Shown here piece after piece: positions 1-64,000 of a DNA stretch of 64,000 bases. The translations under genes and the position numbers were made by a program. The first letter of the stretch is position 1; each line of letters begins with the position of its first letter. The notes beneath the pieces are model-generated. The model was not told the DNA's origin and did no database searches. It was given only the letters and a program-made list of their open reading frames with translations. The DNA is from Owenia fusiformis (lineage: Eukaryota > Annelida > Polychaeta > Sabellida > Oweniidae), in the NCBI GenBank assembly GCA_903813345.2, contig CAIIXF020000012.1:2647318-2711317 (forward strand), read 5' to 3'.

Positions 1-997
1 GAATCAACTGATCGGTCAAACGGAAAGGTGAAATAAGTATCAAATCAATAAATATGACCAGGTAGAAAACCGCAAGATAGAAAAGTTCAAAATTATTTAA
101 GTTAAATTGGACATTTTGACCATTATAAACCATGGGCCATCAGGTACAGTATATTTATTTTGTTTGTTGAGCTTCGCTACTCAACATACCGTTGTCCTTC
201 AGTCATATGTAATGCCTTGATGGGTCAAGATGGCTACTCCATCCAATTGCTGTTTTCTAGCTTTTAAGTCAATATTTTATACTCTTATTTGAAATGCGAA
301 CATTTATATCGGAAATTATGTATTTACAAGGGGTGATCATAAAGTTCACATAATATCTCTCTATTTATTTTTCAATATAACCTAGAGAAATTAGAGAGAT
401 ATTCTGAAAACTTTATGATTACCCCTCGTATATCCATATAAAAACCAGCTGACTTAAGAATCAGGCGTGATACTTTATCGTCGGATATGTAAGTGTTAAT
501 CCTCTGCGTTGTTGAATGTTTAAACATATGGTTGTTCAAATTTGGAAATAGTCCTTAATCTCGGGAAAGAATTTGATTGTTCGGAACCCTTAGTTTAGGA
601 CACAAACGAGTATTCCACTAGTCCCACGCGTATTAACACAAGGCTCAAGTGTTATGAAAGCATACCTACGATTCAGACATAACCTGTAACGTCGTACCAC
701 GGGTAGACTAAGTTCATTCATTCCAATTATATCCACCTAGGCCATCAAATGGATTGAGATGCGATTTAGGTTTAAATTGATGATGTTTATATTTATCTCA
801 GCCAGGCCCTTATTAGTGTTTTTCAGTGTGATGGTGTTTTTTAAATCTTTTAATTCAACTTATTTGTGTTGATAAACTTTTCTGCTCGTATCCCCATGAA
901 ATATGTGCGTGTTTATTTCTAAGGTTGTCGTACGCGTTTAACCGAACGAACCCGTGCAAGTGTAACAAACTTGCCATTATACCACCGGAAGGCGAGC
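1..997. other. 5' flank of the SLC4 gene
   Basis: No coding exon is recognised here apart from possible 5' UTR. The frame of the chosen ATG stays open upstream to about position 923. An acceptor-like TTTCTAAG lies just before 924, so an upstream untranslated or N-terminal exon could splice in there. A small MITE lies at 327-428. No convincing TATA box was found. Confidence 0.5.
327..428. mobile_element. 102-bp MITE with TA flanks
   Basis: Imperfect terminal inverted repeats begin CAAGGGGTGATCATAAAG on the left and end CTTTATGATTACCCCTCG on the right. TA dinucleotides flank both ends, as expected of a Tc1/mariner-type non-autonomous element. There is no coding capacity. Confidence 0.7.
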
Positions 998-3900
998 ATG
1001 TCTGAGTCGGATGGCCCAAAGCAGCAAAGGTTCACTCTGGATAGCTTGAATGGTTCCAGTAAGGATTTGAATGAGTCCAGGAAGGATCTGAAGCCTTCTC
1101 ATTTGAGCGTTCCAAGCTTCAATGGCAGCATGGGATCGCCAGATTCAAACGCCGAGGAAGATTCAGTATTTAACTACAACCAGGAGAATGGTAAGGATGG
1201 ACCATTGATCTTTACGAGGGGGCTATTCCTGTTTTAAAAATAAAACAAGAATATTGTATAATGGGCCTGTATAATAACTAATTAGATTATTTACATGGGA
1301 GTACTAAGGGTATACGTTCAATCACTTGGATTTTGTTTTCTTCGCCATACTCTTTAAAAATTTCATTTCCTTCTTTAACTCTGTCTTTAATGGCACCTGG
1401 CAAACGTATTTGTTTGCTCTTGTATTTTGGATCATGATTCTAAAAAATATTGACTAATAGAATAGAATAGTTAATGATCTTGTATTTTGGATCGTGGTTA
1501 TAAAAATATTGACTAATAGAATAGAATATGGAATGCAATAATCAGCTGTGTTTCAGACTAAATAACGTGTGAAGGTCTCATTAAACATTGAAATTTTAAA
1601 GAAACACGCAATGTCAAAATGTTTACTAAGTCGTAATGACCTAGTGCCGACGAACTTTAAATAAATAAAAATGGAGAAACTGAATGTATTTGGCAAACAT
1701 CAATTAATTAATAATGTATTACAAATGTATAAGCAACAAAAGCAATAGAACGTGAATGATGTTAGAATTGGAATAGCAGCAATTAGAAATATATTGAAGA
1801 AAGGTAACAAGTATTCGGATAGTAGCAATTAGTAATAGTTTTATTGCTTTAAGTATTGGGATAGTAGCAATTAGTAATAATTTGATTGCTGTAAGTATTG
1901 GGATAGTAGCAATTAGTAATAGTTTGATTGCTGTAAGTATTCGGAATAGTAGCAATTGTAATATTTTGTTGTTGTAAGTATTGGGATAGTAGCAATTAGT
2001 AATAATTTGATTGCTGTAAGTATTGGGATAGTAGCAATTAGTAATAATTTGATTGCTGTAAGTATTCGGATAGTAGCAATTAATAATATTTTGATTGCTG
2101 TAAGTATTGGGATAGTAGCAATCAGTAATATTTTGATTGCTGTAAGTATTCGGATAGTAGCAATAAGTAATAATTTGATTGTTGTAAGTATTGGGATAGT
2201 AGCAATTAGTAATATTTTGATTGCTGTAAGTATTGGGATAGAAGCAATTAGTAATATTTTGAATGCTGTAAGTATTGGGATAGTAGTAATTAGTGATAAT
2301 TTGATTGCTGTAAGTATTGGGTTAGTAGCAATTAGTAATATTTTGATTGCTGTAAGTATTGAGATAGTAGCAATTAGTAATATTTTGAATGCTGTAAGTA
2401 TTGGGATAGTAGTAATTAGTAATAATTTGATTGCTGTAAGTATTGGGTTAGTAGCAATTAGTAATATTTTGATTGCTGTAAGTTTTGGGATAGTAGCAAT
2501 TAGTAATATTTTGATTGCTGTAAGTTTTGGGATAGTAGCAATTAGTAATAATTTGATTGTTGTGAGTATTGGGATAGGAGCAACTAGTAATATTTTGATT
2601 GTTGTAAGTAATGGAATATAGTAGCAATTAGTAATATTTTGATTGCTGTAAGTTTTGGGATATAGTAGCAATTAGTAATATTTTGATTGTTGTAAGTATT
2701 GGGATAGTAGTAATTTATAATATTTTGATTGCTGTAAGTATTCGGATAGTAGCAATTAGTAATAGTTTGATTGCTGTAAGTATTGGGATAGTAGCAATTA
2801 GTAATAATTTGATTGCTGTAAGTATTTTGACAGAAGCAATTAGTAATATTTTGAATGCTGTAAGTATTGGGATAGTAGTAATTAGTAATATTTTGATTGT
2901 TGTAAGTATTTGGATAGTAGCAATTAGTAATATTGTGATTTATGTAAGTATTGGGATAGTAGCAATTAGTAATAATTTGATTGCTGTAAGTATTTGGACA
3001 GTAGCAATTAGCAATATTTTGATAGCTGTAAGTATTGGGATAGTAGTAATTAGTAATATTTTGATTGTTGTAAGTATTGGGATAGTAGCAATTAGTAATA
3101 TCTTGATTGCTGTAAGTATTGGGATAGTAGCAATTGTAATATTTTGTTGTTGTAAGTATTGGGATAGTAGCAATTAGTAATATTTTGTTGTTGTAAGTAT
3201 TTGGATAGTAACAATTAGTAATAGTTTGATTGCTGTAAGTATTTGGATAGTAGCAATTAGTAATATGTTGATTGTTGTAAGTATTGTGATAGTAGCAATT
3301 AGTAATTCTTTGATAGCTGTAAGTATTGGGATAGTAGCAATTCGTAATATTTTGATTGTTGTAAGTAATGGAATATAGTAGCGATTTGTAATATTTTGAT
3401 TGCTGTAAGTATTGGGATAGTAGCAATAAGTAATAATTTGATTGCTGTAAGTATCGGGATAGTAGCTATTAGTAATATTTTGATTGCTGTAAGTATTGGG
3501 ATAGTGGCAATTGCAATATTTTGTTGTTGTAAGTATTGGGATAGTAGCAATTAGTAATATTTTGATTGCTGTAAGTATTGGGATAGTAGCTATTAGTAAT
3601 ATTTTGATTGTTGTAAGTAATGGAATATAGTAGCGATTTGTAATATTTTGATTGCTGTAAGTATTGGGATAGTGGCAATTGCAATATTTTGTTGTTGTAA
3701 GTATTCGGATAGTATCAATAAGTAATATTTTGATTGCTGTAAGTATTGGGATGGTAGCAATTAGTAATATTTTGATTGCTGTAAGTATTGGGATAGTAGC
3801 AATTAGTAATATTTTGATTGCTGTAAGTATTGGGATAGTAGCAATTGCAATATTTTGTTGTTGTAAGTATTCGGATAGTAGCAATTAGTAATATTTTGAT

Positions 3901-6900
3901 TGCTGTAAGTATTGGGATAGTAGCTATTAGTAATATGTTGATTGCTGTAAGTATTGGGATAGTAGCAATTAGTAATATATTGATTGCTGTAAGTATTGGG
4001 ATAGTAGCTATTAGTAATATGTTGATTGCTGTAAGTATTGGGATAGTAGCAATTAGTAATATGTTGATTGCTGTAAGTATTGGGATAGTAGCTATTGTGA
4101 TAATTTGATTGTTGTGAGTATTGGGATAGTAGCAACTAGTAATATTTTGATTGCTGTAAGTATTGGGATAGTAGCTATTAGTAATAATTTGATTGCTGTT
4201 AGTATTGGGATAGTAGCAATAAGTAATAATTTGATTGCTGTAAGTATCGGGATAGTAGCTATTAGTAATATTTTGATTGTTGTAAGTAATGGAATATAGT
4301 AGCGATTTGTAATATTTTGATTGCTGTAAGTATTGGGATAGTAGCAATTGCAATATTTTGTTGTTGTAAGTATTGGGATGGTAGCAATTAGTAATATTTT
4401 GATTGCTGTAAGTATTCGGATAGTAGCTATTAGTAATATGTTGATTGCTGTAAGTATTGGGATAGTAGCAATTAGTAATATATTGATTGCTGTAAGTATT
4501 GGGATAGTAGCTATTAGTAATATGTTGATTGCTGTAAGTATTGGGATAGTAGCAATTAGTAATATGTTGATTGCTGTAAGTATTGGGATAGTAGCTATTG
4601 TGATAATTTGATTGTTGTGAGTATTGGGATAGTAGCAACTAGTAATATTTTGATTGCTGTAAGTATTGGGATAGTAGCTATTAGTAATAATTTGATTGCT
4701 GTAAGTATTGGGATAGTAGCAATAAGTAATAATTTGATTGCTGTAAGTATCGGGATGGTAGCAATTAATAATATTTTGATTGCTGTAAGTATTCGGATAG
4801 TAGCAATAAGTAATAATTTGATTGCTGTAAGTATTTGGATAGTAGCATTTAGTAATATTTTGAGTGCTGTAAGTATTTGGATAGTAGCAATTAGTAATAT
4901 TGTGATTGCTGTAGTATAATACATATTTTTTGAACGGTATATTATAGAAAGCCATAGGGGACGACGGGACAAGATGGGTCGCCAAATGCAGCCAATTTTG
5001 CTGGTCCTTGAAGGGTAGGATACCTGATGCTCTGAAAGACAATAGAATTTTCTTTTAAATTGATTCCCATATTCTTAGGTCTTATTGTACATAATCCTTA
5101 GTCAAGACATATTCGTTCACCGAGTATGCGAATATGGGGAAGAGCTGCCGTTTCAATCTGCGGATGAAGTCGGTCAAGTGGTTATCCTATGTCAAGAGAT
5201 AATTATACACAGGGAGATATGCCGAGTACTAAAATAGTGCTCATGTCATTTCAGCGCTAATTGAGTACTCATTTCAGCAAATATTAGTACTAAATGAGCA
5301 CTCAAGTAGTAATAAATTAGCACTCTGGCAAAAGTGCACTCATGAGTACTCATGCCACGAGTGCTAATTTAGTACTAATTTTGTACTTATTTAGTACCTG
5401 GCCTATCTCCCTTTGTAACAAGCGACATGGATCAAAGAAAAGAAAAATCAGCCCTTGCCCCATAGCCCTTCTTGCCTCGCTCTCCCCTGAGTATTGGGGT
5501 AGTATCACTTTGTAATACAGGGCAGTAGCAGGCAATTGTACTAGGCACGTTATGCTATCGGAATGTGCCTGTATGTATATATGTATAATTTAGGCACATC
5601 GACATCTGTGTACAAAAATAAAACAAAAAGTAAAAGTAGTCTTTTCTCGAATCGTTGAACGTAGGCATGTTTTGATACTAGAACTAGTTGCAGCCACGCA
5701 GGTGGGTTCAGGTAACGTGAGAGGTTGTACCAACGAATCGGAAGTGTACCCTTAGTTTACAGTGGCTGATGCATACGATGGGTCTTTTGGATTATTGTGT
5801 TGGATAATAACGTTTAAAAGTTCCCTTGAGTCATATGCGTGTCACCCCCTCTCAAACATTTGTATTAATAAGTTAGAGAATATAAGAGGGGAGGGGTGAT
5901 TTACTCGTTACTCCCCATGGCTTGTGTCATCTGTTCCCATTCATAGCTCCAATGTAACGTGGGGCTTAGTATCCTCAATACGCAATATGTTGTACTAGAC
6001 CCATGTAAGTATTTGGATGATGGGCGCAGTAGTATGCATTTGTTCAACTGTTTCAGAATTCACCGAAGGCGTGTCCTGTCCCTTATTCTGCGAGCTGCAA
6101 AAACTGTATTTTGAGGAAAATAGCGTGACACCAGAATGGCGAGAAATGGCAAGGTAACAATGAAATATGCTTTCATATGATATATAACATAAGGGGTACG
6201 TGTTTGCTATATACATTTGGTTTTGGAGGGGGGGATTTCGAATGTTATTAATGTAAACACAAATCTGAGAGACTAGGCCTTTATAACAATTTAATAAAAA
6301 TCATAACTATGATGCTCTGTGTATGCATATAACATTATAACTGTTTGAATCTTAGCATCTGCCCTGGGATCCCGGGGATACGTTAATATAATAAAATCTA
6401 TCAAAATCAAATTAGGTTTAAATTGTGAATGAAACAAAATCAGTAATTTCACTCACAAAAATATGTTTTCATAAACCTTAACATTAAAGTGTTATAAAAA
6501 ACAAACGATTTTAGTAGTGTCTCACGGTAAACTCGATGATTTAGCGACAGAAACTATCGAAGCGACGTTAGCTTCATTCATCCCATAAAAAAGGTCTGCA
6601 GTTGTATTCCTTGCTTCATATATTCTCTATAGCATGTATTTGAAGGGTATAAAGTTATCTTGTATAAATGATACAATTCAAAGCTACCTTGGATTAAAAA
6701 AATAAAAGGTCAATCAACCGACATGTACGTGAGACTGCATTTTCAATGTGGTATCATAGGTAACGCAACGCTAAACAACTTTTCTCAACATTGAATGCAA
6801 CTTGTGTGCCTATCTAGCTTAAAATATATTGAGCTATGGGCAACTTTCTATACTATTAAGAATACCAACCGTCTTGTATCATATGGATGGTTTCAAAAAC

Positions 6901-9900
6901 AAAATAGAATATTGTGATGAAATTAAAGTTGTGGTCAAATGCTGTGTAAAGCAATGAAACTTTGTCTGGATTGGCAAGCCATACAAACATCCTCAAGGCC
7001 GTTTAGATAATTTGACTTATTCAAAACAATTCTATAAAAGGATAACTCATTTGAGCAACACGAGTTTATATTTTCATTCTTTCCACTCACCTTTTCAATT
7101 AACTAACACTTTTGACCAAAATGTGTATTTTCCCATTGAACTTGTAAATCAGTGAAATTGGCATGTGTATGCTTTCGAACAACTAACTCCTGTGCATTTA
7201 ATGCAATTTATCTCATCAATATCTATTTTACCATGATATTTGCCATCGTGGATTCATTTACCATTAGCCTATAAGCTAGATTTATAAATTGGCACTAGTA
7301 AACTGTTATCAATTGATTTTGAAAATTGAGTTTGATTTGTTAATATAAACCCAGAAGTCTATTTCGCCCAAAATATAGTCGATGAATATCCCCCTGAAAA
7401 TCCCCCTGATCACCAACTTCTTTTGTAGATGGGTGAAGTACGAGGAGATAGTGGAATCCAATGGTATCCGATGGTCGAAGCCCCACGTCGCCAGTCTCTC
7501 TTATCGGGCACTTCAAGAATTGAAGACATATCTGGATAACGGTGTCGTAAAATTAGGATTCAATGCAGGGACGATTGACGACATTTGGGGTAAAGAGCAT
7601 CAATAAACACTCCCTTCCATAAGTTTGAAAACTAGAAAGCCTGCCAATGTTTGAATCACAATTTTGTTTCTGAATTACAATAGTTAAGAAAATTTAGACA
7701 GATTTAAAAATAAACATGCTTTGATATTAGTGATACAAAACGGGACGTCTGGTTACCAAACCCATTGAGGGGAGTGTACCATTGATTAAACAAACCTATG
7801 GAGGAGAGTGTAGTTCTGTCTAGTGCAATGCAGTGTCGTACGTGTAAATTCACAATCATTTTTGATTCGAAGACAAAATATTAGGGTGATATATTAAAAT
7901 CTGTCAAATCTTGAATATGCTTTCATGAATAGCATAAACAACTATTTTAAATAAATTACATATACAGGGTGTCCCGAAAGTATGCCCCCCCCCCCTAGGC
8001 AGACATATACCAGTGTCGTCATAGTATGTGTGATATATCATTTTAAAGCTTATCCAAAGTTACATTGATTTGCCAAGTATCATGGTTCAACTCTCAAATG
8101 TGAAAAAATTACAGGCATTTCAAAATTTAGTGTTTGGTCAAAATTAAGTTCAATTTTACACCAAATCACTAGTCAACTTCATGGACTTTCCGGGACGGGG
8201 AATGTGATTTAGAATTTTGAATCGATTCAAAATCCGATGACGACCATACCGTTCTGTAATCAGGTCATGATGACCTTCTAGACTAAGGGACGGTTTATAC
8301 TACGTTACATACCGACGTGGTGCGACCTGAACGAACTGCGAATGAGATGGACGTATTGAAGACTGTTTATGAACAAAGTAGCTAATTATTTTAGACGTAT
8401 ATCCCGACCGCAGTCAGACTTAGCCCGTTTTACGACATTTTCATAGGACTGGCAAGAACGGGTAAGAACTAGTTTGGTGTGATAGGGGGGTAAGTAAACT
8501 CTTCTAAAGTGCCTTAATAGGTTTTAAGAGGGATATAAAATTCAACACCCCTATTTGAAGGGCTTTTAAGTTCATATCTGAAGATAATTGCTGCTGTTTA
8601 CATGGCCAAGGGGGGACTCATTGACTAGTAAGTGGAGTAAAATTGAACTTTATTTTGACAAAACACCAACTTTTAAAATGACTGTAACTTTTTCCCATTT
8701 GGAAGTTAAACCATGATACTTGGCAAATCAATGTTACTTTGGATGAGCTTTAAAATGATATATGACACATACTATGAGGACACTGGAATATGTCTGCCTG
8801 GGGGGGGGCATACTTTCGGGACACCCTGTACATGTAATTTATTCAGGCGAACTTGAAACATATACAGCATTTATAGATAAAGACACGAACACTGTTTTAA
8901 ACCATCTTGATCCATTAGGTTTTACTGACTGAAGAAATACACTGGTTCAGACAATATATAAATGATTATACGATCATGACTGAATGTCGTGGTATACAAT
9001 ATAGTAGAACACATATGTTATGCCAATAATGTCCATGTATACATGTATATGGGATAAATTAAATATTTTAATAGCCTGTTTTGAAGATAGAGTTTATCCT
9101 TCTGGAAAATTGTATATCCATCCCTAACGGACCAGAGGATATATCCTATAACCCCAAACGTCCATACATTACATAATGATAAACTTCATATACAAGACGG
9201 ATCATATCTTTAAACATATATTCTCATTGTAGAGGCACTGAAGGAAGACCTTGTCGGTGAAGACATTTGCACCTGGGAAGAGGCTGAAGTCGCCAATGAC
9301 TTTTTGGATCACAGCCCTCATGTCCATCAGCACCAGGTCATCAAATCCTCAAAGACCTTGTCGAGTATGTAGCCTATTGTCTTGAAATTATGAAAAGTGA
9401 TTGAAAACGTATGTCCATCAGCACCAGGTCATCAAATCCTCAAAGACCTTGTCGAGTATGTAGCCTATTGTCTTGAAATTATGAAAAATGATTGAAAACG
9501 TATCTCCTGTGAAAGGCAGAAAAAGTATAGTACTTTTTGAATAATGTACCCTACCTGTAGTTTCTTATAGGTCATCCTTGCGTATATTCTAGCTATCTAG
9601 GGTCATCTTAGTCCGTGCGTTTCTATGGCCATCTTAGTCTGTGCGTTTATTATGCCACAACCATAAGTGGTGACATATTGTTATATATTTTAATACTATC
9701 AAGGGTCATCTTAAGTCTGTGCATATATTCTTATACTATCACGGGTCATCTTAAGTCTGTGCGTTTATTCTTATACTATCAAGGGTCATCTTAAGTCTGT
9801 GCATATATTCTAATACTATCACGGGTCATCTTAAGTCTGTGCGTATATTCTTATACTATCAAGGGTCATCTTAAGTCTGTGCGTATATTCTAATACTATC

Positions 9901-12900
9901 AAGGGTCATCTTAAGTCTGTGCGTATATTCTAATACTATCACGGGTCATCTTAAGTCTGTGCGTATATTCTAATACTATCACGGGTCATCTTAAGTCTGT
10001 GCGTATATTCTTATACTATCAAGGGTCATCTTAAGTCTGTGCGTATATTCTAATACTATCACGGGTCATCTTAAGTCTGTGCGTATATTCTAATACTATC
10101 AAGGGTCATCTTAAGTCTGTGCGTATATTCTAATACTATCAAGGGTCATCTTAAGTCTGTGCGTATATTCTAATACTATCACGGGTCATCTTAAGTCTGT
10201 GCGTATATTCTTATACTATCAAGGGTCATCTTAAGTCTGTGCGTATATTCTAATACTATCAAGGGTCATCTTAAGTCTGTGCGTATATTCTAATACTATC
10301 AAGGGTCATCTTAAGTCTGTGCGTATATTCTAATACTATCAAGGGTCATCTTAAGTCTGTGAGTATATTCTAATACTATCAAGGATCATCTTAAGTTTGA
10401 TCACATTCTTATTATAACTTAGGGTCTCCTACATCAGTGTCGTTTGAAGGTGAAAATGGAGTTCTTGAAGAAGCCACGCCACAAACTCCTAGAAGACTCG
10501 GCAAGGTATACATCACTACATTAATAATTTGAATAAAAGGCAGGATAAGTCCATGTAACTTGACTTATATGGTTAGCAAATTTTGCATTCAATACGACAA
10601 ATAGTGAATAAGCATGAATTCACAACTGGATTGATTTATCATATTTGTGAGAAGACGTCATGGAAATTAATAATATCAGTTGGCTTAGCTTTTTTCATGG
10701 GTAATGGTTTGTTGAAATTGTTGGTATTCATTTAAAAATTTAATAAGTCAATTTAGATATAATATAAATTAATTAATTCATTAATCTTTCTAATACTGTT
10801 CCAAATTCAGTACATTTAATCCATTACATGGTTATGTGGATATCGTACAGTAAAATCAAGAAGAGGGAAAACCCTAGAGCTTACTTACCACCTTCGTTTG
10901 TCAGCGAATATCCGCCTGATTTCAGCCATCTAGTTTCTAATACTACAAGTTACTGTGATGTTTTAATAGATAAAAACACATTCCTTACACCTTTCTTCAG
11001 AAATAAAAACTATAATAATGGAAAACACAGCCGAAATGAACATCATAACTATTTGAAACTATTACAAAATTTTGAATCCGCCATTTTGTTTCTGTCAGGT
11101 CCATTTGACCAATCAGCGACGATGGTCATCTCTATATGAATTTCCATTCGCGTTATGACCATCTCTGAACCCTAGGGTATTCCCTCCTCTAATAGTAGAC
11201 CGGTGTATTGAGATTCATAAGGCTCCCAAACTAAACCATTGACTCCCATGTTAAAAAGTATATAGACCTCGCTACTATGGAGTCATGGACACTTAAGGGT
11301 TTCAATGAGCCATTGGTGGTCCAATTAATTAGACATTTACTTAGTCTCTCGTGACATTAATACAGAGAATACTAAATTATCCACAGGAATTAAGTCGACA
11401 GAATACTGTTCGGCCATAGTTGCCACTGCATAAATAGACAGGCAACTACTGTCATATTTCTGTCGATCTAGTACCTATGTAATTATCTAAACCAGGGAGG
11501 GGGCATTGGCAGAAACTTCTTCGTTGTCAAGAATTCCACATGGGTACAACAATTGATTTAGGGAATTCTTACTTTAATAAGTTTCTGTGAATGGCTCCAT
11601 ATCATACTAAGCTTTTCTCATACATTAATTCTAATTCATCGTATATTTTTGTTTGATGGCTAACGAAGACTAGAAAGGAACATGCATCATTCCCACATCT
11701 TTCACACGGTGCATCACCATCAACACCGACACCGTCTTCTCCAGCCCTCGGGCATAAGGTAAGTTTAAAGAGTAAGTCTTATTCCGTTGTTCGTGATTAC
11801 GTTGAACTGTTTAAAACTGTTTAAACTTATCTAAACATATGTATGCATATTTATATCTTTAGACACCGACTGTTACAAAAACTACGTCGAAACGGTTTGC
11901 TCGTAAAATCCCGAAAAATGCCGAAGGTGCTACGTTACTCGTCGGAAGTGACGATTCTATCCAGCGACCAATCGCAGCATTCATTAGATTAGAGAATAGC
12001 ATCCATCTGCCTGGGTTCTGTGAGGTCAATGTGCCCATTCGGTTTATCTTCGTTCTGTTAGGTCCGTCTTCTGGTGCGCCTGTGATCGGTGAGATCGGGC
12101 GCTGTATGGGTGCTCTTCTGGCGTCAAAGGTGAATGGCTATTAAGATCAATTACTAAAGGATTTTAGCCCAGGGCTGAATAATTGTGGATGATTTAAAGC
12201 ACGAATGTCTCGTATTAGACTTTGAATGAGGGTCGAGGCAATCATTCTATGTTAGTCTCAAGTGAGGGTGAGGATACAAGAAGTGCATTAAACTACCAAT
12301 TCACCGAATTCAGTCGCTTGCTATAATTCTTTTCACATTAAAAAGAACGAAATTGAGCAGTAACTAGAAATATCTATTCCAAATGAGCATTGCTATTAAC
12401 ATATATTAGTTCCAGTACCAACTACAACATGTTATTTCTTCGATTTCAAATTTACTGGCAAGTTGATTGATTTTATTATCTAGGAATTTGGAGACATTGC
12501 GTACTGTTCTAAGCTGAAGTCTCACTTGATCAAGGGCGTGGACAAATTCCTTGACGACGCTACTGTTCTGCCACCTAGCGGCTGGGACCACACCATCAGA
12601 ATAGACCCACCTGCCCAAATATCAAATGTGGTAAATTTGTTTAGCACCATTTGGCATTTATTCATTTTAAAGTCAAGTTAAAAAGTATTTTTGGTGGGTC
12701 ACGATTTTCGGGCCGCAACCGATGATTGTCGTGTACCAAAAACCGAAGATGGCCGACAATGTTTCAGGGAATTTGATTGGTTCCTTCAAACATCTTCAGC
12801 AATTTTCGTGATATAAACATCGTGCTCACCCATTTTTGATGTAGACGTGGTCAGCCTCATTGGGCGAAGCTCCCGTAGAGGAAAAATACGAAGATGACCA

Positions 12901-15900
12901 TGATATGATCAGACGAACAGGTCGACTCTTTGGAGGATTGGTTCAAGACATCAAGAGAAAGGCTCCATTTTATCTTAGCGATTTCAAAGATGCGATCCAT
13001 ATTCAAACCGTTGCTGCCCTGGTATTCGCATATTTTGCAAGTCTCTCGACCACTGTCACTTTTGGTGGTGTCATGGGAAGCGCTATTAATGATAACATGG
13101 TGAGTTCCTAATCAGTAATCACGCAATCAAGAAGATCGTATCGTTCGCGCTATACTACTCACGTATTACAGTATAGATCATGACTAACCTTACGTTTGCC
13201 ACGCCGAAAATTAACAGATTTGCCGATATTCTGGAAAAATCATTGTAATGAACATTTCGGCTCTCTTCCAGATATAAAACAGTTTTGTATATTGAACATC
13301 AAATAAATCTAAAACTTGACGCTTATTAATTGTAAAATTAACTTAAATTAATGTTAATAGATGCAAAATGATATACAAAAATCTTATTGTAGGCGTCTAT
13401 AGAGTCACTTGTGTCCGCTGCCATTTGTGGTGTTATGTATGCCCTCCTCGCTGGGCAGCCCTTGACAATACTTGGCGCCACTGGGCCCATTCTAGTATTT
13501 GAGACCATCCTCTATTACTTTTCGGTGTAAGTAATTGCATTTATAATTATAATGTAAATAGACATACTCATCCCAATTATCTTTGAGACAATAAACTACA
13601 CTCCTAATCGTTGTATACCAAACTTAACTATCAAAAAGCAACAATCAAATGAACAAAATATACGTAGTTTTGCAAATTATGCTTATTTCTCATAGCACAG
13701 CACATGTTTAAGTGAGACGCTGGTGACATATCTTATTCAAGTAAAAGTGTATAATTCATGATCCATGGCTAGATAACAACCTCAAGTTTCATTTGGTATG
13801 CAAATTATGATTTTGTATCAAAAAATAAAAACGATATAGCATTTTGAAAAATGGCATTTTTTGGCCCACCCTGTATATATGATCCTTTTCATTTTAGAGA
13901 TAATGGATGGGAGTTTATGTCATTTCGATTCTGGGTTGGTATGTGGACAGCCCTTATACTAATGATCGTCGTTATGTTCGATCTCAGTGCCCTGGTCAGT
14001 TATATCACAAGATTTACTGAGGAGAGTTTCGCCGTTCTAATTGGCCTAATATTCATTGTTGAAGCCTTTAAAAACGTGGCTAAAATAGCAGAAAAACAAC
14101 CCGTTCATGCCCATTGGCATGTGAAACATATGACTGAAGACCAAGTTGATAAGTTTTTTGAGTTTGAATATAGCTGTAAATGCGAATCTTCAAATGCTGC
14201 TGCGGATATATACATGAAAAGCCTTGGAGATAATGCAACCACCATAGCGAACATGACCAGTTCTAATTACAACACAACTGGAGTGTCATACGACATCCCT
14301 GTAGCCGAATGTGAAAAATATAATGCGACACTGATTGGAAAAGGATGCCATGTTCCACACTATGTACCTGACGTGTTTTTCTTTTCGGTGATACTGTTTG
14401 TTTCTGTGTTTGCTATCGCATGGGGATTAAAGATGCTGAGAACCACCCGCTTCTTCCCAACCATGGTAACCATTCTTAAGTCAATATTTCTCTTTCTATG
14501 ACGTCATAATTACCATGGTTACAACAATGAATCTATAAATCATAACCTTGAGGAAGTTTCCTTGTGCTCCAAAGATGGCTATGGGAACAAATCAAGGAAT
14601 TTTTCGAGAGCATTAGAAAATAATGAATGATAGCATAATCTCAAACGTCAATTCATTCACTCCCACCCTAAATTTAATTGACATAGTTCTCTTCCTGATT
14701 TCAGGTTCGGCAAGTACTGAATGACTTTGCAGTGCCAATTTCAATTGCCATAGTAACTGGAATCGATATAGCTGTAGATCTGGATACTCCCAAATTGTTG
14801 ATCCCTTCAGAATTTAGGGTAATATACCATTCCAATAAACCCTGCCTCCTTTTGATAAATCAATGAAACTATGATATATTGCCCTTATTAATAATGCCAT
14901 TGGTCGTAGGCAGCAATATGTCCAAGCAAAAAAGATTTACTTATTGCTTATTTTGAGTACAACCAATGACATCATCGATCTAGCCAAGATATCATAGCTG
15001 CTTTGATATACCAAAAGGTTGCAGGGTAATGCCTTGGTCACATTTGCTCCGATTTTCTCCGAATGCAATATTGAACAAAACACTCAATCGGCCGAGCGTG
15101 GGCCGATAGATCGGAGCAAATGTGACCCAGGCATTAATTGGTAACGTCTATTGAAATGAAATGACACTTTGTATTATATTTTTTACCACCAATTGTAACA
15201 CACTTTATATTCATTGCGAGTCTTGGGGACCACTCTAGTGACCTTTTAAACATATATAGAAATTTAGACATTAGGCTAAACCGAAAATCAAACCCTCGGT
15301 TCACATCTGTCAGAGATTCACGTTTAATCATTTCGAATCATTATAGATGGTCCGATCTGTTTCAAGCTCAACAGCACAATGAGACAATGAGGACACAGAA
15401 ATATATTTACGAATCAATGATCTTTTGAATTAAAATGTATTTTCATATATAATTTGTTAATAGCCAACAAAACTTGACAGAGGTTGGATAATCCCGCCAT
15501 TCGGCAGCAACCCATGGTGGACTTGCCTGGCAGCTGCATTACCTGCATTACTCCTGGCCATACTCATTTACATGGACCAGATGATAACAGCTGTCATCGT
15601 GAACAACAAAAAATATAAATTAAAGGTTGGTTGATAAACTTAAATTAAACTGTGATAATTACGTGATTAGGAACCTCAAAAATGGTATTAGTGAATAAAC
15701 TTCGAGTATCAGTGAGTTAGCATACCATTTTGCACTAAATAATGTATTGTTGATCAGAAAACACCGCCACCTAAAATTGAAAAATGTATTTGATTTGTGA
15801 TTTGATTATGACTGAAATGTCCCAATGTCTAATGGGTTTGGATTGAGACAATGATTCCTTAATTGCAAAGGATTATTTCTTTGTGCACCAGCACATATCT

Positions 15901-18000
15901 TTTGGATCTTATGAATTTGTTTTATCTTTGTCTTGTGTGATTTTATTTTTCTTGCTGCTTTTGTAATACTTCTTGATCTTAAACCCATTGCGATGTGTGC
16001 TTACATTTTTTCAGAAAGGGCCAGGGTACCATCTTGATTTGTTCCTTATTTCGATACAAGTTGCTATTTGTAGCACAATTGGGACTCCTTTCTTTGTGGC
16101 AGCTACTGTTCGTTCCATTAACCACATCCAGAGTCTTGGCAAAGAATCAGCAGAAGCTGCCCCAGGGGAAAAACCTAAATTCCTAGGAACAAGGTAGTAT
16201 AGTTTTAGGAACAAGCTAATCTATTTCTAGAAACGTTGTGAATTATTTCTAAGTTATGAGTGATCTACTCTTTAAGATGTTTCACAAAGGCCGTCCCCAC
16301 CAACCAACCATTCTAGATAACATACCCCCATATGTTATATTTCACATGAAAGCTTATTCGAACTCGTTTGATTAACCGAAACCATTTTAATACTTTGACA
16401 CATTTAGCTCTACATTATGCAATGGATTATAAAGGGATCTGCTTCTTCATTTCAAATATGTTACGTATAGTAACCTTAGATCATGCAAGCTTTAGTGTTA
16501 GTGGCTACCACCCATACATTTACAAATTATTTTCTAAAATGAGGGCAAGCGATCTAGGAATGACCGTGTGGGGGTAGTCATCATGAATCACCATGTATAC
16601 ACATAACAAGGCAACTATTTCCAAGATCAGTTAATATAAACATTGAGTCCACCTATAATGCATGTTAGTGCATTTTAGTTTGACATGACATATGTAAGAT
16701 TTTTAATTTACTTTACAGGGAGCAGCGTGTGACGCACCTTGTTGCTTTTATTTTGATTGGAGTGTCCACTCTTATGGCCCCAGTCTTACAGGTCAGTCGC
16801 TCTTGTATCAGCTTCTGGTTCTTGTCTGCCTAATAATTCATAAGTTAAGACAAATTCAAAAATGGACTCTACATGGTCGTTTCCATTGTATGACACGGTC
16901 ATCTTTTCATTTTAGAAAATACCAATGCCTGTGCTATATGGAGTGTTCTTGTATATGGGTGTCGGTTCTCTGAAGGGTGTCCAGGTAAAGTATATCTGTA
17001 TAATATACTCATTCATGGAATGTTTATCACCTTGTTACGTTTGATATCAACTTTCATACACAAGGTAATAGATTACATCAAATAAGACCAAACATCATTG
17101 CAATAATCATTGTTACGCTTTTTTGATGTATCATGAATGGTGATATCTCAATCTCCAGTTGTATGTTTGATTTTAGCTTATGGATAGACTGTTGTTGTTG
17201 CTGATGCCTCCTAAATATCAACCTGATTACCCATACCTTCGTCAAGTGCCGACACGGAGAGTCCACTTGTTTACATTTATCCAGCTACTCTTTCTCGTTA
17301 TTATGTGGGTCGTCAAGAGTATCAAGAAAATATCCATTGTTTTCCCACTCATGGTAAGTACAGTTAATACTAATTTTATTCCTTGCATCCTTACGGAAAA
17401 TGACGATGTCGGTGTGATACCCTACATGGTATGTAAATGTACACTGGCCAACGACATGGTTCCCTTTACCATTCAAAAGAGGTCTATGCTTTTGGGACAT
17501 GCATCTCGGTATCTCTTGGCATGGTAAAATGAGATGCTAAATCCAGAGATATATTTTTGAATTTAAAGTCTATACAATATCATGTACTTGTATTTCAGTA
17601 TATTCAATTCATTGTTGAACTAATAATCTGTTTCAGATCGTCTTGTTAGCCTTTTCAAGTTATGGTCATCTTTATTGTCATACAGACAAGCAACGAGTCC
17701 AGAACTCTGTAAGGAACAATTACCATTTTGGCAAATCATGTTATTTAATGGATATGCTATCACAAAGCGATTTTCTCATTCCAGGTTCTTGCACTGTGTT
17801 TTGTACGGAAGCTATTAGACTTTGTATTCACTCAGAATGAGCTCCGAGCACTTGATGACATCTTGCCAGAAATTCGTCGCAAGGACACGCCAAAACGCCT
17901 CCTTTCTGAAGAGCCACCAGACGAGAAAGAGATGATGCTACTAGATAAAAAATCTAAGAAGAAATTAGAAGATGAAAATGAAAATAGCAAAATTGCTTAG
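998..18000 (+). CDS. SLC4-family Na+/HCO3- cotransporter (18 exons, 1038 aa)
   Basis: Exons: 998-1190, 6057-6153, 7429-7589, 9233-9364, 10423-10505, 11669-11758, 11863-12129, 12484-12630, 12845-13099, 13393-13526, 13898-14465, 14705-14818, 15464-15625, 16015-16193, 16719-16791, 16916-16984, 17177-17353, 17785-18000. All phases match; the total is 3117 nt. Residues 1 to about 425 form the cytoplasmic domain ([41 protein letters not shown]). The membrane domain follows, with [41 protein letters not shown] and [20 protein letters not shown] motif at 578-582 corresponds to the stilbene-binding motif. Asp548 aligns with the anion-selectivity Asp of NBCe1. The third extracellular loop carries four Cys in the NBC arrangement and several N-glycosylation sequons, so this is the Na+-coupled branch rather than an anion exchanger. 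It should move Na+ and bicarbonate at the plasma membrane. No C-terminal PDZ ligand is evident. The ATG at 998 is the first in frame; a longer N-terminus through upstream splicing is possible. Electrogenic versus electroneutral transport cannot be decided. Confidence 0.93.
1191..1808. other. SLC4 intron 1, proximal part
   Basis: Non-coding. The only structure seen is a tandem duplication of about 59 bp at roughly 1419-1530, both copies starting CTTGTATTTTGGATC and ending in AATAGAATAGAATA. Confidence 0.6.
1809..4917. repeat. 42-bp minisatellite array, about 74 units
   Basis: A 3.1-kb head-to-tail array of a 42-bp unit in SLC4 intron 1. Most units contain GTAAGTATTGGGATAGTAGC followed by AATTAGTAAT and TTTGATTGCT. 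Because 42 is divisible by 3 and the unit is stop-poor, it gives long open frames on both strands (14-residue periods); these are artefacts. The octamer GTAAGTAT, complementary to the U1 snRNA 5' end, recurs in most units. Larger duplications are visible inside the array, including a block of about 503 bp. Confidence 0.95.
4918..6056. other. SLC4 intron 1, distal part
   Basis: Non-coding up to the acceptor TTTCAG before 6057. It holds one MITE at 5211-5412 and a short stem around 5842-5901 (CACCCCCTCTC against GAGGGGAGGGGTG). Nothing else is recognised. Confidence 0.5.
5211..5412. mobile_element. About 200-bp MITE with GGGAGATA ends
   Basis: The left end reads GGGAGATATGCCGAGTACTA and the right end gives TAGTACCTGGCCTATCTCCC, so the termini are imperfect inverted repeats. 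The interior is filled with short AGTACTAA and GAGCACTC motifs that recur on both strands. No coding capacity. Confidence 0.6.
6154..7428. other. SLC4 intron 2
   Basis: About 1.3 kb of AT-rich non-coding sequence between two well-phased exons. No repeat, RNA gene or additional exon was recognised. Confidence 0.5.
7965..8828. mobile_element. 864-bp TA-flanked DNA transposon with long TIRs
   Basis: The element starts CAGGGTGTCCCGAAAGTATG and ends CATACTTTCGGGACACCCTG, with TA on both sides. The inverted repeats run about 190 bp inwards, roughly 7965-8157 against 8640-8828, and include homopolymer C/G runs near both ends. No transposase frame remains, so it is a non-autonomous, probably Tc1/mariner-like element in SLC4 intron 3. 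Confidence 0.85.
9320..9501 (+). repeat. 91-bp tandem duplication of exon end plus splice donor
   Basis: Copy 1 (9320-9410) and copy 2 (9411-9501) differ by one base (AAAAGTGA versus AAAAATGA). Copy 1 contains the last 45 bp of SLC4 exon 4 and its donor GTATGT at 9365. Copy 2 repeats both, with a second donor at 9456. Read-through would meet an in-frame TAG just after the first donor. Confidence 0.95.
9701..10396. repeat. 40-bp minisatellite, about 17 units
   Basis: Tandem 40-bp units built from AAGGGTCATCTTAAGTCTGT and GCGTATATTCTAATACTATC. Units alternate at two visible variant sites (AAGGG/ACGGG and TTATAC/TAATAC). More degenerate copies lie at 9570-9655. The array stops about 26 bp before the acceptor of SLC4 exon 5, so its last unit overlaps the probable branch-point zone. 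Confidence 0.95.
10863..11188. mobile_element. Candidate MITE in SLC4 intron 5
   Basis: The ends GAGGGAAAACCCTAG and CTAGGGTATTCCCTC are imperfect inverted repeats about 325 bp apart. A 103-codon open frame inside resembles no known protein and is taken as chance. Boundaries are uncertain. Confidence 0.35.
15027..15136. mobile_element. 110-bp MITE in SLC4 intron 12
   Basis: Left TAATGCCTTGGTCACATTTG and right CAAATGTGACCCAGGCATTA are near-perfect inverted repeats; the similarity continues inward through GCTCCGAT/ATCGGAGC. The short, nearly palindromic form is typical of a MITE. Confidence 0.75.
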
Positions 18001-18037
18001 ACCTGCTTGGTGTACACTTATATTGTAAATCGTAATA

Positions 18038-18171
18038 GGAAGTTTAAGCTTGGATATAAAATCAATCGAAATGCCAACCTATACGTAAGACCAATCGCCC
18101 ATACAAATGCATCGCTTAAATATTTTCCGTTCATGTTTAGGTTGTGAAAAATATCCCAAGCTTAAACTTCC
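18038..18171 (+). mobile_element. 134-bp MITE, copy 1 (TA target site)
   Basis: The termini GGAAGTTTAAGCTTGG and CCAAGCTTAAACTTCC are perfect inverted repeats, flanked by TA at 18036-18037 and 18172-18173. The interior is closely related to the copy at 21755-21888, which lies in the opposite orientation. Confidence 0.85.
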
Positions 18172-19002
18172 TAATCTTTGACTCTAGAGGGTCAGTATCG
18201 TCATATTTGTACAAATGTGCCATCTTTTCCATAAAGACATCACTGGGCAGTGCGCTATGCATACCTTTCGCAATCAAGCTTAAACACTGATGTTGATGTA
18301 TATGCTGAATGATTGTAATATGTCTCGATGCAAATGGAAACATTTGTTCATATCATTTCATATAGCATAATTTTGCTTAACTTATATGACTTAAATATAA
18401 CATTAATATAACAAAACCTCATAAGACTTGGGGTAATTAATCGGCTGAATAATTTCAGTGATCAATAAGACTTTAGACAAAACAAAAAGTTTTAGGTCAG
18501 GTAAAGTGATCACTTACATAACAATATAACAAAATGCTTATCGTTGAATACCCATATCAATTTTTGTATTTTGATAGTAATCTACAAACGTTATATAGTT
18601 TGTCAAATTCCGGATGGTGTGTATGGCATGAACATTGTAAAGGTTTAATGATACTAATGCCTCAGAAATGCCTTTGTTTTAGAAGGGCTTCTGACCGTAA
18701 TTCCGATCCTTATTGCTCTGAAATATTTTTAGTCATAATATAGCATAGTCCAGTAATATAGATAGTGAGGTATTTTTCATATTGGAAGATGATCTGCACG
18801 AGTGAAAATGTGTAAGAAATCGAGAAAAAACATTGTATATAACTTTATTTTACTAATATTTGTTGAACTTTGGTGAATAGTCTTTAATTGATTTAATATG
18901 AATATATACTTTTCTACAATGGGCTAACAATAATGCTTCTTTTAAAGTCTAGGCCTTGCCCTGTGTGTTGTGTATATACATGTGCACTTTGCATGACATT
19001 GA

Positions 19003-19008
19003 AATAAA
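19003..19008 (+). terminator. AATAAA polyadenylation signal (candidate)
   Basis: Canonical hexamer about 1 kb past the SLC4 stop codon. No cleavage-site evidence is available. Confidence 0.35.
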
Positions 19009-19410
19009 ACAAAACATGAAATATAACGCTTTTTTCTGAAACGCACATTTTACAGAATTAAGCAATAGGAATAATATGCCGATTTGTCAATGACTAAGCA
19101 TTAAGACTGACAAAATTTCATTAAGTATTTTTATATTTTATTACATGTATACTTGTAAGTTTACATAAGTCTGATACAGGATGTTTATACTAGATGCTAT
19201 TTACATAAATAAATTATGGATTAAAGTATAGAGCTGTATTAGGGTCATCGACACTGTAGATCTCAATTGAAATCATTTTTTATACTCAACATTTTTGGAA
19301 GCAATTGGTTTTTTCCACCATCAAAGCTATACATTATGTAACTTCACGTACTAATATGATATGTGTGTTTTACTTCTTAACGATTTTTATGCAATTAAAA
19401 CCATTGGATT

Positions 19411-19675
19411 CCGTGCCATCTATTGACAGTCTTAGATACCATTGTTACGTTTCACCTCACATGTATTTACATAAAACAACCACTGTTACTGTACATGTTG
19501 TCTTTTGAGTATTATTCATTTATTTTGGGTTACACTCCTTGTGATATTCTTAAATTATGATTTCTCTTCCAAGTAAACTCGCTAAATGTATGTGCCATCT
19601 ATTGACAGTCTTAGGCATCATTGTTGCGTTTCACATTACATAAAACAACCACTGTACATTTTGTCTTTTGAAAAT
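19411..19675. repeat. Duplicated segment between SLC4 and P450 genes
   Basis: Two direct copies starting GTGCCATCTATTGACAGTCT at about 19411 and 19588 share some 85 bp, including AAAACAACCACTGT. They lie in the shared 3' intergenic zone. Confidence 0.7.
19519..19524 (-). terminator. Candidate poly(A) signal for the P450 gene
   Basis: TTTATT on the plus strand reads AATAAA on the minus strand, about 460 bp past the P450 stop codon. Confidence 0.3.
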
Positions 19676-19980
19676 TATTCATTTACTTGGGCACCATTTA
19701 TATATATGTACAAAAACAACCTTCTTACTTATACTCGCCAAATCATTCCTCTTCCTAATAAAAAGTATAGTCCATTTCCATCGAATCATTAGTATTGTCC
19801 AATTCTAGTAAACAAGCGTGGTTTTATATAATATTTACATTGGGATTGAGGGATACTCTCGGGTAACATTTTGTAATGTGTAGAAAATGATAGTCCTTCT
19901 CTGTCTGACCTACCAACGATAACTTAACATATTGTCAATAGCTGTAACATAACTTGTCAATCATGAAGAGTCTCGAAAGT

Positions 19981-22900
19981 TTACCAACCATTTGTAAAAG
20001 CTCGTCTCCTGAATCCAACAGGAATTTCCCGGAACTGCAGAGGGAGATTGTCCTTAGGGTATGGTACAGGCATGTAAACCATTTCTGGAGTGCCATTAGT
20101 CAACCTCCATGTAGCATTACGCACCAACTCAACGACCAACACTTTAAGCATCATTTTAGAAAAGTCTTGACCAACGCATGAACGGTCACCCCAACCGAAG
20201 GGGACATAATTAAAATGTTCATCCCCATCTGTCTGAACAACTTGTTTAGTGTTTTGGTTCTGAAGTGTTGTGCGCCATCTATCTGGATCAAATGTATCTC
20301 CGTCTTTGAAGAGCTCTGATGATTGGTGTGTTTCACGAATACTGTATACTACTGTCCATCCTTTTGGAATTTGACAGCCCTGGAATTTACAATAATACGT
20401 TTACATCATCTTTAAATTGTCAAGGTTATGATTTTATACAAAGGATATTGATGACCCAACAAAAGGCAATTTTAAATCATTGTTTTTTTGCATGGGCTTT
20501 CAAGAGATCTTGAACGCCCATGATTTTCGTCAGCGTGGTTTAAAATAATGACACTGGTAAAAACTGATTTAATCGGTTAGAAACTCAACATTTAGCAACA
20601 AAGAATAGTCTTACATCAATATCAAATGTCTGTAGAGCCTTTCGGTATCCTGCACCGACAGGTGGCGCTATTCGTAGAACCTCTTTGACGACACAATCAA
20701 CATATTCCAACTTGTCTAAGATGTCTAGAGTAAGCTCTGGTTCACCCTCAATTCCCAACAATCCATGGTCAAACAATTCCACGGAGACTTTGTTTATAAT
20801 CTGAAAACAGATAAAATTTGAAAGATGTATGCTACATACATTTTATATGTATATATTTTACTAACATATTTGGACTCGTTTCAAAGTAAACGGAATAGGA
20901 GGTGAAAAAAGCTAATTATAAGATTCCCTCAATAATATTTAAACAACCGTATGTATTCCCCCACTAACATGCACACTGGAGACTAAATGAGGTTTCATTT
21001 GAGCCAGTTGCACTTACCTTTGGATTGCTACCAAGAAGCATAAGAACAGAGCAGGCAGCGCTGGCTGCAGGAAGGTGACCGGCAAATAAAAGTTCCAGAG
21101 CAGAGTCTGATATTTCAGCTTTCGTCAGCATGTGATTGCCTGAAATAGAATTTCGTTATTAAAGGTCAATTCATGATTTTCTCAATAATGCATCGTTTCT
21201 ATAGAGTTAATGTTTAAAATCGAAGTCAAATGGTAAAATATTATGTATTCCAGTTTATCATATTATGATATTATTGATATTATTTGTGAGTGAATTCAGT
21301 TATGTCTGCAATTAACGTTTTTAAAAGGTTTTATAGAAATAACATTGTTGAATTATGAAATTCATGAAGTTATGAACTGCTATTGCAAACATTTTTTCTC
21401 TACTGTAATCATATGGATATGGTTTTTCACGAAAATATTTTATAAGGAATCTAGCGTCTATTTACGAACGAATTGTGCCCTTGGATGTTTTCAGCTGAAA
21501 TAAAAATTTACACAGAACGAAACGATCAATTCGAAATGCCTTACCTCCCTCGGTTGCTTCAAGTATGAGTGCCAAAGCGTCATTATGTTTACCTCCACCA
21601 GATGCTGTCCTCTTTTGGATACACGATTCTATCTCCTCTGTGATGGCACACCTTGCCTTGAGACCCTATATGGACATAATATTGTGATAGAAATTACTCA
21701 TATACAGTATGATCATTAATAAGTGACACTTGGGCTTGCCTTAGCTATTTATTAGGGAGTTTAAGCTTGCAATGTTTTTCACAACCTAAACGTGAACGGA
21801 AAATATTAAAGCGATGCATATGTATGTGTGGGCGAATGGTCATACGTATAGGTTGGCGTTTCGATTTAATATTCAAGCTTAAACTCCCTATCATCTACAG
21901 CACAAGAACGTTTTCGTTAATTCAGATATACCAGGTGTAGGTCAAACAGCAATAGTTAGCTGTAACCTTTCAATTAGCCTTTTCCCGTGCCATAGTTACG
22001 ATACCCTTTTCGACTTAGACTGGCATTATCGTGGGATATTTAAAATAAGTGACAGTGCATGATACACTCGGGGTCATACCTTGTGATAGCCTATACCAGG
22101 CAGGTCAACAGGCATGGAGAACAAAGAAGCCAACATATCCTCGAATAACAGCATCATTTGCATCTTATTACGGTCATTGAAATCGAACCCAAGTAACATC
22201 TTAGCAGCTACAGAAAATGTCAGACTTCTAGCTGCCGCATAGCCAAACACACTGCCTGTAAATATTCATTCATAGAAACATATTCAAATAAATACAACAG
22301 GTAAATCTATTAATTGACCCAATCTATAGGCATGCCATTTCCCGTCTCGTATCAACTAGCGCACGGCGAGAGCGCGCGCTCAGCGAACTTACAGCTCGTT
22401 GGCTACTCTCGCGCCACGACTAAGTAAACAGCAGATGGTAAAGTGTAACGTTAGTAATTCTATGTACTGTACCTTCCTTGCACCATTCCTTGACATATTC
22501 GTTACAGACTGCCTGTACACTTGGAAGATAGCCCGCTAACGCCTCTTTGTTAAATGCCTTTAGGATAGTCTCTCTGCGCCATCTATGTTGTTCTCCTGTA
22601 GAATGGGCCAATGCACCCTCACCTAGTCAGAACATAGTAAGTAAAACATGAAGGTATAATAAGCAGACAAAGTAATCCTAAAACAACTGGCGTATTTGTT
22701 TTAACATTTTGATTTTGTCGGATATCGACCACGAATATTTTTTCATCTAATTCTAGGTATCTCCCAGCTTATTTATTGAATTTTGACTTTTATATATAGT
22801 TAATCTTCAATATAATTTTCTTCATAAAAACTACAATATTCAGGATAAACTTCAAAATGTTATAGGTACGTTTTTCACTTTAAAAAGTAAATCCCTTGTC

Positions 22901-25900
22901 CGAGTGCCATTAGGACCGGCCAAAAAGTTTTCGGATTGGCAGGTGTTCTTTCGAACATGGTAATTTGGGGCAATTTAGAAAAGAATCATGACGAAAAGAG
23001 CGTTCACATGGAGAAGTGTTCAGCTTACCTTGTATTCGCGAATGGAACTTTCGGCTGTCGGCTACCGGATTAAGCTACTATTTTATGAGTAACTAATTTA
23101 AATATGAATAGTACCTGCCACTATTCATTTCATATTTTAATGAGTTTAATGATCATAAAATTGTAGGTTAATCCGGAAGCCTATAGCCTTTATTTGCGCT
23201 CGCGAATACAAGCTTAGAGAGTTGTTGTTCCAAATTTCAAATTACCTAGAAGGTATTTCGTGCTTCCCGGCCATTCCGTCTGGACGATTGTACCTTCACC
23301 CTCTAGGATTTTAGCGACGTTTTTCGAACCTGTAACCCTCACTGTCGGTTTTCCGAGAATGTGTGTCTTGTACACAGTGCCATAACAGTCCGATCTACTC
23401 CGGAAAAAGTCGGCTCCCTATAGTAACAATCAAATAGGACATTTGTTTAAGCTAAGCGTAAAAGAACATAATGTTACATTTTCTTGAGATTAGACTTTCC
23501 ACAGAGTCCCTGTGTTACCATGTACCTCTATATATCGCATCCTCCTAAGCAGGTGTCCAGGTAAAAAGAAAGAAGATATTCTGGATTTTGAAGTCCTGTG
23601 ATCGGAGGATGTATAGAAGAAATGGCCAATTTTGCAAAATATAAGGGGAGTGGGGCAGAGACTCGATGTCTGGATGTTTTGGTCATTGATGTGTTTTTTT
23701 TAAATTTATATTTCGATCATTTTAATAAGTTCATCTAACTTTATAAGGTAATATGTTATTTAATAATTTACGTAAAGATTTGATGTAGACACTGATGTGT
23801 CTGTTAACATTTACATCTACTCGTATGGGGTCAACCCAGTTGTCCGAAACCCAGTTCTCCGAAACCCAGTTGTCCGAAACCCAGTTCTCCGAAACCCAGT
23901 TGTCCGAAACCCAGTTGTCCGAAACCCAGTTCTCCGAAACCCAGTTCTCCGAAAATTAAAAAATTAAATGTCTTAGTAACGAATCTTGTCGCAACTTCGC
24001 GAATCAGGACAGCATTGGTATCACGTTGACATCGGTTAGCCCGGTCAATAATGGGTCCGAAAGTTCACGATCATATATATATTCTTACTAGATTCTCGGC
24101 ACATAGACTTATATGGACATTCTACAAATTTTGAACCGCATTGTCCAGCACGAATCGCACTCCTTCTTGGTGAAAATTCAAGACTGCCGCCAACATTTTA
24201 GACAATTATCACAGTCGAAGAGAATATTCTGGCGAAAGGAATATCTATCTCATTAGAATAACGTATGGACGTCCGTGACAATTATATATATTCATTTGAT
24301 AATTTTTTTCATTCCCTTTTCTCAATAAAATATGGTTAATTATGTTTTCCAATATCAATTGATAATATTTCTACCCTGAAAAATATCTAAAAAGAAGATT
24401 TTGGTTGTTCAGTACCACCCATTGATTTCGTCCAAATTTTCGACAAATTAATAAAATATGCTCATTTCGTATAACTTATATGTGGCATATATACGTATCA
24501 GATGTCTATCCTTTTTTCATCATAATATAAGAGGTTTGTATGTTTTAGTAGAAACGTATTCCTTTCCAAACATTTAGATTTAAGAATTTCTCCCATTGGT
24601 GGTATTGTTCAAAATCAAAACTGTGTTTTGCGATATATTGAACTGTTGAAGTAAGTGTGTAATAGTTTGTAGTAGAGCCAAGATTTGATCTGTATCATGT
24701 ACGTACCCTGCATAAAAAAATTCGTTTTTAGTGTGCCATAGATGTCAACCATTAACTATTGCAGAATCAAAAAAAGTTTTGTGAAAAATTAGGATAATGT
24801 TTCAAAAGTTATACACCGGACAATAAATAACTATACTCAATGCAGACAGGGAGTTTTAATTGCCCAAAAACTGAGTATCATAATGCATTTGTATCTCTTT
24901 AGTATCTTGCATGACTCGTTCATATGAATTCTTTATTTCTACCTCGTTCCTTATACATTCTGAGACAGTTCAACCTTTGCCCCACGTCCTGTTCGTCGTT
25001 AGTATGTTGTCACTCGATACGCGGTCACACGGTCCTAACTTCGACCGTTAATTTGAATTTTTGACCTACCTGATATTTGAAAATCAATTGCGAGTCTCAT
25101 ACTGCACCGTTTTTCTTCAAACTTGTTCCATTCAAAGCATGACAAAAATCTCTTTCTGATGGTACGTTATTATCTTAAACAGAGTTCCTACTTCCAGCGT
25201 AATTTTGGTCCCCAGCTGTAAGAAGGCCTTCTAACAGCTGGGGAGTGGGGACCAAAACCGGCGCTGCTAGAACGAGGGACTCTTTACAATAAAGTAATGC
25301 ACTGACAGAAGTGCAATTTTGTTTTGCTTTTAATGGTATAATGGAAGAAAAACGGTGCAGTATGAGACTCGCAATCCTTGATTTTCAAGCATCTGGTAGG
25401 TCAAAAATTCCAATTAACGGTCGAAGACCGCGTGATTGCAGAAAGTCAGAGACAGCACTCCTTTTTTCTTTTTAAATCATGTATATATTTCTTATTTTAT
25501 AACTTTGTATACATCAGGTCATTTTACAATATTGCAATATTTTTTTAAATAGATACAATTGCAATTATTTAAAACATTATTACAATAGTTTACAAATATA
25601 ATGTAACATAAGTTGTTTAACCATTCATCAAAATAAGTATACTTAGTGTCTTGTACCTTATAGCCAAAGACAAGAGTTTATACTTTTTCAAGCTTAATTC
25701 AATTTTAAAATCATCTTAAATATAATTTTCAAGTGGGTCTATTACATTAGTAGGCCTACTCTATGATATTGAAAGAACAAATGTTTATAGTATTCTCAGG
25801 CCCGTAGCCAGGGGGGGGGGGTTGGCAGGGTTCGGGCGAACCCCCCCCCCCCTGGCCAAAAATTCTTTCAAAATCATGCAGTTCTTCACCATTTTTAGCA

Positions 25901-28360
25901 CTTTTCAAGTGATTTTGACCATATTTGGGCCTAAATTGTCAAATGTGAACCCCCCTGCGAATTTTTGAACCCCCCCCCTTGGAAAATCCTGGCTACGGGC
26001 CTGATTCTACTTGTCTGAAAATATCACACTTGTCATTAACAATTAGTTTCCATCATGATCTTAGGAGTCACTGGCGAACCCAGAAAAAGCCTAAAAAGGC
26101 CCTTTTGGTCAATACTGGGCCTTTTAAGGCCTTATTTTTCAATTTCAGGCCAAATTTTTAAGAAAACGGTCCTCAAAATTTCAAGATTTTGGCCAACTTT
26201 TGGGTTTTAGGGAAGTTTTTTATCTGACCTGAATTTGCCCCACTTGTTTGTTCCCAGATCCGCCCCTGGAAGTAATTGTTTGCATGGTAGAATGTAATGT
26301 AAAAGTTTGTATTTGAAATTGGCCACTTTTTATTTTTGGATTGCTTTAAAAGAATCCAAGTATGTTGAAACAGCATTTGACTATTTTGAATTTCACATAG
26401 ATTAATTCAAAATGATTCCAAATATGTTTAGTTGCTATAAGTTCCAGCAAGATTGAATATATGTCTCTAGGACTTGCATGTTTATCCAAAAATCTATAAT
26501 GCTTCAATTTACAGTCATAAAACCATAAAACTTACATTTGTATTAACATATATACGTACATCTGCTTGCCTCACTAAATATTTTAACTATATATTGAAAT
26601 GGCAAAGATTGCTTAACAGTTATATATTCTGCCATCTGTTTGACCCTTGATTTGAGCTTCAGACCCTATATTTAAGGGGTCAGTACCCGGTGTTTGTAAC
26701 AAATGGCAGGCTGTAACAATGTAAATGTTAATGCCTTAATCGTTAATGGATGAAGTGGGATGGGAGGTATCCCACTTATAGAGGTCCATTTAACATTAAT
26801 GAGTTGGTCTTGGCACTCTGAAATGTTCCACTTGACATATTTCACTCCAATCCATCTAGCTCTATGAACGAGCACTCTTTCATTGGTAAAGGGTGTATTT
26901 GAGAGTAAATATCAACTGAACGATTCCTCCATGGGCTAGTATTTAGCCTAATAAAAACTGTCGAAAGATGAAAATACAGGTGATACAGATCTTCAAATAA
27001 ACAAAGTTAAATTATGCTATTCTCATTGCAAAGTGGCGTTTACATATTAACATACATAGGGGTCTACAATTTTTAAACCAATTTTCTTTATGCCCCATTG
27101 GGCTTTTTGAGAGGGAACAACATTTTTCCAATGCGTGATGGGCGTTCATAAAAGGGAAATAGTTTTCCCAAGCCAGTGGGCATTTATTTAGTAAAGTTGA
27201 CGTCGTGTACATCTTTTGAAATCCAAAATTATTCTTCATTTAGGTACTCTGTTCGAGAAATAGAGATTAAATTCAAAAAGATGAAGTGAGTTTACATGGC
27301 GAAAATGAAACTTCTTGCGAATGGGAGAACATCCAATTTGATACGGAGGACAGCCTGTCTTCGTTTCCAGTTAATCCCAAGTGATTACGTTTAGAATGTT
27401 TTGTTCTTTTACATTTTACGATTTGATAAGAGACAGAGACTAATTAAATGCGACGAAACATTTTGACAACGTAATATGTGTACTGTTTATTCTTAAAGTT
27501 TTATGCGTTAACTTATTTTATCGGTTTCAAAATGTTTCATTTTATTTTGCCTATATAAAATGTATTGAATAAGATAAGATCAACTGTTCCGTAATATATA
27601 TTGTGTTTTGATGACCTTTTTTAGAATCACAATGTAAAATAAATCCCCCGTTCCTGTCATTCTGGTAACGCCGTGTAATGGATGCAATTCAAAGTGAGAG
27701 AGAGATCTATACATCAGAATGCGTCCATGCCATTAATTTTGCCAAATACATGACATGAAACTGGCTTGAGGTGCGTCCCCCTTTATCTGGTAAATTATGA
27801 CTAAATTTTTCGGACAACTGGGTTTCGGACAACTGGGTTTCGGAGAACTGGGTTTCGGAAAAATGGGTTTCGGAGAACTGGGTTTCGGACAACTGGGTTT
27901 CGGACAACTGGGTTTCGGACAACTGGGTTTCGGACAACTGGGTTTCGGACAACTGGGGTGCACCCAATATCAATTATACATTACATTAAGTATGTCAGAA
28001 ACAACACAATTCATTGAACTTTTTGTAAATTTTGAAAAACTATACAAGTGGAAATACGATCTTTAAAAAGTCAATAATATAATGTTTTACCCCAAACAAA
28101 TGTTAACCCCGGGCCCAGACCCAACTTCGCAAATGCATTGTGTTTTTCCAATATATCAGATATGAAATAACCTACAACTATAACTATCTTACCTTCATGA
28201 TGAACGTGAATGTCTCCCCGAGAAAAGGGACCCCCATGCTACCCGGGGGTAAAGGTAGATCGCTGTTAGGGTCCTTCATATTGGTATGCACCAACCATAG
28301 TTTCCATGCCAACAACAACAAAATGGTGGGTAGAATCATCGGCGTCACTAACGCCAACAT
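19981..28360 (-). CDS. CYP26-like cytochrome P450 (8 exons, 497 aa)
   Basis: Exons in transcript order: 28193-28360, 23246-23417, 22473-22622, 22080-22255, 21545-21665, 21018-21139, 20615-20800, 19981-20379. The total is 1494 nt with all phases consistent. The N-terminus is a hydrophobic ER anchor followed by LPLPPGSMGVPFLGET, as in CYP26. Further landmarks are VYKTHILGKPTVRVTG, the K-helix KEVLR (E343, R346), FDPDRW, and the heme loop FGWGDRSCVG with ligand Cys433. Length and order match vertebrate CYP26, which hydroxylates retinoic acid at the ER membrane. Odd point: the I-helix reads AGHLPAAS at 282-289, where CYP26 has GGHETTAS, so the acid and threonine used for O2 activation are absent. 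Function is therefore uncertain: a retinoid hydroxylase with altered chemistry, an isomerase/lyase-like P450, or an impaired paralogue. No stop or frameshift is present. The start is the first ATG after an acceptor-like CATTTCAG. Tail-to-tail with SLC4. Confidence 0.9.
21755..21888 (-). mobile_element. 134-bp MITE, copy 2 (TA target site)
   Basis: The ends GGGAGTTTAAGCTTGC and CAAGCTTAAACTCCC are imperfect inverted repeats flanked by TA at 21753-21754 and 21889-21890. It has the same length as, and opposite orientation to, the copy at 18038-18171. It lies in a P450 intron. Confidence 0.85.
22895..22965 (+). repeat. Fragment of the CAGTAAAACCTGT dispersed MITE family
   Basis: GTCCGAGTGCCATTAGGACC followed by GGATTGGCAGGTGTTC matches the left half of the fuller copy at 33778-33952. 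Confidence 0.5.
23024..23216. mobile_element. Inverted-repeat element in P450 intron 2
   Basis: Left CTTACCTTGTATTCGCGAA and right TTCGCGAATACAAGCTTA regions pair imperfectly over about 70 bp on each side (also CCGGATTAAGCTAC against GTAGGTTAATCCGG). Confidence 0.55.
23828..23955 (+). repeat. 15-bp minisatellite, left terminal copy
   Basis: About eight units of CCCAGTTGTCCGAAA or CCCAGTTCTCCGAAA in tandem. Confidence 0.95.
25015..25441. mobile_element. Foldback element with internal hairpin
   Basis: About 100-bp arms pair at 25015-25120 and 25340-25441 (shared GCGAGTCTCATACTGCACCG and its complement; TTGACCTACC and GGTAGGTCAA). A separate inner stem, TTTTGGTCCCCAGCTGT against ACAGCTGGGG...GGGGACCAAAA, sits at 25212-25258. 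Confidence 0.75.
25797..26003. mobile_element. 207-bp MITE, 5-bp target duplication ATTCT
   Basis: Termini CAGGCCCGTAGCCAGG and CCTGGCTACGGGCCTG are perfect inverted repeats. The direct repeat ATTCT flanks it (25792-25796, 26004-26008). Poly-C/G tracts are internal. It is related to the element at 35000-35189. A 5-bp duplication suggests a hAT5-like or other non-mariner transposase. Confidence 0.9.
26069..26268. mobile_element. Degenerate hAT-like fragment
   Basis: The right end CCCAGATCCGCCCCTG is the complement of CAGGGGCGGATCTGGG, a terminus style common in hAT elements. The left end CACTGGCGAACCCAG is a weak match. No clean target duplication. Confidence 0.4.
27806..27957 (-). repeat. 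15-bp minisatellite, right terminal copy (inverted)
   Basis: About ten units of GGGTTTCGGACAACT with GAGAACT and GAAAAAT variants. It is the inverse of the array at 23828-23955. It gives spurious open frames of repeated SETQL or FGQLG residues. Confidence 0.95.
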
Positions 28361-28743
28361 AGTCTGTGTAAGTCTGAAATGAATCAGATGGACACGTTTT
28401 TTCAGCAAATAGCAAAAGATTTATGCTTGAAACCAACAGTCGTCCATTTACTACCCATGGCAACCAATTTCCCCTCTTAGTAACGTACTTTAAAATGTTT
28501 GCCTTTTGGGCAATATGGATATTGTGGCAATCTTAGTAGTGTACGATGTGAGATATCAGTCTTGTTTTCCCCTTTTCTGAGTATGTTGCATTTCGAGCTA
28601 CATTACAACATATATATCCATAGGGACATAGGCAAGTAGTAATTATTACCCTCTGGATAAAACATCATTTTACAGTAATCATTCTAAAAAACGTTACAAC
28701 GATTCATCATATCATAAGAATCGCATATGTATACCGAGTGGTA

Positions 28744-28827
28744 GTCTTGCCCAAGTCGGTATTTTTTACTTATCCAGCGGTCATAATAGAAATCAAGATA
28801 AGTAAAAGAGACCGACCTGGGCAAGGC
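28744..28827. mobile_element. 84-bp TA-flanked MITE
   Basis: Ends GTCTTGCCCAAGTCGGT and ACCGACCTGGGCAAGGC are inverted repeats. TA lies at 28742-28743 and 28828-28829. It sits about 390 bp upstream of the P450 start codon. Confidence 0.75.
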
Positions 28828-29468
28828 TAAGATAACATTTCCGACACTTAATTTTCCGAACCTGGCAAAAATTAGTCAATAGGCAAATTAAATGATTGGG
28901 CAAAATTATCACTTTGACATACAGTAATATATGATTTTAAAGCCAGAATCAAAGACACAAGAGGCGACGTCTCACTCCTTCCTTTTTTCGTTTATTTGGT
29001 GCGATTGGCTTTCACAACCCTTACATAATCAAAAGCAAGAAAGAGCACGTGGAAACCCTACTTCTTTTAACAAGGACACTGTAGCCAATGCTAATCTGTT
29101 ATTGTTAATTTTTGATAAACATGTTGTTGTCCAAAATGCACCCAAATGATCCCTGAACTTATGGGGTAAATCAATCAAGGTTGGTCGGCAAAGGAATGTT
29201 GAAAACAACGACGTAAACATAAATATCATTCTGGTACTCATCGCTTCTTATTTATACCACTTTTATTCAATATAGGTGAATCGAAATGAAAAGATTTTCA
29301 TGGTAATCCATGATGGTTAACATGGTCTAGTCTACACTTACTGTTTTATAGAAAGAAACCAGATTTTATTAACATTGTTAAGATTGTGAGACATCGTTAA
29401 ATGAAGCTACCTGTAGACCTATGTGCGATTTGATTTATGGATCAGATAAATGATATTGTTATGGTTTT

Positions 29469-29607
29469 TATGTCACCATCAGGAGTGGTGACATTTTTTA
29501 ATAGTCTCAAACTTTTTGTGCACGGTGCTCGGCGGTTGATGTTCGGTGTTTGGCGTCTGTAACAAATGGCATGTAGTGACATTTTGCATATCAATGCCTT
29601 TTCTAGA
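29469..29607 (+). repeat. Dispersed TGTAACAAATGGCA repeat, copy 1
   Basis: Begins TATGTCACCATCAGGAGTGG, continues with GGCGTCTGTAACAAATGGCA and ends near GTGACATTTTGCATATCAAT. Sister copies are at 35687-35833, 45331-45457, 46334-46478 and, inverted, 62966-63069. Confidence 0.75.
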
Positions 29608-32583
29608 TTTGTATATAACTCAAACAAATTGCGTTTTACAGATAGTTCTATCCTGATACATCAACATGTGACGCGAATAAACCTCGGTTCGAGACAGCAT
29701 TAATCATATTAAGGACAGAGTGAGAAGTGAGAAAAAAACAATTTTATAAAAAATTGAAAAATATTCTTACCATTACTATTCAAAATCACCTTATAGTTCC
29801 AGATGAATGAGACGTATTTTGCCAATTAAATATAGGAAGTATTAATTATTTAGTTAAATCAAGGTAAAGTAAGGGGCAGGTCATCTTAGGTTGCCTTGAC
29901 AACTTGACAACACACGCGCCAAACACCATTGCCAACTAGCCGATTCTTATGTCACAATTTATACCTCCAATACTAAAATGTGTGTACGTATACAATACAA
30001 AAGTATTTGATATATTCACTCATCAACACGGGTGGTCAAATGAAAATTTAAAATTAAGAATCGTAAATGAAAAGTCGAAAAACTGGCCAAAAAGAATAAT
30101 GGAAATATTCAAAATTATAAGATATTTGAATCGAAAGAATTAAATGACAATGTTAAAGTCGAATAAGATTTAAATAGGATGGGTTAAAGTGCAAAATCAA
30201 ATACACGTAGAAATTTTGGCAGAATTATTTTCGCGTGACTTAGAAAAAACAGTTTAGATAAGTTGCACAATGATATTATCAATGTACTATCTGGGGTCAC
30301 AATCTAAGCTATTATACTGTTGTCTCTGAACTCCTTCCGTTTTAAAAAGCATAATTAAAGTATTTATGAAGTTCAGACTCTCTCTACCGTGGCCTCAGTG
30401 CACCAAGGTACTTCTGGTACACAGACCCCTTATACATCGCCAAGAGAGCTAATAGGAAAAAATAAAAGCCGCGGTCTTTCATGATGATGACCTATAGCCA
30501 GTAACCTATACTTATTAAGTGGATGTTGATGTTGACAGGTCGAATTTGATGAGTGTTTATCCAAAACGGATGCACTTTATGATAAATAGTCCGAGTTCAT
30601 AAAAAGTTCACTGATTAAAGCACTTGGTACTGATTTAGGTTACCATGGCAACCGCATCACTTATCTGTCAATATATAATTTCTTATTTAAAGCATTAATA
30701 CTATAAGTACACGTGTATAACCGCATTCTGCAGCGCAGAGATCGACAATTTAATTATAATTTACTGGGAGAAAAATGATTGAGCTGGAGGATGGCACAAC
30801 CATTTAAATGTGCTAAAGAGGACGTTTCTGAAATCTAGGCCAATCTATTTTGACCTATACCTATTGACCCCGGTTTAGTTTGTTTCCCAATTTATTTCTT
30901 GATGCCATTTGGAGATACGAACAGTGTTTCCTATAAGGCAATAACATTAATACAAACGTCATCATTTAGACAGATCTGTCTGAATCACAAATGTATCACT
31001 GCAAAGTTCAAGAGGTTGTGAACTTTTTACCCGGAAATACACAACCACAAATCCAACTCCAAACCACACTGCTAATTTATATGGGCAACGCGGCGCTGCA
31101 CCCGCCTATTGAATAGTAGAAATGGATCGGTGCGTATTTATTTATATTTGATATGGACTTCCTTAAATGCCAACCACCCACTAACAACAACAGTACAACA
31201 CTGACAAGCCTTATTTTGGTACTTCTAAAACTCCCCGGGCAAAAAACGCGTATAAGGTTTTATGAAAAGAAATATTTTTAGTTATGGTTATTTTCTCTTC
31301 CTCTGATCAGATCTAGATCTGTTATTTTACATGTATATTGTATGGCCATCAAATTCTTATATTGGGACCCTGTTTTGGCTATAAATGTTGTTTTGATCAA
31401 ATTAATGTTTTTTGTCTTTATCATTTTTCTAATTTTCATTTTCGTCTCTTACCAATGGTAAATTTTTACAATTCTCAAATAAACTTTTATATCAGCACCA
31501 TACTTTATGTGATACAAACATTTATTGTCTGAGTGGTCCACAATTGGTCGCACTTTTAAAGACGATAAATTGAATAATCTGATTGATATGTCTATCTTGA
31601 TTTTAAGCGTTACAGTATTCGATTTGCATTTTAAGTTACTGGTTACAATTTCGTTCATAACGAACACTAAAAATTATGTGTAAAATTGTCAACAAATAAT
31701 TCCTACAATTGGGCATACGATTTATATTTTTAAATATACTAAATAAAGTCATAATCAGCGACCGCGATTGGTATTGCGCTTCGCACCAGCACCGAATCAT
31801 AGACTTGGAGAATTAAAATGAATTTGCATATATTAAGTAATAAAACTTTACGAGAAAATATATGTAGGCTCAATGGGAAGGTTCCTATAATACTTTGGGG
31901 TAATAAAAACATTTATCATCGATATCAAAAATTTAATAATACTGTATCTACTCATTAAGGAATAATATTTGTATGACTATCTTTTAGGAAAATTAATATT
32001 ACCCGACAAAGACTACTGTATGCAGAGTCCGATTGCATTGTGTTTTTTAATTTGACAATTGAAAAATTCGACTTACCCTGCAGTACATTCATACATCATG
32101 TTAGAAGCAGACGACATTGTAGTCTGATCGATGTGCGGCAGTTTCCCAATGCTTTTTGTCGAAATTATATTTCAGAGTGATTGTTCAAATTCACAACGTT
32201 AACGTAAATGTGAGTCAGTATTTCAAATGTTCCTCATTCGCAAAATGGGTGATTTCTGGAAATGTCCTTCAGACACAACTCTATTTATGTTTGCATATAA
32301 TGGGGTCAACTTAAGGACAGTGTGGTTGTTTTCTAACTGACTAAACATATCCCCAGTTGAACCGGTCATAGTTGATTGTGCCAGCGATTGTGTTCTGTGT
32401 AAAATTTATATTGGGCGCGTCACGAGCACCTGCCTCGTTTTGGAACAGTTTACAGTGACAACGAAAAAGTGCTAAAGTTTTCATCAATAAAAGAGTGATT
32501 TATGGCTTATAATTAGCTGAAATGTGAATATAAATGGTGTTCTTAGATGCTTGAGTTACTCCAGTAGCTAAAGATATCAGAAA

Positions 32584-35500
32584 ATGTTTCGCATAAGCCC
32601 AAGAACATCCATTTCTTCAGCGTCTAGCGGAGGTAGTGCAGGAACAAGTCCGGAACCATCTCCTCCAAATTCTCCAACTTATGTGAGTAAGTTTGATGCG
32701 ATCAGGAAGAAAAGTGGTGATAGACAACAGCATTTTAAATTTCAGGATGATGAGCATAGACAGAAGACGCCATATTTGGAAGGGAATCTCAAGTTCGTTC
32801 ACACGATGTAAGTCCAAAGAATTTGTATTGTCTAGAGTCCATTTCACTGCTTCATTTCGTCAGTAGAATGGCAAAAATAAGAAATTGGGAGACCATTGTG
32901 CAATAATATATGGAAAAGTATATTCATAATGTACATGAATGACATTTGTATATCTTGGATTGCTTCTAGTTTGGCTTATAAAGTGTGTGGCCTACTATAT
33001 TTGGATGTTTCTCTGCCATGTTATTTTCAATAAGATTAACATGGCTGAAATTCTTCAAATTACAAAACGGCACAGGCTAATTGCACAAAAAACTAAAAAA
33101 TCTGAAATATACATATGTCATTCATGTACATTATGAATATACTTTTCCATATATTATTGCACAATGGTCTCCCAATTTCTTATTTTTGCCGTTCTACTGA
33201 CGAAATGAAGCAGTGAAATGGACTCTACATTTATTCCGTGCCATGACTTATCTAACTTACTATATTTGCATATAGCCATCTTTAGATAGTTGGCTATGCA
33301 TCTAGATATTCCCAGCCCATGTTAAATGTCTTTTACAAAAATGTAAGAAATCTTGGAAACATTTACCTTACTTCAATCGATGCATAACATTCTAAAGTAT
33401 CGTTTTTCTAACCATATCGGGCTATCTTGAGTTGGGAGACTCCAGATAGCAGTGACTGTGTTTGAGACACTTACAGTGCCTGACTCAACCTTATGAGCAT
33501 TTTGCTCATTGAATAGTTTTTTATACGTCTAACGTCATAATTTTGTATCTTACTTTACAACCTTACTACAAGGTTGACATCATGTGTACTATATCACCAA
33601 TATACAATACATTTACGATTGATACTTTCAGTGAGCTGTCCAATGACATCATGTGTTGCCTATATAGCCCTGATGGCTCTGTGCTTGCAGTTGGACTCTC
33701 AGATGGTATTATAAAGGTAAGGTTCAATCCCCAGCTCAGACAAAAGTCTGCTTGCTTTACATGAATTTGAAAATGTACAGTAAAACCTGTCTTATCCGAG
33801 CACCAATGGGATTTGCCAAAAGTGTTCAGATTGACAGGTGTTCACATTGCAAGGTTATTTGTAACTTAGAAGTGAGAAGTCCATTTCAGATTAAAAAGTA
33901 GGACCGAAAAGTGTTCAGATAAGAGAGATGTACAGATATACAGGTTTTACTTGGCTGAGTGAGTGGTTTAAAATTTGTATACAGATTTATTAAGGTGTGT
34001 GCATGTATTGGATATGTACATTTATGCCTTTGCATTGGTGCAGAATAAAATACTTTTCTAGTAAAACAAGGTCCCTTCAAGGAGGGACTTCTTCTTTTGT
34101 TATAATATGGTACAATCATATTAGAACTTCATCTTTTATTGATATAGTTGCCAATAATCAGTTAAATATAGTTGCCAATAATGTTTGCTTCGGCAACTTC
34201 TTGAAAAAATCTTTGTATAAAAATTACTATGATAATAAAAACAACAATAACAATAATCAATATCAATGTTTTCGTCTAAAAACATAATTACAATTCATAT
34301 TGACTCTCCTCCTTCCCCTCAAAAAATAATTGAACAGCCATTTGTCATTGGTTTTTCTTCATTTTTCAATTGATTTCCCAGACAAATGAGACAGACTAAC
34401 ACTTCCTCTAACAGAACATAATTTAACTTTCTGATGTGCACTGATATATTGACCTTAGCGAACAGACCCATTGACTTTTAATAACAACATTTGTAACACG
34501 TTAGTCTATGGCAGATTAAAAAATTGGACCAGAAAAGTATTCACATTTGGAGGTGTTCAGATATACAGGTTTTACTGTAGATGGACTTTGTTAGCATACC
34601 AATGGAAAAATATGTGAAGAAAATTCATAAATCATGACTTATAACTCTTGAAGAAAACTAATAATCACAACTTTCATTAACAACCCTTGAGTACAATACT
34701 CTGTAATTAACTATTTAATAACCATTAGGGTATGTCAATTAGGTAATAAATCTGTCATTTTGTGATGTTTAATTTCTCCCGAGTACTTATCCTTTATATA
34801 TTAACTCTTTTGCTTTTATTACTGTAATATATAAGAAAGCAAACTTCAAAGCTATAATAATTTTATAAGCAAAAGTGCAAAAGGGAATAGAGTATAACAA
34901 ACAGAATAAGAAGAGGAAAGATCTTAAGCCCACAACCAGTCATGAGAAAAACACCCAAATAATCCAAACTTACCATATTTACAATAAACAAAGCAACAAC
35001 AGGCCCATAGTCAATGGGGGTTCAGGGGGTTCCCTCCTGGCCAAAAATTGTTTCAAAACATGCAGTTTTCTCTATTCTCAGTACTTTTCAAGTGATTTAG
35101 GCCATTTTTTGGCCAAAGTTGTCAAAAGAGATCCCACTGGAATTTTTCAAAAAGTGAACCCCCCTTGGCAAATCCTAGCAACAAGCCTGAACAATGTAAA
35201 ATGCCCCCTCCAATGCAATCTAAAACCAGAAGACCATTGGGCATTTAAGACAAAGGTGGTTTATCCATCATGTAAATACACTTTCTAAAAAGTAAATATA
35301 TTTCTCCCAGGATCTAGTTCAAGCTATTTTAAAAAAGTCAGTCCTATTTCCCAAAAGAGCAGATAGCTATATTTTTTCAGTTGGCTTATTGTGATACATG
35401 TAAAGTTACTTCAGATTTTTGGTTTGACCATCGTTACCACATAATTGATATGATATTACCGGAATATATATTCTCTTGTTAATTGATTATTAATTGTACC

Positions 35501-38500
35501 ATGAGGATTTTTCTAAAGAATGCTTCATGTTGTTCATTAATATTTGATGAATAAAGAGCACTGGCATACAGGAGAAACATTATAGTCTTTCTGGTGATGA
35601 CTCACCTATCTTATACATCTATCCAAACACCTCTCTCATCTGGACATCTTTTAATGTGAACCTTTTCTCAGTGTCCAGTCGCTGTGTGTCCATGGCACCA
35701 GAAGCGGTGTCATACTGTTATTGTCTCAAACTTTTTGTTGATGGTGTTCTGCATTTAGTGGTAGGTCTTTGGTGGTGCGCATGCATATGTAACAAATGAC
35801 AGGTGGTGACATTTTTCGTGTAATGCCTTGTTTTAATGTGTCATAAACGTCCATGTTAAAAAACCTTAAAATGTGAACACCTTCCAATTTAAACACTTTG
35901 GCTGGCTAGTCCCAGTAGGGTTCTGATTAGACAGGTTTTACTGTATTAGACTTACATACCTACATATATTTAATTCCTATATTATATCAACTGTAGCCTT
36001 AAAACAGTGTGTTTCTATATTCTAGGTATTAAGCACAGATACAGGGAAAGTACACTACAGTCTTTCTGATGATGACATATTCTCCACCAGTCTCCCATGT
36101 ACTGCTATACGTTTCAAACCTGCAGCTGTTGGAGACACGAAAGTGGAACACACTCATATCTTAGTTGCAACATGTACGTAAAGGTTTATATTGGGTACAG
36201 TCTGGTGCAGGGACTCAGGAATTCTCCTGAAATGAGGTGGTTCTTCCATTAATCAACACAGTCCCAAATACTTAGCAGGATAATGCTTGGTACTATACAA
36301 GTACATTCCTCTATGTAAGATTGGTAACTGGAAGATCACTTTGGAATCACTGTTTATGTGTATGATTTAAAAAAATTGATAATTTCTCATTTTCTTAAAT
36401 ATTGCTATCCAATACAAACTTGTTGCCAAATCTATGGGTGCCTTTAACAGCACCTCTATTCAATATATGAACATTACTGATAGAAATATACTTATGTATA
36501 ATAAAAACCTTGTTGTAATGTTAAAACCTGCTAATCTGAACATTTTTGGCAGATCCCAGTTGCAATCAAATTATGCTGCACGCAGTCTAGTTAACCTACA
36601 AAGCTTTCTTTTAAGAAGCGAAGTCGACCGAATGCAAAGGATACATCCAGAAACCAGGTATTAAAATATCTTTAAATTTTCAGATTCCTCAGGATTAGTG
36701 AAATTCTGGCATTATACCTCAGGGTCATGTATTCATACAATCAACGAAGCACATCAGACTTTGGCTCTTGGCTTTAACCCTGAACACACCAAGTTCATAA
36801 CTGCGGCTGCTGACAGTACAATCAATCTCTATGATGAGCATACCAAACAGAAGATACGAGTTTGTGAAGCAAGGTAAAGTTTGAATATAACCACCTGCAC
36901 AGAATATTTGAACACCTCTAGCTCAGTAAGCAGAACACCTCTATGAGTCGAACACTTTTCAAAGTTCCATTACCCATTATCTCAATGCAAAATGAACCTC
37001 TGTATGTGGAACACTATTAAGAAGTACTGTGCCATATGTGTTCCACTTATACAGGTTTTACTGTACATTGTAACATTGTATTGTTATCTGCAGTTTTGTA
37101 TTCCCGTTCAACAAGCAACCTACCTGCTTATGGGTACGCTTATTGCTTTTCTCTTTATTTTTACTCAAGTGAATGCAGTCTCATTTTGAGATTCCTGTCC
37201 TAAAAGTCATGCAAAATATGCAGATTTTCATCCTCATTTTCAAATGAGTGCATATGAGTTGAAGAAAGTGCGTATCAAGTGGGTGCAGCACCCTCTTTCT
37301 TAAATGCTCATTTTCTTGAATTAATAAAAACTGTGTATATTGAACATTGTTTTGACAAGAAAAAATGTTCAATGTTGTTAGGTGTTCATTACAGAAGCCA
37401 GTAGAGTATCTGTGGAAGAAGGGTGTTCACTAGAGACTAGTGTTGTCGCGATTAATCGATACATCGCGATATACATCGCCAAAGCTGATTCTGGCGATGC
37501 ATCGATGTCTGAAACAAAAAATCGATGTTTTTAAAAAAAATTGATTTGCTAAAAATCATCCTTTCTTATCTTATTTTGACGCAAATCGCTTACCTTTCTC
37601 ATGTCTTATTTCATTTTCCAATGTTTTCTGATATTCTTTCGCTTTAAAACTGTTTTAGCTAGTCGAAATGAACCATTAATCTAACAAAATTTACTTTACT
37701 TTCATTTCATCGTTACTAGACGTTCCCGGATGTACCAGCGTACTCTTATTATTTTGTTCTGTTCAGTATTTTAGTGCATAAGCGTTCGGTATTTCAGTGC
37801 ACTTTTTTCGGACTTTTTCTCGATGTACATCGCGATGTGCATCGATGTTTACTCCTGATAATTGCCGATGCATCGATGTACGATTATGGCACATCGCGAC
37901 AACACTACTAGAGACAGGTGTTCATTGAGACATATTTTACAGTACTTTGAAAATCCTTGTAATATTAAACTAAATGTATTTTCTCCTTGCAGTGATTCTA
38001 AATCAGTGATGGATGGTCACAGACTTAGGGTGTTTGCTGTCCAGTACCACCCCCATAACACAAATCAGTTTGTATCTGGGGGTTGGGACGACACTGTCCA
38101 GTTCTGGGATGACAGACAGAGACATGCAATCAGGTTTGTTTTTTGTTTGAATGTATATATGTTTGATACGTTTGACAATCACAGACTGGAGTCTTCATAC
38201 AATCAACCATTTTTATGCCCATATTTTGACCGTTTTCCTGTAAGTCTATTCTATTCAAAGGTGCGATTCTGTTCACTCTGTGTCTTGTTTGACAGTATGT
38301 CTCAATGGGCATTTAATATATAGAACTGTAACTGCCAACAGGCAGATTACATACATGTATATGCATAACTCTTGCCAAATATAATTTACAAATTTTGTTG
38401 GCATTTGCAAGTGCTTATTTGGCACAATGATTATACTTATTATTTATTAACATACGAGAACGCTGTATAGATTTTTATCAAAAATCAACAATATACATAT

Positions 38501-41500
38501 CAATGATAATCTTGGATGTCTCTAAATAACGAGTCAATGAAGATAAAAAGTCATAGGCCTATGGAAGATTTTGAACAAATATGCAGAATTAGGGTTTTAA
38601 AGCCCCATTACTCTTAAAGGCTTGCTGAACTAGAACTGCTGAACTAAATTGAATATGTATAATATATTAAAATGTTATCATTTCATTTTCTTTATGGTAC
38701 AATGAAATAAAAAAGCGCTCAATCAACATTAAATGCAATTCGTTATTATTATGGAAACAAAGCTTGTTTATGGGATGGGTGTGTATGTTGTATGGCTGAT
38801 CTAATGATTACATTATAAACCTTTTATTCAAACTTAGAGCCACTAAAAACACAATTTTACAAAATAAGTGACAAAATCTTCTGTTTCCATGTTGAGTGAA
38901 CTGACAAATATGTCATACAAAAGTCATGTGTAAATGTATAGTCAACTTGACTCAACGCTTAATTGTATAAAATCCTCATTGTAGGAGACTATATGGTCCA
39001 CATATATGTGGAGATGCTTTAGACATTGATGCCAAACATGATCACCTCTTAACAGGGTCTTGGAGGAAAGAGAACACTTTACAGGTAATAGGAACTTTGT
39101 TTCCATTGTACTTACTAAAGTGTACAGTAAAATTTGTTTCTTAGTCCAAAATTTGTCTTAGTCCCATTAATTCACATATTTAGAAATCTATGACTCTGAA
39201 TGTCTGTTAATTTGAACATTTTTAGGCAGTTCCAGTGGCGTTCGGATAAGACAGGTTTTATTGTACAATTTAGTCATTGCTCTTTAGCAAGGCATCGAGT
39301 CTAACTGCCTTTCTGAAAATTTACAGAAAAATAATCTTTCAATTGAAACTGATAATGAAGTCTATTTTGGTATTTCATTGCATTTGACTTTAATTTGCAT
39401 TGCCTTCTTTGCTAATTTTTCTAATTTTGCAACACGCCTGATTAAATTGACATCACAATGTTCGTAGCCTTTCAACTTATTTTTGTCTGAATCAGAACTT
39501 GAAAGAATGATTTATATTTTTAGATTTGGGACTATGGAAGTGGGAAGAAGATCAAAGACGTTCCACAGGATCTTTTCCATACAAGTTTGGTAAGATTGCG
39601 CATTACAGCATTTTATTTAAAATTTGAAGACCAGTTAACATTTTTCAAAATTGTTCATTTTTCAAATTCTTTGGTTCAACTTTTGTACTTGAAAAATCTC
39701 ACTTAGGACTTTTATCTTGATTTTTAAATCAGCTTTGATCTTTTTATCTTGGATTTTCATATTTCATTGTTCATTCTAAATTATTCCACATAAACTAAAA
39801 TAAAGATGTCACATCTGTCCAGATTATCTAGCTTCAGTTCAAAATCCAAAATTAAATAAAACTCTCATACATCATGTTAAACAATATAGATAGTCTTCTT
39901 TTCAATCAGTCAAGAATAGAAATATGAAGAGTTTCAGAACATACAAAAAAATGTACTTCATATATCTATTGAAGTCTTCAGGACTAAAAATCATATTTTC
40001 ATTGACAGCATTGCAACCATTACAACACTGCTAAGTGTAAGGTATATGTACATGATTGACTTATATAAATTATAGTTATGGCCCCTATGTGAAATGTCAT
40101 GGTGGTTGAGATGTAAAACCAGGGGTTTTGTAGTTTATCCTCCAAAAGCTCCTATTCCTCTGCCCCATTCTATTTTTAATATGGAGAATTTTTTTTCACT
40201 TTTCAACATAATTACTCTTGCTGGTTTTGACAATCAGAAATCATAAGTATTGTTGTTGATATAGCGGGAGTTAAAAATGTTTTTTCGAAATTACACTGTT
40301 TTCAAAATCATGTTAATTGAACTATAATTTGTTTTCAAACTGTATGTAAGCATCATCACCATGACAATTCACATCAATGGGTTGTTACAGTATTTGTTCT
40401 GCTGTTTCTTGTTGCAAACTTTCCACTGTTTAAATATTTCATAGAAGAACAGAAGATAGGAGGAGTAGAATGAGTAATTGTTTGGATTTATTTAATCTAT
40501 AGATATTTATTTATTTTTTCAATTATTTTTGAAATACACATTTTTTCTACTTACTATTTATTGCTATCATGATTCTTAACTTACAGCTACCATCTCATAT
40601 GTTCAACATCAAATTCATGTCATAATTTTTGCAATTGTATAAGTCTGTGTTTAAATGCCTTTTGTTAATTTGTGAAAACCCATTTCACTTTGTTACTCAC
40701 CATTGAGATTAAACATTAATAAAAAATACAATAATCAGGAAGTTATATGACAGTCTATTCCAGGGCTAATTTTCTCTGTTTAATTATGTAATGGCTCAGA
40801 ATGAAGAACTAAACAGCATACATGTACACATGCAACAAAACAATAAATGTTATAATCCGTGATTGTATCGGTCCCATGAATGTGTCACTTTTAGTAGGAG
40901 CACTGCTATTACTATGATTCCTTTTATTAAAAAAAACCATTTTTGAAATATCACACCGCTTTACTATTGAATACAATAGTATATCACTTTCATTTACTTT
41001 TTCGGGGGTGAGAAAACATAAAATAAAGGCATACAAAAATTACAAATGAACTCACCTGGTTGGCATTATAAAAGTGTAACAATTTGTAAGAGATGCCATT
41101 GCCCACCCAATGCTGGGGTTTCAAAAGAATTTTTTCACAACAGGCTAAATAAATGAAAACAACAGGCAAAATTATGGAAATCATAAAATTTAACATGGAA
41201 AAGTAGAAAAGTTCCTAAAAACAACAGGCGATTTTGTGAAAACAACTGGTGAAAATCGCCTGTTGCCTGCTTGCTAATGAAACCCCTGCAATGATATGAA
41301 CGTAAGATCAATTACATTTTTACTTCTTAAATATATGTATATTTATGAGAAAATTATAAAGGACTTCTAAACATACACGTATGAATTCTGACATATGGCT
41401 TTCAGGGTAATATTAGGTTAATTTCTGCTCAGAATAGACTTATTATAATAATATTGCTTATAATATTTAGTCACACCATACTAGTATTTTTATATTTCTT

Positions 41501-44048
41501 TGTGAGATTTTGATGAGTTCAGAGGCATAAAGAACATGTAGTCACATAAGCAGAATTGGCGTCATTTTCCCTTGCAAAATCATTACTTATTAAAAACTAG
41601 TCCAATATTCCCAATGCACATTTTTTGTGTGCATTCAATTCTATTTAGATTTGTCAATTTTAGCATTAGAAAATGGTTTGAACATGTTGAATGGCTTTGA
41701 AGAATTATTTGCTTAAACACCATTTTTATTATGTCCCCACCACATAGTGTGGGGCCATATTGTCGGCCTAGGCGCGTCCGTCTGTCCGTCCGTCCGTCCG
41801 TCCGTCTGTCCGTCCGTCTGTCCGTACGTCCGGGAGTTTTCTCCAAAACCGCTACAGATATCACCTTCAAATTTTCAGGGATAACTTATGAGTGCATACA
41901 GATGTGGATGAAAAAATGTTAACTCGATACCTACTTCCTGTCGGCCATTTTGAAGTCAAATGCTAAAATCCTTGTCTGCAAACTTTAAGAAAAACGGCTT
42001 CACAGTTGCTTTTAAAACTTTAAAATCTTGTTCAGCTCACTTCATTCTAGATCTGATTAGGTTTTGGACCTGTTAGCTCAGTCATGTCAGCCATTTTGAA
42101 TGTCTTAAGAAAAGTTAGCGCACGAAAATACTTTGTATCATATTGAATGGTGTTTTTGAGTTTTCATACTTTAACTATTTAGTAGCTTTATAAATAATTT
42201 CAGATGTACTTTGTTGTAAAAGCCTATGTTATTGTTAACAGTAGTTATATGTGATAATTTTGTAAGAAGAAATCAGCAAAAACAAATAATCACTTTTTTA
42301 TTGTCGGCCATTTTGGATTTTTCCGTCCTAAAATATTGTCTGTGAAGTCTTGTCTACGTGTTTTCAGGTGAACCGTTTGGTGGATCAATTTCAAATTTTC
42401 AGGGATGATTCTTAGTGTAAAAATCTAGATCTGATTTGTTTTTTGGCATTCTGGGTAAATGTCAAGGCAGCCATTTTGGATTTTCCGTCCTAAAATCTTG
42501 TCTGTAAAGTCTTGTCTACGCGTTTTCAGGTGAACCGTTTGGTAGATCAATTTCAAATTTTCAGAGATGATTCTTAGTATGAAAATGTAGAACTGATTAG
42601 TTTTTTGGCATTCTGGGCAAATGTCAAGGCAGCCATTTTGGATTTTCTGTCCTAAAATCTTGTCTGTAAAGTCTTGTCTATGCATTTCCAGGTGAACCGT
42701 TCTGTAGATCAATTTCAAATTTTTAGGGATGATTCTTAGTATGAAAATCTAGATCTGATTAGTTTTTTGGCATTCTGGATAAATGTCAAGGCAGCCATTT
42801 TGGATTTTCCGTCTTAAAATCTTGCCTGTAAAGTCTTGTCTACGCGTTTTTAGGTGAACCGTTTGGTAGATCAATTTCAAATTTTCAGGGATGATTCTTA
42901 GTGTGAAAATCTACATCTGATTAGTTTTTTGGCATTCTGTGTAAATGTCATGGCAGCCAGTTTGGATTTTCTGTCCTAAAATCTTGTCTGTAAAGTCTTG
43001 TCTACACGTTTTCACGTGAACCATTTGGTAGATCAATGTCATATTTTCAGGGATGATTCTTAGTATGGAAATCTAGGAACAGATTAGTTTTTTGACATTC
43101 TGGGTAAATGTCAAGGCAGCCACTTTGGATTTTCCATCCTAAAATCTTGTCTGTAAAGTCTTGTTTACATGTTTTCTAGTTAACTGTGTGACGGATCAAT
43201 TAAAAATTTTCAAGGGTGGTTTTTGTTTGAAAATCTAGAACTGACTAAATTTTTGGCATTCTGGGTAAATTTTAAGGTGGCCATTTTGGATTTTCCGTCC
43301 TCAAATTGTGTTGGTAAAGTCTTGTCTACTCATTTTCAGGATAACCATTTGATGGGATCACCTACTGGTGGGGACATTTTGTACACATTTGTGTTCTTGT
43401 TTAAATTGTTTCAACTTTTTGCCAACACTTTTAATACTTTGTGTTACCTGTTAAATGTGTTATCTAACTTGAACATGTATGAGAAGTGCTATGAGTTATA
43501 GTATTCATATATCAAATACCTCACATTTAATTCACACATAACATATAATTGGGCATAAAAAATATATACAAATAACCCATAATGCAACCTTTTTTAAGCA
43601 GACGTTATATGTTTCAGCTGTACTGTGCACATTGGCTTGGTAAAGAGTTCATGGTGTGCGGAGGCTGTGAACAGAACATGGTTCGTGTCATTGACAGAGG
43701 AACTCTTAATGTAAGTAAGGTTGTTAGTGGTAAATAATACCCATAATGCAACTGTTACAAGCAGACGTTACATGTTCATTGTGTTAATGGAGTTCATAAC
43801 TCATTTTGAATCAGGCTGTTCATGGTGAAATGTATTAAAATCACAGGATTCTTAAATAGTTACCTAGAAATAATATTAACCATAATGCATCATTTTCTAT
43901 TTTGCAGACGACAGGGCAACTAATTGATCTTCCACAAGGGGCATATACAATAGATAATGATCGTATTGGAATGCATCCTAAACTGGCAATAGGATCAGCA
44001 CGGACAATCTACATCTTGAAACATGATCAAAAGATAAACAAATCTTGA
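32584..44048 (+). CDS. WD40-repeat protein (9 exons, 395 aa)
   Basis: Exons: 32584-32807, 33632-33716, 36026-36173, 36684-36873, 37993-38133, 38985-39084, 39524-39589, 43618-43710, 43908-44048. The total is 1188 nt, all phases match, and the stop is TGA. Residues 1 to about 70 are Ser/Pro-rich and probably disordered (TSPEPSPPNSPTY). The rest looks like a single beta-propeller. WD-type strand ends are visible at LAVGLSDGIIKVLS, GLVKFWHYTSG, STINLYDEHT, DDTVQFWDDR and NTLQIWDYGSG, with further blades MVCGGCEQNMVRVID and IAIGSARTIYIL. This is a scaffold type with no catalytic motif. I do not recognise the orthologue, so no symbol or pathway is assigned. The introns are rich in MITEs, and intron 7 (39590-43617) holds a 162-bp tandem repeat. 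Confidence 0.88.
32835..33225. mobile_element. 391-bp palindromic TA-flanked MITE
   Basis: Arms of about 115 bp (32835-32945 and 33115-33225) are almost identical inverted copies, starting GAGTCCATTTCACTGCTTCA. TA flanks at 32833-32834 and 33226-33227. Low arm divergence suggests a recent insertion in WD40 intron 1. Confidence 0.9.
33778..33952 (+). mobile_element. CAGTAAAACCTGT MITE family, near-full copy
   Basis: Left CAGTAAAACCTGTCTTATCC and right ATATACAGGTTTTACTT termini are inverted repeats. The left flank is TA (33776-33777). It is the reference copy for the fragments at 22895, 34512, 35863, 36895, 39125 and 44738. Confidence 0.8.
34512..34577 (+). mobile_element. CAGTAAAACCTGT family, right-end fragment
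   Basis: GATTAAAAAATTGGACCAGA through AGATATACAGGTTTTACTG, followed by TA. Only the right end is preserved. Confidence 0.7.
35000..35189. mobile_element. 190-bp MITE, 5-bp target duplication AACAA
   Basis: Related along its length to 25797-26003, with eroded ends CAGGCCCATAGTCAATGG and CCTAGCAACAAGCCTG. A perfect direct repeat AACAA flanks it (34995-34999, 35190-35194). Confidence 0.88.
35687..35833 (+). repeat. Dispersed TGTAACAAATGGCA repeat, diverged copy
   Basis: Contains GTCTCAAACTTTTTGTTGAT and ATGTAACAAATGACAGGTGG in the same order as the other copies. Confidence 0.6.
35863..35943 (+). mobile_element. CAGTAAAACCTGT family, right-half fragment
   Basis: Ends TTCTGATTAGACAGGTTTTA CTG followed by TA at 35944-35945, with TGAACACCTTCCAATT upstream as in the other copies. 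Confidence 0.6.
36895..37063 (+). mobile_element. CAGTAAAACCTGT family, diverged copy
   Basis: Internal AACACCTCT and GTTCCA motifs, and a right terminus ATACAGGTTTTACTG followed by TA at 37064-37065. The left end is eroded. Confidence 0.55.
37438..37907. mobile_element. 470-bp hAT-type MITE, 8-bp duplication CTAGAGAC
   Basis: Ends TAGTGTTGTCGCGA and TCGCGACAACACTA are perfect inverted repeats. Both flanks carry CTAGAGAC (37430-37437, 37908-37915), the 8-bp signature of hAT transposition. The subterminal regions are dense in ATCGATG and ATCGCGAT words. It lies in WD40 intron 4, inside an older dispersed repeat. Confidence 0.92.
39125..39263 (+). mobile_element. CAGTAAAACCTGT family, 139-bp copy
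   Basis: Left CAGTAAAATTTGTTTC and right GACAGGTTTTATTG are flanked by TA on both sides (39123-39124, 39264-39265). Confidence 0.7.
41730..42299 (+). repeat. Repeat with (GTCC)n tract in WD40 intron 7
   Basis: Starts TATGTCCCCACCACATAGTG, a short inverted GTCCCCACCAC/GTGTGGGG stem. A GTCC/GTCT microsatellite follows at 41775-41832, then degenerate relatives of the downstream 162-bp unit (CGGCCATTTTG motifs). Confidence 0.7.
42300..43350 (+). repeat. 162-bp tandem repeat, about 6.5 units
   Basis: The marker TTTTGGCATTCTGG recurs at about 42441, 42603, 42765, 42927, 43090 and 43251, giving a spacing of 161-163 bp. Each unit also carries AGCCATTTTGGATTTTC and TTGTCTGTAAAGTCTTGTC. It is satellite-like and lies in WD40 intron 7. 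Confidence 0.93.
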
Positions 44049-44737
44049 AATGTTGTACATTCAAATCTTAAAGATTACATTTCACTTATGTTTTGTCATT
44101 TTTGAATTACACGTACTAGAAACATTCAGAAACATAATTAACTTTGTTATATTTGGGTCTTGGTTATTTATAGTACCATCATTGAGATATATCTATGAAT
44201 TTTTCAGAATTTTCTTAAAATCAAAATAATGAACATTTTATTGAAAAGCTAGATTAGCATAATAGCCAAAACTGACATTAATACAATATTGTTACAAAAC
44301 CAGTTTCTACATTACAAGTGCCAAGCAAGTCTTGAGGAATAGTAGTTCGGGTCAATAAGAAAGTGACAGTGATAATACTATATGGTCCAAGTATAAAAGT
44401 ATTAATTGTTTTACATATTGTAGATTCAACTCAATACTCTTTTTGTACATATTATGTATATAGTTATTAGTTAGAAGTTGCAACTTTATGAATATCAGAT
44501 TTATACATACTTGAACATGTTAGAGGGATACAAGAGGGTATGTACGTGAATATAAGTATGAACATGCATATATATGTCTTGCATTTATTATGAGGTCCCC
44601 CTTCTGGACATATCTGTCTACTTCTTATCCATGATATGTGGGTGATATTGGGAGCTGACCAGGATGGGGAGCGGGGGTGAGAGCTGACTAGAGGGGAGGC
44701 GGGGGGGGGGGGGTTATATAAACATGAAAGTCATTCG

Positions 44738-44800
44738 GACCGAGAAATAGCGTTCACAGTTGTTCGAATTAGAGAGGTGTTCGGATATACAGGTTTACTG
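44738..44800 (+). mobile_element. CAGTAAAACCTGT family, right-end fragment
   Basis: GACCGAGAAATAGCGTTCAC through GGATATACAGGTTTACTG, followed by TA. Confidence 0.6.
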
Positions 44801-44829
44801 TACTGGTCTTGAAAAGTATTGCATTGTGG

Positions 44830-45083
44830 GATTCCTGAATTTCAGTTGTATTTCATTGTGTTCACAGGTAAATATCGGGTCTCGAACGGGAAAGTAAATG
44901 GGTCGGAAATTACGGGTTCGAGGGGTTTTGTAATCACAAGCTAGTACGAGGCTCTGGAATATTATAGGACTAGTTACGAGTCCCGTAGAAGGTTGTACAG
45001 AGCCCGTTGAGGGAACGGGGCTCGTACAACCTCGTACGGGCCTCGATATGTAATTTGCCTGTGATAGTTGAATTTCAGGAATT
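44830..45083. mobile_element. Inverted-repeat element with internal hairpin
   Basis: ATTCCTGAATTTCAGTTG at the left pairs with TTGAATTTCAGGAATTG at the right. Inner TTCACAGGTAAAT pairs with ATTTGCCTGTGATA. A strong stem, GTTGTAC...GAGCCCGTT against AACGGGGCTCGTACAAC, lies near 44992-45030. Several copies of a CGAGGC/CGTACGAG word are present. Confidence 0.6.
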
Positions 45084-45330
45084 GTATGTCAGTTTTCAAA
45101 ATAGGGATTTAAATGTTGCTATATTTTTCCCTTTATTGTTTTTTGTTAAAACTTAATAAAGTGAAGTCGTAAAAATAACTACATGCTTTATGTTTGGTAC
45201 AATGCTCGTAAATATCATAGTTTTATCATTTTTTCAGGATTATTATTTTACACAGACTTTTTTACTTGTAAGCCAGAATATTTTGGTCGAATCATCCACG
45301 TAACTAACAATCGATTACAGAAAAATTGTT

Positions 45331-45457
45331 GTGTCAACACAAGAAGTGTTGACATATTGTTACAGTCTCCAACCTTTTGTGGAGGTTATTCGGCGGTCGA
45401 CGATCGGCGTTTGTAACAAATGGCAGGTGGTGACATTTGCAGGTTAATGCCCTGTCT
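45331..45457 (+). repeat. Dispersed TGTAACAAATGGCA repeat, copy
   Basis: GTGTTGACATATTGTTACAG, then GGCGTTTGTAACAAATGGCA and GGTGGTGACATTTGCAGG. Confidence 0.75.
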
Positions 45458-46333
45458 TATTTATAGTTATTCTGTGGTGACATTATTAAAACTCATCCTT
45501 ATTAAACATTACCAGGCCCAATAAGGACCTCATTGAAAGAGAATAATAGTCCCCGAGGTATCTTACATGTATTTTTCATATCGGACTTAACAAAGCATAC
45601 TGGCATGCAGAAAAACCTATGGTTAGGCTATCCATTTCTCTTTCACTGAAATCAATGAAAGTATTAATAATTTAAGAAGTCATTCACGTCGATGCGATCT
45701 GTACATAATGTTCAATATAACTCAGTATAAAGTTTATTGTTTAGATTCGAAATACCGACTGTATTTCCTTTATACTTGTATATGTATGTTTGGAAACAAA
45801 AACAATGAATTCTCAAAGCTTCATTTCACAACTGTAAGAAACTTTTTGATCGACCCTCGTAGTTATATATGTTAGCTAAGGACAGAGGGACGGTGTGAAA
45901 GAAATGATGGTCCCCCAGGGATTATGGTCCCCTTTCTTAACGGCCCTTACTGGCCCTGATTGCGTATAAGATAATGAGGGAAAGAGTTGTATTTAGGTCA
46001 CCATATAAATCAATGGAGAGTAGGACCATAATTTGATAGGACCTCCTACCCTTTTACAACGGCAATGATTTGCATGTGTCGACCAATCTTGGATTCTTTC
46101 AACAAACGATAAGCAATTATGATGTTATTGTAAAAAGTGCATAAAAATATTATATGCGTATAAGATGACGCGCATATTGATTGTTCATAATCTTTGTTCT
46201 TCCAAAAGTCATTCTCTGATCGCAATACGTCACCCACTTTGAAGAAATTAAATCAATGGATGGTGTCTGGAGCGGCCTCTTTGGAGAATATAGAAACATA
46301 TATCAGTGTATAGGGACTGCCAGGTTATCATTT

Positions 46334-46478
46334 TATGTCACCACCACAAATGGTGACATATTGTTACAGTCTCCAAATTTTTTGTAGACGCCTTGCTCGG
46401 CGTTTGGCGCTCGGCGTTCGGAGTCTGTAACAAATGGCAGATGGTGGGTGACATTTTGCATGTCAATGCATTGTTACC
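46334..46478 (+). repeat. Dispersed TGTAACAAATGGCA repeat, best-preserved copy
   Basis: TATGTCACCACCACAAATGG at the start with its inverted partner TGGTGACATA, then GGAGTCTGTAACAAATGGCA and GTGACATTTTGCATGTCAAT at the end. Confidence 0.8.
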
Positions 46479-47295
46479 CTCTTGATTAATTGTTTACAGG
46501 AATGTTAATCGGTTCTTTCAGGCTTCCCAGTCTCATTGAGATTTCTTTGAATTACATATTAAATTTGTATGAGAGATGCAATAGCAGTATTCCAAATTAA
46601 GTACATTGTCATTAAAGCAAAATTGAATGCTTTATCCGCACATCCTATGTATTAATAGTTAATAGTCACCCAGACACAAAACACATTAGTTCACGAAATA
46701 ATGGCAGTTGATTGACTACGAGAAGACAGTTTTGTATTGTTGTATGCTTAATCGATATCATTATACACTCGATTGCTCTTGGTGCTATTCCCGGGGTGCT
46801 ATTCATCTAGGATCAAAATGTTCATCGTTGAATCAAATTGGTAAGCGAGAGTGAGTGATGTAAAGATTTAATTAAACAATATGATAGAATTTGAATTATT
46901 GAAATAAGTGCTCATTGGGATGCAATGGGCGGGGGGAGAGGGTTAAGCTACACGTTTGAAGACAACAGTTATACATGAACGTGTAATATCATGACCCACA
47001 GGGGATTGCGTCCTTCTTTCAATTGTTGAATTTCCAGGCTAGGGAGGGAGAACTTATTAGGCTCTAGAGGACCATTCTACATGTTCACAAAGCTCACGTG
47101 CAGCTTAACCTGCTCTCGGAGGAATACCTGAATCGATTTCCATTAAAAAATTGATAAAAAGTACCTTGAATACTATTTATTATCATTATCACTAATAGGG
47201 ATGCCTCGATGATACGGAGAAGCAAACGCGACAGATTGACTCCAAACAATATATGGCGTTGGTAAAATAAGAGCAGGGGAGCTCAACAGAAGAGG

Positions 47296-49632
47296 ATGGA
47301 GTCGAGAAATTGCGAGAAATCGGAGATCATAAATCATGAACGCCATAAAGATGATGAAGAAGAACGCGATGAGATAATTACTATAAACGTCGGGGGTATT
47401 AGGTATGAAGTAACGAAGAAAACTCTTCAGCGGTACCCAGGAACTAAGCTCGCGAAGCTGAACAATGACGACGCTGCGTACAGAAAAGCTAAGGATGAAT
47501 ACTTCTTTGACCGTCACCCAGGCATATTCAACACGATACTTAATGTCTACAGGACTGGAGAACTTCATATGGAGAGTGATGGTTGTGGCGAAGTCTTGAA
47601 GCATGAACTGATGTTTTGGAAGGTTGATAAGATCGCATTTGAGAAATGCTGTGCCGGTAAATTCTCAGAAAATGTTGGTAAAAAGAAACAACTACTCCAT
47701 TTTGAATCCAAACTGAATATTGTTCCACCGAATAGCGTCAAACCTTCAACGGAAACTGGGTCTGTTATAAAAAAGGGCTGCTGGCAAAGGGTACGCCCAA
47801 AGGTCTGGCTTTTCTTAGATGAACCATTTTCATCAATGCCCGCAAAGGTAAGACTCTACATTTAAAAGATTGAAAGTTTAAAATCTGAATAGATCTAGCA
47901 AGATTTTCAAAGTACACTTGACAAAATTAAAAAAATTATTTTAGAATATATTGGGCCCATACCATTCATATCTATTTTTTAAAATCCCCAAAACTTGGAA
48001 AAATTTATTTTAGAATATCTTGGGCCCATACCATTCCTTGACATATCTATTTTTTAAATCCCCAAAGTGTATACTGTATTTGAGAAAAACTAAAGAGTTT
48101 TACAAAAGGCCTAATGCATTCATTTTTCTATAAATATGGTTACCATTTTTATCATTTGGGAGAATCTAAACATTATTTCCATATTTTGACACTTTGAATC
48201 CTGAATTTCACCAATACAACAAAGTACAACGTGGATCTTTTAGGCGACATTATATTTGAGGTAGTAAGGAATATATTGGTAACTGCACATGTTGCTTGCA
48301 ATTTTGTCACTCCCTGTGTTAATCTGATTTTGCCTTTAAATTCGATATTAATAATGTATAAGAATCTATATTTTTAATAGCACTTGTCAGTGAAGTATCT
48401 CCTTAAAGGCATGGATTAATTGCAATTTCACTGGAACTTGGCAATGGAAACACAAAGACTCACTTAATGATAGCAATTTATTTTGAAGTACATTCCTAAA
48501 ACGATATTCAATAACTTATGGATATACATTATTGCAGATATTTGGAGTTTGGACGACAATGGTTGTCCTGTTGTCAATAGCAACACTCTGCCTAGAGACG
48601 GTACCTTCCCTACAGCAAAACATGACGTCAGCGGAAGTAGCGGAGGTAGTTGGCATTCCGGAGGACGACCTAATTGAAAATTACGAATTTGAGTTTCATG
48701 ATGATGATTACGAAGACAGCCCTTGGGAGATGACTGAATACTATTCTGAGGAAAACACACTTGATGAAAAAAATGCATCAGCTGATGTCGGGTCTGGAGA
48801 GGACGATGCTAACTACAATACTACAGATTACTACACCGATGAAACCGCTTCCACCCGCGATGGAATAACTAAAAAGAAGATAAAGATATTCGGCTCTTTA
48901 CACGTTAAGAATCCTGTCCTTGATCTCATAGATAATGTACTGTACATTTACTTTGCAGTTGAATTTGTCGTACGCTTCATATTTTCTCCGAACAAACTGA
49001 AATTTCTAATCAGCGTTCACACAATTTGTGATATTTTTGCTCTCTTGCCTGGTTTGATTCTGTATGTAGCAAATCTCGTCGATGTCGAGAATAAGTACAA
49101 AATCTCGATTCTTGATTCGACGAGAATTTTGCTGATCATGCGCATCTTCCGCATTTTCCGGTTGTTGAAACACTCAGTGGCCTACCAAGTGATTGTATAC
49201 ACATTGAAGGCTAGCGCAAAGGAGGTTATACTTATGCTCGGGCTACTCTTACTAGGAATGCTTGTATTTGCCTCTTTGATGTATTTCGGTGAAATGATGA
49301 GCGGTCCGGGTAAGTCGGATATAAAAAGCATCCCGATTGCTTGTTGGTACGCTTTGGTTACCATGACGACTGTTGGTTACGGGGACATCTACCCCAAAAC
49401 GATTGGTGGATACATAGTTGGAAGCCTCTGCGTCATATGTGGCGTGCTTGTCATCGCGTTCACAGTCCCGATAATCGTGAACAACTTTATGATGTATTAC
49501 GCCCACGCACAGTCTCTCAAAGAAAATGATGGCACCTGCGAAGAAACAAAACCACATCCGAATGAAAATAATAACGCTAAAAATAAAACACATGTTAAAG
49601 GTCGCGGTCAAATCGAACTGCCGATGAACTGA
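47296..49632 (+). CDS. Shaw/Kv3-like voltage-gated K+ channel (2 exons, 548 aa)
   Basis: Exons 47296-47847 and 48538-49632, phase 0. The cytoplasmic T1 tetramerisation domain covers about residues 28-130 (INVGGIRYEV, YFFDRHPGIFNTILN). It ends in the His/Cys zinc-site pattern of non-Shaker Kv channels, with a closing Cys-Cys pair (FEKCC). S1 begins near FLDEPFSS. The S1-S2 loop is unusually long and acidic (DDDYED) and has NTT and NAS glycosylation sequons. S4 reads R380, L383, R386, R389, R392, K395. The pore has TMTTVGYGD (D467) and forms a K+-selective tetrameric channel in the plasma membrane. In S6 the usual Pro-x-Pro gating hinge reads TVP (493-495), with only the second proline kept. 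The start is the first ATG before the T1 domain. Kv subfamily assignment by eye is best for Shaw/Kv3. The only intron falls just before S1. Confidence 0.93.
47938..48070. repeat. Tandem duplication of about 67 bp in the K+ channel intron
   Basis: Two copies of TATTTTAGAATAT...TTGGGCCCATACCATTC and ATATCTATTTTTTAAA lie in direct succession. The rest of the 690-bp intron is AT-rich without other features. Confidence 0.8.
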
Positions 49633-49897
49633 TGATCAACTATCTTAAACGTGAATGGTACAGATAAGGTCGCAAAAAGGTGTAAGTAATGATCGCTTAC
49701 ATTAAAGACTTGGAGGAGAACATCTAAAATTGATTTGTGAATTAGAACACAACAGTTCTTAACATCAAACATTTGACCATTATTATAAAGTGGCGCTTTG
49801 ATCTTAAAATGATCAAGAATCTGAATCTGACTTTGAATCACAATAATATAGTTGATACATTGCGAAAGATCCTATAAAACTGAGAAAATATGAACCT

Positions 49898-50146
49898 TTA
49901 TCCTATGCCAAGTAGAGTTTTAGGGAGATAAGTTGGTAAGATATATCCCGTATCCTGATTTTGAGGTTTCCATATCCAGAACCTCCATATCTCCCGCTTC
50001 GGTGCATATCTTCCCACTTCCGGTGCATATCTTCCCGCTTCTGGTAATGCAATAAAATGACTGCATATGAATGATTTGTTTATTTTTACACCGTGTACTA
50101 TTGAAATGACCATATGCCCCTGAAGACTCTACTTGGTATGGGATAA
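49898..50146. mobile_element. About 250-bp inverted-repeat element
   Basis: TTTATCCTATGCCAAGTAGA at the left pairs with TCTACTTGGTATGGGATAAA at the right. The interior has short repeats of GCATATCTTCCC. Confidence 0.7.
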
Positions 50147-50703
50147 AGCAGTTATGTACCGTCGGTTGGGTTCATCCGTCGTGAGATATGCACATCTACC
50201 TTCGGTGCCTACGGTCCCTCAGGTAGGTATGCATATCTCCCTCTGGATAAACCCCATGTCCAAAAAAACTCCCAGTACATAACCCTTATCTATATAGCTA
50301 ATGAAATTACTCAAGATAATGAAAGCCTCCAGATTAAATTCAATCTAGATTTGATTTCACCTACCGGTACAGTATATTCTCATCTAAGTACATGACAATA
50401 GACTACATTTTACCCAGATTCCCTGTTTTAGATTTTCCATATTGTGTCTTCAACTAGATGATAATACTTATCACATTTAAACAAAATGGTTGGGGATACT
50501 GCTGTACATGAAATGCTTTATTATATTGCTTTTGGGAATTGACGGCATCCTTCGTGGACTTAACATGGCTTCGACTCGATTGAGCACACGGGTCTTTAAT
50601 TTATATCTTCATATATGTATTATGCATGAACTAAGATGTGAATATCTCAAAACAATAACATTTATGATTTAACAGAACCATTTTGTAAATTACAATGCAT
50701 AAA

Positions 50704-51227
50704 CACTGGTGATCCTCTTGATTACGCTGGTTACCAAAACAAAATGTCGGAACATCGAAGGTACGATTTTTCTTTTTTCCTTATTTCACACGTTGTAGGC
50801 AGAATTCCCACGACATTTTTAATACAAACGTGTATCAGTATCATATGCTTAAGAAAATGTACATATTTGCGAACAAATAGTTCAGAAGACAACAGAATCG
50901 TCGATATAATTACTCACTTAAGTTACATAAACGGTTTTTCGAAAAACGGTTAAGATCTGCACTTTTAAGCCAAACCGTTATTATGTAACTTAAGTGACGA
51001 ATTAAATCGACGATTCTGTTGTCTTCTGAGCTATGTTTTCGCAAACATGTACATTTTCTATAACATATGATACTGATATACGTTTGTGAGAAAAAACGTC
51101 GTGGGGATTCTGCCTACAACGCGTGATATAATGAAAAAAGAAAAATCGTACCTTCGACGTTCCGACATTTTGTTACCTTAAAAACGGTTCGTTTTGGTAA
51201 CCAGCGTAATCGAGTGGATCACCAGTG
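50704..51227. mobile_element. 524-bp near-complete palindrome, duplication ATAAA
   Basis: Ends CACTGGTGATCC and GGATCACCAGTG. Arms of about 260 bp match almost throughout, with a central CGGTTTTTCGAAAAACGG core near 50932-50949. The direct repeat ATAAA flanks it (50699-50703, 51228-51232). Open frames inside are shadows of the palindrome. Confidence 0.88.
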
Positions 51228-51404
51228 ATAAAGTACGAATGGATCTGTGGATTTAACATTCAATAAATTACACGATATTTTGTGATCTTATATTTTCATG
51301 AATACAGTAATCGTTCTTTCATTTTATCGCGTGTACAGTTTTTGGACTGTGATGGTATGATTATGAAGTGCGTGCAAATTCATGTCTTACAGTCAAGTCA
51401 TATA

Positions 51405-51512
51405 GCTCAGTCATATAATAAATCAAAATAGCCCGTCATATAAATCAAAATAGTCCATCATATAAATCAAAATAGCCCGTCATATAAATCAAAATAGTCT
51501 ATCATATAAATC
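51405..51512. repeat. 22-bp tandem repeat overlapping a stop codon
   Basis: About five units of CATATAAATCAAAATAGCCC/TCC type. The minus-strand serine hydrolase gene terminates within it at 51467. Confidence 0.9.
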
Positions 51513-54500
51513 ACAAAGAAGACCCACAGAATTTGATAAGCTCGTACTGAGCTCACTCCACTTTTCGTAGGCGATGGAGTTCTGGATGGTGGTGGATGGG
51601 CAGTTGGGCATGCCCCTGTATTTGGAGGTGGGGCCTGAGAGAACTTCAGACCCTTTGTGTAACTATAAGGAACATCTCTTGGATCCAACTGAATTTCAGC
51701 ACGATCAATCTCGTTGTTTCCCATTGAACTCCAAAACTGTACAGTTTGCGGTATCACCCAGAATATATCAAGTTCAAAATGATCGGTTTTATTTCCCGGG
51801 AATAGCTCAAAGTCAAACAGTCCATATTGTAAAATTAAACTTGTGTTGTCTTGCACTTCAGGGTCATATAGAATAGTGACGTTTCCATAAGCGAAATTCC
51901 CGTATGTTCCAAGATAAGCTGAAAGGTTACGCCTGGAGCGATGTAATTTGTTAGGTCTTCTTGGATATTCTAAAAAATAAGAACGTAAAACATGTTCACA
52001 TGATGTCAATGTCAATATTCAGAGGACAAGAGGCTTGCGATGATTTTGTACTAATATTTATATTGCTGTTACAACGATAAATCTTAACTTAACTGGTGTG
52101 TTTGAATGTCACAGCTCAGATTGGCTGATGGAACAACTTTTTGAGGGTTGTCGTATTAGCCGAGCAGTCTAGAACACTGAACACGTTAACGTTGTGCTCG
52201 TGATATCGAGACGCGTTATGCGTGAGATGACGTAGCTTTATGACAATTAATTCATCAAAACAGGTCCTTTAAAGGGTTCCGATAAGCTTCCCGTATAAAA
52301 ACAATATGGCGGCTCCAGGCGAATCAACTGGATCAGTCCATTTTTAAGAAATAAGGGGAGTTCTGTAAAATCCAGTTTATTTAAATTGTCTTTGAGATAA
52401 AGTAATCCGTTTATAATGATTTTGAAAATATTATCCAAAGAGTGATTGTGTTCAAAGAATACATGTACAACAGCCAATATAAATCCTTGTATTAGAACTG
52501 CTTTGTTTCATTGGTAGGGTATTTCATATATGCCAAGCTGTGTGCTATTACGTTATGGGGAAAAGATGCCAATTTTTCCTTATTATACACAAATAGAAGA
52601 TCCTGAAACTACACCCATAAATGTGGAATTGATTTGTCAAAATAAAAATCACCCTTTTATAAATGTGTGACGATCTATAATATATTTATGCTATATAACA
52701 GTTAGAGGTGTTGACACAACGACCTCGAGCCTGTGAACCCTTGAGTATTATTCCGGGATCGGGCCTTTTATACTAAACGGTGAGCAACACCAGAAACGAG
52801 CGTTCGATTTGCTAAACGATATGCGTCACCCTTTAATGTCCTTGTAGTCTAGGGGTTGTGGATTTGAATAGTTTAATTGTTAAATCCATTCTATCTTACT
52901 ATTCATATCATAAATAATATCAAATATGAAGAATGACTATAATTTCCATATTAAAATGTATCATATTTACCAAGTTGAAGTCCCGATTGTTTCCCGATTT
53001 TCTCGACTAATTCTTTCAATGCAAACGCTTTCGGAGTCATTGCATTTTGGCTTTTATAAAGTTCTTTCTTGATATTTGGTACAGCCTTTCTGAGCAGGGA
53101 TGGAATGAGTCTGGTAAATCCTAGGTCCTCATCTTTCACGTTTTTAGGTCTTTCATATCGCAGGTTATTGATATCACATATAGTACTAGAGTTGTATAGT
53201 GGCGTCTCACCTATATTTACATGTACAATGCAGGCAATTATATGATTGTGTTACGTAGAATATAGAATACGATTTTTTGTATATATCGTGAACAATAATT
53301 TTTTGTCTTATAAAAGATAGATTTGGATTTTGATGGCTCAAAAAACTTTAGACCATCAGAAGGGTAGTAGCTTACACGAGGACGGGGTTAATTCTTATTA
53401 TAATCCTTTTTTCCAATTTCCATTTAAAAAATCCAATTTGAACAAACGTATATTAACGTTGACCACAGATATAAAAAATAATCCATACCCAATAGTATAT
53501 CTAGAAGTGCAAGTCTAAGTTCTTGAAATGCCCATGGCACGCCAAGTGTATTCCTTGCCATGAACACCCCCATGTTGGCCGTGGGCAGCATCGCCATGTG
53601 TGCAGAATAGCCAACAATCCCTCCATAATGACTGTACATAGGAAATCCTGAAAAATAGTATTACTTTTAACGATATTGATGAGGATCTCAATTCAATTTT
53701 CTTACGAGGAATTAACATTACAAAATATCTCCATCTGGGAAGTTATTGCAAATGGTTCCAAACGTGTAACACTATGTTACAGACGCCCCCGGGGGGTTCA
53801 CTATATATAAACCTTGACGGGGATCCTCGGCGCATGTGGGGTACCTTTTTCAACGTTTGGTATGGCAATGGACCCATATTTTAGGATTCGGTATGGGAAT
53901 GCCCGGAAATTTCTGACTTCTGAGGTATGGCAATGGTCGGACTTTTGCTCTTCTGGTATGAGAATGGTCGTTGTAGATACGTAACCTAACATTCGTGGTA
54001 TGGCATTGGTCCAGTAGTTGCAAATCTGTATGACATTGATCCTATATTTAATTTACTTTGAATTAAGGTATGGCATTGGTCCCATATTTGGACATTTGGT
54101 ATGGCATTGGTCCTACATTTTGACATTTGGTATGGCATTGGTCCCATAATTGGGCATTTGGTATGGAATTGGTCCTATATTTAGACATTTGGTATGGCAT
54201 TGGTCCTATATTTGGACATTTGGTATGGCCTTTGGGCGTTATTTTGGTTGGTATGGGAACATATTGAAATTTGACAGATTGGTATGGGAACATATTGATA
54301 TTTGAGGCTTCAGCCTAGGACCCCCGTCGAGTTTTATATACAGTGAACCCCCCGGGCAGACGCCGAACGCCTGTCGTAGATCACAAAACAATGGCTCTAT
54401 CTATCTATCACCACTTCCTATTGGTTATGACATAAAACTACTGTACCATAGATTTACTATAGTACAATATATAGCAATTGTAAATAAATCAGAAAATGTG

Positions 54501-57500
54501 CCATTTTCCCATGATCGGTTGCTACTGGGAACTTATGTCAAAATTCTGGCTCTGGAAAAAAGGTACCTCTATGCCATCCGATGTGGATACCCTGCCCATA
54601 ACGATCTGAGCCCACGTGTGTATAAGGGGCAACTGGCAATGTGTTATTCAAATTTGGGAGCACTGCTGGAGTATAAACTATTGATGCTTCTCTCATTTTA
54701 TTGATCACATCTTCACTGACGACTTGACGACCACTGACGTCTTTCCCCTGGCTTAACTGGAAAGACAACCATTTCCCGGCATCCTCAGCGGTTAGAGCAA
54801 CCGCACCTGCAGGCCCCGTTGATCTACCGATACCCCTGTAGTATTTTAGAAGATAAAGATTAGAATAGGAATTAATCAGAAAGGGTCATATCCTGTACTT
54901 ACCTAATTAAAACAAGTGTTGATTTCATGGATCATATACATTAATTCTAGGTTTCTATGAGTCCCACTCCGATAACTCACTCCGAAATAGCTTGGTATTA
55001 AAACAAATTAATTACCATTCAACGTCGTGATATTGGAAAAATCATGATGTTTATTTTTTAGTATTACATGTGGCAAGGGCGTTACAATACCCGGGAATTT
55101 ATCGGTTCGTGCAGTACTTGTTTGTGATAGCGCCCTCTGTAGGTCACTGTGCTTATAGCCTACAGTAATACGGGGTAGGATATCGGGAATTCGGTCAGTT
55201 TCTATCCGTCGATTTCGCTATGAATTGAAGCAAGTGTGACCACTTTATCCACTTAAACAATTTGATAATTGATTAAATATTTAAACAAAATCGATAAACA
55301 CGTTATACACTTCCTATCTCCTTAGAAATTAGCATGTATTTATGGATTGTGTTTTCGAACAAGGCTCGACCCAAACCAATAGGGAAATCCTTATGCTAAT
55401 TAGTATGACGTCATATTTTCCTGGGGAATCCTAGATTTCAAAGCCTCAGTCTGTTATTGTGTCAAATGTAAACGCTCTTTTGCAGACAGAAAATTGACAG
55501 ATTAGCTTTTAACTTTCAGCTTTGGTGTTTAGATATTCTGTATTTCTACCGGACTTCTTGCTGAATATCATATAATGTTATAACTTGATTTGGATCATTG
55601 CCTGATTGCTCATTCTGAAATTTTGATTGTGATTCATGATTGATTGGCAAGAAAAATAATTCCTATTGTTTTCCAGCGAAGTCAAAATGTTACAGCATGA
55701 GTTATAATGTCGAGTTTGCATCATGTTAAATTCTGCTAGTGATTAGAAGTCCATGCACAATCATACACATAAGAGACAAACACACCCAGGCTCCAGGCCG
55801 TGCGGATGGAAATATAAAACTATTTAAGGCACAAACTGGTATTAATAGACCGATATGTAGTGTCTGCCATGTATTGAAGGTAAACCAATCTGCATTATTA
55901 ATGTTTCTTCTATCAATACATGGATTGTGCAATGGAAAAGCAATGGCACAATTCTCGAAATCGCTGTTCCCTCTTCAAAAGAGGAGACGCGAAAATCTTT
56001 CCTTATAAGGTCAAAATATTTCCCATGATGCAGTTCGCGGAGGAACAAATTTATACTTCCTTGTTTTCCCTCATAGGTTTAACATGGGGATTTTCACACC
56101 TATTTTTCAAACGATATATTCGTTCATATTCCCGTACGAGGGTACAGAAAAAAATATTATAAACGATTGACCTCTTATTAATCTTAATATAACAGCTATT
56201 TTTTTCATTGTATTGATTCATAGCGTAGTGAAAACGATGATTGAAAAGTGAAAAAATATTCCGGAAGAGAAGGTCACATGATCAGTTGACTAGTCGCCAT
56301 ATTGGAAAAAACAATTCCATTCGACTTTTCAATACTCTCATGCCAATCTTACCACACTACAGACTGCAACATCGATGCAACAACTGAAAAAAAGTATTCA
56401 TCTTCAAATTACATCATAGAGTTACGTTGAAAACCAACAAATCACTGAGCAGTAGACCAAAGAGGAAGCGTCGCTATTATCTAGGTCACTCTGTTCAGTG
56501 GTCCGAAAGCAAAGCTATGGTACTCGTTTCCGAATTTTGTTGTTCATTGTACAATCTTTTATTGATTAAACTCGGTATACTGACTGCAATGACAAAGAAG
56601 AATACTTCCGATGTTGTCATTGTTTTATTTAGCGTGCGGGTGTAAAAACAAAATTGCGTAATTAGTTTGATTTAGAACTTTCGGGTCACGCAAATAGCTA
56701 CGCGAAATGCAAAGTGAGAAAATATTGACCAATCAAATTTTGTCCTTTTTGAGTGCTTTTTCAGTACATATTTGCGAACGTTCTGATTCAAAGAGCGAAT
56801 CGCGAAAGGGAGAATTAAAAATGTGCATATCAATCGTGAATATCTCTCGGTTCAAAGCTTATTTCCAACAGAATCGTGTCAAAATATGTGTCTGAGTAAC
56901 AGTTATACATTATAAGATCGCAAACTCTTACCAATTATCAGCCGAATGGCTCATTTTCAACGAAATGTCCTTAAGACAACAGCCCTGGGTCGCGCCTGAG
57001 ACCAAAAACTATTTCAAATAGCCCTCCCCTAATTATATTGGATAATCACATTTATGCGTGCGCGCGCAGCTGATCCACTGAACGAAACGCCACTTCCCGC
57101 TGAAATCACCGGGTATTGATCTTTCCCTTGCATGTGGTGGAGCATACGTGTAAAAATTAATGTACCTGAATATGCTAATATCGAGGGGGTCAGACAGAAG
57201 TAGACCTCCAACACTGATGTGCCAACGAGCCCAGTTCGTCCAATTTGTTCTGGGACCCCAGTCAATAAATGAACTATCACTCATGTCTAGAAAACACATG
57301 ATAAATAGATGTGCATCTAACAAAGATAGTACTATATAACCTATTCAAGTGATCCATTCCGTGGCACTGTGATTGTTGACATTGCTTCTGAATATAACTG
57401 TTAACAAACTTAATGTCATGGAATGGATCACTTAAATCATCGTGAGATATCACAGCCTTCTCTCAGTTTCCTTCTAGTGCATAGCAGAGATGGTCTGAGT

Positions 57501-60500
57501 ATCAGAATACACTTAAATAGGGTGTATATACATTTCCAGATTTTATATGATTGAAATGAATTAATGATGCCTATTTTCAGACTTTACATTATACCTAATT
57601 TATCAAACAGTTCTTGCTTAATAAGTTCCTCCCATGTTTTGCCAGTCATCTTCTTTGGTATGATACCCAGCAAAGCATAAAGTGGATTGTTGTAAAACCA
57701 TTCAACACGCATTGGTATGGTAGGCCTTAAGAATCTCAACCTCCTACAAAAGTAAACTGAGTTCAAAATACGTGCAAACTATCACTATGGATAGCGAATT
57801 TGCCGAATTTATCAAAATCGGACAGCGCAACATTTCCTGACGATTAAAATGTATATTAATTCAATATAGACAAGGTGCGTTTTCATCTGGAGGAAATGTG
57901 GTAGGCATTTAGTGTTAAAAGTGTTCTGACAAGTGTTTCTTATGAAACGTTTTATGCTGAATCCAAAAAAACATGTTGGCAAGCTGAAATATGATTATTT
58001 AACCCTTAATATACCATGTTAGTCCCCCCTCCCCCAAAATTCACCCCTATCAGGGGGAAAAATTCTTTAACCTAAAATAACTTTGATTTTATGGTTTTTG
58101 TAAGTGAAATACATGGACATTGTATAAAATAAACATTTGAAGTATGAATGATATGGATTACACTTAAGAAATTTGAATAAAAGCAAAAAGTGTGTACCCC
58201 AGGGGGCAAATTTATGACCTATTTTTTACTTTTCGTGTCATAACTTTTTTATCAGACAATGATGGATGCTAAAAAATCCATGTAAAAGGCTTAATACCTG
58301 GTATACCAATCCTGCAAGAATCAAAGTTAAAAAATTACTGAACTTAAGAAAAAATGACATTAAGGCGGGGCTGATTTTATGTGTGACTATAACTGACCCC
58401 TATTGCTTTAACATTTATCACTCTGTGTTCATATATTTGGCATTTTAGAATAAATCTAAAATATAAAACTTATTTTAGCTAAGTTTTAGGAAGATTTAAG
58501 CTTTCTAGCATGTTCAAATATTAAAAATTCATGAAATATGATGTCTAAAATTGATAAGTTATAGGTATACCCTTGGATTCAAGACCCCTATAATTTCTTA
58601 TTTATGAACATATTTGTACCAATATTAGTTTTCTAGCTTAGGAAAATAATGTATAATATCTCCTGGCTTGGCTTTCTGGTGGTTTGAACAATCCTAGGTG
58701 TTATCATTGAAAATTCATTCTTAAATCATAGGTCTGCAATCGATCAAATTCAAGTATACCATTAGTATCATTCTACTGGTACAGGGTTTCCAAAAAAGGA
58801 CCGAAGAAAAGTTAATTAACTTGGTCAATCCTGCATATTCTGCCTTAAAACTTCAGAATTATTTAGTTCATTCAATGTGGATTTTGTTGTGAAAGTTTAA
58901 TGATAATTTGCTCATGGAGTCAAAAACTACAGCACTTTACAACATATGTCCAATGTGGCCACTTCTCCTCGACATGCACAATCAAATCTGGCGAAGGAAG
59001 TTGTTTAATTGTCCACGGCATGACTAAAATCTATCTAGAGAAGTGAAACTAGTGTCAGACAAATTCGCAGATGTTCTTTTTTACATGCCTAAAATTTTAA
59101 GTCGATAGCTCCATCAGAAGCTTTGTAATCCATGTTGCTATGAGTAGGAGAGTCATCAACAGCTTCGTAGGTCGGAGTTGTGGCCACATGGGGCATGTGT
59201 TGTAAAGTGCTGCAGTCTTTTACTTAATAAGCAGATTATCATTAAACGTTCACAACAAAATTCACATGAAATGAAGTAAATAATTCTGAAATTCTAAGGC
59301 AAAATATGCAAGATTGACCAAAATAATCAACTTTTCTTCGGTCCTGTTTTTTGGACACCCTGTATGAGTATACTTGAACTTGCTATGATTTCATAGATAA
59401 GTTGTTTGATGTATGACATATTCCGAGCCGACTTTCTGTTTATTTTAACCATCTAAGAGGCTTAATCATTGAAAATCATTACAAATAAAGGTCTAAACAG
59501 ACAGTATTAAGGTGCACTTTTACAATACACTTATTATTTCCAGGCTTAGGGTAGATTGGTACCTACTACTGTTTCATAGCTCGGAGGTTTGATATATGAC
59601 ATATTCTGACTAGTTTTTCTGCAGATTTGAGCCACTTAACAGGTCTAATCATTGAATATACTTCATATACTAGGTCTAAAATTGAAGTATTCAATAGAAC
59701 CCTCTATTAGAAATTCAAAAAAGATTCAGAATGACATTAACCTAAACATTGGATCTGAATCAGGATTAAAATCCTTCATAGAGCTGAACAAGGAAGACAA
59801 GGCTAACTTCATTCTGTTGGTGATACATGGACATGGTCCAAATACTTCACCCAAGCCCAAAGAAAGGGAGCTTCATCTCAATGCACTTCAATGCATGATC
59901 CCTTATTTCATGACCACCAAAATTATGGAAGGTGGGGCACAGTAAACTTAGAGAAAATGCACTAACTTACCTGCTGCAGTTGAGTGAGGATTCTTGCATT
60001 GAAACTATGTGGTGAAAGGCTCTACAAATTCAATCAACCAAGTTGATTGACCCCTATGCCAGTATGCTATTGGTTAGAAGGGTGGCAGAATTGTAGGCAT
60101 ATACAATATCTGCATTGAATAGATGGGCACCGGGGTATAATATTAGGTCACACATGGGGAGTCCAAACAAGAATGATGTTTGGACTTGCGTTTTGACATT
60201 CCATAGAGGGGGGATGGTAATTTGCAAATCAAAACAAGAATCTATTGAAGACGATAAAATATGTGACATGCTGCTGAAGTTTGGCATGTTTTCAGAAGAT
60301 CCATTACTTAATCTCCAAAGTATATGTACAAAAGATGTACTCACAGAAACAATCAACAGGCTCGACAGCTTGGCCAACAACAACTGGATGTCTTTGTGTC
60401 TTAGAGGTTGATACCAACAGAGTCAATTGAAAGACAGCAAGCACCAACATTTTCTAAACTATGTGCCTAATCCCAATATAAACGAGCATAAAGTTGTTAG

Positions 60501-63500
60501 GGCAGACAAGAATGTTTTGCAGAATCTTATCACTGCATATGAAGCTAACAACAGACCTGTGGGCATCAATGAAATAATGAAACATGAGCTGATGTCTTTT
60601 CCAATAGCCCTCTCATTGACGAATGAAACATTCAAGCCAACTCAAATGTACTCTACTCCTTAACTGTTTAACAAATGGTATTGAAATGCCACCCGCAATA
60701 TTTCTGATATATGATCCTTCTTACAAATTAGCATCAATTGCATCTACATCTGAGGATTTGGCTACAGTCTTCAAGGAAGCAAAACTTCAGCAAAGAAGTG
60801 TACTGTGCCCCATCTTGCATACTTTTGGTGGTCATATCTCATGAAAAAGGGGATCATGCATTGAAATACATTGAGATGAAGCTCCCAATTTCCCTTTCTT
60901 TGGGCTATGGTGAAGCGTAGCAAGATTTGGACCTGATGTCCATGTACTACTGCCAGAATGAAAAGTCATCCTTGTCTTCCTTGTCGAAGGATTGTAATTC
61001 TGATTTACAAGAGTCATCCAAGATCACATCAATCGGTTGCTTTATTTGATTTCCAGATCGAATGTTGTGATTAATGCCATTCTGAATCTTTTTTGAATTT
61101 CCCATATAGGGTCCTATTGGATTTAAATTGCAAAAAATGCTACTCTGCAAAAACTCTCAACATCCAATTCAAAATGTTGTCAAAGTGAGTATACTCCATT
61201 TGTTAAGAATTTCTGCCTTAGCTCCAAGAGTAACACAGAAAGGTTAATGGTGACGGGGGGGGGGGGGGGGATTTTTTAAAATGACTTAACATTATTCAGG
61301 GAAGAAAACTCCATAAAATGAAGATTTGTATGAATCATTGGTACTTTTTCTCTCACGTCATGCAATTGTCAGGCTGCTTAGAATGAAATTAGCTTTGTCT
61401 TCCTTGTTCAGCTCTGTGAAGAATTGTATTTCTGATTCAGATCCAATGTTGAGGTTAATGTCATTCTGAATCTTTTCTGAATTTCTCATAGAGGGTTCTA
61501 TTGAATACTTCAATTTTAGACCTAGTTTATTAAGTATATTCAATGATTAAACCTATTAGGTGATTCAAATCTGCAGAAAAACTAGTCAGAATATGTCATA
61601 TATCAAACCTCCGAGCTATGAGACAGTAGTAGGTACCAATATACTCGAAGCCTGGAAATAATAAGGGTATTCTAATAGTCTACATTAATACTGTCCGTTT
61701 CGACCTTTATCTGTAATGGTTTTGAATGATTAAGCCACTTAGATGGTTAAAATCACCAGAAAGTCTCGGAATATGTCATACATCAAACAGCTAATCTATG
61801 AAATCATAGCTAGTTCAATTATGCTCATACCAGTAGAATGATACTAATGGTATACTTGAATCTGATTGATTGCAGACCTATGATTTAAAAATGAATTTTC
61901 AATGATAACACCTCAGATTGTTCAAACCACCAGAATCCCAAGCCAGGATATATCATACATTATTTCTCTAAGCTAGAAAACTAATATTGGTACAAATATG
62001 TTCATAAATAAGAAATTATACGGGTCTTCCAAGGGTATACCTATAACTTATCAATTTTAGACATCATATTTCATGAATTTTTAATATTTGAACATGCTAA
62101 AAAGCTTCAATCTTCCTAAAACGTAGCTAAAATAAGTTATATGCCAAATATATGAACACAGAGGGATAAATGTTAAAGCAATAGGGGTCAGTTATAATCA
62201 CACATAAAATCAGTCCCAGCTAAAATGTCATTTTTTCTTAAATTCACTAATTTCTTTAAAGGCAATTACCAGAGGAATTACTTTGATTCTTGCAGGATTG
62301 GTATACCAGGTATTAACCCTTTTTCATGGATTTCTTTAGCATCCATCATTGTCTAATAAAAAAGTTATGACACAAAAAGTAAAAGATGGGACATAAATTT
62401 GCCCCCTGGGGTACAAACTTTTTTGCTTTTTACAAATTTCTTAGGGGTAATCTGTATCATTCATTCTTCAAATGTTTACTTTATACAATGTCCATTTTTT
62501 TCACTTACAAAAAACATAAAATCAAAGTTATTTTTGGTTGAGGAATTTTTCCCCCCTGATAGGGGTGAAATTTTGGGGAGGGGGGACTAACATGGTTTTT
62601 AAAAGGGTTAAATAATCATATTTCAGCTTGCCAACATGGTTTTTTGGATTCAGCATAAAAAGTTACATAAGAAACACTTGTCAGAACACTTTTAACACTA
62701 AACGCCTACCACATTTTACAGAGAGACCTTTTGGAGAAAAGCACCCGGTCTAATATGGCAGAGAATTCAACACACGGGTATAAAATATGTGGGTGGGGAT
62801 TCTGCAGCATCGACTTCTATTGCGCCATTACTTCAGAGGGGTAGAATGAATAATATGTGCGAGATTCAAAAAATAATATTACCAATTTATTAAGTTCGTA
62901 TTAATTGAAGTTAATTTTACGTAACCTACTGAAATTGTAAAATCCATGATGAAAGTAAAGATGACAAGGCATTAACGTGCAAAATGACACCAACTGCCAT
63001 TTGTTACAGACGCCGACCGCCAAACACCGTCCACAAAAAAGTTCGAGAAGATAACGTGGTGGTAACATGGCAACAAAACGTATGTCTTACGGTATAATTT
63101 CTTCCCTGCTGAAGACATCTGCAGCAAGTATTGACTCATGTCCAGGAATACCTGTTTTGTGAGCGATAATATCTCTCAATGACACCTCTTTTGTTCTCCA
63201 GGGGTCATAAAAGTGGAATTCCTCACCAAGGCTCCACATTATATCACTTACAGGCGAGTCCCATGTTAAACTAAAAGAGAATTGTGTTTATCTTATATGT
63301 ATTATTGTAAAGAAAATCATTTTAAACCTAGCCTTATGTTTTATATGGATCATTACGGAGTTTGTTTTTTATCTGTTTTTGTTTGTTCATTGTTTCTTGG
63401 AAAATTTGTTTTTCCATTCGCCATCAAGGTGACACACTAAAAGTGCTATGAAAATCGACAAAAAAACGGCATCCAAATTGGATTTTTTCAAACCAAGGCT

Positions 63501-63784
63501 CCGAGTCACTTGCCACCTAGGGCTACATATTTCAAATGTATTCAGCTATACTTGTACGAAATCTGATAAAAAACTTTTGATCATGATGCGATTTCGCCAT
63601 TTTTTATCTTAGACTATCTTGTCACTAGTATTAAATAATAAAAAAACTTACTTGGTCTTCTCAATGAGGTGTGATAGGATTGTCCCAGTAAAGTGTTTAG
63701 AAACAGAGGCAACTGGAAATATGGTTTTGTTTGTTACTGGTACATCTCGCTCGTCATCGTCGTAGTCTTGAGCCAAGCCATATC
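51467..63784 (-). CDS. Class C beta-lactamase-like serine hydrolase (8 exons, 5' partial)
   Basis: Exons in transcript order: 63652-63784, 63091-63270, 57595-57743, 57166-57286, 54567-54835, 53489-53647, 52971-53210, 51467-51969. They encode about 584 residues with consistent phases. The start lies beyond the window. Catalytic motifs of the penicillin-binding/class C fold are in order. Ser-x-x-Lys is in PVASVSKHFTGTIL (first exon). SLRDIIAHKTGIPGH follows. Tyr-x-Asn is in WFYNNPLYALLG. PAGAVALTAEDAGKW precedes the HYGGIVGYSA box, where H-Y-G stands for the usual K/H-T-G. It is therefore probably an active serine hydrolase or peptidase. Natural substrates of the animal members are mostly unknown. 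After a C-terminal beta-rich domain, the tail is Pro-rich (PPPNTGACPTAHPPPSR) and ends in a hydrophobic stretch that could be a membrane anchor. Its intron between 57743 and 63091 hosts a 4.9-kb palindromic transposon. Confidence 0.9.
53788..54356. mobile_element. 569-bp element with 8-bp duplication CAGACGCC and internal 30-bp repeats
   Basis: Ends CCCGGGGGGTTCACT and AGTGAACCCCCCGGG are perfect inverted repeats; similarity continues for about 40 bp. CAGACGCC flanks both ends (53780-53787, 54357-54364). The interior (about 53850-54293) is a degenerate 30-bp tandem array around GGTATGGCATTGGTCCCATA. It lies in an intron of the hydrolase gene. Confidence 0.9.
54836..57165. other. Intron of the hydrolase gene
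   Basis: About 2.3 kb between phase-consistent exons. The only structure seen is a short hairpin near 55868-55921 (CCATGTATTGA against TCAATACATGG). Open frames here match no known family. Confidence 0.45.
57342..57437. mobile_element. Short MITE-like stem
   Basis: TTCAAGTGATCCATTCCGTG pairs with CATGGAATGGATCACTTAA across about 95 bp. No clear target duplication was established. Confidence 0.55.
58782..59362. mobile_element. 581-bp TA element nested in the palindrome arm
   Basis: Ends CAGGGTTTCCAAAAAA and TTTTTTGGACACCCTG, with about 210-bp inverted repeats. TA lies on both sides (58780-58781, 59363-59364). The opposite arm of the host palindrome shows the empty site around 61828-61829. 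Termini resemble those of the 864-bp element at 7965-8828. Confidence 0.92.
59652..60844 (+). pseudogene. Decayed gene carried inside the palindromic element
   Basis: Three or four open segments follow one another with intervening stops or frameshifts. One (59652-59945) contains NINLNIGSESGLKSFIELNK, a second (60115-60411) KNDVWTCVLTFHRGGMV, a third (60427-60663) INEIMKHELMSFPIALSL and a fourth (60623-60844) PPAIFLIYDPSYKLASIAS. Part of the first segment is repeated in inverted orientation at 61358-61543 and 60947-61150, with residues largely kept. This suggests it was once translated. The style resembles large uncharacterised invertebrate repeat-borne proteins; the family is not identified. 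Confidence 0.5.
62966..63069 (-). repeat. Dispersed TGTAACAAATGGCA repeat, inverted copy
   Basis: AAGGCATTAACGTGCAAAAT, then TGCCATTTGTTACAGACGCC and GTGGTAACATGG: the reverse complement of the copies at 46334 and 29469. Confidence 0.75.
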
Positions 63785-64000
63785 CTAAACACAGGATCCA
63801 GATCATAAACAACTGTTTTATTTTCAATTCAAATCCATCAAGGATTTACTAGGATTTACTTTCTTAAAGTAATACTTAACCTCTAAGATAATAATTAATA
63901 TAGTGAAATAACGAATTTGAGATAGAATATGTCATATTACAGACATTGAGGGTTAAACAAATTGTGTTGTAGAATGCAGACGACAATGACGTCATATGAA
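63785..64000. other. Upstream intron of the hydrolase gene
   Basis: Non-coding sequence beyond the first exon seen. That exon begins with two bases of a split codon, so at least one more upstream exon (signal peptide and start) lies outside the window. Confidence 0.6.

Follow-up and report, generated by a model that had tools for sequence, protein, structure and literature searches.

Where an intron holds dozens of copies of an octamer able to pair with U1 snRNA, the question arises whether these sites are maintained for the docking of U1 or were multiplied together with the tandem unit in which they lie. This question is posed by the first coding intron of an SLC4 gene in the window, i.e., the whole 64-kb stretch of DNA analysed here, to which positions refer unless another locus is named. 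A sequence-only reading had reported about 74 U1-complementary sites at 1809-4917 and considered that they might sequester U1, suppress premature polyadenylation (telescripting) or act as decoy donors. The array, its coordinates and 74.1 copies were recovered, while the exact octamer, GTAAGTAT, was found in 61 of the roughly 74 units (Table 1).

The host gene is, by its predicted coding sequence, an SLC4 bicarbonate-transporter gene on the plus strand. Exons 1 to 3, when joined, matched Band_3_cyto (Band 3 cytoplasmic domain; E 2.8e-22) as well as solved sodium bicarbonate transporters (best E 2.1e-16), and more exons with matches to Band_3_cyto and HCO3_cotransp are situated downstream in the window. 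The array starts 618 bp past the exon 1 donor, ends 1,139 bp short of exon 2 and carries its octamers on the sense strand of the gene, with 61 of 61 on the plus strand, in agreement with its earlier placement in intron 1.

Table 1. Coordinates of the SLC4 exons, the octamer array and its relatives, and other long tandem arrays.
Feature	Position	Strand	Remarks
SLC4 coding exon 1	998-1190	+	from ATG; donor reads ATG, then GTAAGGAT; phase 1
SLC4 intron 1 (first coding intron)	1191-6056	+	4,866 bp; numbered by coding exons
Diverged edge unit adjoining the array	1753-1797	+	37 of 45 positions as in the unit; octamer not intact
42-bp minisatellite	1809-4917	+	74.1 copies, 89% matches, 61 exact GTAAGTAT
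Detached diverged relic of the unit	5490-5517	+	24 of 28 positions as in the unit; starts AGTAT; octamer not intact
Lone GTAAGTAT	6005-6012	+	ends 44 bp short of exon 2; may be a relic, with 13 of 14 positions as in the unit
SLC4 exon 2	6057-6153	+	phase-1 join to exon 1
Long minisatellite nearby	9684-10396		40 bp x 17.8
Long minisatellite nearby	L011 125-1751		147 bp x 11.0
Long minisatellite nearby	L011 3970-4801		74 bp x 11.2
Second, much longer GTAAGTAT array	L012 2330-9019		36 bp x 186 copies; unit looks unrelated

With its head-to-tail units of 42 bp the array falls within the 10-100 bp range of minisatellites. In the window GTAAGTAT occurred 62 times compared with 3.08 expected from 100 shuffles, 61 times in the array and once at 6005, and all 62 copies were on the plus strand. 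For a unit shuffled at constant composition, the probability of containing the octamer was 0.0056 on one strand, or 0.0086 with first-order dependence. The octamers owe their number to the repeated copying of one unit, and a motif count over a tandem array should be read with caution, as one event counted many times.

Among 74 aligned units 53 were distinct. The distance between units over lags 1-24 had its minimum at lag 12, and seven pairs of identical units were each exactly 503 bp apart, a block duplication which fits length instability of the array as represented in one assembly. Local alignment to the unit gave a score of 50 for the edge unit (maximum 27 in 200 Markov-sampled sequences) and of 36 for the detached relic (maximum 30, likewise in 200), and the score of 23 for the lone octamer at 6005 was not significant. 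In the whole assembly a 23-bp core of the unit, with up to three mismatches allowed, had 67 forward and 0 reverse matches, at this array only, compared with 0 and 1 matches for its backward control; a 431-bp piece of the array had 11 matches, all at this array, in a search that skips very common words. The confinement of the core to the array, the diverged flanking relatives and the identical units 503 bp apart together point to local amplification. A dispersed repeat family or transposon was also considered as the origin of the unit and is not supported, the core having been found only at the array.

How common such arrays are in this genome was assessed by counting octamer pairs separated by 20-50 bp, forward and reverse, with octamers of the same composition as controls; these counts include several long arrays, each of which gives many pairs. 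GTAAGTAT formed 472+302 = 774 pairs and the backward octamer 463+467 = 930, AGTTAGAT 113+96 = 209 and its backward form 212+176 = 388, GATAATGT 367+246 = 613 and its backward form 438+168 = 606. Pairs of the splice-donor octamer, second of the six in number, thus fall inside the range covered by the five same-composition controls. When the pattern was lengthened by one fixed base the outcome was mixed: GTAAGTATT gave 269+24 = 293 pairs, the present array included, compared with 119+113 = 232 for the backward control, and GTAAGTATM gave 156+80 = 236, below the 256+190 = 446 of its backward control. Among the matches listed, at least 15 other clusters of GTAAGTAT with three or more listed pairs were found in the assembly, the units of which look different by eye; examples have units of 36 bp (186 copies), 52 bp and 41 bp. 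Minisatellite loci numbered 16 in the window, four in the 10 kb upstream (L011) and 17 in six arbitrary 10-kb stretches. None of the latter contained an array of ten or more copies, so that long arrays are not ubiquitous, while five arrays of at least ten copies are present in the window and its upstream 10 kb taken together.

The complementarity of the octamer to the 5' end of U1 snRNA, as asserted in the sequence-only reading, was confirmed in the same assembly, where 42 U1 loci were scored and all six that were read have ATACTTACCTG as their 5' end (forwards in L006-L009, as the complement in L005 and L010); GTAAGTAT can therefore pair with U1 over eight bases. On C9, at 23745153-23771556, 34 matches to the U1 snRNA gene follow one another, mostly about 750 bp apart. 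The same reading had called the sites near-ideal 5' splice sites, a description which overstates them. Pairing extends only from +1 to +8, with -1 and -2 unpaired, and the predicted duplex of the consensus array site reaches -7.3 kcal/mol compared with -14.0 kcal/mol for a perfect donor 11-mer, a difference due to the bases of the consensus units upstream of the GT, of which -1 is T and -2 is C or T. Nine putative donors of the SLC4 gene, mostly read by eye beside Pfam exon hits and at least one of them doubtful, ranged from -5.3 to -10.5 kcal/mol, so that the array consensus beats four and trails five. The exon 1 donor was predicted at -8.5 kcal/mol, a value reached by 0 sites of the array. 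By these predicted energies the array donors are middling, not near-ideal. Their density is high: sites at or below -6.5 kcal/mol amounted to 22.5 per kb in the array compared with 2.1 and 2.0 per kb on the two strands of the window downstream of intron 1, i.e., about eleven times denser. An RNA structure exposing the octamer was considered and set aside, as the predicted probability of all eight bases being unpaired was 0.05, which ranks eleventh among 42 windows; by eye, the octamer could be enclosed within the unit by a short stem, ATTGCT/AGCAAT.

In splice acceptors and polyadenylation signals the array is poor. The best array AG with C or T at -3 had a pyrimidine fraction of 0.58, whereas four real acceptors ranged from 0.67 to 0.83. 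None of the 280 array AGs combined a fraction of at least 0.75 with C or T at -3, but the measure is coarse, three of the four real acceptors themselves falling below 0.75; within this coarseness the earlier remark that no strong acceptor lies in the units holds. Recursive splice sites have an AG directly before GTAAGT, together with a pyrimidine tract. Such a site was looked for in the consensus units and rejected, since these read GCT or GTT before GTAAGT, with no AG before the GT. AATAAA or ATTAAA occurred 0 times in the array, four times in the 618 bp of intron 1 before it and twice in the 1,139 bp after it, the density after the array being 1.76 per kb compared with 2.16 per kb in the rest of the window. 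Lacking these hexamers and, by the coarse measure, a good acceptor, the array has little inside it on which telescripting or the formation of pseudo-exons could act.

Whether the octamer is protected from change was addressed by parsimony: when the 53 distinct units were placed on a tree, it took 5 of 79 inferred changes compared with 15 expected. This speaks weakly for the sequence-only reading, under which the octamer should be better conserved than the rest of its unit. The octamer was the second quietest of 42 windows (binomial P 0.0012; column-shuffle P 0.0087), and the P for some window of the unit being equally quiet was 0.20. Conservation by frequency in the distinct units gave a permutation P of 0.023, omission of the four most variable columns a binomial P of 0.038, and a re-run on slightly different rows 4 of 77 changes. 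The replication set comprised 24 arrays, 13 with GTAAGTAT, among them the present one, and 11 with control octamers, and changes were countable in nine and eight of them, respectively. Pooled, the eight other GTAAGTAT arrays showed 52 octamer changes compared with 62.2 expected, which was not significant (P 0.11), and the eight control-octamer arrays 50 compared with 48.2. When each octamer was ranked by conservation within the array that carries it, GTAAGTAT was more conserved than the control octamers by three measures (Mann-Whitney P 0.005, 0.074 and 0.038), a comparison biased by hand-picked arrays and by the choice of a longer exact pattern for finding 9 of the 13 GTAAGTAT arrays, since such a pattern selects for conserved copies. 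A TG step, perhaps more mutable, is present in one control octamer, and the consensus of L021, L022, L023, L032 and L034, which seems to consist of several units merged, was given little weight. Both the diverged edge unit and the detached relic lack an intact octamer. Overall, the evidence for selection on the octamer is weak and mixed. That selection maintains the array as a docking stretch for U1, with a protected GTAAGTAT core, drifting spacers and an array length that tunes the processing of intron 1, is very unlikely; if the modest conservation of the octamer were real, the locus would provide a natural test of how clustered middling U1 sites affect first-intron processing.

The individual functions that could be ascribed to the octamers are to be judged against these results. 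As decoy donors the units would bind U1, compete with the exon 1 donor and slow or modulate the splicing of intron 1 in proportion to array length, for which the position of the consensus site inside the range of the nine donors, the density of sites at or below -6.5 kcal/mol and the deficit of octamer changes could be cited; the exon 1 donor is matched by no site of the array, pseudo-exons would have to form without an acceptor that is good by the coarse measure, and the pooled GTAAGTAT arrays elsewhere fell short of significance, so that this explanation is considered unlikely. U1 telescripting is described in PMC10404622 as acting at cryptic intronic polyadenylation sites. Such a mechanism presupposes intronic sequences that resemble 5' splice sites, and U1-pairing octamers are indeed dense in this first coding intron. 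The absence of AATAAA and ATTAAA from the array sets it apart from such a system, the density of these signals past the array is no higher than in the rest of the window, and a few U1 sites would probably suffice, leaving 61 middling ones unexplained, which makes a suppression of premature polyadenylation by array-docked U1 highly improbable.

Spliced introns are usually degraded quickly, as presumably is that of the SLC4 gene, which speaks against a sequestration of U1 snRNP by array transcripts. Each transcript carries 61 octamers; U1 is multi-copy in this genome (42 scored loci, 34 of them in the single run on C9) and sequestration is probably implausible in stoichiometry for that reason, its likelihood being close to nil. 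The functional part of the sequence-only reading is not supported, given that arrays of same-composition octamers are similarly abundant, the duplexes are middling and AATAAA and ATTAAA are absent from the array.

It is, by contrast with these functional explanations, very probable that the array is a locally expanded intronic minisatellite, largely neutral, and a selected role for the octamers is not indicated. A stretch of intron 1 which contained GTAAGTAT by chance would have been amplified in place, presumably through replication slippage or unequal exchange. A later re-duplication, of a block some 12 units long, is shown by the seven identical unit pairs. As part of the intron the array would be transcribed and then, in the normal case, lost on splicing of the exon 1 donor to the exon 2 acceptor; now and then a single octamer may pair with U1 or serve as a weak decoy donor.

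The array belongs to a known general kind, the intronic minisatellites, here with donor-like units. With ordinary intronic minisatellites (VNTRs) it shares head-to-tail units, block duplication, a diverged edge unit and local occurrence, but its unit has a U1-complementary octamer, as do the at least 15 other clusters listed in the genome. The nearest likeness is the minisatellite of human IFI6 (6-16, G1P3; Turri et al., 1995, as cited in PMC4526556 and PMC2572611), likewise a tandem array in a gene with units resembling splice donors. Donor-like sense-strand units, characteristic of the IFI6 type, are present here as 61 copies of GTAAGTAT to which the U1 of the same assembly is complementary over eight bases. 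The citing literature states that IFI6 units serve as donors, whereas the present array starts 618 bp past the exon 1 donor and ends 1,139 bp short of exon 2, with units that are donor-like on the sense strand as judged from sequence alone. A U1-site minisatellite other than that of IFI6 was not noticed among the papers listed in the literature search, which does not prove that none exists.

Two further tandem arrays, each with a unit of 15 bp, lie about 4 kb apart in the window, at 23833-23954 and 27808-27957. To the eye, almost the same 15-mer recurs in the two units in opposite orientations (CCCAGTTCTCCGAAA and, on the opposite strand, CCCAGTTGTCCGAAA), as might be the case for the subterminal repeats of a mobile element.
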